In this document: positions 1 to 36,867 of the stretch, in pieces
Numbering within the stretch: the stretch's first letter is position 1
How the letters are laid out: each line of letters starts with the position of its first letter
Assembly: GCA_017961585.1 (NCBI GenBank)
Contig: JAGCWX010000024.1
Coordinates: forward strand, 1 to 36,867
Direction of reading: 5' to 3'
Length of the DNA: 36,867 nucleotides
From: Elusimicrobiaceae bacterium
GTDB lineage: Bacteria; Elusimicrobiota; Elusimicrobia; Elusimicrobiales; Elusimicrobiaceae
The notes under the pieces: model-generated
Seen by the model: the letters and a program-made list of their open reading frames with translations, nothing else
Databases searched by the model: none
What the model was told of the DNA's origin: nothing
Made by a program: the position numbers and the translations under genes

Positions 1-141
1 AATAAATGACAATAACAATACCGTATGAAGTAGTTGCCGTGACAGTTGTTTTAGGAGCGTTTGTTTTTGGGCTTGTTTTAGGCGTAATTGTAGCAGGTGC
101 CGCGTTAGTGAACGCCGAAGAAGAAGAGGAATAACGCCATG
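1..141. repeat. Terminal overlap, copy 1 (circular closure)
   Basis: Identical base for base to 36727-36867. It holds a small membrane-protein gene and the first bases of the next gene, and the operon reads continuously across the junction. An exact 141-base overlap is typical of a circular contig from a graph assembler, so this is most likely one locus shown twice, not a biological terminal repeat. Confidence 0.95.
6..134 (+). CDS. Small single-pass membrane protein (42 aa)
   Basis: An ATG follows a purine-rich site (AGGGG, visible in the second copy at 36721). The product has one hydrophobic segment, about residues 9-33, rich in V, G, A, L and F, and ends in an acidic run of five glutamates. 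It has no recognisable family. It sits in the chain of tightly packed small early genes, five bases before the next start. A role at the membrane is plausible but unassigned. It is the same gene as 36732-36860 because the ends overlap. Confidence 0.6.
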   Translation: MTITIPYEVVAVTVVLGAFVFGLVLGVIVAGAALVNAEEEEE

Positions 142-480
142 GCAGAAAAAAGAATTGTTTGTTTTGAAGTGAGTGGCGAGTGTCGCTACTTTCGCGACGT
201 GAAAGAGCAATTTTTTGATACGCCGCCCGGAACGTACTGCGCCGCGTGTTTGCATAGCGGTTGGGAAAGGATTGACCCGTCCGCGTGCAAAACGTGCAAG
301 CGCGAAAAGTCGTTTGAAGGGAAAACGCGCGACGAAATTAAGACGCGTATGGCAAAAGCAATTTGTTTGGAAGATGAACACAATGCTTGCGAAAAAGAAC
401 TGTGCGATGAATGCGAGGGGTGGAAAACGTGCCTTGGATATGCAGAAGTCGCGCTAAATGCAATCTTACAGGAGAAATAA
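139..480 (+). CDS. Cysteine-rich hypothetical protein (113 aa)
   Basis: The gene begins four bases after the preceding stop. The product has eleven cysteines, including C34-x2-C37 and C50-x2-C53, which look like a four-cysteine zinc site, and a second group at C76, C84, C89, C92 and C98. Charged residues dominate and there is no membrane segment. I do not recognise a named family. The context is a cassette of small phage accessory genes, several of which carry zinc-ribbon-like cysteine pairs, so a metal-stabilised interaction module is likely, but no reaction can be inferred. Confidence 0.75.
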   Translation: MAEKRIVCFEVSGECRYFRDVKEQFFDTPPGTYCAACLHSGWERIDPSACKTCKREKSFEGKTRDEIKTRMAKAICLEDEHNACEKELCDECEGWKTCLGYAEVALNAILQEK

Positions 481-482
481 CT

Positions 483-776
483 ATGGAAACACCAGTTGAA
501 TATAACGCCGGAACGAAGAAAGAAGAACGAATTTTAATCACGCGTCTATATGACGGCAAGCCGGTTAAAGCCGTCAACATAGAACTAAACAAGGCCGTAG
601 AAATAATGGCCAAGGCCGATTGGAAAGCAACCGTGTGCGCCAAAAACGGGCATTCAGTTAGCGAAATACCACAAGCCAAATGGGACGAGGAATGGAAGAA
701 ATTGCGTGCCGATTACAAAAAGATATACCTAATGGGCGCGCTTGCGGCCATTGAAACGTTGTTGGGGTACGAATGA
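483..776 (+). CDS. Hypothetical protein (97 aa)
   Basis: The start at 483 is chosen over an upstream in-frame ATG because AGGAG lies at the correct distance and the gene then follows the previous stop by two bases. The product is soluble, mixed alpha/beta in appearance, with a helical C-terminal half (E/W/K-rich, ending in a hydrophobic helix with sequence LMGALAAIETLL). No motif is recognised. It is part of the small-gene cassette that precedes the integrase. Confidence 0.7.
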   Translation: METPVEYNAGTKKEERILITRLYDGKPVKAVNIELNKAVEIMAKADWKATVCAKNGHSVSEIPQAKWDEEWKKLRADYKKIYLMGALAAIETLLGYE

Positions 777-896
777 TAGGGTGCGCGCTTATGTCCGTTT
801 GTATGTGGTGTTTTGCCCCGGCAAGCCCTATCAGCACGCCGGCTAGACAACAGCCGGTACACATGAACACGTTTGAATGGAAACGAAGGAGAAAAA

Positions 897-1028
897 ATGG
901 GTTGCGACACTTGTAAGCACCGCCGCGCAAGAGGGCATTGTGATTTTTACCATATCTGCCCCGGCCGGACACGCAATCTCTTTGAGAAGATGTTCGGTAA
1001 GGAGATATGTGACAAATTAAAGTTGTAA
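897..1028 (+). CDS. Small CxxC protein (43 aa)
   Basis: A very good ribosome-binding site (AAGGAG, then AAAA) precedes the ATG at 897. The 43-residue product has cysteines at 3, 6, 15, 21 and 38; the first four could form a compact zinc knuckle with nearby histidines (H8, H14, H19). It is followed after ten bases by the next gene. The family is unknown. An overlapping reading frame at 791-916 has a poor ribosome-binding site and was not preferred. Confidence 0.6.
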   Translation: MGCDTCKHRRARGHCDFYHICPGRTRNLFEKMFGKEICDKLKL

Positions 1029-1038
1029 GGGGTTAGAA

Positions 1039-1353
1039 ATGGGGAAAGATGAAATAACGAAGAAATTGAACGCAAATATTTTAGTAGTTAGCGCAAAAAA
1101 TCTTCAATTCATTGAGAAGGAAGGTCAGCCCGACAGTTTAGACGGCGAAGATTTACGCATTGTGGCGTACAAGGACCGCGAAGCACTCCGGGAAAAAATT
1201 GCCAAAGCGTTATACGACTTTGACACCCCGAACGTTTGCCGGAACGCTTTTGATTGGGACCGCCATAGCGAGGCATACAAAGCCGTCTATTACAGGAGTG
1301 CTGAATTTGTTGTAAATGCGATTGCCGGACCTCCGACCGACAACAATGAGTAA
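1039..1353 (+). CDS. Hypothetical protein (104 aa)
   Basis: The gene starts after AAGGGG and ends just before a hairpin terminator. The product is soluble and acidic to neutral, with a helical central part (about residues 45-60, rich in E, R, K and A). It has a single cysteine and no recognised motif. It is the last gene of the accessory cassette before the integrase. Confidence 0.7.
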   Translation: MGKDEITKKLNANILVVSAKNLQFIEKEGQPDSLDGEDLRIVAYKDREALREKIAKALYDFDTPNVCRNAFDWDRHSEAYKAVYYRSAEFVVNAIAGPPTDNNE

Positions 1354-1370
1354 GACCGTAAAGAAGTACA

Positions 1371-1394
1371 GCCCCCTGTTACCGGGGGGCTTTT
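1371..1394 (+). terminator. Intrinsic terminator before the integrase
   Basis: GCCCCC at 1371-1376 pairs with GGGGGC at 1385-1390 over a short loop and is followed by TTTT. It closes the early transcript before the integrase, so integrase expression probably needs readthrough or a promoter inside the short gap. A nearly identical hairpin in reverse orientation lies at 34896-34917. Confidence 0.75.
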
Positions 1395-1415
1395 AACCGC
1401 TATCAAGGAAACCGT

Positions 1416-2603
1416 ATGAAAGAACCGTCAGTATTTAGAAAACCAAAGTCACCCTATTGGTGGTGCGACTTCGTTTACAAGAAGAAACGCTATCAAAAGG
1501 CCATGGATAAGAACAAGAAACGTGCTATCCAAAAGACGAAAGAGTTGCAAACGAAACTACGCCTTGAAAACTCCGGGGATAGAAACCTGTGGAGCGTGTT
1601 CAAGGTGGAGTATTTTGAATGGGCCAAAGCCAACAAGAACGCGCAGACCGTATACCGCGATCGGCTATCGTTGTCGTACTTGGAAGAGTTTAAGCCGGAT
1701 ATTCACTTTGTAACCGATATTACTCCGGCCTTGCTCGACAAGTTCAAGGCCTATTTAATCAACCGTTCCCGGGCGTTAAAAGAGCAAGCCGTAAATCTCA
1801 AGCGCAAGTTCCGGGGAATGGGGGAACACGGCATAAACCGCACCTTGCAAAGCGTGAAAGTAATTGCGCGCAAAGCAGAGGCATGGGGATATTTCCCGGC
1901 CCCGCAAAAGTGGGAAACTATCTCAAAGATAAAAACAGCGGTCGGGCGCGTTGTGTTCCACACGGCAGAGGAATTGGAACGGCTGATTGACTATTGCCGG
2001 GAAGTCGCCGAAAACAACGATATTCACTATTGCCCGTATGAAACGGTCATTATGTTAGGGGCACGCGCCGGGTTGCGCCGGGGGGAAATACAAAACTTGA
2101 TGTGGACCGATATTGATTTTGAGCGAAACATCATCACGATTCAACCCAAGGAAGATTGGCACCCCAAGACGTACGAGTGCCGCGACATTCCCATGGCAAA
2201 AGACCTGCGCGAGCACTTGTTGAGCATACCGCGCCGGGGGCCGTATGTGTTGTACGACATCTACGGGCAACGTTTCTCTATGGGTAGTTTAACAAACTAC
2301 TACCGGGTCAAAATTGCGCGGAAAGTTGGCATAGATAGTTTTATCCATAAACTACGGCATACTTACGCAAGCCACCTTGTACAAAACCGCGTAGATTTGT
2401 ATACTGTATGTAAGTTGTTGGGGCATAAAAGCATAAAGACAACCGAAATTTACGCACACCTCATACCCGATACCTTACAACAAGCAGTTGACCGGCTCCC
2501 GCCACTCCATTTGAGTGTAGGGAAAAGTGTAGGGAGTTGCGCCAATTTTATCCACCAACGCGCGGAAACAAGAAACGCACGAAACAGAGCGCGCACGACC
2601 TAA
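1416..2603 (+). CDS. int: Tyrosine-family phage integrase
   Basis: Site-specific recombinase that would insert the circular phage genome into the host chromosome. At 395 residues it has the usual two-part form: an N-terminal arm-binding part (about 1-60, basic, WWCDF near the start), a core-binding SAM-like helical domain (about 60-165) and the catalytic domain (about 180-360). Visible catalytic residues are R221 (in GLRRGE), H311-x2-R314 (HKLRH), H337 (LGHKS) and the nucleophile Y346 (EIYAH). A moderate ribosome-binding site (AAGGA) supports the ATG. It follows a terminator and is convergent with the minus-strand glycyl-radical gene. Direct and inverted repeats overlap and follow its 3' end and are candidates for attP. 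No transposase accompanies the Mu-like head genes. Confidence 0.95.
   Translation: MKEPSVFRKPKSPYWWCDFVYKKKRYQKAMDKNKKRAIQKTKELQTKLRLENSGDRNLWSVFKVEYFEWAKANKNAQTVYRDRLSLSYLEEFKPDIHFVTDITPALLDKFKAYLINRSRALKEQAVNLKRKFRGMGEHGINRTLQSVKVIARKAEAWGYFPAPQKWETISKIKTAVGRVVFHTAEELERLIDYCREVAENNDIHYCPYETVIMLGARAGLRRGEIQNLMWTDIDFERNIITIQPKEDWHPKTYECRDIPMAKDLREHLLSIPRRGPYVLYDIYGQRFSMGSLTNYYRVKIARKVGIDSFIHKLRHTYASHLVQNRVDLYTVCKLLGHKSIKTTEIYAHLIPDTLQQAVDRLPPLHLSVGKSVGSCANFIHQRAETRNARNRARTT
2518..2538 (+). repeat. 21-bp direct repeat, copy 1 (possible attP arm)
   Basis: Identical to 2699-2719. This copy lies inside the 3' end of the integrase gene. Repeats close to an integrase gene end are typical arm sites, but no core site can be defined without a host junction. 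Confidence 0.5.
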
Positions 2604-2625
2604 AACGGAACTAAAAAGAACGTCA

Positions 2626-2672
2626 AACAGGAAGATAGACGGTAAGATGTGTTCTATTGCTAACTTCCTGTT
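2626..2672. repeat. 9-bp inverted repeat after the integrase
   Basis: AACAGGAAG at 2626-2634 is the reverse complement of CTTCCTGTT at 2664-2672, with 29 bases between. It lies directly between the two 21-bp direct repeats. It could be a recombinase core or accessory site. Confidence 0.4.
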
Positions 2673-2698
2673 GGGCGCACGATTTACCGACGGTAGTA

Positions 2699-2719
2699 TA
2701 GGGAAAAGTGTAGGGAGTT
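2699..2719 (+). repeat. 21-bp direct repeat, copy 2, with inverted partner
   Basis: This is the second copy of the 2518-2538 repeat. Its AAAGTGTAGGG part (2705-2715) also pairs with CCCTACACTTT at 2729-2739, an 11-bp perfect inverted repeat. It is a candidate integrase arm site or transcript hairpin. Confidence 0.5.
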
Positions 2720-2763
2720 TTCAAAAGCCCCTACACTTTCTCTTTTCCTTGAACGCATAAAAG

Positions 2764-2799
2764 AACGCAGAATTATTTGTTTTTAATTCTGCGTTTTTT
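2764..2799. terminator. Terminator between convergent genes
   Basis: A 12-bp perfect stem (2764-2775 with 2784-2795) with an eight-base loop is followed on the plus strand by TTTT and on the minus strand by CTTTTA. It separates the integrase from the convergent glycyl-radical gene and probably works both ways, better on the plus strand. Confidence 0.85.
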
Positions 2800-2825
2800 G
2801 TTGCGAAAATTGGCTTTCGGCCCGG

Positions 2826-3068
2826 TTACTCACATTTGCAAGGTTGCACAGCGTTTTCAATTTTCATCATTTTCCGCATGGCGTACTCTTCCTTTTTCCC
2901 TTTGTTCCAGTTTTGCACCGGGCGCATGTAACCTACAACGCGCGAGAAAACCTCACAGGGGGAACCATGGCAAGGTTCGGCCTTCACTTCTTCTATCTTC
3001 TTCTTTAATTCCTCCGGGCTCATATTTTTAATGCTGTTTTTGAACTGATTTACTTCTTCATTTGACAT
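2826..3068 (-). CDS. Stand-alone NrdD-type glycyl radical domain (80 aa)
   Basis: The product matches the C-terminal glycyl-radical segment of class III (anaerobic) ribonucleoside-triphosphate reductase, NrdD: residues 38-57 run CEVFSRVVGY followed by MRPVQNWNKG, with G46 in the radical position, then KKEEY. Cysteines C33 and C38 precede it and C77 and C79 end the protein, resembling the zinc site of that domain. The catalytic barrel of NrdD, normally several hundred residues, is absent. The start at 3068 is chosen because GGAGG lies nine bases upstream; an upstream in-frame ATG (3113) has none. It lies beyond a terminator that closes the late operon. Short NrdD C-terminal-like proteins are known in anaerobes. 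A spare-part role, like YfiD for pyruvate formate-lyase, is inference. Confidence 0.75.
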   Translation of the reverse strand: MSNEEVNQFKNSIKNMSPEELKKKIEEVKAEPCHGSPCEVFSRVVGYMRPVQNWNKGKKEEYAMRKMMKIENAVQPCKCE

Positions 3069-3090
3069 AATTTTCCTCCAAAAAGCCGAT

Positions 3091-3120
3091 AAAAAACTCC
3101 CCGCATTCCACACAGGGAGA
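3091..3120 (-). terminator. Terminator ending the late operon / attenuating the NrdD-like gene
   Basis: On the minus strand CTCCC (3119-3115) pairs with GGGAG (3101-3097) and is followed by six T (3096-3091). It lies after the spanin genes and about 20 bases before the ribosome-binding site of the glycyl-radical gene. Confidence 0.65.
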
Positions 3121-3265
3121 AAAGCGACTATCTATCTGCGTCCACTTTTTTTATTTGTAAATCGGGCGGGCGGCTCCACCCTTGCACCTACCTATTATGC
3201 ACTAGCCACCCGCCGTACGTCGTACTCACCGGGAGAGGTAAAAAATACCAAAACCCTCTCCCGTA

Positions 3266-3484
3266 CTACTTGGCATTATTGCTGATAAACGTGCAACTTT
3301 TTGGGTTGCACAAGCAAAAATGAATAAGCAACGCGCGCACGTTTTGGTCATTGACCCCCTCGTCCGCATAGTCAAACGGTACGAGGCACGCGCTATTGTT
3401 TGTTGCGGTTAGCGACTTCGTGCAACCGCTTGCGAGCGTCGTCAATAGACAAACTGTAAACAGTATCAGCAACTTGTTTCGCAC
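3266..3484 (-). CDS. Rz1: Outer-membrane spanin (Rz1-like lipoprotein)
   Basis: The reading frame lies largely inside the i-spanin gene in another frame, the classic Rz/Rz1 layout. I choose a GTG start at 3484 because GGGAG lies seven bases upstream. The 72-residue product begins with a short basic region, a hydrophobic stretch and the lipobox LASGC, with C21 as the lipidated cysteine; the mature part is about 52 residues. It would be anchored in the outer membrane and pair with the i-spanin across the periplasm to fuse membranes at lysis. Rz1 proteins are usually small and proline-rich; this one is not proline-rich, but it has the lipobox and the location. Confidence 0.75.
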   Translation of the reverse strand: MRNKLLILFTVCLLTTLASGCTKSLTATNNSACLVPFDYADEGVNDQNVRALLIHFCLCNPKSCTFISNNAK

Positions 3485-3626
3485 GTTCTTGCTCCCTGGC
3501 TTGTTTTTTGAGTTCTGCCTTGAGTGATTCCAGTTGCGCGGCCTTGCTCCCGTTCTTGTGCGCCAAGAACAAAGCCACCACAAAGGCACAAACAGATCCC
3601 AATATCAAAGCAATCTGTTCCCACAT
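3393..3626 (-). CDS. Rz: Inner-membrane spanin (Rz-like)
   Basis: A 77-residue protein with one N-terminal membrane segment (about 5-22) followed by a charged periplasmic coiled coil (about 27-55, rich in K, E, Q and A). Together with the overlapping lipoprotein gene it makes the spanin pair needed for the last step of lysis in a diderm host. The start overlaps the stop of the preceding small membrane gene by a few bases, so translation is coupled. It is shorter than lambda Rz but similar in layout to short i-spanins of other prophages. Confidence 0.75.
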   Translation of the reverse strand: MWEQIALILGSVCAFVVALFLAHKNGSKAAQLESLKAELKKQAREQERAKQVADTVYSLSIDDARKRLHEVANRNKQ

Positions 3627-3817
3627 TATTTGGCCTTCCCGATAAAGGAACCGTCATCGTTACACAATGACAATGCAGAAAGAACTTTAATAAACTTGGC
3701 CAAAAAGTTATCGTCTTTTTGGGTAGGGGTCAGTTTCACGATGAGAGTTGCCAACGCAACTACTGCCCCTAAAATTTGTAGGCATTCGTCATAATGTTCG
3801 GTAACAAACTTAATCAT
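3626..3817 (-). CDS. Small holin-like membrane protein (63 aa)
   Basis: The start at 3817 follows AAGGAG at a slightly long spacing; a longer in-frame version from 3886 would lie inside the lysozyme gene. One hydrophobic helix (about residues 13-29) is followed by a basic/polar tail. The position between the lysozyme and spanin genes and the small size suggest a holin or antiholin, which would let the lysozyme reach the cell wall. The membrane protein upstream (4236-4472) is the other candidate for that role. Confidence 0.55.
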   Translation of the reverse strand: MIKFVTEHYDECLQILGAVVALATLIVKLTPTQKDDNFLAKFIKVLSALSLCNDDGSFIGKAK

Positions 3818-3819
3818 AA

Positions 3820-4239
3820 TCAATACACTCCTTCGCGCATAATGTACGCTAATTTGTACGCGCGCCCTTTTACCTGTTTGGCCCAACGGCTAACGAGCAT
3901 TTCTTCGCTCGCGGCTTTGTAATCTCCGGCAACGATGAAAGCGAGGGTCTTGCGGAAAGTACAAAGTTTTTTGATACCCATGTTAAATGCCATATCCAGT
4001 AAGACAAATTGCCGGGCCTCATCAAGTTTTTCGTACCACGGGAAGGCAACCTTGAGGGCGGCTTCGGCTTGCTCTAAATCTTGCTTTAAGAGCATAGTTG
4101 CAACTGTTTTACCGATGACATTATCTTCCAAGTTATGGCCGTAACCTACCGTCAAATGCCCGGTCGGGCACTTGTAGGCAACGGGGGCATATCCTTCAAA
4201 CGTCTTTACATACTCTGCGGCTTTTTCGTAATTTTTCAT
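3820..4239 (-). CDS. Endolysin, T4-type lysozyme
   Basis: A 139-residue muramidase that cuts the glycan backbone of peptidoglycan. The T4 lysozyme triad is recognisable as E15, C24 and T30 with the exact family spacing (E-8-C-5-T) and the motif TVGYGH right after it. The aspartate of T4 lysozyme is a cysteine here, a change already seen in many phage endolysins. The C-terminal half has the usual NMG and helical segments. There is no signal peptide, so it should depend on a holin. It overlaps the preceding gene by four bases and is in the lysis cassette with holin-like and spanin genes. Confidence 0.92.
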   Translation of the reverse strand: MKNYEKAAEYVKTFEGYAPVAYKCPTGHLTVGYGHNLEDNVIGKTVATMLLKQDLEQAEAALKVAFPWYEKLDEARQFVLLDMAFNMGIKKLCTFRKTLAFIVAGDYKAASEEMLVSRWAKQVKGRAYKLAYIMREGVY

Positions 4240-4472
4240 TTTTGTTTTCCTCGGTGTTCGCTTAATAGAATACCCTTAATCATTTTCAAGTCGTCCATGA
4301 TAATCTTCCAGTAAGCGTCCTGCTTTTCCTGTCCTTTTTCCAAGTCGGAAACTTTGTCCTCAAGCGTTTTCACGCGCGGGGGCAATCCGTGTATGGTAGA
4401 GAACCAAACAATGATTGCTACGGTAAGTCCAACGATGTACCCTAATACTTGTAAGTGGTCGTAATTTAGCAT
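4236..4472 (-). CDS. Membrane protein with coiled coil (holin / XhlA-like)
   Basis: A 78-residue protein: one membrane segment near the N-terminus (about 10-27), then a heptad-like amphipathic helix (about 33-70, with VKTLEDKVSDLEKG). This is the usual shape of haemolysin-XhlA-type proteins and some antiholins. It directly precedes and overlaps the lysozyme gene, so a part in membrane permeabilisation or its timing is likely. Which of the two small membrane proteins in the cassette is the holin cannot be settled from sequence. Confidence 0.6.
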   Translation of the reverse strand: MLNYDHLQVLGYIVGLTVAIIVWFSTIHGLPPRVKTLEDKVSDLEKGQEKQDAYWKIIMDDLKMIKGILLSEHRGKQK

Positions 4473-4474
4473 AG

Positions 4475-5032
4475 TTAATCCTCACTTGGCACAATGTTGG
4501 ATCGCGAATTTTCAATGGCGTTTTTGCCGGCGGTACGCGCCGATGTAGCGGCCGATTTTGCGGCGTTCCATGCGGCGAGTTTGGTCGCTTTTTGTGCTAC
4601 AAGCGCGTCAAGCGTGTCTTGCGCGTCGTCAATATCTTCTTGGTCGGCTTCTTCGGCAATGAGTGTTTCAAGCACTTCACGAGCAACGGCAATTTCGTTC
4701 ATCAAATTCCAGTAATTTGTTTCGGCGGTGTGTTCCGTTTGTATATCAGCACCGTTGATGTTCACCGTCCGCGAATCGGTCAGGGCATACCATTGGCTGT
4801 TAAAGTAGATGTACATACGAATAACAGGTATGCCGTCAATCACTTCGTTCACGCCCGGCACCGCGTAGATGTACTTTGAATCACCTGTGGCGGGCAGTTG
4901 TGAAACGATAAGGATATTCAGGCCGACCGTTCCCTGTGCAAAGGCCGGGTGTTCCATACCCGTACCCGTTGCGAATTGGGAAACGGTCCGCGTCATTCCG
5001 CTTTGGAATGTTACCGTTCTATTGTTGGGCAT
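4475..5032 (-). CDS. Tail-fibre-region protein (185 aa)
   Basis: The N-terminal half is beta-rich (hydroxylated and aromatic residues, typical of virion proteins); the C-terminal half is a long alanine- and glutamate-rich helix (about 95-170), probably a coiled coil. A clean ribosome-binding site (AAGAGGT) supports the start. It lies between the fibre/tip genes and the lysis cassette and overlaps its upstream neighbour by 14 bases. It probably belongs to the tail tip or is an assembly helper. No named family is recognised. Confidence 0.6.
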   Translation of the reverse strand: MPNNRTVTFQSGMTRTVSQFATGTGMEHPAFAQGTVGLNILIVSQLPATGDSKYIYAVPGVNEVIDGIPVIRMYIYFNSQWYALTDSRTVNINGADIQTEHTAETNYWNLMNEIAVAREVLETLIAEEADQEDIDDAQDTLDALVAQKATKLAAWNAAKSAATSARTAGKNAIENSRSNIVPSED

Positions 5033-5360
5033 TGGGAACCTCTTGCGGCAAAATCTTTACCACACACGAAGTGTCAACGGTCGCACACTTGCTGTTTGCG
5101 TCAATCAATTTCAATGCCGCAAAGTAAGTGTCGGGCGGTATAGCCAACGTGTCATCTTTATCAAGCACCATTTCAACGTAGTAGTAAGTGTTTCCACCCG
5201 CGTCTGTACCGCTTGAAATAGTACCCGTTTTTGTAACCGGGCCAACGCTATAACGTGCAGAATAGCCCGTGTAGTCACCGGCGGGCAATATCCAACGATT
5301 GGTCTGCCCGTTAAAATCAGAGTCGTCGCCCTGATGTAATACTAAGTCGTAGTCCACCAT
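5019..5360 (-). CDS. Probable tail-tip / baseplate protein (113 aa)
   Basis: A compact beta-rich protein with alternating hydrophobic and polar residues (YDLVLHQGDD near the start, TYYYVEMVLDKDD in the middle). It is reminiscent of the N-terminal domain of BppU-type upper baseplate proteins, but this is only a resemblance in pattern. GAGGA upstream supports the start. It is located between the fibre gene and the late tail genes. Confidence 0.55.
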   Translation of the reverse strand: MVDYDLVLHQGDDSDFNGQTNRWILPAGDYTGYSARYSVGPVTKTGTISSGTDAGGNTYYYVEMVLDKDDTLAIPPDTYFAALKLIDANSKCATVDTSCVVKILPQEVPNAQQ

Positions 5361-5593
5361 TATTCTTCCTCGCTTTCTTCAGTTTCTTGGGCTTCTTGCT
5401 CTGCGGTTTGTGCCGCCGCTTCTTCTGCCGCTTTGCGTTCCGCTTCTATGCGGGCCGCGCATGCCGCGCACAGGTCGTTGCCGTGCACGGTGTTTCCGTC
5501 GTTTGCCCCTTCCAGTAATTCCGGGGCAAATTCCATTTTCAAATCTTTAATCTCAATAATTGTGTCGCATTCGTTGCATTTAATAAAAGTCAT
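5360..5593 (-). CDS. Small zinc-ribbon-like protein with acidic tail (77 aa)
   Basis: C6-x2-C9 near the N-terminus and C42-x2-C45 in the middle form a likely four-cysteine zinc site. The last 25 residues are almost only A, E, Q, T and S, forming an acidic low-complexity tail. It is located after the fibre gene, and its start is preceded by a GGGGG run. The function is unknown; similar small proteins occur near tail genes of other phages. Confidence 0.55.
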   Translation of the reverse strand: MTFIKCNECDTIIEIKDLKMEFAPELLEGANDGNTVHGNDLCAACAARIEAERKAAEEAAAQTAEQEAQETEESEEE

Positions 5594-5602
5594 TGTTGCC
5601 CC

Positions 5603-6742
5603 CTAAATTACAAGTTGGATATATCCACCGGCTCCGCCGGCTTGTGCTCCGGATCCACCCGCACTACCACCGGCACAGTTTATGGACCCAGTAATTGAAA
5701 TTTCGTTACCTATAAAAGCGGCACAGCCACCGCCACCACCACCGCCTTGTGCATATAAGTATCTTCCAGATGAAGAATAGGTTTGTGTCCCGCCGTTTGT
5801 ACCAGTTAATGTTAAAGTGCCAGCAATTACGATTCTGCGCGCTATGATAATAAGACCACCACCGCCCGTGCCCCCGGAGGCGTACTTAACATCTTGTGAT
5901 AGGGAATAATTCGAATAAGAATACCCTTTTCCTCCGGCACCGGCTCCACAGCCCCCTGCTGTGTATCTTGTTGCAATTTCACTTTTAATATACTGTCCAC
6001 CACCGCCCCCGCCACCACACCATGGAATTTGGTCAAAATTTAATGAGGCGAGCGCAACTTCTGCGGCATTCAAATCCATACTACCGCCTGAGGACAGGTT
6101 TGTCGCACCAATTCCCGATAACACATAATCGTATTCTCGCAAGTCGGCCGGATATCCTTTACCGCATTCTTCATAATTTGTGCCCCCGGCAAATCCTTTC
6201 CCTGATAAATTGATTGTTCCATTGATTGTACAAGTGCCGGTGCAACGAATAAAAAGTGGACTTCCGGCGGTTGTTTTTGATAAGGTTATGCCGGAATTAA
6301 GTGTAAAATTTTCAAAATTTTTCATGCGGTCATAACTACCGTCAGCCACCATGGTGACATCACCGTCACTGCCGTCGCCAAATAAATAATCCATACTGTT
6401 ACTCCCTCCTGCCAAAGATACGATTTCGCTACCGTTCCAAGCGTTTAATGTGTTTGTGTCAAGGTTCCAAAAGACAAAGCGGTCCGTGGCCCCGATTTTG
6501 CCCGCTGTTACGAGGACTTGCACTTCTACCGTCGTGTAAAGGTTGAACCCTTTGAAATATGCGTTCCCAAAAGGATTTGTTTTCGTTCCCAAGGGAAGCG
6601 CGTGCGAAGTGTCGGCTTGACCGTTCTCGTCAAAAGGAACGAGGCCTTCTTGCGAGCCATACTCACCTAACGATTTTGTTAGTTGTTTGGCCGTTAATAC
6701 TTGCCGTTTTCTGTAAATAGTGGCTTGATTCGGTTTTGTCAT
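5603..6742 (-). CDS. Glycine-rich tail fibre / adhesin (379 aa)
   Basis: The N-terminal part (about 1-110) has the look of a tail-attachment segment; the middle (about 115-180) is beta-rich. The C-terminal 170 residues alternate long glycine runs (seven or eight in a row, around residues 243 and 335) with short variable stretches such as GGTGGGG. This resembles polyglycine-sandwich receptor-binding tips, as in T4-like gp38 adhesins, though relationship is not shown. It would bind the host surface. Excellent AAGGAG ribosome-binding site. Its place after the tail-tip genes fits. Confidence 0.7.
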   Translation of the reverse strand: MTKPNQATIYRKRQVLTAKQLTKSLGEYGSQEGLVPFDENGQADTSHALPLGTKTNPFGNAYFKGFNLYTTVEVQVLVTAGKIGATDRFVFWNLDTNTLNAWNGSEIVSLAGGSNSMDYLFGDGSDGDVTMVADGSYDRMKNFENFTLNSGITLSKTTAGSPLFIRCTGTCTINGTINLSGKGFAGGTNYEECGKGYPADLREYDYVLSGIGATNLSSGGSMDLNAAEVALASLNFDQIPWCGGGGGGGQYIKSEIATRYTAGGCGAGAGGKGYSYSNYSLSQDVKYASGGTGGGGLIIIARRIVIAGTLTLTGTNGGTQTYSSSGRYLYAQGGGGGGGCAAFIGNEISITGSINCAGGSAGGSGAQAGGAGGYIQLVI

Positions 6743-6744
6743 TT

Positions 6745-8304
6745 TTACTCCTTGTATTCCAAAAGCGTTAGTGTCGTTTTGGTGTCGGTATGTTTAAGGC
6801 CGTACACTACAAATTGCACTTCCGGGTTGATTTTTACTGCGCCGATCGGCTGTTCCAGTACGCCTACATCTAATTGCGATACGTTGAGCACAAAGGCGTT
6901 ATCTATGGCCCCCATTTGTTCTACGCGCACCCGGTCCATAACTTTGATGAACGGGCAAAGGGGCAAATCTACTTTGAAACTGGCGCGCTTGACGCTATAC
7001 TTTGCACCTAAATAGTTGATAATGGCTTGTCGGTCGGTAGAGGAAGAAACCCCTTTTATTTCTACCTTTTGACTTGTTTTGAATTTCGGCACAGGAACTT
7101 CAAATTTTTCGTCGCTCTTTTCCCAGTAAAATTTTTCAATCACGCGTTCGCTCCCGGTTCGGTAATCGTACACCTTGAGTTTGCGCTCCGGCAAAGAGCC
7201 AAATTCGGCGGCCACACTTACGTTGGGCTCTATGGCTTGAAACCTAAAAATACCGTCGGTGTCAATGTAAAATACGCTATGCCCTTTGGCTAATTCTTTG
7301 AGCAAGTCAATTACTTTCGTGCCCTGCTCAAATTCGCTCATATCTACCGTGGCGTTATACCCGGCGTTGATGTAGTCGGAACTTACGGTGAAATAGTCCG
7401 TAAAAAAGCCCCGGTTCATCACGTCATAGACAACGGCGTTAATCGTTGAGCCGTTAATCGTGCCTAATTCTGCCAAGGTAATATCACTCATCAACTTGGT
7501 GTAGGCGTACGCGGTAATGTTTTCAATGACGGCTTGCGTGCTTTCGGCTTGTGTGTATGCGGAACGGTCATCAAGTAACCCTTCAAACAGGGTGTCGGTC
7601 GTTTCGCCATTGAACGAGCATTGAATTTTGAACTTGGAATAGTGCCGGACAAAGCCGTCGTGCCAAATGCTTTCCTCGTTATCTTCATCACTCATTTCGC
7701 CGTAGACGTTCACAAGTTTGAGAGTGGCGTTGTCTTGTTTGACTTCGCCGAACTCCCATGACTTGTAATCGAGCGACCGATTGATACCGTTAATTGTGTT
7801 GTTTGTGGTGTAGGCTGTTATATCTTGCCAATTCGTTTCGTAAAAAACTAACTTTTGCATGGAAACGTTACTAATCGTGCCGGTAAAACCGTTTATCCCG
7901 GTAATGTAAAGCGTGGTATTTCCTTTGGAACATACATCAATGGAAATGTGACCCATACGCCCGGTAGCGGACGCGGGTGTTCCTTCGTCCCCGCACTTTA
8001 CTTGTACGTCGCCTTGCTGATATTCCAAGATGTCAAATTGCACCCGGTACCAACTGCTTTTTATCATAGAGGATACCGTTTGTGTCAGCGAAGTGCCGGA
8101 CACATACGAGAAAAGCGCACGCGCGGCAGAAGCATTTATTGTAATCCCTGTGCCGGCGGTCCACCCCGACCCGGTAAAAGTGCGGTCAGAGGCCAACTCC
8201 GTACCGTCAACAACGGGCGTTGCAAGACGGCGCAAAACGCTAAACTTTTTGCGTAGTTTTATGGCACTTCTCGAAAAGTATAACGCTTTGCTAGTCGTTG
8301 TCAT
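6745..8304 (-). CDS. Tail tip / baseplate hub protein (519 aa)
   Basis: A large late protein located right after the distal-tail-like gene and before the fibre gene. The N-terminal 170 residues are beta-rich with carbohydrate-binding-module-like character (G/T/S/W-rich). The C-terminal part (about 190-519) resembles hub proteins of siphophage tails, with FEGLLDDR, a long alpha/beta segment around residues 250-350 and a basic beta-rich end. The start overlaps the preceding stop by one base and has GAGGT upstream. Identity as hub comes from position and general pattern rather than a diagnostic motif. Confidence 0.65.
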   Translation of the reverse strand: MTTTSKALYFSRSAIKLRKKFSVLRRLATPVVDGTELASDRTFTGSGWTAGTGITINASAARALFSYVSGTSLTQTVSSMIKSSWYRVQFDILEYQQGDVQVKCGDEGTPASATGRMGHISIDVCSKGNTTLYITGINGFTGTISNVSMQKLVFYETNWQDITAYTTNNTINGINRSLDYKSWEFGEVKQDNATLKLVNVYGEMSDEDNEESIWHDGFVRHYSKFKIQCSFNGETTDTLFEGLLDDRSAYTQAESTQAVIENITAYAYTKLMSDITLAELGTINGSTINAVVYDVMNRGFFTDYFTVSSDYINAGYNATVDMSEFEQGTKVIDLLKELAKGHSVFYIDTDGIFRFQAIEPNVSVAAEFGSLPERKLKVYDYRTGSERVIEKFYWEKSDEKFEVPVPKFKTSQKVEIKGVSSSTDRQAIINYLGAKYSVKRASFKVDLPLCPFIKVMDRVRVEQMGAIDNAFVLNVSQLDVGVLEQPIGAVKINPEVQFVVYGLKHTDTKTTLTLLEYKE

Positions 8305-9089
8305 TATTCAACCTCTACCAACTTCACGCTGTCGCGCAAGCCGGTCCAGTAAAAATTATCCTTCAAGTTCGGTTTCCCGTTGCCGGAAAAAGACACTTTG
8401 AAAAAGTCATCAAAAAGGAACGGACGGAAACGGTACTTGAATTGCGTTTCATCACCGCCACACGGCCACATATGGAACGGGGTTCCCATGCTTTGTAGCG
8501 TGTTCAATAAATCAATATCCTCTTGCGATAGCGAAAAAATATCAATGGAAAAGGTCCACGATTGACCACAGTTGAAAATAAAGTGTTTGCCGTTTTGCAA
8601 TTTGAGGTCGCCTTGTTCGCGGGTCAATGTGTTTTTGAGTTCTTGCGGTTGTTGGAATTGTCCGAGCGTGGTCAAAAGCATAATTTCCCCGATATGTTTT
8701 TCTTCATTGGGGGTCATTGTCTTGGCGGCCTCAATGCGGATCGTTTCAATATCGTCCCGGTAAGGGAACGTAATGACCGTGAAATTGCGGGCCGTTTGTA
8801 TATCATAGTTAGTAAGAGCCGTGCTGTTTATCTTGACGGTAAAAGGCGGTTTCAAATTATGATTAGCAATGACAATGGTGTCACCGTACAAGTCAGCCGA
8901 AAACGTGCGGAGTATGTACGAGGTAGTGCTGTCGCTGTTTTCGCCGGACGAAATCCACCCGAAATCACGCGAGCCGTTAAATGCTTCTACCGCGTCATCG
9001 GAAGAACTTGACGCGCTTGCAGTACCGCCTAAACCGATAACGGCGTTGTCATCGGAAAAGAATTTAATACCATTAAAGAATTTTCTCAT
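8304..9089 (-). CDS. Distal-tail-region protein (261 aa)
   Basis: It follows the tape measure gene by one base. The first half resembles a discoidin-like beta sandwich (ASSSSDDAVEAFNGSRDFGW, then a DTIVIANHNL strand pattern); the second half (about 150-261) contains a WTFSIDIFSL strand and ends in beta-rich aromatic sequence. Genes in this place normally make the distal tail ring linking tube and tip. Family identity is not certain. Confidence 0.65.
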   Translation of the reverse strand: MRKFFNGIKFFSDDNAVIGLGGTASASSSSDDAVEAFNGSRDFGWISSGENSDSTTSYILRTFSADLYGDTIVIANHNLKPPFTVKINSTALTNYDIQTARNFTVITFPYRDDIETIRIEAAKTMTPNEEKHIGEIMLLTTLGQFQQPQELKNTLTREQGDLKLQNGKHFIFNCGQSWTFSIDIFSLSQEDIDLLNTLQSMGTPFHMWPCGGDETQFKYRFRPFLFDDFFKVSFSGNGKPNLKDNFYWTGLRDSVKLVEVE

Positions 9090-9090
9090 T

Positions 9091-11430
9091 TTACATTCTC
9101 TCCCCGGTTGGGAACGGAGCCATGCGGCCGCCCGCTATGCTCTCACTCATTTTTTGGCCCAACTTTTCAATAAGGCTGTCGGTACTGTCGGACAAGACAT
9201 CACCGTTGAAAATAAAATTGTTGTTGACGTTTAAGTCGTTGGCGTTCTGTTGTTCAAACAGGTTCTCGGTGTTACCCAACATCAAGTCGCCACTACGCAA
9301 GCCCTCTGCGAACGTTTTCGGTACAACGATTTCCCCTTGGTGCACGGTCGCTACCATATCTTGCGGAATTTCAGGCGTACCTACTGCTAATTGAATACCT
9401 ACGATTTTGCCTACGTTCATCAACCCCGTAGCGATTGCCGCTGCCGCCGCAGCCGCACCTAACGCCGGACCGACAATCGGGATCCCCGCCATAGCGGAAT
9501 AGGCCGCGTTTGCGGCTTTGTAAGTATCTACGGTTGCGGTCATAACTGCCGCCGCTTTTCCTACCGCCGCCATTTCTTTGTTCTTTGCGTTTTGAAGTTG
9601 CGAAATGTAGTTGAGGGAGTTCATAGCGGTCTTGGTGCGTTCGTCCGCTAAAAACTTATCCAATGCGTTAAAAGAGATTTTGTTCGCTTCCTGTTCGGCT
9701 TGCAAGGTGCGTTGGTAAGTGGCATATTCTTCATCAAGAGCCATCATTTGTTCTTGCAATTCCAGTTTTGCATTTACGTCGTTTGCGTTGTGTTCGGCAA
9801 GGTATGCAATTTGATTTTCAAGCATAGTGCGCTTGGCTTGGTAATCTTGGTCTGCGCGGAGTATTAGTTCGGCTTGCTCATACCCCGTTTGCGCTTGCTC
9901 AATTTCGGCAACCTTGTTCAAGTAGTCCATGTGTGTTTGCAACTTGAAATCAGACACACGTTTGGCGCGGTTTTCCGCGTCGCGGGCTTCCTGTTCGGCA
10001 CGCGCTTTGGCTTCGGCCTCGGCTTTTTTGCGGGCTTCTTCGGCCTCTTGTTCGGCTTGCATGCGCGCTTTCGCGGCGGCAATTTGTTCTTCGGCGGCCT
10101 TTTTGCTTTCGGCAGAGTTGGCGGCAATAGCGTCGCGCTCGCTTGCGAGGTACTGCGTAGATTGCCGGAAGATTTCAATTTGTTCTTTCTTCCCGGCAAT
10201 TTCGGCTTGCGTGGCTTCTAAATTCTTACGCGCAGTAGCCACGGCCTCATCAGAGGCAAGACCGATAGCGTTGCGAAATTCAAGTGTTTTTAAGTTGAGT
10301 TCTTGCAAAACTTCTTTGGTCTTTAAGATACCCAACGAAACGTAGTTAAAACCTTGTACCCCAGTTTCTACTAAAATGTTGATACAATCAGTGCAGAACG
10401 TGAACGCTTTTTGCAACCCTTGCACGCCCTTTGTCAGTAAATTGACAATGATTTGCGCCAACGGCTCAAAGGCCGCGCCGACTTGTTCTTTGAAGTCACC
10501 CCACGACTCCTTGAGGGCGTTTGTTTTGGTAATTAAATTGTTGGCACTCGCGCCGGCAAGAGAGCCGAATTTGTTATCGATTTGTTCTAACGCTTGTGCA
10601 AATTGTTCGCTTTGGGTTTTGCTTGTGTCTACTTTGATACCGTAGCGGGATAGCGCGGTAACGTTGCCTTCTGCCGCGCGTGCGACCATTTGAAACGCGC
10701 TTTGTACGTCAATACCTAACCCTTGCGATAACGCATACGCGCTGTTTGTGGCCTGTTTAAGTTCATCTCCAATGACCCCGAAATTGACAAGTAAGCGCAT
10801 GCCGTTTTTGATAACGTCATCAGAAACGCCGTACACGCTTTGCATACTTTGCGCGTAGTCGTTTAATTCTTTTGTAACGTAGGCCGACGTAATGCCTTGA
10901 TTGCGTAACGACGCTTCAAGGCGCGCGCTAATCATTTCCGCGTCCGCGAACTTATAGACACAATCGACAACCGCCTCGCCTAAATTCTTAAATGCACTTA
11001 TGGCAAGGTCAATCCCTTTTGTAACTAAATTACCGATAACGACATCAAGCGCAAAACCGTCTTTTAAGCGGCCTAACGCATTTTGCAGTATGTTTGTACC
11101 ACCCGCCGCTTTTTGTTGCTTTTCGGCTAGGTTTTCGGCAGATTTCGCGGCCTTGTCTTTGGCTTGCGCTTCTTCTTCCGTTGCCTGTGCAGAATCTTCC
11201 GCACTGGTAGAAATATCGGCGTTTGCGTTTGACAGGTCCGCGTTGGCTTGCGCGGCGTTTTCGGCCGCACTGCTTGCGTTCGCTTGTGCGCTCTCTAACT
11301 GCTCAATAGATTTTGACGCGCTTTCTGCCGCGTCAGCAAGTTCCTCGTTTTTCTCGGCTAAATTCTCAATAGCCGAACTTGCTTGGTCATCTATCTTCGC
11401 AGTAAACTTAACTTCATTATCGTTCGCCAT
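9091..11430 (-). CDS. Tail tape measure protein (779 aa)
   Basis: It sets tail length and is injected with the genome. It has all the usual signs: it is the longest gene, lies right after the tail chaperone pair, and has an alanine/glutamate-rich coiled coil at residues 15-115. A folded segment follows (about 125-400), then a second highly charged coiled coil (about 440-600, with EAEEARKKAEAEAKARAEQE-type sequence). A hydrophobic segment, about 655-695, contains GIPIVGPALG. It overlaps the chaperone frameshift product by 14 bases, so its translation is probably coupled; its own ribosome-binding site is weak. Its length would correspond to a tail of about 110-120 nm by the usual rule of thumb. 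Confidence 0.93.
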   Translation of the reverse strand: MANDNEVKFTAKIDDQASSAIENLAEKNEELADAAESASKSIEQLESAQANASSAAENAAQANADLSNANADISTSAEDSAQATEEEAQAKDKAAKSAENLAEKQQKAAGGTNILQNALGRLKDGFALDVVIGNLVTKGIDLAISAFKNLGEAVVDCVYKFADAEMISARLEASLRNQGITSAYVTKELNDYAQSMQSVYGVSDDVIKNGMRLLVNFGVIGDELKQATNSAYALSQGLGIDVQSAFQMVARAAEGNVTALSRYGIKVDTSKTQSEQFAQALEQIDNKFGSLAGASANNLITKTNALKESWGDFKEQVGAAFEPLAQIIVNLLTKGVQGLQKAFTFCTDCINILVETGVQGFNYVSLGILKTKEVLQELNLKTLEFRNAIGLASDEAVATARKNLEATQAEIAGKKEQIEIFRQSTQYLASERDAIAANSAESKKAAEEQIAAAKARMQAEQEAEEARKKAEAEAKARAEQEARDAENRAKRVSDFKLQTHMDYLNKVAEIEQAQTGYEQAELILRADQDYQAKRTMLENQIAYLAEHNANDVNAKLELQEQMMALDEEYATYQRTLQAEQEANKISFNALDKFLADERTKTAMNSLNYISQLQNAKNKEMAAVGKAAAVMTATVDTYKAANAAYSAMAGIPIVGPALGAAAAAAAIATGLMNVGKIVGIQLAVGTPEIPQDMVATVHQGEIVVPKTFAEGLRSGDLMLGNTENLFEQQNANDLNVNNNFIFNGDVLSDSTDSLIEKLGQKMSESIAGGRMAPFPTGERM

Positions 11431-11686
11431 AACTTGCTTTTGTTAATTCCTTTCGTGTTGAGGTTAAAATTTCGCTTGCTTGCTTGGTGCTCTTTTTGGT
11501 ACCCATGGCTATCAGCCCTGCGGCTTGTAAGCCCGGTAAATTGAAAAGGGCTTGTTGGGCGGCCTCGCGTACCTCTTGCTTGAGCAAGGCCTTGTATATA
11601 AGCCCGGCTTCCACGCGCGTCAAGTTGCCTGTTTCTCGGATTGTCTTGCCGGTACGCGCCGCGATGTAAGCCAGTACATCAGTTAG
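11417..11686 (-). CDS. T extension of tail chaperone, made by -1 frameshift
   Basis: This open frame has no good start of its own. It is read by slipping back one base at the A-run at the end of the preceding gene, after which translation continues for 89 codons from 11686 to the stop at 11417. The fused product would have 229 residues (140 + 89). This is the arrangement of lambda G and GT: the short form coats and the long form bridges the tape measure and tail tube during assembly. The segment is helical and basic (LTDVLAYIAARTGKTI near its start). It overlaps the tape measure start by 14 bases. Confidence 0.85.
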   Translation of the reverse strand, partial: LTDVLAYIAARTGKTIRETGNLTRVEAGLIYKALLKQEVREAAQQALFNLPGLQAAGLIAMGTKKSTKQASEILTSTRKELTKASYGER

Positions 11687-12105
11687 TTTTTTTTTACAGT
11701 AGTTTCTTCATGGGAACCCTCGCTTTTTTGTTTATTGTATTCGCCAATTACTTGCCGGAAGAAACAAGCAAGAATCCAATCTACGCGCTTTACCATTTCA
11801 CGCGCGTCTTGTTCGGGTACAATACGGCAAAAGGTTTCAAAACTCATACCTTCCCGGAAGGTTTCCGGCGGTAGGGCCGCGAACACAAGCCGTAAAATGG
11901 TCGTAGTAGGTTCTTTTTGCAAAAGGTTCGCCAAGGTTCCTAAATGTATGCCGTATTGCTCAAGGTACATTTCGGCGGCAATGGTAAAGTGTAACGGGTA
12001 GTTCTTGCCGCGATAAGGGACGGTGCTTGCGTTAAAAATGTTCTCAAGGGTAACTTTCCCGCCGTCCTTTAGCACTTCTTGAAAAATGTTTGTTTGTTCG
12101 CTCAT
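11683..12105 (-). CDS. Tail assembly chaperone (G-like, 140 aa)
   Basis: It lies between the tail tube gene and the tape measure gene, where phages of this type make two chaperones from one message. The product is helical and ends in a lysine-asparagine tail directly over the slippery site. The zero-frame stop TAA (11685-11683) comes immediately after the slip heptamer. It is not part of the virion in known systems; it keeps the tape measure soluble. AAGG lies before the ATG. No sequence motif is diagnostic, so the call rests on position and the frameshift. Confidence 0.85.
   Translation of the reverse strand: MSEQTNIFQEVLKDGGKVTLENIFNASTVPYRGKNYPLHFTIAAEMYLEQYGIHLGTLANLLQKEPTTTILRLVFAALPPETFREGMSFETFCRIVPEQDAREMVKRVDWILACFFRQVIGEYNKQKSEGSHEETTVKKN
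11686..11692 (-). other. Programmed -1 ribosomal frameshift site (A AAA AAC)
   Basis: Nine consecutive A on the minus strand are followed by C, giving the canonical slippery heptamer A AAA AAC in the correct frame, one codon before the zero-frame stop. Slipping by -1 joins the frame exactly to the downstream 89-codon extension. Confidence 0.88.
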
Positions 12106-12166
12106 AATGCCTTTTGTATTTTATAGGTGGGGGGCCAAGTACAAAGCCCCCCGGACTTCGTTATGA

Positions 12167-13018
12167 CTAAGCAGCCGCATTGATCCGGCTGTAAGTATAT
12201 ACAGTGCCGGTCAATTCGTCTACCATGGGTTTGCCCGTTAATTCGTGCTCGCCGAACTCGCGCTCCATAATGCTCAACGAAAGAGCAGAGTTGAAACGCA
12301 CGCGCGGCAAGTCCAAAATGTGCATGGAACCGTCGCTTTGGCGCGGGTAAATTACCATTACGCCAAATTCTTTGGATTCGCTACGGCTCGACACTACCAC
12401 ATTTACGCTACCGGCAGTGTTAGCGGGGCGAACGTCAAATTCTACGCGGTCGCCAACGGTCAAGGTGGCCCCGGACGCTACGGCAATTTGGATACCCAAA
12501 TCTTCGAGTTGCAACGTGCCGCCGGCGGTAATTGTAACTTCATCAGTTACCGCACCGTCTGCGCTTTTCCAGCCCGATTGTCCCTGTTTCAACGAACCCA
12601 AGACAAACGCTTTGGCTTTGCCTGTGCTCGTAATTTCCAAGGCAACTTTACCAAAAGGCAAGTTGTCTTTTTTGGCGGTAATTACCGTGGGGGTTAGAGA
12701 AGTGGCCAGAGTACCAGTAATGTTCGTTACAGTGCCAACATAGCCACTAGCGTCCGCCGCGTTTGCGGTTACTTTGGCTCCTTTTACCGTTTCGAACATA
12801 CCGTCGGATAACTCTTTGGCTGTTACGCTGAAGTCGTAGGTCGTTTGGCCTTTTTCGGACTTTACCGGGCCGTCATAGTTACCGCCCGTCAAATCCACAC
12901 TTTCAGCAGATTCTTCAATCCCGCCGGCACCTAATACCGTCATAAGTGCTTTTACACGGCGCGTTACACGATCGTAAATGACAACCGCTTCGCCACCGAA
13001 TAAGGCATGAATTTTCAT
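12167..13018 (-). CDS. Major tail (tube) protein (283 aa)
   Basis: It would form the tail tube. The sequence is beta-rich with many T, V and G and a middle insertion (about 100-200, K/T/A/V-rich) like an Ig-type domain. It starts with MKIHALFGGEAVVIYDR and has SRSESKEFGVMVIYPR near residues 212-227. It has a strong ribosome-binding site (AGGAGGA) as expected for an abundant virion protein, and precedes the chaperones. No sheath gene follows, which favours a non-contractile tail. Confidence 0.75.
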   Translation of the reverse strand: MKIHALFGGEAVVIYDRVTRRVKALMTVLGAGGIEESAESVDLTGGNYDGPVKSEKGQTTYDFSVTAKELSDGMFETVKGAKVTANAADASGYVGTVTNITGTLATSLTPTVITAKKDNLPFGKVALEITSTGKAKAFVLGSLKQGQSGWKSADGAVTDEVTITAGGTLQLEDLGIQIAVASGATLTVGDRVEFDVRPANTAGSVNVVVSSRSESKEFGVMVIYPRQSDGSMHILDLPRVRFNSALSLSIMEREFGEHELTGKPMVDELTGTVYTYSRINAAA

Positions 13019-13030
13019 TTTTACTTCCTC

Positions 13031-13321
13031 CTATTCAAAGTCGTTAGCCGAAAAGTTTATCCGACCAAGACCGTTTTTGAAATGTGCGGGAATTTCTTCC
13101 CACGCCGTTCCTTTTTTGAATGCAAATTCTTTTCCGTTGCGTACGACCACGAAGTCCTTGTTCAACTTTTTGCCCTTCATGTCGTAGATTTCGCTTGCAA
13201 GCGGGGTGATAGGTTGAGGACCGACTTGTTGTTTAGAGCCGTCCGCAAAGCCCGCCTCGGTATTGAGCGCGGTCCCTTTGATTGCTTCTTTTACGTCTTT
13301 GATTTCAACTTTCTTTGCCAT
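13031..13321 (-). CDS. Small virion-region protein (96 aa)
   Basis: The start at 13321 is chosen because AGGAGAG precedes it; the longer in-frame version would run through the upstream gene. The product is basic (K-rich at both ends, KKVEIKDVKEAIKG near the start) and soluble. It sits between the tail terminator-like gene and the tail tube gene, a slot often filled by small head-tail completion proteins. The family is not identified. Confidence 0.65.
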   Translation of the reverse strand: MAKKVEIKDVKEAIKGTALNTEAGFADGSKQQVGPQPITPLASEIYDMKGKKLNKDFVVVRNGKEFAFKKGTAWEEIPAHFKNGLGRINFSANDFE

Positions 13322-13329
13322 ATTCTCTC

Positions 13330-13794
13330 CTAGAATAACTGTATGTCGTACTGTACCAAGGCCCCATACAGGGCTTTGTTCCCTATCCGCAACGAGCCGG
13401 GCGGTTCGGCCCCTACAAATTGCAGGTTGCCAAAGGGTAATTCCATTTTTGCAAATGCCGCCATAAGAGCCGCTTGGTATCGGTAACTGGCACACACCGC
13501 AAAATCTTTGTTCGCGCCGTATAAGTGCGGCGTAAAGCCCACAAACACGTTGACGAGCAAACTCGTAACTTGCCGGGGGCCGGCGTTTTTGGCTTTCTGT
13601 AATGCGCCGGAAATGACCACAAATTGGGTAGCGTTTATGGCCTCTTCCACGTTGAGGAAGTAGTGCTTGTCGGCTATCTGCTTTAATTCGAAGTCGTTCC
13701 GTTCTTGGTTAATCGTGTTGATAACGCCGGGGAGTAACGCGCGTAGTTGCGTGCGTATGTCAAGTAACGTCATGTCTGCGCTTTCAATTTGCAT
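13330..13794 (-). CDS. Probable tail terminator / gp37-like protein (154 aa)
   Basis: In Mu-like virion clusters this place, after the gpG-like gene and before the tail tube, holds a protein that completes the tail or joins it to the head. The sequence has a helical start (LLDIRTQLRALLPGVINTIN), a beta-rich middle and a short tail, and resembles the gp37 type in size. GAGGG lies nine bases before the ATG at 13794; the gene overlaps its neighbour by 11 bases. A later ATG (13773) is possible. Confidence 0.6.
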   Translation of the reverse strand: MQIESADMTLLDIRTQLRALLPGVINTINQERNDFELKQIADKHYFLNVEEAINATQFVVISGALQKAKNAGPRQVTSLLVNVFVGFTPHLYGANKDFAVCASYRYQAALMAAFAKMELPFGNLQFVGAEPPGSLRIGNKALYGALVQYDIQLF

Positions 13795-14284
13795 GTAAAG
13801 ATACCCTCACATCTATGCCTAGTTGCTCAAATTTCGCGTTGAAGTAATCTTGCATAATTTGCATAAACACTTCTCTGCGCTTTGAACTATCAAATATAAT
13901 CGGGCGGGCCGGCATTTTTTTCGTACCTTCTTGGTGCCAATGCGCGAGCCAATGGCTTGAACCGTAGTCGGCTTCAAAGTCGCCAATGCGCTCAATGTTG
14001 CCGGGCGCGCCTTTCTTGCGGAAAGAGTCGGCCATTTCACCGCCAAACACTAACGTTCCGAACGGTACAATGTTGGCCTTCCACGCCTTATATTCGGGCT
14101 TTAACGGCTCCCAAACAATACCGTCAATAACTTTGTTAGCATTTACACGACCGCCGGTGTTCGCAAAAATAGCGGCCATACCTTGCCGGAACGACATGCC
14201 GAACTGTTGAAAGACCGCGCGGAAGTCCTTTATCTTCCACTCTTTCAAACGGTTCAAACTGTCAGCCTGTAAGGTATAGGGCAT
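13784..14284 (-). CDS. Phage virion morphogenesis protein (Mu gpG-like)
   Basis: The start at 14284 has AAGGAG upstream and overlaps the preceding stop by one base; a longer in-frame version from 14329 has no such site. The 166-residue product has the gpG pattern: a helical N-terminal part with a conserved N-A-N-x-V and W-x-P-L segment, then FGGEMADSFRKK (about 93-104) and the C-terminal ARPIIFDSSKRREVFMQIM. In Mu, gpG is part of the tail completion or head-tail joining set. It agrees with its neighbours: gp36-like before, gp37-like after. Confidence 0.8.
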   Translation of the reverse strand: MPYTLQADSLNRLKEWKIKDFRAVFQQFGMSFRQGMAAIFANTGGRVNANKVIDGIVWEPLKPEYKAWKANIVPFGTLVFGGEMADSFRKKGAPGNIERIGDFEADYGSSHWLAHWHQEGTKKMPARPIIFDSSKRREVFMQIMQDYFNAKFEQLGIDVRVSLHAN

Positions 14285-14697
14285 TAGAACTCCTTCGGTC
14301 CTTCCGCAATATCGTCGCGGCAGATACAAGAAACGCGTGAGGCGGGTCCACTGGCTAACGTGTTCGCACGGTCGCGGAAAGAGAGTAACATTGTTTTGGC
14401 CTCGGATTTTAAGTCGCGTACTTTGCGTGTGCCGTCCGTGGCTTGGGCGTTTAAGATTTCATCAATATCCCCGGCCACAAAACGGGCGCAAATCATAGCG
14501 AGCAACTGTAAGTCGCTTTCATCGGTAATCGGCAACGCATAGGTAGCGCGTAACACGCCGTCCATATACGCCGTCCACAACCGAATAAGGTCCTCAATTT
14601 TCCACGCACCTACCCCGGAATCGGTATCAAAATCAATCCCGGTAAATAGTGCTTTCACGTCGTCCTTTTTACAATACCCCACGCGTTCTTCAGACAT
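14284..14697 (-). CDS. Mu gp36-like head-tail connector (DUF1320)
   Basis: A 137-residue, mainly helical protein. Short gp36-type adaptors bind the portal ring and prepare tail joining. The region YMDGVLRATYALPI and the C-terminal RDRANTLASGPASR give the pattern seen in that family. The gene follows its neighbour by no gap (stop TAA joined to the ATG) and has AAGGGGA as a ribosome-binding site. Together with the next gene it gives the Mu order gp36-gpG-gp37. Confidence 0.7.
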   Translation of the reverse strand: MSEERVGYCKKDDVKALFTGIDFDTDSGVGAWKIEDLIRLWTAYMDGVLRATYALPITDESDLQLLAMICARFVAGDIDEILNAQATDGTRKVRDLKSEAKTMLLSFRDRANTLASGPASRVSCICRDDIAEGPKEF

Positions 14698-15042
14698 TTA
14701 TTTCCCCTTGGCTTGTTCTAATTCTTTGATTTTGGCACGCATGGCGCGGCCTTTCTTATCGTTTTTGCTCGGGTACGCTTCGTACTCCGCTTTGAGTTGT
14801 TCTAACTCTTGGGTGTCCGGGGGGAGTTCTCCACCTTGATCGGCGGTTCCGTTATCTTCGTCCGCGTCCGCGTTTTTTGCAGGCTTCACAGCGAATTTTT
14901 TGAGAGCGTCCCACCCGGACTTTGTTAAATTTTCTTCGTACCCACCGTTGATAAATTGGTACGGTTTTTCTTCGGTCAGTTGACCTTCTTTGAAGGGCTT
15001 ATACAAGCCCGGTAAAAAATCTGCGCTTTTAATGTTTATCAT
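14698..15042 (-). CDS. Hypothetical head-region protein (114 aa)
   Basis: It lies between capsid and gp36-like genes, the slot of Mu-type gp35 (FluMu HI1506-like) proteins. Low-complexity acidic middle (DADEDNGTADQGGELPP), then a charged C-terminal coiled coil (about 85-112). The N-terminal part (1-55) is more structured. A strong AAGGAG is present. It may be a head-tail adaptor or decoration protein; no motif settles it. Confidence 0.6.
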   Translation of the reverse strand: MINIKSADFLPGLYKPFKEGQLTEEKPYQFINGGYEENLTKSGWDALKKFAVKPAKNADADEDNGTADQGGELPPDTQELEQLKAEYEAYPSKNDKKGRAMRAKIKELEQAKGK

Positions 15043-15070
15043 AAATAATGCTCCTTTGTTTTTTTAGATA

Positions 15071-15097
15071 GGGCGGCACGCGCGAAACGCGCCGCCC
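15071..15097. terminator. GC-rich hairpin after the capsid gene
   Basis: GGGCGGC (15071-15077) pairs with GCCGCCC (15091-15097), with further pairing inside. On the minus strand it is not followed by a T-run, so it may be a partial terminator or a 3'-end stabiliser that raises capsid output above downstream genes. Confidence 0.5.
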
Positions 15098-15114
15098 TTT
15101 GTAATCGTTCTCAA

Positions 15115-16056
15115 TTAGGCATTGTCTACTTTGACAATTTTCCACCAAGCACCATAGCCGAAGCCACCGCGCAAATATACTTGGTAGCGTAAGATATGGT
15201 CAAGGATTTGGCTTTCTTGCCCGATGTTGTTTTCCAATTTGGCTTCTTTTTCCACCGGGTTGATAATCGGGGCGTTCACCGCCACACCACCATTGTCTTG
15301 GTCCATGACATACCAATCGGAAGCATTGGCCAATTTTTCGGCTACGATTTCAAAGGAATTGCGTAGCGTGTTGGTGGTACCGCCAATAGATTCTTGTTTC
15401 AAAAGGTCCTCAAAAATGCCTTTTTTGGTCACGTCGCAGATGACGAGCGGTTTTACATTTTTGTTGAACTTTTTGTAGCGGTTGCCGGATTTGTACACGA
15501 ACCCTTCTAACGCGCTGATAGCCGATTTCAAATCGGCGGCAATTTGCGCGGCAGAGGTGCCGGTGCCGGATAACAAGTTGTCTTGGCCGGTGGCTTCACC
15601 GTAGAAGTGGTCGTTGGCAAATAACGCTTTGCCGTCAAAGCATTTACCCATAGAGGTTGTAGCCCCCGCGTCAATCATATCTAACGCGGTTTCAATGGGG
15701 AAATCTTTGGCTAATACGGCCAATCCGCGCACATGGGCTTGATACAAGTCCAAGTCGGCTACGGTTTGGGCGCGTTCAAAGTCGGCTTCCGGGATTTCTA
15801 CGCGTTTGGCATAGGGATCATGCGGAATAACGACCTGCGCGGCTTCCGGCAAGGTTTCGGAAGGAATCGGCGTGCCGGTTACTTTCTGTAAGCCGTCCAA
15901 GAACATACCAAAAACGGCTTGAGAAGCAGAAGAAGCAGGTACTTTGTAGGAACCTACTAAAGCGGCTTCTTTGTTGGTGTAACCGTCGTATGCTTTACCA
16001 AAGCCAACGGTTACGATTTTATTAAACTCATCAATGAGTGCTTTCAAAACTTTCAT
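15115..16056 (-). CDS. Major capsid protein (Mu gpT-like)
   Basis: A 313-residue head protein of the Mu gpT class. Features shared with that class are the N-terminal LIDEFNKIV/GFGKAYDG segment, the ALFANDHFYG loop (about residues 143-152) followed by DNLLSGTGTS, and the long beta-rich end with IKPLVICDV-type strands and a GFGYGAWW finish. It follows the decoration protein and protease genes in the usual order and has a strong AAGGAG site. It makes the icosahedral shell. Confidence 0.85.
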   Translation of the reverse strand: MKVLKALIDEFNKIVTVGFGKAYDGYTNKEAALVGSYKVPASSASQAVFGMFLDGLQKVTGTPIPSETLPEAAQVVIPHDPYAKRVEIPEADFERAQTVADLDLYQAHVRGLAVLAKDFPIETALDMIDAGATTSMGKCFDGKALFANDHFYGEATGQDNLLSGTGTSAAQIAADLKSAISALEGFVYKSGNRYKKFNKNVKPLVICDVTKKGIFEDLLKQESIGGTTNTLRNSFEIVAEKLANASDWYVMDQDNGGVAVNAPIINPVEKEAKLENNIGQESQILDHILRYQVYLRGGFGYGAWWKIVKVDNA

Positions 16057-16075
16057 TATTCTTTACTCCTTTTCC

Positions 16076-16522
16076 TTAGATAGCGATGTCCGCTTCGGTT
16101 GTAGAAACAAAAGCGAATACTTTACCGACTTTTACATTGTTGGTAATAGTATTGGTGCTTACGGTCGCCAAAGCCACTTCGTTTGCGGCAGGGCTAGAAG
16201 CAGATAAACCGATATACACATCAGTACCGGGCAAAGCGGTGGAACGAGTGGCACCGAGTTTGCGGCGCACAATGTTCCCGGCTCCGGCCGGAATGATTTT
16301 CAATTTGTAAGTACCGGCAGTACCGTTATCGGCACTGGCTACTTTGAGTTCTTCCATGGCAACCCCGGCGAAAACTTCGCCGCTAGTGTCGGAAGAGGCC
16401 TTACCATAACCCGAGGAGTTATAGTTAATGTTGTCGCCCTGATGAATATCTAAGGCACCGGAAGCCATTTCAATTTCTTTGAATTGGCAGCCGTTGGTGT
16501 AAATAACTTTCGTATTTGCCAT
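16076..16522 (-). CDS. Capsid decoration-like protein (148 aa)
   Basis: A small beta-rich protein, lying between the protease/scaffold and the capsid gene, as head-decoration or stabilisation proteins do in many phages. Hydrophobic and small residues alternate (KLKIIPAGAGNIV, TDVYIGLSAS). Strong AGGAGA site. It could be a DUF2190-like protein; assignment is by position and composition. Confidence 0.65.
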   Translation of the reverse strand: MANTKVIYTNGCQFKEIEMASGALDIHQGDNINYNSSGYGKASSDTSGEVFAGVAMEELKVASADNGTAGTYKLKIIPAGAGNIVRRKLGATRSTALPGTDVYIGLSASSPAANEVALATVSTNTITNNVKVGKVFAFVSTTEADIAI

Positions 16523-16535
16523 TTTGTATGTTCTC

Positions 16536-16970
16536 CTATTTCAAATATTTGTCGGCATCTTCTTTGGTGAATTTGCCTTCCTTGATGAGTTTGGCGGTTA
16601 CTTCATCTTCTGCGATAGCACCGTCGTCTTTTCCGGCCGGTTGGGTATGTAATACCGTCGGGCGGTCTTTGTAGAATGCCTCAATTTTTTCGGCACTGTC
16701 AAAGGTGGCGAGAACTTGCTCTTTCATGTTGGCAAATTCTTTGCCGGCTTTGACTACTGCTTCAAAAGCGGCTTCTTTTTTACTGGCCTCAAGCGCGGCT
16801 TTGTCAGCGGCGATTTTTTCTTCCAATTCTTTTTTGGAAGCGGTCAGCGTTTCGGTTTCGGCTTTAGCGGCTTCCAACTGTTCTTTGAGTTGGGAGTTTT
16901 CCGCGGTAATGGCCGCAACATCAACACCATGTTGGGTCTTTAAGGCCGCAATCATTTCGTCTTTGTTCAT
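16536..16970 (-). CDS. Nested in-frame scaffold protein (144 aa)
   Basis: An internal ATG at 16970, four bases after AGGAGAG, gives a 144-residue protein equal to residues 201-344 of the protease gene. It is a lysine-, glutamate- and alanine-rich coiled coil, as expected for a head scaffold that is made in excess over the protease. The same nested design is known in lambda and Mu. Expression from this start is inferred from the ribosome-binding site only. Confidence 0.75.
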   Translation of the reverse strand: MNKDEMIAALKTQHGVDVAAITAENSQLKEQLEAAKAETETLTASKKELEEKIAADKAALEASKKEAAFEAVVKAGKEFANMKEQVLATFDSAEKIEAFYKDRPTVLHTQPAGKDDGAIAEDEVTAKLIKEGKFTKEDADKYLK

Positions 16971-17570
16971 TTGACTCTCCTGTTTGTTTAGTGCGGGCTT
17001 ACCACCTTCGTCAGCGGTCTTACCGCCCACTCTCATTAAGTTAAAACGCTCTTTATCTTCGAGCGTCACTATTTTATCGGCGACACCATACGCTATGGCT
17101 TCTTCTGCCGTTAAAAAAACGTCTTTGCCGGATATGTCGGCTTTGATTTGGTCCAAGGTCTTGCCGGTCAAGCCGGACAATTCCGTTAGGTACCGTTCGT
17201 TGAGGATAGACCATTCTTGCAGACGGCTATCTACCGCCGAGAACGGCTCCCCGTCAATAATCGTAGAAATGTGCACTTCGTGTAACATCACGCGCGAATT
17301 TTCGGTCACAAAGCGTTTGCCTTTGGCTCCGGCCGCCAAGATGAGCGAGGCCGCGCTATCGGCTTCCCCGATGTTGACCGTGATAACTTCGCATTTGCAC
17401 GTTTTGATAGCGTCTAAAATGGAGAACAAGGCCCCTACATCACCGCCGTAGCAGTTGATATACACCTTGATAGGGTAGTTGCCCTCTTGCTCCATTTGTT
17501 TCATCAGCCGGATAATTTCACTGGCTGTGTCTTTGTTGATTGTTTCTGTAATGAATATTGAGCGTTGCAT
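16536..17570 (-). CDS. ClpP-type head maturation protease with C-terminal scaffold
   Basis: The N-terminal 185 residues are a ClpP-like serine protease: nucleophile S72 (GEADS), followed nine residues later by the conserved GAKGKR, and H97 (VMLHE). In family terms it cleaves scaffold and capsid proteins during head maturation. Residues about 200-344 are a charged coiled coil (TAENSQLKEQLEAAKAETET) acting as scaffold, ending in short acidic sequence. An internal ribosome-binding site and ATG at codon 201 (16970) would make the scaffold alone, as in lambda C/Nu3 and Mu I/Z. It precedes the decoration and capsid genes. Confidence 0.9.
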   Translation of the reverse strand: MQRSIFITETINKDTASEIIRLMKQMEQEGNYPIKVYINCYGGDVGALFSILDAIKTCKCEVITVNIGEADSAASLILAAGAKGKRFVTENSRVMLHEVHISTIIDGEPFSAVDSRLQEWSILNERYLTELSGLTGKTLDQIKADISGKDVFLTAEEAIAYGVADKIVTLEDKERFNLMRVGGKTADEGGKPALNKQESQMNKDEMIAALKTQHGVDVAAITAENSQLKEQLEAAKAETETLTASKKELEEKIAADKAALEASKKEAAFEAVVKAGKEFANMKEQVLATFDSAEKIEAFYKDRPTVLHTQPAGKDDGAIAEDEVTAKLIKEGKFTKEDADKYLK

Positions 17571-17582
17571 TTATTTCCCTCG

Positions 17583-19667
17583 TTAGAATTGTTTTATTTG
17601 CATTAAAGACGGCGGTGGCACTTGGTCGTGCGTGGCCGGATCGGGCGGCACTAGGCCGGGCCGTTTGAACGTTGGCACCATGCGCCCGGTACACCCAAAA
17701 TGATTGGGCGGGTAAATCATATTAAAGGCGGTCCCATACGGCGTGTAAGTGTGGTCTTTGAGCCACAGGCACAAGTCCGTGTGTTTGTCCGCTACTCCGA
17801 TTTTGTAGGTAAAGTAGGCAATTTCGTCGCTTACTTCTTCTTTGTAGAACGCTTGCTCACTATCTAACAGGGTTTGCACCGCCGCCGTTTCCGCGTCCGT
17901 TTTCAGGGCCGCGCGGGATAGATAACTATCCACTTGCTTACCTACTTCGGCAATAATCGTGTCTAAGTTAAACCCGGTGTTGGGTTTATTCGCCACGTTC
18001 AAAATCACGTTTTTAAGCCCTTGCGCGTGTTTGTCAACAAGCGTTTTGGCTTTGTTCTTCACATAACCGCGCACCGGTGGCGGCACGTTGCCTAAATCTT
18101 CGTCATCAAGGTGCGTGTCGTCGTTTTTCTTGGCGGCGGTTGTAATACCGTTAGCGGTCGCAAGATCTTTCCCAATGGTCCAACCGCGTACCGCTAGATA
18201 AGAAAGTTTCTTAATAAGGATTTGCTGATACAGCGCGGTAGAGATAGTCAGGTTGTCGGCTAACCCGGCAATCCCTTTTTTATCGAGGTGTTTGCGCGTA
18301 TCGGCAATGGCTTTATCGGCCATGGTGGAAAGTGTGCCGTACATAGCGCGGTAAAGTTCCTGTTGGAACGAGATAGCCAACTGTTCCCACGAATCCGGCT
18401 TGCGCGCGGCCTGTACTTTGTCATCTACGGGGTTATCTTCCGGCTCTTTGGTGGGGTTTTTCTTGGGCTCGTTGTTTCCTTCCTCATCATCATCAAGGAT
18501 TTCCCCTAACCCCAATTTGTAGCGCAAGTCGGCCTCGTCTTTATCGGTCGGCTTGATGATACCCAACGCCATAAACTGTTGCGCCAACTGTAACTTTTGT
18601 GTAACGCCGTCTCGGTCAAGGTCTTGGCATACCAATTCCGGGTAGAACTCTTGTACCCCGAAATTGACTTCGGTCATCGGGCGTAACACTTCGGCTGTAA
18701 AAATCTGTTCAATTTGATTGGCAATAGCGGCTTCGGCTTGCATGAACAACTTGTATTGTACTTCGCCCACGGAATAAGAGCCGGTCCCGGTGCTACCTAG
18801 ACCGATAAAGTTGGCTAAGGCCGCGTTGCGAATATCTACGTCTAAATTTTGGATAGTGGTGCGGTAGAAGTCGGCAGACACGGACGGGGTTTTGTACTCT
18901 ACTTTGTAGTCAAACCCCGTGGTCAGCATTTGCGCGCGGTTCGCGGCAATGTTCTTCCCGGCGTTTTGTATGTCCTCATATTCTTTCGTGCCTTTGGTAA
19001 CGGTAGGCGGTAATCCTACCCACAGGAACCCCGTGGCTTGACGCGCACCGGCTACGTTCCAATACTCGTACTGTTCTTTCTTCATTTCGTAGGCATGGTA
19101 GCACGGGCGCAAGAGCGAGTTGCCCCAATAGTCGTTGCCTTCCTTGTCATAGACCAAAAAGAGCAAGTCATCAAAAGAGATTTCGACTTGCCCGTCCGGG
19201 GTGTTCTGCTTTACAATACGTTTGCTCGCGTCAATTTCGGCAATGGTAACGGTCGGGCGGTATTGCAGGTCCAACACTTGTAACAACTTGCCATTGATTT
19301 CAATGGTCGTCCATACTTTTTCAAAGATAGCCACGCCCAACGGTAACATCGTGAGCGCGGTGGATAAAAATTCGTTAAACAGGACCCGGGAGTGTTCCCA
19401 AAAGTACGCATAAAACAAGTCGGCCATTTCTTGCCGGGCTTTGTCATCGTCTTTGGCTTGACTACGGATCGTCCATTGTGCCCCTTTGAGGGGCGACATA
19501 ATCACGGATAAAATTGACTTGATAGTCGGGTCTTGGCGGCGCATTTTATCGTATTTGATAACACCGGCAAGCCCGCGTAACTTGGCATTGGGTTCGCTTG
19601 CGCCGTCAATGGTAACAGAGGCCGTACCCACTGCTGAATTGTGTTTTGTGTTGTTGTTTTCTTCCAT
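17583..19667 (-). CDS. Portal protein (Mu gp29 / DUF935) fused to gpF-like head protein
   Basis: At 694 residues this is longer than a usual portal. The first part (about 30-430) has the DUF935 portal pattern: KMRRQDPTIKSILSVIMSPL near the start, WGNSLLRPCYHAYEMKK and the FIGLGSTGTGSY loop. A linker rich in E, D, P and N (about 400-425) follows. The last part (about 615-665) has the signature of Mu gpF / SPP1 gp7 minor head proteins: HTDLCLWLKDHTY, then YPPNHFGCTGRM. In Mu these are separate genes. The fused protein would sit at the DNA entry vertex and help start head assembly. Confidence 0.88.
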   Translation of the reverse strand: MEENNNTKHNSAVGTASVTIDGASEPNAKLRGLAGVIKYDKMRRQDPTIKSILSVIMSPLKGAQWTIRSQAKDDDKARQEMADLFYAYFWEHSRVLFNEFLSTALTMLPLGVAIFEKVWTTIEINGKLLQVLDLQYRPTVTIAEIDASKRIVKQNTPDGQVEISFDDLLFLVYDKEGNDYWGNSLLRPCYHAYEMKKEQYEYWNVAGARQATGFLWVGLPPTVTKGTKEYEDIQNAGKNIAANRAQMLTTGFDYKVEYKTPSVSADFYRTTIQNLDVDIRNAALANFIGLGSTGTGSYSVGEVQYKLFMQAEAAIANQIEQIFTAEVLRPMTEVNFGVQEFYPELVCQDLDRDGVTQKLQLAQQFMALGIIKPTDKDEADLRYKLGLGEILDDDEEGNNEPKKNPTKEPEDNPVDDKVQAARKPDSWEQLAISFQQELYRAMYGTLSTMADKAIADTRKHLDKKGIAGLADNLTISTALYQQILIKKLSYLAVRGWTIGKDLATANGITTAAKKNDDTHLDDEDLGNVPPPVRGYVKNKAKTLVDKHAQGLKNVILNVANKPNTGFNLDTIIAEVGKQVDSYLSRAALKTDAETAAVQTLLDSEQAFYKEEVSDEIAYFTYKIGVADKHTDLCLWLKDHTYTPYGTAFNMIYPPNHFGCTGRMVPTFKRPGLVPPDPATHDQVPPPSLMQIKQF

Positions 19668-19672
19668 ACTCT

Positions 19673-21247
19673 CTAATATTCCCGTGTGCGAAATTCGGAG
19701 CCCAAATCGTTCACTACGGCCCCGCTTGTTCCCCTGTTAAAGAAACCGCACTTAAATAACTTGATACCGTCAATCAGACAATCCACAAAGTCATCGTGTT
19801 TGCCTAGCGGGAAGTTGTAACACTCCCCAAGTAATTCATCGAGTTGGCCTAACTTGCTATACAAACAGACCTTCCAGTTGCCTAAGTACACGATGATATT
19901 GTTCGCACGTTCAACTTTGTCTAACCGGCGGTCCTTGTAAAACCGTTCCAACTCAAGTGGCCCCGGCACTAGGATTTGTTCACGCGCAAAGCGTTGGTTC
20001 AAATAAATGCCATGGCCTTTGGGCTCTATCCATACCCCACGCCAACCGTAGTTGCCCGCGTACTTGCCACAGAACGCTTTTAATATCTCTTCACATCGGT
20101 CGGCTTGCACCTGTTGCCGGAACACATCAATAATGTACAGGTCCGTTCCCTTCACGCCAAACACCGCACACACGGTATAGTCGTTAATCGTTTTGGCGGC
20201 GTAGGCCGTATCGGTTGTGGCAAACACATAGTCAAACGTTTCCGGCAAGTTGTCGACTACCTCAAACATCGTGCGCTTGAACAGGTTGCCTTCCGGCGGT
20301 CGCGGGCTTTGTCCGTACTGTCCGGGTGAAGTACTTTTCAAGGCCTCCACCTCTAAAAATTCTTTCGGCAACCGTTCCGGAAAGAACAGGCCGTCGCGGT
20401 AATACTTCGCTAATTCTGCCGGGTGTATCTCATACTTCGTGTCAGCCGGTAAGCAGATATGTTTCCACCAAGGGCGTTCGTTCGCCAACAGGTACCCGCT
20501 TAAATCTTCTTCGTGCAACCGTTGCATGACCAAAATGCGTAGGCCCGTGCGCTGATTGTTCAACCGGCTCCGCGCTACCGCGTTGTGAAAGTGTATGCTC
20601 TGCCGGCGTACAAGTTGGCTTGCGCCTTCTTGCGGGTTTAGCGGGTCATCAATAATAAAGATGTCGGCCCCTTTGCCGGTACACGACCCGTTGACAGATG
20701 TGGCAAACCGTTCGCCCCCTTTGTCGTTCTCAATGTTGCCCGCGTTGTTGAGTGTGATTTTGTACTTGTGGCCCCATAGCAACTGATACCACGCGGAATT
20801 GATAATCATGCTCACGCGCTTGTTTATATCTTCACTCAAGGTCTGCGAATAAGACGCGCAAATAAACCGCAAATGTGGCCACCTAGTCCACGCCCACGCA
20901 TTGAGAAACGCGCTTACAATGTTCGTTTTGAGAGTCCGGGGCGGTATGTTAATGATTAAATCTTTGTCTTTCGGTTGCAAGTTCGCCACGCGCTCTACAC
21001 TCTCTTGCAATAAGTCGCACAAGTATTTGATGTGGAAATTGTCTATCAACGGTTCGTTGCCGACTTCGGGTATGTTGGCCCACGCGAACTTAAAGAACTC
21101 ATAGTACGAGGCCTCGCATATTTTGCGTTGCAAGGCGTACTTGGTACGGACCGTTGCGCCGGCGCGTATGGCTTCAATTTGCTTTGCCGTCAGCCCCGTT
21201 TGTGCGCTCTGCCTTTTCAAGCAGGTTGTAGAGTTTCTTTGCGTCAT
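19673..21247 (-). CDS. terL: Terminase large subunit
   Basis: The 524-residue DNA-packaging motor. The ATPase half has a Walker A-like IPPRTLKT (about 101-108) and Walker B IFIIDDP (about 196-202). The nuclease half has an acidic ATTDTAYA strand and the C-terminal HDDFVDCLIDG. It feeds DNA through the portal whose gene follows at once. The open frame overlaps the preceding gene by 74 bases and has a poor ribosome-binding site at this start; no better start is visible, so the true beginning may be an unusual codon further in. Confidence 0.93.
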   Translation of the reverse strand: MTQRNSTTCLKRQSAQTGLTAKQIEAIRAGATVRTKYALQRKICEASYYEFFKFAWANIPEVGNEPLIDNFHIKYLCDLLQESVERVANLQPKDKDLIINIPPRTLKTNIVSAFLNAWAWTRWPHLRFICASYSQTLSEDINKRVSMIINSAWYQLLWGHKYKITLNNAGNIENDKGGERFATSVNGSCTGKGADIFIIDDPLNPQEGASQLVRRQSIHFHNAVARSRLNNQRTGLRILVMQRLHEEDLSGYLLANERPWWKHICLPADTKYEIHPAELAKYYRDGLFFPERLPKEFLEVEALKSTSPGQYGQSPRPPEGNLFKRTMFEVVDNLPETFDYVFATTDTAYAAKTINDYTVCAVFGVKGTDLYIIDVFRQQVQADRCEEILKAFCGKYAGNYGWRGVWIEPKGHGIYLNQRFAREQILVPGPLELERFYKDRRLDKVERANNIIVYLGNWKVCLYSKLGQLDELLGECYNFPLGKHDDFVDCLIDGIKLFKCGFFNRGTSGAVVNDLGSEFRTREY

Positions 21248-21656
21248 CTGTATTGAGTTGGTCCACGTCGATACTTAAATCTTTGTTGAGCATAGTGCCG
21301 CTTACCGTTACGTCTTGCGTCGCTTTGCCGTAAATCCTATCTAAAATCCTTTCTAGGTTTAACAGGTCACCTTTGGCTTTGTCGCGTTCAAAGGCACGCG
21401 CGATAATGACAACTAAAGCCGGCGTTTTTGGGTCATTGATAAGTTCCACCAGTTCATCAATGGTCTTTGTGAGCAATTCGCTCATAATGTTCAAAAGTTG
21501 CTCTTTGGTGTACTTCTTGAGAGCCGGAACGTGCAAGTTGGAAGGGCAACCGCGCGGATTGCGAACTTCGCCCTTCTTGATTTTGCCCTTCTCCAAGTTT
21601 TTGAGGGAGTTGGGGTGCATACGGTGTGGTTTGTCAATACGTCCCATGCGTGCCAT
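21174..21656 (-). CDS. terS: Terminase small subunit-like (DUF5681-type)
   Basis: A 160-residue, basic N-terminal protein (KGEVRNPRGCPSN motif near residues 28-40, typical of DUF5681), followed by a helical part that contains ALVVIIARAFERDKAKGD. These proteins lie directly upstream of terL in many phages and would recognise the packaging site. It has AAGGA before the ATG, almost touches the radical SAM gene (two bases apart) and overlaps terL. Confidence 0.72.
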   Translation of the reverse strand: MARMGRIDKPHRMHPNSLKNLEKGKIKKGEVRNPRGCPSNLHVPALKKYTKEQLLNIMSELLTKTIDELVELINDPKTPALVVIIARAFERDKAKGDLLNLERILDRIYGKATQDVTVSGTMLNKDLSIDVDQLNTDDAKKLYNLLEKAERTNGADGKAN

Positions 21657-21658
21657 AA

Positions 21659-22675
21659 CTAGTCCTTGCTTACAAAGGTGGAAACGATACTTTTGTCTTT
21701 TTCGTACATTTCCATAACCTCGTTAAAATTGCGGTTGCGTAAGTAGCGGTAGGTTTTACTGTCTTGGCCCATAGCGTGAAAGCAAAAGGCCGATCCGGGC
21801 TTACGCATAGCCGGAGTGATTTTTACGCCGGCTTTATCATATATATAATGGTTCAAATTATGTGTGGACGGTTGGAAACCGTTTAAGCCGTCCACACCAC
21901 AACAACACAGGCCGTCGCCCGTACTGCGAAGCCTGTTTTCTCCGCTGAAAAACTTTAGACCGTTTGCGTGACAGGTGTCTTTTAGGTCCATAAACTTGTT
22001 ACGCAAGATAAGATAGGGGTACACAAAGTCCGCGCCTAACTTTATCATGCCCGCGCGCCGTTTGGTCAGTTTCAAGGCCTCGTAAATAATGCCGTATGCA
22101 CCGGCCTCTGCTAAACGCGGGATTTGGGCCTTAATCTCTGTGTGTAATTCCGGCAAATACGGCTGACACCGTACGATAACCCGCTTTACTGCTTGGGCCA
22201 TTTTCGCTACAAGTGCCAGCCGTTCGTCAAATGAAGGTGCGCCCAGTTCTAGGCGCGATGTTATACTCGGACAGGTCATTGACACTTGAAACACACAGTT
22301 GCACTCCTTGAAAAGTGAATAGTACGGCTCTTCCATGGGGAGTGTGCCTTTTGTACTTACTACAAAGGGGTACTTGGTCTTGGCCAAGATTTCTAAACAC
22401 GCTAAACTGTTCTTGTGTATCTTCTCGCACGGTTGGAACGGATCCGAAAGACCGCCCCAATGTAGCGGTATGTTCCAATCACACCAAGAAGTTTCTTGCG
22501 CGCGTTTGCCCTGTATGAAGTTCAAAAGGGCTTCCGGGCCTTCATGCACACTTACGTTTGAAATGTCCGTCTTGCGGTTCACAAAACAATACTTGCAAGC
22601 GTGCGAACAACCCTTATAAGTATCAAATCGTATCGGCAAATCACATATAATCACTTGCGACCCGCAATTAGGCAT
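21659..22675 (-). CDS. SPL-family radical SAM enzyme (338 aa)
   Basis: It has the radical SAM cluster motif C23-x3-C27-x2-C30 (KGCSHACKYC) near the N-terminus and GGLSDPFQPCE (about 74-84), a hallmark of the spore-photoproduct-lyase-like COG1533 group. It would reductively cleave SAM to make a 5'-deoxyadenosyl radical. Additional cysteines C257-C258-C259 and C298 could hold a second Fe-S cluster or bind substrate. It overlaps the ParB-like gene by eight bases and precedes terS. GGAGG lies before the ATG. Substrate unknown; with a DNA-binding-type partner, a nucleic-acid reaction is the simplest guess. Confidence 0.82.
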   Translation of the reverse strand: MPNCGSQVIICDLPIRFDTYKGCSHACKYCFVNRKTDISNVSVHEGPEALLNFIQGKRAQETSWCDWNIPLHWGGLSDPFQPCEKIHKNSLACLEILAKTKYPFVVSTKGTLPMEEPYYSLFKECNCVFQVSMTCPSITSRLELGAPSFDERLALVAKMAQAVKRVIVRCQPYLPELHTEIKAQIPRLAEAGAYGIIYEALKLTKRRAGMIKLGADFVYPYLILRNKFMDLKDTCHANGLKFFSGENRLRSTGDGLCCCGVDGLNGFQPSTHNLNHYIYDKAGVKITPAMRKPGSAFCFHAMGQDSKTYRYLRNRNFNEVMEMYEKDKSIVSTFVSKD

Positions 22676-23261
22676 TGGGTTCCTCCGCTAAAATGAGGTC
22701 TAAAATGCGCTTTGCCAAAATGTCGCGCCCGGTTACTTTGAGCGCGCGTTTTACCTGTTCCTCGTACTCTTTTGGGAAATTGAAGGTAATTGAAAAAATG
22801 TCAGAGTTAGAATTGATAGCATTTTGTAAGTGCCCGGCCTCTAACTCATCTAAAAACGTTTTGTCCGTAAATTCAAGGTGCCACTTCTGCCGCGTTTCAT
22901 CTTTGAAATCTTGCTCTACGAACTCTTGGTTCCACGAATTAGCACTCGTGTCGCTGATAGCGTTGTCCGCAAGTGCCATTTCTTTGGCTTCTTGGGTGCC
23001 GTCTTTAATATCCATACGTTGCACCACAACAAGTTCATCACCAACTGTTTTTACAACTTTGAGGGGAATTTTTTGCTTGAGGGCTTGCTCTAAAATGCCG
23101 TTACCGGCTAAACAAGTACCGTCGGCAGACGCTAAAATAGAACGCCCCGCGCCTAACTCCTTCAAACTCTGCGCTAAAAGCGTTTTGTTTTCTTCGGTAT
23201 GTACGCGGTAGTTCCGGGGATCTAACTTTATTTGCGGCTTTTCTTGCTTTGCTTTGGACAC
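22668..23261 (-). CDS. ParB-N-like protein at head of late operon (197 aa)
   Basis: The N-terminal domain has the ParB-N/sulfiredoxin-like layout: an IKLDPRNYRVH start, then LAQSLKELGAGRSILASADG, CLAGNGILEQALK in the place of the GERR box, and ALADNAISD. Late-gene proteins of this kind occur upstream of terminase genes in many phages. The usual HTH of partition ParB is not visible. It begins with GTG; the ribosome-binding site AGGGG lies in the loop of a hairpin (23264-23297). It is the first gene after the late promoter and is translationally coupled to the radical SAM gene. Confidence 0.75.
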   Translation of the reverse strand: MSKAKQEKPQIKLDPRNYRVHTEENKTLLAQSLKELGAGRSILASADGTCLAGNGILEQALKQKIPLKVVKTVGDELVVVQRMDIKDGTQEAKEMALADNAISDTSANSWNQEFVEQDFKDETRQKWHLEFTDKTFLDELEAGHLQNAINSNSDIFSITFNFPKEYEEQVKRALKVTGRDILAKRILDLILAEEPNA

Positions 23262-23263
23262 GC

Positions 23264-23297
23264 GCGACTTTTCCCCTGTTTTAAGAGAGAAAGTCGC
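23264..23297 (-). promoter_or_regulatory. Hairpin holding the ParB-like gene's ribosome-binding site
   Basis: On the minus strand GCGACTTT (23297-23290) pairs with AAAGTCGC (23271-23264); the AGGGG site lies in the loop, and the GTG start begins two bases after the stem. No T-run follows, so translation control is more likely than termination. Confidence 0.5.
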
Positions 23298-23304
23298 TTT
23301 TTAC

Positions 23305-23353
23305 AAAAAAACGCACCCCAAAAAGCGAGATTTTCTCTCGCGCTTTGGAGTGC
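23305..23353 (-). terminator. Leader terminator just after the late promoter
   Basis: On the minus strand a long stem from GCAC (23353) to GTGC (23313) with a GCGAGA/TCTCGC core is followed by seven T (23311-23305). It begins almost at the predicted start of transcription, so late messages need readthrough or antitermination. It could also stop upstream lysogeny transcripts. Confidence 0.8.
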
Positions 23354-23360
23354 ATACTAT

Positions 23361-23390
23361 CTTATAGCAAATTACCGTCTATGTTGTCAA
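23361..23390 (-). promoter_or_regulatory. Late operon sigma70-type promoter
   Basis: On the minus strand TTGACA (23390-23385, a perfect -35 box), 18-base spacer, and TATAAG (23366-23361, -10 box, five of six). The start would be near 23354. It is located after the secreted-protein gene and before the ParB-like gene. Confidence 0.75.
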
Positions 23391-23414
23391 GTAAAATAAG
23401 GTCCTATTTTGGGC

Positions 23415-23975
23415 CTATTTTTCTTGGTTTTCAAAGTAATTTAACACGCCTTCAAAGTACCAACCCGGAACGTGAAAAGTTACTTGGTCTTTTTTGCCGT
23501 ACACGCGGAAGGCCGCGCCGGTTTCTTTGTGTTGTTTGATGTACTCTTCCGGCAAGACAATGTTAAAATATTCCGTGACTTTGACCCCGGTAGAATAACT
23601 GTCAACATCTCCCATGGGGCGTATGAACTTCATTTCTTTGCCGTCGTTATCTTTTGCAGATTCGTAGAAAGCCCATGAGGAACGGTCATCAGCCGCCAAC
23701 AAAAGGTACGTTTTTGAGCCGTCTTTTTGCGTGGTTTCTTTAATGCTGTAAGTAATGGGTGGAATGTAACCCCACTTTGACTTGCCGGTCATTTTCACAA
23801 TCTCGTCATTTCCAAGCGTGTAGTATTTTATGTTCGGAAACGCAACCGAAGTCGTTCCGGCGAACTTATCTTCCGTCGCTTTGGCTTTTTTAACTACCCA
23901 CGCCGCGTCTTTTTTCGCGAAGGCGGGCACACTAAACAATAAAAACACGCCTAACAATAATGAAAGTTTCTTCAT
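23415..23975 (-). CDS. Secreted protein coupled to the repressor (possible lysogenic conversion gene)
   Basis: A 186-residue protein with a clear Sec signal peptide (KK, a hydrophobic stretch, AFA cut after residue 20). The mature part is beta-rich with many aromatic and charged residues and no cysteine, and should be periplasmic. The start overlaps the repressor stop (ATGA), so both are made together in the lysogen. Genes in this place often alter the host cell or block superinfection. Family is not recognised; it is not a lipoprotein. Confidence 0.75.
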   Translation of the reverse strand: MKKLSLLLGVFLLFSVPAFAKKDAAWVVKKAKATEDKFAGTTSVAFPNIKYYTLGNDEIVKMTGKSKWGYIPPITYSIKETTQKDGSKTYLLLAADDRSSWAFYESAKDNDGKEMKFIRPMGDVDSYSTGVKVTEYFNIVLPEEYIKQHKETGAAFRVYGKKDQVTFHVPGWYFEGVLNYFENQEK

Positions 23976-24661
23976 TTTTCTCTCCGTTTTTTTGAAATGA
24001 TAGGGTCATCTTTTTTTACAACTTTCCCGACGATTTCGACATCAATGGCCTTAAAATGCAACGTTTTGTATTTTGGGTTATCGGGTTGTAAGTCAATCGT
24101 GTTGTTTTTCTTATTAAAGAAAATTCGTTTAATGGTGCTTTCTTCGCCGATACGCGCAACAACTACATCACCGTCTTTTACAGGAACGTTCGGCCGGACA
24201 ATAATCGTATCACCACTATATATTGAGTGGCGCGGGTCATTCGGATCTTCCATGCAATTACCCAAAACCTCAATGGCAAAATCGTCCGGGCCTTCCTTTT
24301 TTGTCGTCAAATAACCTTTCTTTTCTTCCAAAATAAACATCGTATTTGACGCTGACGACACGCCCATAATCGGCACTAGTTGTGTTTCTTTTGCGAGAGC
24401 AATCTTTTTGACTTTTTCCCCGCGCACAATTCCAAAAATGTTTTCAATTTCGGAGATAGACAACTTAAATGTTTTTGAAAGTTTTATGACGGTATCAAAG
24501 CCGGGCTTGTTTGCCCCACTAAATAACTTATTTACGGCCGCCGGTGAAATTCCGATTTGTTTTGACAAACGCGATTTGGCCCCTGCCAAAGAACCTTTAT
24601 TCCAGTTCAAAAGCAGTTGAATTTTTGGGTCTATATCATTATTTGCATTTTCAAAATTCAT
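23972..24661 (-). CDS. CI-like repressor with S24 (LexA-fold) domain
   Basis: 229 residues. N-terminal HTH (about 25-72, with QIGISPAAVNKLFSGANKPG). C-terminal S24-like domain (about 95-215) with YSGDTIIVRP, DGDVVVARIG and K178 in STIKRI. In LexA and CI the nucleophile serine lies in a GxSM motif; here the aligned motif is GNCM with C136, and the cleavage-region Ala-Gly is replaced by an SSASN sequence. It may thus be slowly or not self-cleaving. It faces the early promoter and its operators across the gap and would hold lysogeny. Confidence 0.88.
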   Translation of the reverse strand: MNFENANNDIDPKIQLLLNWNKGSLAGAKSRLSKQIGISPAAVNKLFSGANKPGFDTVIKLSKTFKLSISEIENIFGIVRGEKVKKIALAKETQLVPIMGVSSASNTMFILEEKKGYLTTKKEGPDDFAIEVLGNCMEDPNDPRHSIYSGDTIIVRPNVPVKDGDVVVARIGEESTIKRIFFNKKNNTIDLQPDNPKYKTLHFKAIDVEIVGKVVKKDDPIISKKRREK

Positions 24662-24689
24662 ACTTTTTCCGACGAGCGAAAAAAAACAC

Positions 24690-24718
24690 TTGACTTTTTT
24701 GTTTTAATCAAGTATAGT
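24690..24718 (+). promoter_or_regulatory. Early (PR-like) promoter
   Basis: TTGACT (24690-24695), 17-base spacer, TATAGT (24713-24718). It faces away from the repressor gene. On the other strand TATACT (24716-24711) is a possible -10 box of a weak repressor promoter, without a good -35 box. Confidence 0.8.
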
Positions 24719-24721
24719 AAA

Positions 24722-24751
24722 TTAACTGGTTAAAATGGTTAAATCAGTTAA
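24722..24751. promoter_or_regulatory. Operator repeats at the early promoter
   Basis: TTAACTG (24722-24728) and CAGTTAA (24745-24751) form an inverted pair. TTAACTGGTTAA (24722-24733) is a palindrome, and TGGTTAAA occurs twice (24727 and 24736). They cover the transcription start of the early promoter, where a repressor dimer would block it. Confidence 0.65.
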
Positions 24752-24770
24752 AATACTAAAAAGTTTTTAC

Positions 24771-24925
24771 GAGGCTCTCCAAATGCTGAAAACGAACTTA
24801 AAACAAACGAACGTATTTCAAAACACTTTCGATAGTCATATCGAAACGATGACCAATTCTGCGTCATCGTTGCTTTGGAGAGCAGACCGTTCATAGTGTT
24901 TCGCACTGTGGGCGGTCTTTATTAT
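24771..24925 (+). ncRNA. Structured leader RNA with own terminator
   Basis: Directly after the early promoter. A 10-bp closing helix (24774-24783 with 24874-24883) encloses an A-rich strand and two adjacent hairpins: an 8-bp stem with a four-base loop (24827-24834/24839-24846) and a 7-bp stem (24847-24853/24863-24869). A terminator-like hairpin (24884-24889/24913-24918, with an inner CATAGTG/CACTGTG stem) follows, then TTATTATT. No ORF fits. It could be an independent small RNA or a cis-acting antiterminator leader, comparable in layout to HK022 put RNA. Confidence 0.75.
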
Positions 24926-24982
24926 TGTAGCAGATTTTAATTATTTTTGCGAGTTTAAGCAAAACGGAGTGGAAAAGGAACT

Positions 24983-25282
24983 ATGACAAAGAAGAAATTA
25001 GAAAGTATGCCGGAAACCGTAACCTACGAAATTAAAGACGCGTCAGGGAACGTCATTCAAAAGCGTGTGTATTTCACCGTAAAGGGCTTGGCGGCACGCT
25101 TACCGGGGCGCAAACAGGGCGGACACATGCACATTTCAACCTTGTACCCCCTTATTAAGGAAGGAATGCCCGGTATAACAATTATTTCAGGCGTGCGCTT
25201 ACTACCGGAAGGCAAATTGCCGGAAGTGATTGATTGGCTCGAAAACCGCAAGAGCAATACCCCTCAACAACCGATGTGGTAA
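24983..25282 (+). CDS. Small DNA-binding-like protein (Cro/excisionase candidate, 99 aa)
   Basis: First gene after the early promoter and leader. The centre (about 30-85) looks like a winged helix: YFTVKGLAARLPGRKQGG, then STLYPLIKEGMPG and RLLPEGKLPEVIDWLE, similar to the helix-turn-helix-plus-wing of phage excisionases and MerR-type regulators. This place is normally taken by Cro or Xis. AAGGAA lies before the ATG. Which of the two jobs cannot be decided. Confidence 0.6.
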   Translation: MTKKKLESMPETVTYEIKDASGNVIQKRVYFTVKGLAARLPGRKQGGHMHISTLYPLIKEGMPGITIISGVRLLPEGKLPEVIDWLENRKSNTPQQPMW

Positions 25283-25288
25283 GGAGAA

Positions 25289-25492
25289 ATGACAATGACA
25301 AAAATTATCTGCGAAGTTTTACTTTACGTTTTATTATTCGGCATTGGCGCGGTGTGCCTGTGCTCAATGGGTGAAGTGTGGGAAGATTTTAAGGGCCTTT
25401 TGCAAGACCTACGCGAGCCCGGAGCCCTTACGGAAGTGCTTGGCGCGGCCATGGTAGTAGGTGTGCCTGTATTTTTGATGTTTGTACTGTAA
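25289..25492 (+). CDS. Small two-pass membrane protein (67 aa)
   Basis: Hydrophobic segments at about residues 6-27 and 48-66 with a short charged loop between (EVWEDFKGLLQDLREPG). AAGGAG precedes the ATG, six bases after the previous stop. It is followed by the long structured noncoding stretch. Family unknown; exclusion or membrane-signalling roles are common for such early genes but not shown here. Confidence 0.65.
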   Translation: MTMTKIICEVLLYVLLFGIGAVCLCSMGEVWEDFKGLLQDLREPGALTEVLGAAMVVGVPVFLMFVL

Positions 25493-25493
25493 G

Positions 25494-26330
25494 ACCACTC
25501 ACCCGGTGGTGGCAAAAAGAGCCGGGCAAGATTTTTAGCAGTTTTTATGATGATGTTCTTTGACAATTTACGCGGGTTCGTCTAACGTTAGGACAACTAA
25601 TCAAAGGAAAACTGGGTTGAACTCCCGGACCCGCAAATTTATAAGAATTTGCCGTCTTGCTAACGGCAAAATGAACATGACAATACTTACGAACATGGCA
25701 CTGTTGTAAGTTGGATAGCCCACAAGGGCGAAAGCGACCGCGCAAGCGGAGTTTCCAACCGCGCGACTAAACGGCATGCGAACTAACGAAATCCCGTCCA
25801 ATAGTTCAAATGCTTCAAATGTTCTAGGTGTAATAAGGGGGAGTAGTTGGCGGTAAAGAAAACCGTCAGCCGTTCACCTAGAAGGCCAACATAGGCCGAC
25901 ATATCTTCTACGGTGTTGCTGTAACGGCTGTTGACTAGGTATGTCAAAACTAACGTAGGTGTAAGGCCTACACTCCCCCGACAGATTTTCCCGGCGAAAT
26001 AAACCGGGCGGGCACACTCCTATAATAAGCCTAATAACGTGAAACCTCCAACAAATGTGCCCGATAGTTCTTCCTGTGTGAGGAAGTGGGGAAGGATCGA
26101 AGCGGTCTCCTAATGATAAGTAACATAACCGAAATTCCTTCCCCTATTCCTTCCATTTATTCAAACAATTTTCGTAAGTTTGCGGTGCTTACGGTAAATA
26201 AAACCGCCCGGACAATTTGAAGTACGAGGGGCCCGCGCCCATGCGTTACCAAAAAGCGGGGTGTTCTTTCGTTTTGTCTCTTAACTGAACGTCATCATAA
26301 GTCCCCGGCTCTTGCAAGGTGCCGGGGCCT
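25494..26330 (+). ncRNA. Candidate giant structured noncoding RNA (GOLLD/ROOL-like class)
   Basis: 868 bp between genes (25493-26360) hold no plausible ORF but many perfect helices: 25572-25580/25626-25634, 25648-25655/25663-25670, 25822-25830/25875-25883 (9 bp), 26009-26016/26056-26063 (8 bp), 26070-26075/26081-26086 and 26088-26096/26136-26144 (9 bp). A branched unit (25711-25715/25754-25758) encloses two hairpins, one with a GCAA tetraloop. Two pseudoknots (25837-25844/25972-25979; 26182-26186/26203-26207) and a long-range helix (25519-25526/26304-26311) are possible. Size, phage location and complexity fit the ornate large RNAs GOLLD and ROOL; membership is untested. Strand is taken from the neighbouring genes. 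Confidence 0.7.
26303..26327 (+). terminator. Strong GC hairpin at the 3' end of the noncoding region
   Basis: CCCCGGC (26303-26309) pairs with GCCGGGG (26321-26327). It is not followed by a clear T-run, so it may end or stabilise the RNA rather than act as a standard terminator. Its 5' arm could instead pair with 25519-25526. Confidence 0.45.
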
Positions 26331-26360
26331 AGATTTGCAGTTCATTCAAAAAGAGGGGTT

Positions 26361-26693
26361 ATGACACGAACCTATACAAAAGATGAAATCTACGCGACGT
26401 TAGAAAGTGCAAGACACGTCGCGGAAGGCATAATAGGCGTTTGGCGTGCGGCCGCCGGGCCGGAATCGGTGCGGTTGGCTGTACAAATACAAGACGCTTA
26501 CGAAAACGACATAAGGCGGTTGTTGCATGGCGGGCCAACTTTGCAAGACATCGTACACTCGCACATCAAGCCCGACCACGGTATGCTTGCCCCTTGCGGG
26601 CAAAAGCCGGAATGTCGCAACGTGGAAAGTTGTAAAAACTGTTCCACCTATGAACTCTTTTTAGAGAAGATTCGCACGAACTTCCGCGATTAG
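26361..26693 (+). CDS. Hypothetical protein with C-terminal cysteine cluster (110 aa)
   Basis: The start at 26361 has GAGGGG upstream; a longer in-frame start at 26319 would lie in the hairpin of the noncoding region. The N-terminal 70 residues are helical; the end has C78, C84, C90 and C93, a possible zinc site. Family unknown. It begins the replication/recombination gene block. Confidence 0.65.
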   Translation: MTRTYTKDEIYATLESARHVAEGIIGVWRAAAGPESVRLAVQIQDAYENDIRRLLHGGPTLQDIVHSHIKPDHGMLAPCGQKPECRNVESCKNCSTYELFLEKIRTNFRD

Positions 26694-26724
26694 AGTTCCG
26701 ACCCACAACAACATAGGAGTAAAT

Positions 26725-27321
26725 ATGATTGAAAACAGAGTGCAAAATGCAATCTCAATCAAAGTAGATGAAACCGCAAAAACCGTAACCGAAGAAATCC
26801 TTGAAAATGTCGTTGACTACGACCCCTTTTCGGATCTCTGCGATGATGTTACTGCCGCTATCATTTCCGACATGGAAAATGAAAGTTTTATGACACAGGA
26901 CTTGAGTTTAACCGATAAACAAAAAGAACTGTTACGCGAGCATATTGCCACGCACATTACAAATGCAAAGAAAGTGTACAAGGGCAAATTGGAAACCGAC
27001 AAGCGCACCAAGGAACTTTCGGAGTTCACGAAAAACGCGCTAAAGGGTATGCTCGAACGGCTTTTATCAGCCATTGGTCAAGAGTTCAACCGGGGAGCCA
27101 TTATTAACGCCATAGCGGTTTCCGCTGATAGCAAAGCCCCGGACTATAACAAAATTGAACTCCGGCATAGCAAAACTTCGGGTGACATTACAATTCCTAC
27201 GCGCGGTGTGTTTATGAGCACCAACTGTATTGAAGCCCTACAAAAGAGCATTGAGGCGGCGGGGGAACCCAACGAAGAACTTCCGGCCGACTCCGCAGAG
27301 GACACGGAAGATGACGAATGA
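26725..27321 (+). CDS. Hypothetical early protein (198 aa)
   Basis: A charged, mostly helical protein in the first 110 residues and an acidic tail (about 178-198, rich in E, D, A, P). No cysteine pair or nucleotide motif is visible. AGGAG precedes the ATG. It comes before the ERF annealase gene, so a role in recombination or replication is possible, but nothing in the sequence shows it. Confidence 0.7.
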   Translation: MIENRVQNAISIKVDETAKTVTEEILENVVDYDPFSDLCDDVTAAIISDMENESFMTQDLSLTDKQKELLREHIATHITNAKKVYKGKLETDKRTKELSEFTKNALKGMLERLLSAIGQEFNRGAIINAIAVSADSKAPDYNKIELRHSKTSGDITIPTRGVFMSTNCIEALQKSIEAAGEPNEELPADSAEDTEDDE

Positions 27322-27442
27322 AGAAATTGAAGAAGGTTTTGCGTGTATGCACTACCTTATAAAGAACAAACATAAAATCATTGAAAGTATGTTGTGCCCA
27401 ACTTGGCCAAGAGGTAATAACAATGGTAAAGGAAACGAATAA
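27311..27442 (+). CDS. Small hypothetical protein (43 aa)
   Basis: The start overlaps the previous stop by 11 bases and the end overlaps the ERF start by 20 bases. GAGG and GGAAG upstream can serve as a ribosome-binding site. The product is polar with an IEEGFACMHYLIKNKHK helix. Such overlapped small genes are common here, but support is limited. Confidence 0.45.
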   Translation: MTNEEIEEGFACMHYLIKNKHKIIESMLCPTWPRGNNNGKGNE

Positions 27443-28145
27443 AGAAACTGATACCGCGCCAAAGGTGTATCAAGCCATGAGCGCGGTGCAAGCCGAAATA
27501 TCCAGTTTAGGTATTTCAAAATCCCGTAAGAACGTACAACAGGGGTATGCGTTCCGGGGCATTGATGAAATCTACAATACGTTGGCCCCTATCTTCGCGA
27601 AACACAAACTCTTAATTATTCCCAACGTACTCAGCCGTGAAGTCAGCGAACGAACGACAAAAAGAGGCGACGCGCTATTTAGCGTAGTTGTCAATACAGA
27701 GTTCACGTTTGTGTCTGCCGAGGACGGCTCAACCGTTAAAGCGACCACTTACGGTGAGGCAATGGATACCGCAGACAAGGCCACCAACAAGGCCATGAGC
27801 GCGGCCTACAAATACGTTTGCTTGCAAGCGTTCGCCATTCCAACCGCCGGTGATAACGACGCGGACGCTACGACACACGAAGTAGCACCGCGCAAGCCCG
27901 CCCCCGTTCCGGCACAGGCAAAACCCGCGCCGAAAGTGGCTCCGGCCCAACCGCCCGCCGATCCGTTTGAGGGATTAGAGAAGGCACACGCGGACGCTTT
28001 GAAGAAAGCCCAAACGCCGACCGACTTACTGGAAATCATTGAAGGCGTAAAAATGCAAATGGGTGACGCGTTCAAAGACGTTCGCAACAAATACACCGAG
28101 GCCTACAAAGCCCGGTTGCGCGAAATACAAGGAGCCAAAAAATGA
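27423..28145 (+). CDS. erf: ERF-family single-strand annealing protein
   Basis: Anneals single strands in phage recombination and helps the injected or replicating genome close into a circle. The 240-residue product has the ERF core (about 8-140): YAFRGIDEIYNTLAPIFAKH, then TYGEAMDTADKATNKAMSAAYKY and AIPTAGDNDAD. A proline/alanine-rich linker (about 145-185) and a short helical end follow. The start at 27423 has AGAGGT upstream; the longer in-frame version has no support. It is followed by DUF1351 and SSB-tip genes, a frequent recombination set. Confidence 0.9.
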   Translation: MVKETNKETDTAPKVYQAMSAVQAEISSLGISKSRKNVQQGYAFRGIDEIYNTLAPIFAKHKLLIIPNVLSREVSERTTKRGDALFSVVVNTEFTFVSAEDGSTVKATTYGEAMDTADKATNKAMSAAYKYVCLQAFAIPTAGDNDADATTHEVAPRKPAPVPAQAKPAPKVAPAQPPADPFEGLEKAHADALKKAQTPTDLLEIIEGVKMQMGDAFKDVRNKYTEAYKARLREIQGAKK

Positions 28146-28978
28146 CCCAAGGATATACAGAATTACAAATCATTACACAGGCCCCAAAAGACCCGATACA
28201 AGCCAACTTATCGGCCTTGCGCGAGTACATAGCGTTAGTTACAAAACGCTTTGAAGGGGCGTTGTACAGTGATGACCAAATCAAGTTGGCAAAAAAAGAG
28301 CGTGCTGACTTGCGCCGTCTAAAAGAAAGCATAGACACCAAGCGCAAAGCACTCAAGGCCGCATGGAACGCTCCTTATATAGCGTTCGAAAACGAACTCA
28401 AGGAAATCTTGGCGCAAATTGATAAGCCGGTAATGCTCATTGACCACCAAGTCAAGGACTTTGAAGCCCGGCAAAAGCAGGCGCGCCGGGACTACTTGCA
28501 AGAAGTGTTTGACAAGGCAAACACTTTGGGCGCGTTACTTTCCTTTGACAAAGTAGTTACGGACGAAATGCTCCGGGCAAGCGTGACACAGGCACGCGCC
28601 GGGCACGACCTATCCGAAAAGGTCGCCAAAATTGCCGAAGAAGTGGCGAACTTGGAAGCCCTGTTAAATCCTGCCTACCGCACGGAAGTATTAAGCGCGT
28701 ACTTCAAGGACTTTAACTTTGCGGGAGCGTTGCTAAAACAAAAGGAGTTGGAAACCGAAAAGGCCATGCAAGAGGCCGTGCTCGGAGCCGCAGAAACGGC
28801 CCCGGAACCCACGCCAACCCCGGCCCCTACACAGGCGACCCAGGCCGACACGAAAGTCGCAACAGGGAACGGATTGGTACAAACGCGCCGATTTGTAATA
28901 ACCGGCACAAGCCCACAATTTGCCGCGCTCAAGCGGTTTTGTTGGGATAACAACATTAAATTTAGAGAGGTAATGTAA
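28142..28978 (+). CDS. DUF1351-type recombination-module protein (278 aa)
   Basis: Lies right after ERF (4-base overlap). The first 160 residues are a long charged helical region (LAKKERADLRRLKESIDTKRKALKAAW and QVKDFEARQKQARRDYLQEVF pattern) typical of DUF1351. A low-complexity segment rich in P, T and A (about 220-245) then leads to a C-terminal segment, LKRFCWDNNIKFREVM, that is common to this family. DUF1351 proteins accompany annealases or RecT in many phages, with unknown activity. Confidence 0.8.
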   Translation: MTQGYTELQIITQAPKDPIQANLSALREYIALVTKRFEGALYSDDQIKLAKKERADLRRLKESIDTKRKALKAAWNAPYIAFENELKEILAQIDKPVMLIDHQVKDFEARQKQARRDYLQEVFDKANTLGALLSFDKVVTDEMLRASVTQARAGHDLSEKVAKIAEEVANLEALLNPAYRTEVLSAYFKDFNFAGALLKQKELETEKAMQEAVLGAAETAPEPTPTPAPTQATQADTKVATGNGLVQTRRFVITGTSPQFAALKRFCWDNNIKFREVM

Positions 28979-28979
28979 T

Positions 28980-29300
28980 ATGGCTTCGCAAATAACTTGT
29001 TTAGCAAAACTTGGACTACTTAAAGTATCTCATGTAGTAGGCACCGCGCAAAACGGCAATGCTTACGAGTTCTACTCCCTAGAACGTAGTTACAGAGATG
29101 AAAAAGCAAACGAATGGAAAAATGAGCGCGTTATCTTACGCCCGGTTGAATTGTGCGCGGTTGCGGACCTACTCAAAAAGGCCGGCAACGCGGTTATGAC
29201 ACAACAAGCGCGGATAGAAAATGCGCGTTTCCAACAACAAGAAGGGCCTGTGGCAACTGCTCCGGCAACTGAGAGTATAAGCGACGACGTGCCCTTTTAG
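28980..29300 (+). CDS. Small protein with SSB-type acidic tip (106 aa)
   Basis: It ends in SDDVPF, very like the acidic tip by which SSB proteins recruit partners. The body (about 5-75) has a short beta-rich part (YEFYSLERSYRDEKANEW) and a helix ELCAVADLLKKAG, smaller than a full OB-fold SSB. It probably binds single-stranded DNA or helps ERF, but the fold is not certain. It is placed between DUF1351 and NinB-like genes. Confidence 0.65.
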   Translation: MASQITCLAKLGLLKVSHVVGTAQNGNAYEFYSLERSYRDEKANEWKNERVILRPVELCAVADLLKKAGNAVMTQQARIENARFQQQEGPVATAPATESISDDVPF

Positions 29301-29311
29301 AGGGTGCGCTC

Positions 29312-29773
29312 ATGAGCAAAAAGTACATCATCAGCAACGCACAACAAATTGTGCCACTGTGGGCCGATATTAAGAATGCTGTGGAAAAAGGCCGCGTTGT
29401 TACCGTAGAGGTTAAGAGCGCGGCCACAAAGACCAAAGAGCAACTGGGGTATTACTGGAGCGTTGTAATTCCGGCAGTACAAGAGGGTATGCGCGAACAC
29501 GGTAACGAATTAAAACCCGCCGAAGTGAACGAGATTTTGAACGCAAAGTTCTTTAGCAACATCAAAACCGTTTCTTGGGTAAGCAAAGAAGGCATACAGT
29601 ATGTGCACCAACTTGAGGAGAAGCGGTCAAAAAGCGGCGCGACCAAAGATGAAATGAGCCACTTTTTAGACCAAGTTATTCGGTGGGCCGGGGAAGATTT
29701 AGGCATTTATATCCCCAAGCCCACCACAGAAGAAAGCCCCGATCCGGGGCAGGGAGTGGGAGGAATTTCATGA
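29312..29773 (+). CDS. NinB-like recombination protein (153 aa)
   Basis: Features of the NinB/Orf group: TKTKEQLGYYWSVVIPAVQEG (about 30-51) in the place of the LRxxxQNxxLW box, and KDEMSHFLDQVIRWAGEDLGIYIP (about 112-135). In lambda, Orf/NinB replaces RecFOR in loading recombinase onto SSB-covered DNA. This matches the neighbouring annealase and SSB-tip genes. Its C-terminus is a G/P-rich tail. Confidence 0.72.
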   Translation: MSKKYIISNAQQIVPLWADIKNAVEKGRVVTVEVKSAATKTKEQLGYYWSVVIPAVQEGMREHGNELKPAEVNEILNAKFFSNIKTVSWVSKEGIQYVHQLEEKRSKSGATKDEMSHFLDQVIRWAGEDLGIYIPKPTTEESPDPGQGVGGIS

Positions 29774-29934
29774 GTACACTTATCATCATTATTTTATTAC
29801 TGGGTGTAGTTTTTATTGCGTTCCTAGCGGGGCGCAAGTACGAAAATAAACAATTCGTGCGCGTTGGCAAGCCCATACGCTCCACGCAAGACATCTTGGG
29901 GGTATTTGACAATGGAAACAAAAAGGCACGTTAG
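29770..29934 (+). CDS. Small membrane protein (54 aa)
   Basis: The start at 29770 has GGGAGG upstream and overlaps the previous stop by four bases. One N-terminal membrane helix (about 3-20, nearly all I, L, V, F) and a basic cytoplasmic tail. Function unknown. It overlaps the VRR-NUC start by 23 bases. Confidence 0.6.
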   Translation: MSTLIIIILLLGVVFIAFLAGRKYENKQFVRVGKPIRSTQDILGVFDNGNKKAR

Positions 29935-30286
29935 GCACGATGAAAGCGATTTTCAAGTCGGTGTCGTCCGCACATTACGCTATGCAGGTTTTTACGTTTT
30001 TGCCGTTCCAAACGGACAACGTCTAAACCTCATACGCGCGCAGTTAGCCGTAAGAGAAGGACTTACAAAAGGGGTCAGCGACCTCATTATATTACTTCCT
30101 AATCAAAAGGTGTTCTTTGTTGAGATCAAAAACCCCAACAAACAAGGCAAACAATCTCCCGAACAAAAGGCATTTGAGCAACTTGTAACAAAATACGGGC
30201 ACACATACCTTTTGTGGAACGATTGGAAACAGGTTGAGGACTTTATCAATAAATATGGGGGACACCATGGCCAAACGCTTTACTGA
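29912..30286 (+). CDS. VRR-NUC domain nuclease
   Basis: 124 residues, a complete small VRR-NUC protein (PD-(D/E)XK superfamily). Active-site residues: D57 (GVSDLII), E71-x-K73 (FFVEIKN), and the upstream VPNGQR (about 32-37) and REGLTKG (48-54) seen in the family. Such phage proteins cut branched DNA, so a resolvase role after recombination is likely. Its start overlaps the membrane protein gene, and its end overlaps the initiator gene start by 20 bases. Confidence 0.88.
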   Translation: METKRHVRHDESDFQVGVVRTLRYAGFYVFAVPNGQRLNLIRAQLAVREGLTKGVSDLIILLPNQKVFFVEIKNPNKQGKQSPEQKAFEQLVTKYGHTYLLWNDWKQVEDFINKYGGHHGQTLY

Positions 30287-31097
30287 TACCGAAAAATGGA
30301 CCAAACAGTGGTTCGGAAACCTTCAAATTAAGGACAAAGTGCTTTGGCTGTATGTTTGCGACGCTTGCAACGCGGCAGGTATAGCAGATTTTAATCCGCG
30401 CTTTTTTTCCTTTGCGGTTGGTTTCAAAGTTACGCGCGAAATGCTCAAAAAGACATTTGGCGATAGGTTGTACTGGTTTGAGGAAAACAAATTTTTCATT
30501 CCTTCCTTCATAGAATTTCAGTACGGCCAATTAAGTGATATGTGTAAGCCACATAAGCCAATCATAGCAGAACTGGTAAAAAAAGGGTTAATGAAGGTTG
30601 AAAACGGAAAGGGTATCCTTACCCTTACGGAAGGGTATCGTTACCCTTTGGAAAGGGTATCGTTACCCTTTGGAAAGGGTATAAATACCCTTCAAGAAAA
30701 GGAAAAAGAACAAGAACAAGATAATATAAATATAAATAATATTAAAACTACACAAGAAGTAAGTAATCTTGCTAATACTCCTTCCGCATTTGAACTCTTT
30801 TGGAAGGAATATCCAAAAAAACGCGCCGGCAGTAAAGATAAAGCCCTTATTGCTTTTAACAAAGCGATAGAGCGCGGTCTAACTTCCGCAGAGCAACTAG
30901 TCGCCAAAGCCAAAGAATACGCACATAGCGAGGAAGCCACGAAAAATGACGGTATGTACGCAAAGGGCGCGGCGGCTTGGCTCAATGATGACCGCTTTCT
31001 GATACGTTACGCACCGGCTAAAGATTCCGGCACCGCGTTGGAAGAAGCGCGGGCGCGCGGGAATGCAATCATCAAAAGAATGTTTGGAGAACCCTAA
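30267..31097 (+). CDS. Phage replication initiator (O-like), with origin inside gene
   Basis: 276 residues. The start at 30267 has GGGGGA upstream. The N-terminal 110 residues resemble a winged-helix DNA-binding part; the C-terminal part (about 170-260) has FELFWKEYPKKRAGSKDKALIAF, a pattern common in phage replication proteins that meet the helicase loader. Between them, the DNA itself carries four 22-bp iterons and an AT-rich stretch, as in lambda O/ori. The DnaC-like gene starts on its last base. It would bind the iterons and load helicase. Confidence 0.8.
   Translation: MAKRFTDTEKWTKQWFGNLQIKDKVLWLYVCDACNAAGIADFNPRFFSFAVGFKVTREMLKKTFGDRLYWFEENKFFIPSFIEFQYGQLSDMCKPHKPIIAELVKKGLMKVENGKGILTLTEGYRYPLERVSLPFGKGINTLQEKEKEQEQDNININNIKTTQEVSNLANTPSAFELFWKEYPKKRAGSKDKALIAFNKAIERGLTSAEQLVAKAKEYAHSEEATKNDGMYAKGAAAWLNDDRFLIRYAPAKDSGTALEEARARGNAIIKRMFGEP
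30606..30693 (+). repeat. Four 22-bp iterons (replication origin)
   Basis: GGGTAT begins at 30611, 30633, 30655 and 30677, an exact 22-bp period. Each unit contains an inverted GGGTA/TACCC pair; units two and three are identical. As 22 is not a multiple of three, the repeat changes reading frame each time, so it is kept as DNA and not as protein. It is the likely binding array for the initiator it lies in. Confidence 0.85.
30719..30750 (+). other. AT-rich DNA-unwinding element
   Basis: Directly after the iterons, nearly pure A and T for about 30 bases. Its position next to the iteron array matches the strand-opening region of iteron origins. Confidence 0.65.
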
Positions 31098-31810
31098 TGG
31101 ATAATCAATTATTCTGCTCTATTTGTCATAAACCGTACGTTATGCAGAAATATGAGTACGGGACTTCATTTGTGAATGTTCCAGTTGCACAGTGTAACTG
31201 TGAGGAAAAGGCCCTCAAAGACGCTGAAGAGGAAGAAAAAGAGCGCGAGCGCGTGCGCCGAATGGACGCATTGAACTTGCCCCCTATCTTTGCCCCTTAC
31301 CGGCTCAAAGACCTTACTTGCGAGCATTCCGGGGACGCGTTGCCCTATGTGGAAGGATTTAAGCCACGCCGGAGTAAAGGCCTGTTCATTTATGGGCCGA
31401 ACGGAAACGGAAAGACCACGTTGGCGGCGGTCATTTGCAAAGAACTGGCCTATCGTGGGTACAGGGTACTATTTACCACTATGACCGAAATGCTCGACAA
31501 AATGGAGTTCGGAATCGGCTCAAACCGGGCCTTACAAGCGCAACGTGTGCTCAAAGAGTTGTTGACTTACGACTTTGTGATGTTTGATGACTACGGGCGC
31601 GAAAATTACACGCCGTTACGGTTGCAAAACGTGTTCCAAATCGTCGACCGGCTCTACAAATACCGCGTTGTGTTTGGGGTTACGGTTAACCCGGAGTGTA
31701 TGGACCGATTAGCCCACATTCCCGAACTTGCCGCTATTGATGACCGCATGCGCCAAGTGCTTATGCAATGGGAATTTGTGAAACCCAGTTTAAGGGGGGC
31801 GCAAAAATGA
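31097..31810 (+). CDS. DnaC/IstB-type helicase loader ATPase
   Basis: 237 residues. N-terminal zinc-binding part with C7-x2-C10 and C33-x-C35, charged linker (40-58), then AAA+ domain: Walker A GPNGNGKTT (100-108) and Walker B FVMFDDYG (about 156-163). Such proteins load the replicative helicase at the phage origin. It overlaps the initiator stop by one base (TAATG), and its partner is thus the preceding gene product. Confidence 0.9.
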   Translation: MDNQLFCSICHKPYVMQKYEYGTSFVNVPVAQCNCEEKALKDAEEEEKERERVRRMDALNLPPIFAPYRLKDLTCEHSGDALPYVEGFKPRRSKGLFIYGPNGNGKTTLAAVICKELAYRGYRVLFTTMTEMLDKMEFGIGSNRALQAQRVLKELLTYDFVMFDDYGRENYTPLRLQNVFQIVDRLYKYRVVFGVTVNPECMDRLAHIPELAAIDDRMRQVLMQWEFVKPSLRGAQK

Positions 31811-33423
31811 ACACAGCGACACTCGTAAAACAAATCAAAGAGGCCGGGCAGGACTTTGAGTTCTACCCGACCACAAAGGAAATCGTGTACCGCGTGTGGA
31901 AAGGACTTGGCGAATATCGTAGCGGGCTAAAGATACTTGATATTGGAGCCGGGAACGGTAACTTTTTCCGGCTCTTGGAAGAGTGCGAGAAAGAATATGG
32001 CAAAGGGCATTGTCCGACTTACCACAAATATGCCATGGAAAAAAGCCAAATTCTACTTTCCAACCTTCCGGCCGAAGTGTTTGTAATCGGTACGGATTTC
32101 CACTTTCAAACGCTCATTGACAAGAAAATGGACGTGATATTTTGTAACCCGCCGTATAGCGAGTACGAAATGTGGGCCGCCAAGATTATCCGGGAAGCCA
32201 ACGCGGAGCGCGTGTTCCTAGTCATACCTACCCGGTGGGAAAACAGCCCGCTGATACAGCAGGCACTCAAAGACCGGGGCGTGTTCCCTACGGTGTTAAA
32301 TACTTATGACTTTAACAACGCAGAACGAGCCGCCCGCGCAACCGTTCATTTACTTTCCATTTACTTTGGCGAAAAGTATGAGCGCAAGAAAAGCCCCTTT
32401 GACCTGTGGTTTGAGCAGACGTTCCAATTCGCGGCCGAAAAGCGCGAAGAGTTTGACTACAAAGCCGAACAACGCAAGTCCGAAGAAATCGGCGCGAAAC
32501 TTGTAAAGGGCCAAAACCTCATTGAGAGATTGGAAGAACTTTACTTAGCCGAAATGGAAAACTTGCTTAAAAACTACCGGGCCATTGAACAACTTGACGC
32601 AAGCATTTTGAAGGAACTCAATGTTGATACGGACAAGTTACGCGAGGGCTTAAAGTTACGGTTGGAAGGCACAAAGTCGTTGTATTGGAAGCAACTTTTT
32701 GACCGGCTGACAGCCATAACAGACCGCCTAACGGCAAAAAGCCGGAAAGAATTGCTCGGCGCATTACAAGAGCATACGGCCATTGACTACACGAGCGCAA
32801 ACGCTTACGCGGTGGTTTTGTGGGCCATAAAGAACGCCAATCAGTACATGGAAAGCCAACTCAAAGCCCTGTACTTGGAGTTATCAAGCCCGGAAAACAT
32901 AAAAGCGTACAAATCAAACGCGCGGACTTTCTCGCAGGACACATGGCGGTTCAAGCAAGAAAAGTTCACGCACTACAAATTGGACTACCGCATAATTGAG
33001 CGCGCGTATAAGTGCTTTGAAACAAGTTGGGACGGCAAGGAAGTTAGAGCCCTAACCGACAGCGCGCACAACCGCATAGGCGATATTATGACCGTAGCCA
33101 AAAATCTCGGCTTTGCGGTGCAAGGAGATAGCCATAACTTCTTTTGGCGGCCGGGCGAACCGCAAGTTTTCTACTACGAAGAAAACGGCCAAGAAAAGCA
33201 GTTTATGCGCGTGAAGGCATACTTGAACGGCAACATTCACTATCAGTTTTGCCAAGAGTTTTCAAAGGCATTTAACATCGAGGCGGGCCGGTTGTTCGGG
33301 TGGATCCGCAACGCGCAGGAAGCCGCGCGCGAGTTGGAGTTACCGCTAACCGAAACCGTGTCTTACTTCGGTAGGCAACAAGCGTCGTTATTGGGCGTAA
33401 GCCACATCAAATTACTAGCATAG
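31807..33423 (+). CDS. DNA N6-adenine methyltransferase with DUF4942 domain
   Basis: 538 residues. SAM-binding motif DIGAGNGN (45-52) and catalytic NPPY (114-117), together the gamma/beta-type N6-adenine methyltransferase signature. The C-terminal half (about 330-538) matches DUF4942, with the long helical part before it (about 210-330). The start at 31807 has GGGGGG upstream. It probably methylates phage DNA to escape restriction; the target sequence is unknown. The nearby Lar-like gene fits an anti-restriction role. Confidence 0.88.
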   Translation: MNTATLVKQIKEAGQDFEFYPTTKEIVYRVWKGLGEYRSGLKILDIGAGNGNFFRLLEECEKEYGKGHCPTYHKYAMEKSQILLSNLPAEVFVIGTDFHFQTLIDKKMDVIFCNPPYSEYEMWAAKIIREANAERVFLVIPTRWENSPLIQQALKDRGVFPTVLNTYDFNNAERAARATVHLLSIYFGEKYERKKSPFDLWFEQTFQFAAEKREEFDYKAEQRKSEEIGAKLVKGQNLIERLEELYLAEMENLLKNYRAIEQLDASILKELNVDTDKLREGLKLRLEGTKSLYWKQLFDRLTAITDRLTAKSRKELLGALQEHTAIDYTSANAYAVVLWAIKNANQYMESQLKALYLELSSPENIKAYKSNARTFSQDTWRFKQEKFTHYKLDYRIIERAYKCFETSWDGKEVRALTDSAHNRIGDIMTVAKNLGFAVQGDSHNFFWRPGEPQVFYYEENGQEKQFMRVKAYLNGNIHYQFCQEFSKAFNIEAGRLFGWIRNAQEAARELELPLTETVSYFGRQQASLLGVSHIKLLA

Positions 33424-33431
33424 GAGCAACT

Positions 33432-34886
33432 ATGACAAAAAACACAACAACACAGTACAAAGAGTTAGAACATGGGGAAATAACCCTTGATGAAGTTACC
33501 GTTTCAGGCGATAACTTCCGCAAAGAGTTCAATGAGGAATCCCTCAAAGAACTTTCCGAAAACATTGCAAAGGTGGGCGTATTAGAACCCATTATTTTGC
33601 GTAAAAACCGCGCACATAAAATACTTGTAGCCGGAGAACGCCGCTTGCGTGCCGCGCAAATGGCGGGTATTGAGAAAATCCCGTACCGCTTGCTTGACCT
33701 TACCGAAGAACAAGCCCGCGAAGTAATGGTACTTGAAAACTTGCACCGCAAAGATTTAAGCCCGCTAGAAGAAGCCCGTGGGTTTAATGACTTGCTAAAG
33801 AGTGGCGGTTATACGGCCGAAGATGTAGCCAACCGGGTAGATAAGAGCAAGGCGTATGTGTACCGGGCAATCCGTTTGCTTGACTTGCCACAGGAAGCGC
33901 AAGACGCGCTAGAAAAAGGCGAAATCACAACCGGGCATGCGCGCCAACTGTTGTGCGTGTCGGCTGATGAAGCCAAAGAGTTACTCAAAAAAATCAAACG
34001 CAGAGAGATGAGCGTAACCGCGTTGCGCGACGAAATTAAATGGACTCTTGGCACCGATTTAGAGGATTCGCGGTTTAAGTTAGATGTGGAATATGCGGGC
34101 AAAATAGCGTGTAGCAAGTGTCCGTACAATACCGCCAATCAGCAATCCCTTTTTGATGAGGCCGTTGAAGCCGGAAGATGTACGAATAAGGCCTGCTACG
34201 AAGAAAAGGAAAAGCAATCCTTCGCCGACTTAGTGGAAGAAGTCAAAGCCAAAGCGCAAAAAGCGGGAATGAAATTCTTGGATCCGCAAGATCGATACGA
34301 CTATGACGAAAGTTACGAGATTATGGACCAAGACGAACAAGAACAATATGCCGACGAAATCAAAAAGCACCCCGGCAAGTTTGCGCTAACCGTGTTCAAG
34401 TATAGTGGCGAAGAAGGTCTGCTTTGCATTGATAAAAAACTTGCCAAAAAAATCAATGACGAACGGTACGCGGAAGATGAGGAAGAGGAAGAAGAAACCG
34501 AAGAAGAAAAAGCCGAGCGCGCCGAGCGTGAACGTGAACGCGCTATCCGCGACAAAGAAGAAGAATTTCTTGCCGGGAAACTGTTAGGCGAGTTACTCAA
34601 CAAGGAAATTACCGACAAGGTTTTTGAGAACTTGTGGGACGACTTCCGCGATTGGCAAAAAGAGGCCCTTGCCAAGAATTTCGGCCTAAAAAGTTTAACC
34701 GTGGACGAAGTATTAAAACTGGAACCGAAAAAACTGTTTTGGTTTATGAGTATCGTCCGCACAACAAATCAATGGGGCTTTAACGAAGATATATGCACCT
34801 TGCTTGATGACCGCGAAATTACGGAAGAAGAAATAGACGAAATGCACGCGAAAGCCGTTGCCGCTATTGATTCAGCCAACAAGTAA
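33432..34886 (+). CDS. ParB/Spo0J-family protein with zinc-like cluster (484 aa)
   Basis: CTP-binding ParB-N with GERRLRAA (68-75) and ENLHRKDLSPLEEA (102-115), then an HTH (about 128-150). A cysteine cluster (CSKCPYN, GRCTNKAC, about residues 228-257) and a highly acidic segment (about 350-375, many E) follow, then a helical end. No ParA lies anywhere in the window. It may act as a DNA clamp or regulator rather than in partition. It follows the methyltransferase gene. Confidence 0.85.
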   Translation: MTKNTTTQYKELEHGEITLDEVTVSGDNFRKEFNEESLKELSENIAKVGVLEPIILRKNRAHKILVAGERRLRAAQMAGIEKIPYRLLDLTEEQAREVMVLENLHRKDLSPLEEARGFNDLLKSGGYTAEDVANRVDKSKAYVYRAIRLLDLPQEAQDALEKGEITTGHARQLLCVSADEAKELLKKIKRREMSVTALRDEIKWTLGTDLEDSRFKLDVEYAGKIACSKCPYNTANQQSLFDEAVEAGRCTNKACYEEKEKQSFADLVEEVKAKAQKAGMKFLDPQDRYDYDESYEIMDQDEQEQYADEIKKHPGKFALTVFKYSGEEGLLCIDKKLAKKINDERYAEDEEEEEETEEEKAERAERERERAIRDKEEEFLAGKLLGELLNKEITDKVFENLWDDFRDWQKEALAKNFGLKSLTVDEVLKLEPKKLFWFMSIVRTTNQWGFNEDICTLLDDREITEEEIDEMHAKAVAAIDSANK

Positions 34887-34895
34887 AGTTAAACC

Positions 34896-34917
34896 GTGCC
34901 CCCGTAACAGGGGGCAC
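34896..34917. terminator. Hairpin at the border of the small-gene cassette
   Basis: GTGCCCCC pairs with GGGGGCAC over a six-base loop. There is no T-run, so termination is doubtful. Apart from small differences it is the reverse complement of the hairpin at 1371-1390, including the loop. Confidence 0.5.
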
Positions 34918-34929
34918 ACAGGGGAATTT

Positions 34930-35169
34930 ATGGGAAACGAAAACAAAAAAGAAGGCATACCGATCGGCGCGAAAGAAACGCCGGAAACAGTACGGGCCAA
35001 AAAGATAGGGTTTTTCTTGGGCTCTATTTCCGCGATAAACTTGGCCATAGCGGAATTAACGCGCATGCGTAAGGAAATGGAAGCAATGTTTGAAACTTAC
35101 GAAAAGACCGGCAAATTTGGAGAAGGAAACGACAAGTCCGGTGGCAACTTCCCAACGGGGCGTGCGTAA
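34930..35169 (+). CDS. Hypothetical protein (79 aa)
   Basis: The start at 34930 has AGGGG upstream and lies after the hairpin. A mainly helical protein with a mild hydrophobic stretch (IGFFLGSISAINLAIAEL, about 26-43) and a G/N/K tail. Family unknown. First gene of the accessory cassette. Confidence 0.65.
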   Translation: MGNENKKEGIPIGAKETPETVRAKKIGFFLGSISAINLAIAELTRMRKEMEAMFETYEKTGKFGEGNDKSGGNFPTGRA

Positions 35170-35170
35170 T

Positions 35171-35335
35171 ATGAAAAAAGCACAAGCAAAGTTCAAAGTA
35201 GGCCAAGTAGTTCAGTTCTTTTGGGGCACACAATACCTCAAAGGGGCAATCCGTAAAGTTCGCGCGGAAGGGTGCGAAATCGTAACGCTTACCGGCGCGT
35301 ATTACATACAAAACAAAGACATTTTAACGAGGTAA
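35171..35335 (+). CDS. Small SH3-like hypothetical protein (54 aa)
   Basis: Starts two bases after the previous stop. The sequence KFKVGQVVQFFWGTQYLKGAIRKV gives a short beta-barrel pattern resembling small KOW/SH3-like folds in phage proteins; this is only a pattern. Basic (about nine K/R). Confidence 0.55.
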   Translation: MKKAQAKFKVGQVVQFFWGTQYLKGAIRKVRAEGCEIVTLTGAYYIQNKDILTR

Positions 35336-35337
35336 CT

Positions 35338-35532
35338 ATGAAGATAATGCCGTGTGAAGAAAAAATAGAAGATGTGGCCTTTGCTCTTTTCAAAGAAAAA
35401 CGCCGCCAAAAGGGGCAGAAGGCCGATTTCTCAAGTTGGGCGCGCCTTTGCCAACAGGGGCGCGAAAACTACCGCGCTGAAGCGAGAGTCGCCATTGAAA
35501 CGTGGGAAGATATACGCGAGGTAAAAGTATGA
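35338..35532 (+). CDS. Small hypothetical protein (64 aa)
   Basis: Starts two bases after the previous stop, with GAGGT upstream. Helical, basic/charged (FKEKRRQKGQKADF). The next gene begins over its stop (ATGA), so the two are coupled. Confidence 0.55.
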   Translation: MKIMPCEEKIEDVAFALFKEKRRQKGQKADFSSWARLCQQGRENYRAEARVAIETWEDIREVKV

Positions 35533-35951
35533 TAAACCCCCGGTATATGTTTCGCATAGCGGTATTTGACAAGACCGGAAAGTTCGACCGTTTTGTGTTC
35601 TTTTCTGCTATATCCGGCGCACCGGCTATCACTTGCCGGGAAGGGTGTAAGTTCAGTAAGCCCGAACAATGCACTGGCGTACTTGACCGCCATGGGAAGA
35701 TGATTTTTGAAGGGGATATTTTAGCCACATCAAACGATAACCCGGAATTTGACTTATGGGGGCCGGAAGATTTTGGCTACACAAAAATCGTATGGAACGA
35801 TCATGCGTTATGTTTCGGCGGTAGTGAGTGGAATTTTGAAACAGAGTACAATGACCCGAACACGGATAGCGTGTACAACGTGCAATTTGTGTCGGTCGTT
35901 GGCAATATACACGAAACGCCGGAACTATTAGAGGAGAAGAAGAAAAAATGA
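35529..35951 (+). CDS. YopX-family protein (140 aa)
   Basis: Has the YopX signature: a variant of the QxTGxxDxxG motif (QCTGVLDRHGKMIFEGDIL, about 60-78), a central beta-rich part, and VVGNIHETPELL at the end. YopX proteins are common in phage early regions with unknown function. The start at 35529 has GAGGT upstream and overlaps the previous stop. A second YopX lies at 36412-36735. Confidence 0.85.
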   Translation: MINPRYMFRIAVFDKTGKFDRFVFFSAISGAPAITCREGCKFSKPEQCTGVLDRHGKMIFEGDILATSNDNPEFDLWGPEDFGYTKIVWNDHALCFGGSEWNFETEYNDPNTDSVYNVQFVSVVGNIHETPELLEEKKKK

Positions 35952-36091
35952 CAAGGGTTCAATTCTGCCCGGTATGCGGGAAAAAATCAGAGTTGGTGCA
36001 GGGACAAACGGCCTTTGGCGTGTTGTGGGAAACCGTCAAATGCAAAAACAAAGAATGCGGGGCCACCACTTCTATTGTGCGTGCTCCGTAA
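35948..36091 (+). CDS. Small zinc-ribbon protein (47 aa)
   Basis: Overlaps the YopX stop by four bases (ATGA). C7-x2-C10 (FCPVCG) and C33-x4-C38 (CKNKEC) form a one-domain zinc ribbon. Function unknown; similar small ribbons occur in phage accessory regions. Confidence 0.65.
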   Translation: MTRVQFCPVCGKKSELVQGQTAFGVLWETVKCKNKECGATTSIVRAP

Positions 36092-36104
36092 AGCGAGGCA
36101 AAAA

Positions 36105-36443
36105 ATGATTGATGTGAAAGAAAAACAAGAGGAGTGCCCCTTTGCCGGGGCATATCCTAAATGCAACAATGCAGAGGGGTGTTCGTGTTGTAAAGAATTT
36201 GAAACTTGGCTCGATGAAAACGATTTGGAATTTAACCTAGAGAAATGCCCTTCTTGTGGCGGCACCGCCCACTTCTTTGCGCGTAACTTCGGCATTAAGT
36301 CAACGCCGAAATACAAAGCAATATGCGATACTTGTCAGTTGCAAACGCCGTGGGTATCAAGCCGTACAAGCGCGGCCCGGATTTGGAACAAACGGGTAGG
36401 GGGGAAACAGCATGCAGAGGCAACTCAAGTTCCGGTGCTTTGA
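36105..36443 (+). CDS. Lar-like restriction alleviation protein (112 aa)
   Basis: The start at 36105 has GAGG upstream. The N-terminal 30 residues have a dense cysteine group (C11, C20, C26, C28, C29). From residue 46 it matches the Lar layout: KCPSCGG (48-51), CDTC (74-77) and a finish RTSAARIWNKR, as in the TxxEAxxxWNxR motif. Lar/Ral proteins of lambdoid prophages reduce type I restriction. Anti-restriction is known for the family and not shown for this protein. Confidence 0.72.
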   Translation: MIDVKEKQEECPFAGAYPKCNNAEGCSCCKEFETWLDENDLEFNLEKCPSCGGTAHFFARNFGIKSTPKYKAICDTCQLQTPWVSSRTSAARIWNKRVGGKQHAEATQVPVL

Positions 36444-36735
36444 CACTTATACAGGGCGTTACATTCCCGGATTCCGCTTGGGGCAAGCCAGGGAATACCC
36501 GGTCGGCATTGTGGAACAATGCACCGGGCTCAAAGACCGTGAAGGCACATTGATTTATGACGGCGATATTGTAGAGCACAACGCGCGCTATTGCGTTGTT
36601 GAGTGGTACAAGGGCGGCTTTTGGGTGAACACGCTTTCCAACGGCGTGAAGTGGCACATACATCTTTTGCATAGTGCTGTAAAAGTCGTTGGCAATATAC
36701 ACGAAAATTATAAACTTTTAAGGGGAAATAAATGA
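36412..36735 (+). CDS. Second YopX-family protein (107 aa)
   Basis: YopX features: FRCFDTYTGRYI near the start, QCTGLKDREGTLIYDGDIVEH (a typical motif, about 41-61) and VKVVGNIHENYKLL at the end. It overlaps the Lar-like gene by 32 bases in another frame and has a GGGGGG ribosome-binding site. It overlaps the next gene (in the terminal repeat) by four bases. A likely distant paralogue of 35529-35951. Confidence 0.85.
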   Translation: MQRQLKFRCFDTYTGRYIPGFRLGQAREYPVGIVEQCTGLKDREGTLIYDGDIVEHNARYCVVEWYKGGFWVNTLSNGVKWHIHLLHSAVKVVGNIHENYKLLRGNK

Positions 36736-36867
36736 CAATAACAATACCGTATGAAGTAGTTGCCGTGACAGTTGTTTTAGGAGCGTTTGTTTTTGGGCTT
36801 GTTTTAGGCGTAATTGTAGCAGGTGCCGCGTTAGTGAACGCCGAAGAAGAAGAGGAATAACGCCATG
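36727..36867. repeat. Terminal overlap, copy 2 (circular closure)
   Basis: Base-for-base copy of 1-141. Gives the upstream context (ribosome-binding site) missing from copy 1 and shows that the operon is continuous from 36735 into 139-480. Confidence 0.95.
36732..36860 (+). CDS. Small single-pass membrane protein (same gene as 6-134)
   Basis: Second appearance of the 42-residue membrane protein because of the circular overlap. Here its AGGGG ribosome-binding site is visible, and the start overlaps the YopX stop by four bases (ATGA-like coupling). Count it once. Confidence 0.6.
   Translation: MTITIPYEVVAVTVVLGAFVFGLVLGVIVAGAALVNAEEEEE

What the first reader, a model, noticed from the sequence alone, without database searches (positions are those of the whole stretch)
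25494..26330. Candidate giant ornate noncoding RNA
868 bp without a believable gene, in an otherwise tightly packed genome, contain at least fifteen helices that pair perfectly or nearly so, three of them eight or nine bp with short to medium loops. Adjacent hairpins have GNRA-like loops, and there are branched units. Size and phage location match the GOLLD and ROOL classes, which are known from phages and prophages and have no protein-coding role. It could also be a new family.
Basis: partly seen in the sequence, partly recalled or inferred. Interest (0 to 1): 0.95.

Follow-up and report, generated by a model that had tools for sequence, protein, structure and literature searches.

The report
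Modular pseudoknot RNA in phage operon
An 868-base gene-free stretch in a bacterial virus genome encodes a new kind of elaborately folded RNA, built from repeated knot-shaped modules, with the same start signal its bacterial host uses for ribosomal RNA; it resembles the giant phage RNAs GOLLD and ROOL in style but matches neither model.

Summary
In detail: 25493-26360 (868 bp) has no believable gene and is strongly structured. Folding energy alone does not prove this (z -5.6, but other parts of this phage average -2.5, sd 2.4). Better evidence: four strong H-type pseudoknots where shuffles give 0.5 (0/500 reach it); compensatory changes in relatives; and a recurring composite, an H-type pseudoknot followed within 0-3 nt by AGAUUU, at 15/19 AGAUUU sites in this RNA family versus 11/726 elsewhere. 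Two such modules cap the region, at its 5' and 3' ends. Just inside the 5' cap is a boxA antitermination site (GTTCTTTGACA), identical to the one before the host tmRNA and in a related host's 16S-23S rRNA spacer, then a tRNA-derived domain. Relatives in six other (pro)phages carry variants in the early operon, with modules shuffled and sometimes interrupted by genes. No Rfam family matches, GOLLD and ROOL included. Best reading: a new modular family of structured phage RNAs, transcribed by a Nus/boxA-modified polymerase within the early operon. Whether it becomes one free 840-nt RNA or acts as leader elements on its own transcript is open. GOLLD/ROOL-like function is possible; membership is not supported.

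The parts
25493..26360 (+). whole gene-free structured region between ORF 25289-25492 and ORF 26361-26693, in the early operon
   Evidence: fold
25495..25534 (+). 5' cap module: H-type pseudoknot CCAC-uca-CCCGG-ug-GUGG-(A-rich)-CCGGG, then ca-AGAUUU
   Evidence: compensatory changes at 5 of 9 pairs over four sequence types
25555..25565 (+). boxA antitermination signal GTTCTTTGACA
   Evidence: same 11-mer 13 nt before the host tmRNA, before the tmRNA of G046 and in the 16S-23S spacer of G030
25572..25634 (+). tRNA-derived domain: acceptor-like GCGGGT/ACCCGC, D-arm-like GTCTAACGTTAGGAC, T-arm-like CTGGG-TTGAACT-CCCGG; anticodon arm lost
   Evidence: relative L228 folds as a cloverleaf with loop CUCAUAA; L227 has a real tRNA-Met at this place; L233 tRNA-Gln shares the D-arm. 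The tRNA model itself does not match
25642..25669 (+). H-type pseudoknot UAAGA-UUGCCG-UCUUG-CGGCAA
   Evidence: -18.4 kcal
25710..25759 (+). branched unit GUUGG..CCAAC enclosing GCCC-ACAA-GGGC and CCGC-GCAA-GCGG hairpins
   Evidence: read directly from the sequence; no known relative aligns here, so untested
25822..25979 (+). core in which three perfect 8-9 bp helices cross (25822-25830/25875-25883, 25867-25874/25923-25930, 25837-25844/25972-25979), then GAC-AGAUUU at 25983-25988
   Evidence: no relative aligns here, so covariation untested
25990..26063 (+). module M: hairpin CCCGG/CCGGG followed by helix CGGGCACA/UGUGCCCG
   Evidence: shared with L227 and L226; 3 of 8 pairs of the second helix have compensatory changes
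26172..26207 (+). H-type pseudoknot UCGUAAG-GCGGU-CUUACGG-(A-rich)-ACCGC
   Evidence: -21.2 kcal
26297..26336 (+). 3' cap module: H-type pseudoknot UAAG-CCCCGGC-CUUG-caaggu-GCCGGGG, then ccu-AGAUUU
25545..25558 (+). 5' arm of the end-to-end helix (pairs with 26287-26300), overlapping the start of boxA; with the 10 bp pair 25517-25526/26304-26313 it closes the RNA
   Evidence: the 10 bp pair competes with the two cap pseudoknots
26287..26300 (+). 3' arm of the end-to-end helix

Best explanation
This is a member of a new, modular family of structured untranslated RNAs in the early operon of related temperate phages. Its building block is an H-type pseudoknot followed by AGAUUU. Most likely mechanism: early transcription from the promoter beside the repressor gene runs through two small genes into the region (promoter match only; inferred). 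The boxA loads the host NusB/S10 antitermination complex, so polymerase can cross about 800 untranslated nucleotides without Rho termination, as it does for rRNA (boxA shown by sequence; complex inferred). The RNA then folds into the capped, pseudoknotted structure and is cut away from the downstream recombination and replication mRNA. I favour a stable RNA acting in trans on the translation apparatus, because it shares the boxA of rRNA and tmRNA and carries a tRNA-derived domain (inferred; acting only on its own transcript is the main rival).
For: Pseudoknot enrichment in W, C and D (0, 0 and 1 of 500 shuffles). Pseudoknot+AGAUUU composite at 15/19 sites in family elements versus 11/688 in other phage loci and 0/38 in the rest of the window. 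AGATTT count 15 versus 1.1 expected (0/1000). Compensatory changes in the 5' pseudoknot (5/9 pairs), module M (3/8) and T-like arm (1/5). boxA identical to host stable-RNA boxA, with only 5 exact copies in 1.49 Mb. tRNA or tRNA-derived domain right after boxA in window, L228 and L227. Same operon position in relatives. No terminator match at the 3' end and no + strand promoter match inside, which fits read-through and processing.
Against: No expression data. Length and module order vary between relatives, and ORFs sit between modules in L225 and L228, which fits separate leader elements better than one giant RNA. The most distal modules in L288 and L227 overlap the next gene's start region, suggesting cis control. 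The middle part of the window RNA (about 25640-25980) has no aligned relative, so its helices are unproven. The tRNA model does not recognise the tRNA-like domain even at E<=10. MFE alone is unremarkable for this phage.
Confidence: 0.5

Rival explanations
1. Cis-acting early-operon leader: boxA plus pseudoknot-AGAUUU modules act only on their own transcript, as antitermination signals (like lambda nut or HK022 put) and as translation controls for the next genes. There is no free giant RNA.
For: boxA sits between the promoter-proximal small genes and the recombination/replication genes, where lambda has nutR (placement from general knowledge). An intrinsic terminator lies just after the presumed promoter (24884-24918). 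Modules are interrupted by ORFs in L225 and L228. The last pseudoknot overlaps the next start codon in L288 and the RBS in L227.
Against: 868 nt is far larger than nut or put sites. The end-to-end helix and the tRNA-derived domain are not expected for a leader. The 3' cap of the window stops about 24 nt before the start codon.
Confidence: 0.35
2. Giant trans-acting RNA that works like GOLLD or ROOL (multimeric RNA cage), not homologous to either.
For: Similar size, phage location, tRNA association and pseudoknots. GOLLD is found near tRNA islands and sometimes carries tRNAs in its linker (PMC12286853).
Against: No covariance-model match to GOLLD or ROOL. Size is not conserved among relatives. 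It sits in an early operon, whereas GOLLD expression rises at lysis.
Confidence: 0.15
3. Decaying phage tRNA gene cluster or junk: the helices are remnants of tRNA genes and chance pairing.
For: The tRNA-derived domain has lost its anticodon arm and the G19-C56 contact; L227 still has a real tRNA-Met at the same place; L228 has a second tRNA-Leu-like remnant.
Against: Compensatory changes in the T-like arm and cap pseudoknot, pseudoknot enrichment and the recurrent pseudoknot-AGAUUU composite point to selection on structure. The 146 nt spanning cap, boxA and tRNA-like domain are 76% identical to L228.
Confidence: 0.05
4. RNA-based origin or replication control region, like the non-coding RNA regions needed for extrachromosomal prophage replication in mycobacteriophages.
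For: The region precedes recombination and replication genes, and a ParB-like protein is encoded at 33432-34886. RNA-based prophage origins exist (PMC7157519).
Against: The phage has a tyrosine integrase; no ParA was identified; no antisense promoter stands out; boxA and a tRNA-derived domain are not known to me from such origins.
Confidence: 0.05

Closest known systems
GOLLD RNA (Rfam RF02032)
   Same: Large structured phage RNA of about 800 nt, near or containing tRNAs, with a variable 5' part; function unknown
   Different: No match to the GOLLD model in the window or relatives; built of repeated pseudoknot-AGAUUU modules with a boxA; early rather than lytic operon
ROOL RNA
   Same: Large phage RNA with multiple pseudoknots, often near tRNA islands (PMC12286853)
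   Different: No match in the full Rfam scan; different size range and modular, mosaic make-up
rrn and tmRNA boxA leaders (Nus antitermination)
   Same: Identical 11-mer GTTCTTTGACA directly upstream of a structured RNA; end-to-end pairing near boxA recalls the pre-16S leader-trailer helix (PMC10250234)
   Different: The helix arm overlaps boxA instead of lying 18-19 nt downstream; the RNA is not ribosomal
lambda nut and HK022 put antitermination sites
   Same: boxA in an early phage operon after the first genes
   Different: No N-like protein or boxB identified; much longer
Type III toxin-antitoxin RNAs (ToxI)
   Same: Series of H-type pseudoknots joined by A/U-rich linkers (general knowledge)
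   Different: Pseudoknots differ in sequence and are not tandem repeats; no toxin family among the flanking proteins tested

Membership tests
GOLLD | match to the GOLLD covariance model (RF02032) | tested here: not met
   One search was also negative in 61 genomes, but its control genomes rang nowhere, so that search shows little
GOLLD | encoded in a phage or prophage, near or containing a tRNA | tested here: met
   head, terminase, integrase and repressor genes; tRNA-Met in relative L227, tRNA-derived domain in the window
GOLLD | forms a multimeric RNA cage | not testable with these tools
   needs biochemistry or cryo-EM
ROOL | match to the ROOL covariance model | tested here: not met
   full Rfam 15 scan at gathering and E<=10
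OLE / HEARO | match to their Rfam models | tested here: not met
tRNA | match to RF00005 or an ARAGORN call | tested here: not met
   window 25560-25650 and L228 3190-3525 negative at E<=10; ARAGORN negative
tmRNA | match to RF00023 | tested here: not met
   the host's own tmRNA is found by the same scan
boxA (Nus) antitermination leader | boxA sequence of the host upstream of the structured RNA | tested here: met
boxA (Nus) antitermination leader | NusB/S10 binding and Rho resistance | not testable with these tools
   needs an in vitro or reporter assay
lambda nut site | boxB hairpin and an N-like protein | tested here: inconclusive
   no flanking protein matched an antiterminator family; a short basic protein could be missed
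Type III antitoxin RNA | tandem near-identical pseudoknot repeats beside a ToxN-type toxin | tested here: not met
   no such repeat array; flanking proteins negative

The most novel reading that the evidence does not exclude
A new class of giant phage RNA assembled from interchangeable pseudoknot-AGAUUU modules, each recognised by the same protein or ribosomal partner. It would be made under the host's rRNA-type boxA antitermination and carry a tRNA-derived head, so the phage makes a ribosome- or tRNA-mimicking RNA machine early in infection.
Probability: 0.3. Interest if true: 0.88.

Novelty: new variant of a known kind. Interest (0 to 1): 0.7.

Why it matters
Very large structured RNAs of unknown function (GOLLD, ROOL) are a long-standing puzzle in phage biology. 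This locus adds a family outside the known models, with relatives at several stages: a real tRNA, a tRNA-like cloverleaf and a degenerate tRNA-derived domain after the same boxA. That suggests one route by which a phage tRNA gene becomes part of a large RNA. The shared boxA makes a direct prediction: the phage borrows the host's rRNA antitermination machinery to transcribe a long untranslated RNA. The repeated pseudoknot-AGAUUU unit is a concrete, searchable signature and a bait for finding a binding partner.

Tried and rejected
(1) Folding energy as proof: rejected, because control segments of the same phage reach similar z. (2) Best single long-range helix as proof: 22/400 shuffles do as well; only the two-helix chain stands out, and its 10 bp member could follow from the two cap pseudoknots sharing a CCCGG/CCGGG stem. 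(3) Rfam families: none, also with relaxed thresholds (the hits in 61 and 73 are tRNAs and the host tmRNA). (4) Blast of the region against phages: no match. (6) The G079 pseudoknot-pattern hit lies inside a transposase-like gene, and L101 and L233 are unrelated. (7) The 39-nt matches in G001, G020 and G042 to the L228 boxA stretch lack the exact boxA and look like coding DNA. (8) The first energy scan timed out.

Full report
WHAT IS THERE. The window is a temperate phage or prophage contig: integrase at 1416-2603, S24-type repressor at 23972-24661 (-), portal, terminase, capsid and tape-measure genes on the - strand, and a + strand early operon with ERF and NinB/Orf recombination proteins, a replication initiation protein and a DnaC-like loader. 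The stretch 25493-26360 lies in that early operon after two small genes. It is 868 bp and contains no plausible gene.

IS IT STRUCTURED BEYOND CHANCE? By energy alone, only weakly: z is -5.6 for the + strand and -3.5 for the - strand, and unrelated segments of the same phage average -2.5 with sd 2.4. The case rests on specific structure. A scan for H-type pseudoknots (two stems, summed stacking energy at or below -18 kcal/mol) finds four in the region where dinucleotide shuffles give 0.50 on average (0 of 500 reach four). Relatives C (G041) and D (G028) are also enriched: 7 versus 1.07 (0/500) and 3 versus 0.27 (1/500). Window controls averaged 0.77; besides a segment overlapping the region, one other segment (34641-35506) also reached four. 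The best end-to-end two-helix pairing, 25517-25526/26304-26313 plus 25544-25558/26287-26301, scores 29.1 against a shuffle mean of 21.0 and maximum of 28.3, and 0 of 120 control segments reach it. Caveat: its 10 bp part is mutually exclusive with the two cap pseudoknots, which share a CCCGG/CCGGG stem.

RELATIVES. Blast finds no known phage with the region. Relatives were found through neighbouring genes, patterns and related genomes: V (L228/L229, IMG/VR contigs; syntenic genes on both sides), C (G041, L227), D (G028, L226), E (G001, L225), F (L102) and G (G020, L288). They lie in early regions of (pro)phages, where checked in the same direction. E and G precede genes for ERF- and RecT-like recombinases (assigned by eye from their sequences). 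Shared pieces are pairwise and mosaic. Window and V share 146 nt at 76% covering cap pseudoknot, boxA and tRNA-like domain, with frame-breaking gaps.

THE BUILDING BLOCK. AGATTT occurs 15 times in the family elements against 1.1 in shuffles (0/1000). In 15 of 19 AGATTT or CGATTT sites of the elements, an H-type pseudoknot ends 0-4 nt upstream; in other phage loci this is 11 of 688, and in the rest of the window 0 of 38 (Fisher P about 4e-21). E, F and G are close relatives, so the P value overstates independence, but window, V, C and E/F/G are separate lineages and each shows it. In the window two such modules stand at the two ends (25495-25534 and 26297-26336). The 5' module keeps all pairs in four sequence types, with compensatory changes at 5 of 9 pairs. 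The second helix of module M has 3 of 8 such pairs across window, C and D. The T-like arm has one across window and V. The 3'-end pseudoknots in that script were picked in each sequence on its own, so their pair counts are not independent evidence.

BOXA. GTTCTTTGACA occurs five times in the 1.49 Mb draft genome: once here (25555-25565), once 13 nt upstream of the tmRNA gene, and three times in what looks like coding DNA. In related genomes it lies 14 nt upstream of the tmRNA (G046) and between the spacer tRNAs and the 23S gene (G030). That is the classical rRNA boxA position, so the sequence is a genuine host boxA and the phage RNA carries it. In E. coli, boxA is necessary and sufficient for the rRNA antitermination complex, and tethering may help the pre-16S leader-trailer helix form (PMC10250234). 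boxA sites outside rRNA are known in other bacteria (PMC5725501). That the complex forms on this RNA is inferred.

tRNA-DERIVED DOMAIN. Directly after boxA come 63 nt (25572-25634) resembling a tRNA. In V the same place folds as a cloverleaf with anticodon loop CUCAUAA. In C it is a real tRNA-Met (73 bits), up to about 91% identical to tRNA genes of the hosts. The D-arm sequence is found, among 2.9 million viral contigs, only in the V contigs and in one real tRNA-Gln. In window and V the T-loop has lost C56 and the D-loop has lost G19 (read from the sequences), and the tRNA model does not match even at E<=10. So it is a remnant or re-use of a tRNA, not a working tRNA. V has a second, tRNA-Leu-like unit (acceptor GGGAACG/CGTTCCC, L228:3347-3517) with about 110 nt inserted.

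HOW IT MOST LIKELY WORKS. Shown: non-coding, selected structure in the caps, module M and T-like arm, host-type boxA, tRNA ancestry, conserved operon position. Inferred: transcription from the early promoter (TTGACT-17-TATAGT at 24690) past an intrinsic terminator at 24884-24918, Nus-dependent passage through the untranslated stretch, folding, and processing from the mRNA, since there is no terminator match at the 3' end. The trans function, probably at the translation apparatus, is a guess from the company it keeps. The strongest rival is purely cis action: in L288 the last pseudoknot reaches into the next start codon, in L227 into the RBS, and in L225 and L228 genes sit between modules.

WHAT IS KNOWN. 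GOLLD and ROOL are large phage RNAs near tRNA islands that form cages; GOLLD can carry tRNAs (PMC12286853). Style and size agree, but membership fails on every model test made. No paper on such an RNA in this phage group was found. The host taxon is not named by the tools; I did not establish it.

LIMITS. About 25640-25980 has no aligned relative, so the branched unit and the crossing core helices there are predictions only. The number of independent lineages is small, and no metagenome scan was available.

Noticed in passing
window 24662-24982: Leader between repressor and first early gene folds very strongly (z -7.9) with a promoter match at 24690-24718 and a 16-pair intrinsic terminator at 24884-24918. 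Similar stem-plus-T-run sequences appear by eye before the first early gene in L226 (about 5850-5915), L102 (about 3990-4040) and L225 (about 3550-3630), suggesting a conserved terminated leader RNA.
   Followed up: partly
L228 3347-3517: tRNA-Leu-like unit with 7 bp acceptor, D-arm-like and T-arm-like parts, but about 110 structured nt in place of the anticodon arm
   Followed up: partly
L226 about 5700-5760 (-), L102 about 3880-3895 (-), L227 about 11120-11165 (+): Further boxA-like sites (TCTTTGACA), in L226 and L102 pointing away from the rightward early operon, reminiscent of a nutL position
   Followed up: no
window 34641-35506 (+): Four strong H-type pseudoknot candidates in a mostly coding stretch, the only other place in the window with as many
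   Followed up: no
window 21659-22675 (-): Protein with a CxxxCxxC motif like radical SAM enzymes (phrog_13321, unknown function), beside the terminase genes
   Followed up: no
window 33432-34886 (+): ParB-like protein (ParB_N plus HTH_ParB) in a phage that also has an integrase; no ParA was identified
   Followed up: no
L225 4835-5047: A 70-aa ORF sits between two pseudoknot modules that are contiguous, without the ORF, in L288
   Followed up: partly
L239 1144-1511 (-), host contig C36: Host tmRNA leader reads TTAGATTTTGCAGTTCTTTGACAATTT: it also has AGATTTT-GCAG just before boxA, like the phage elements
   Followed up: partly
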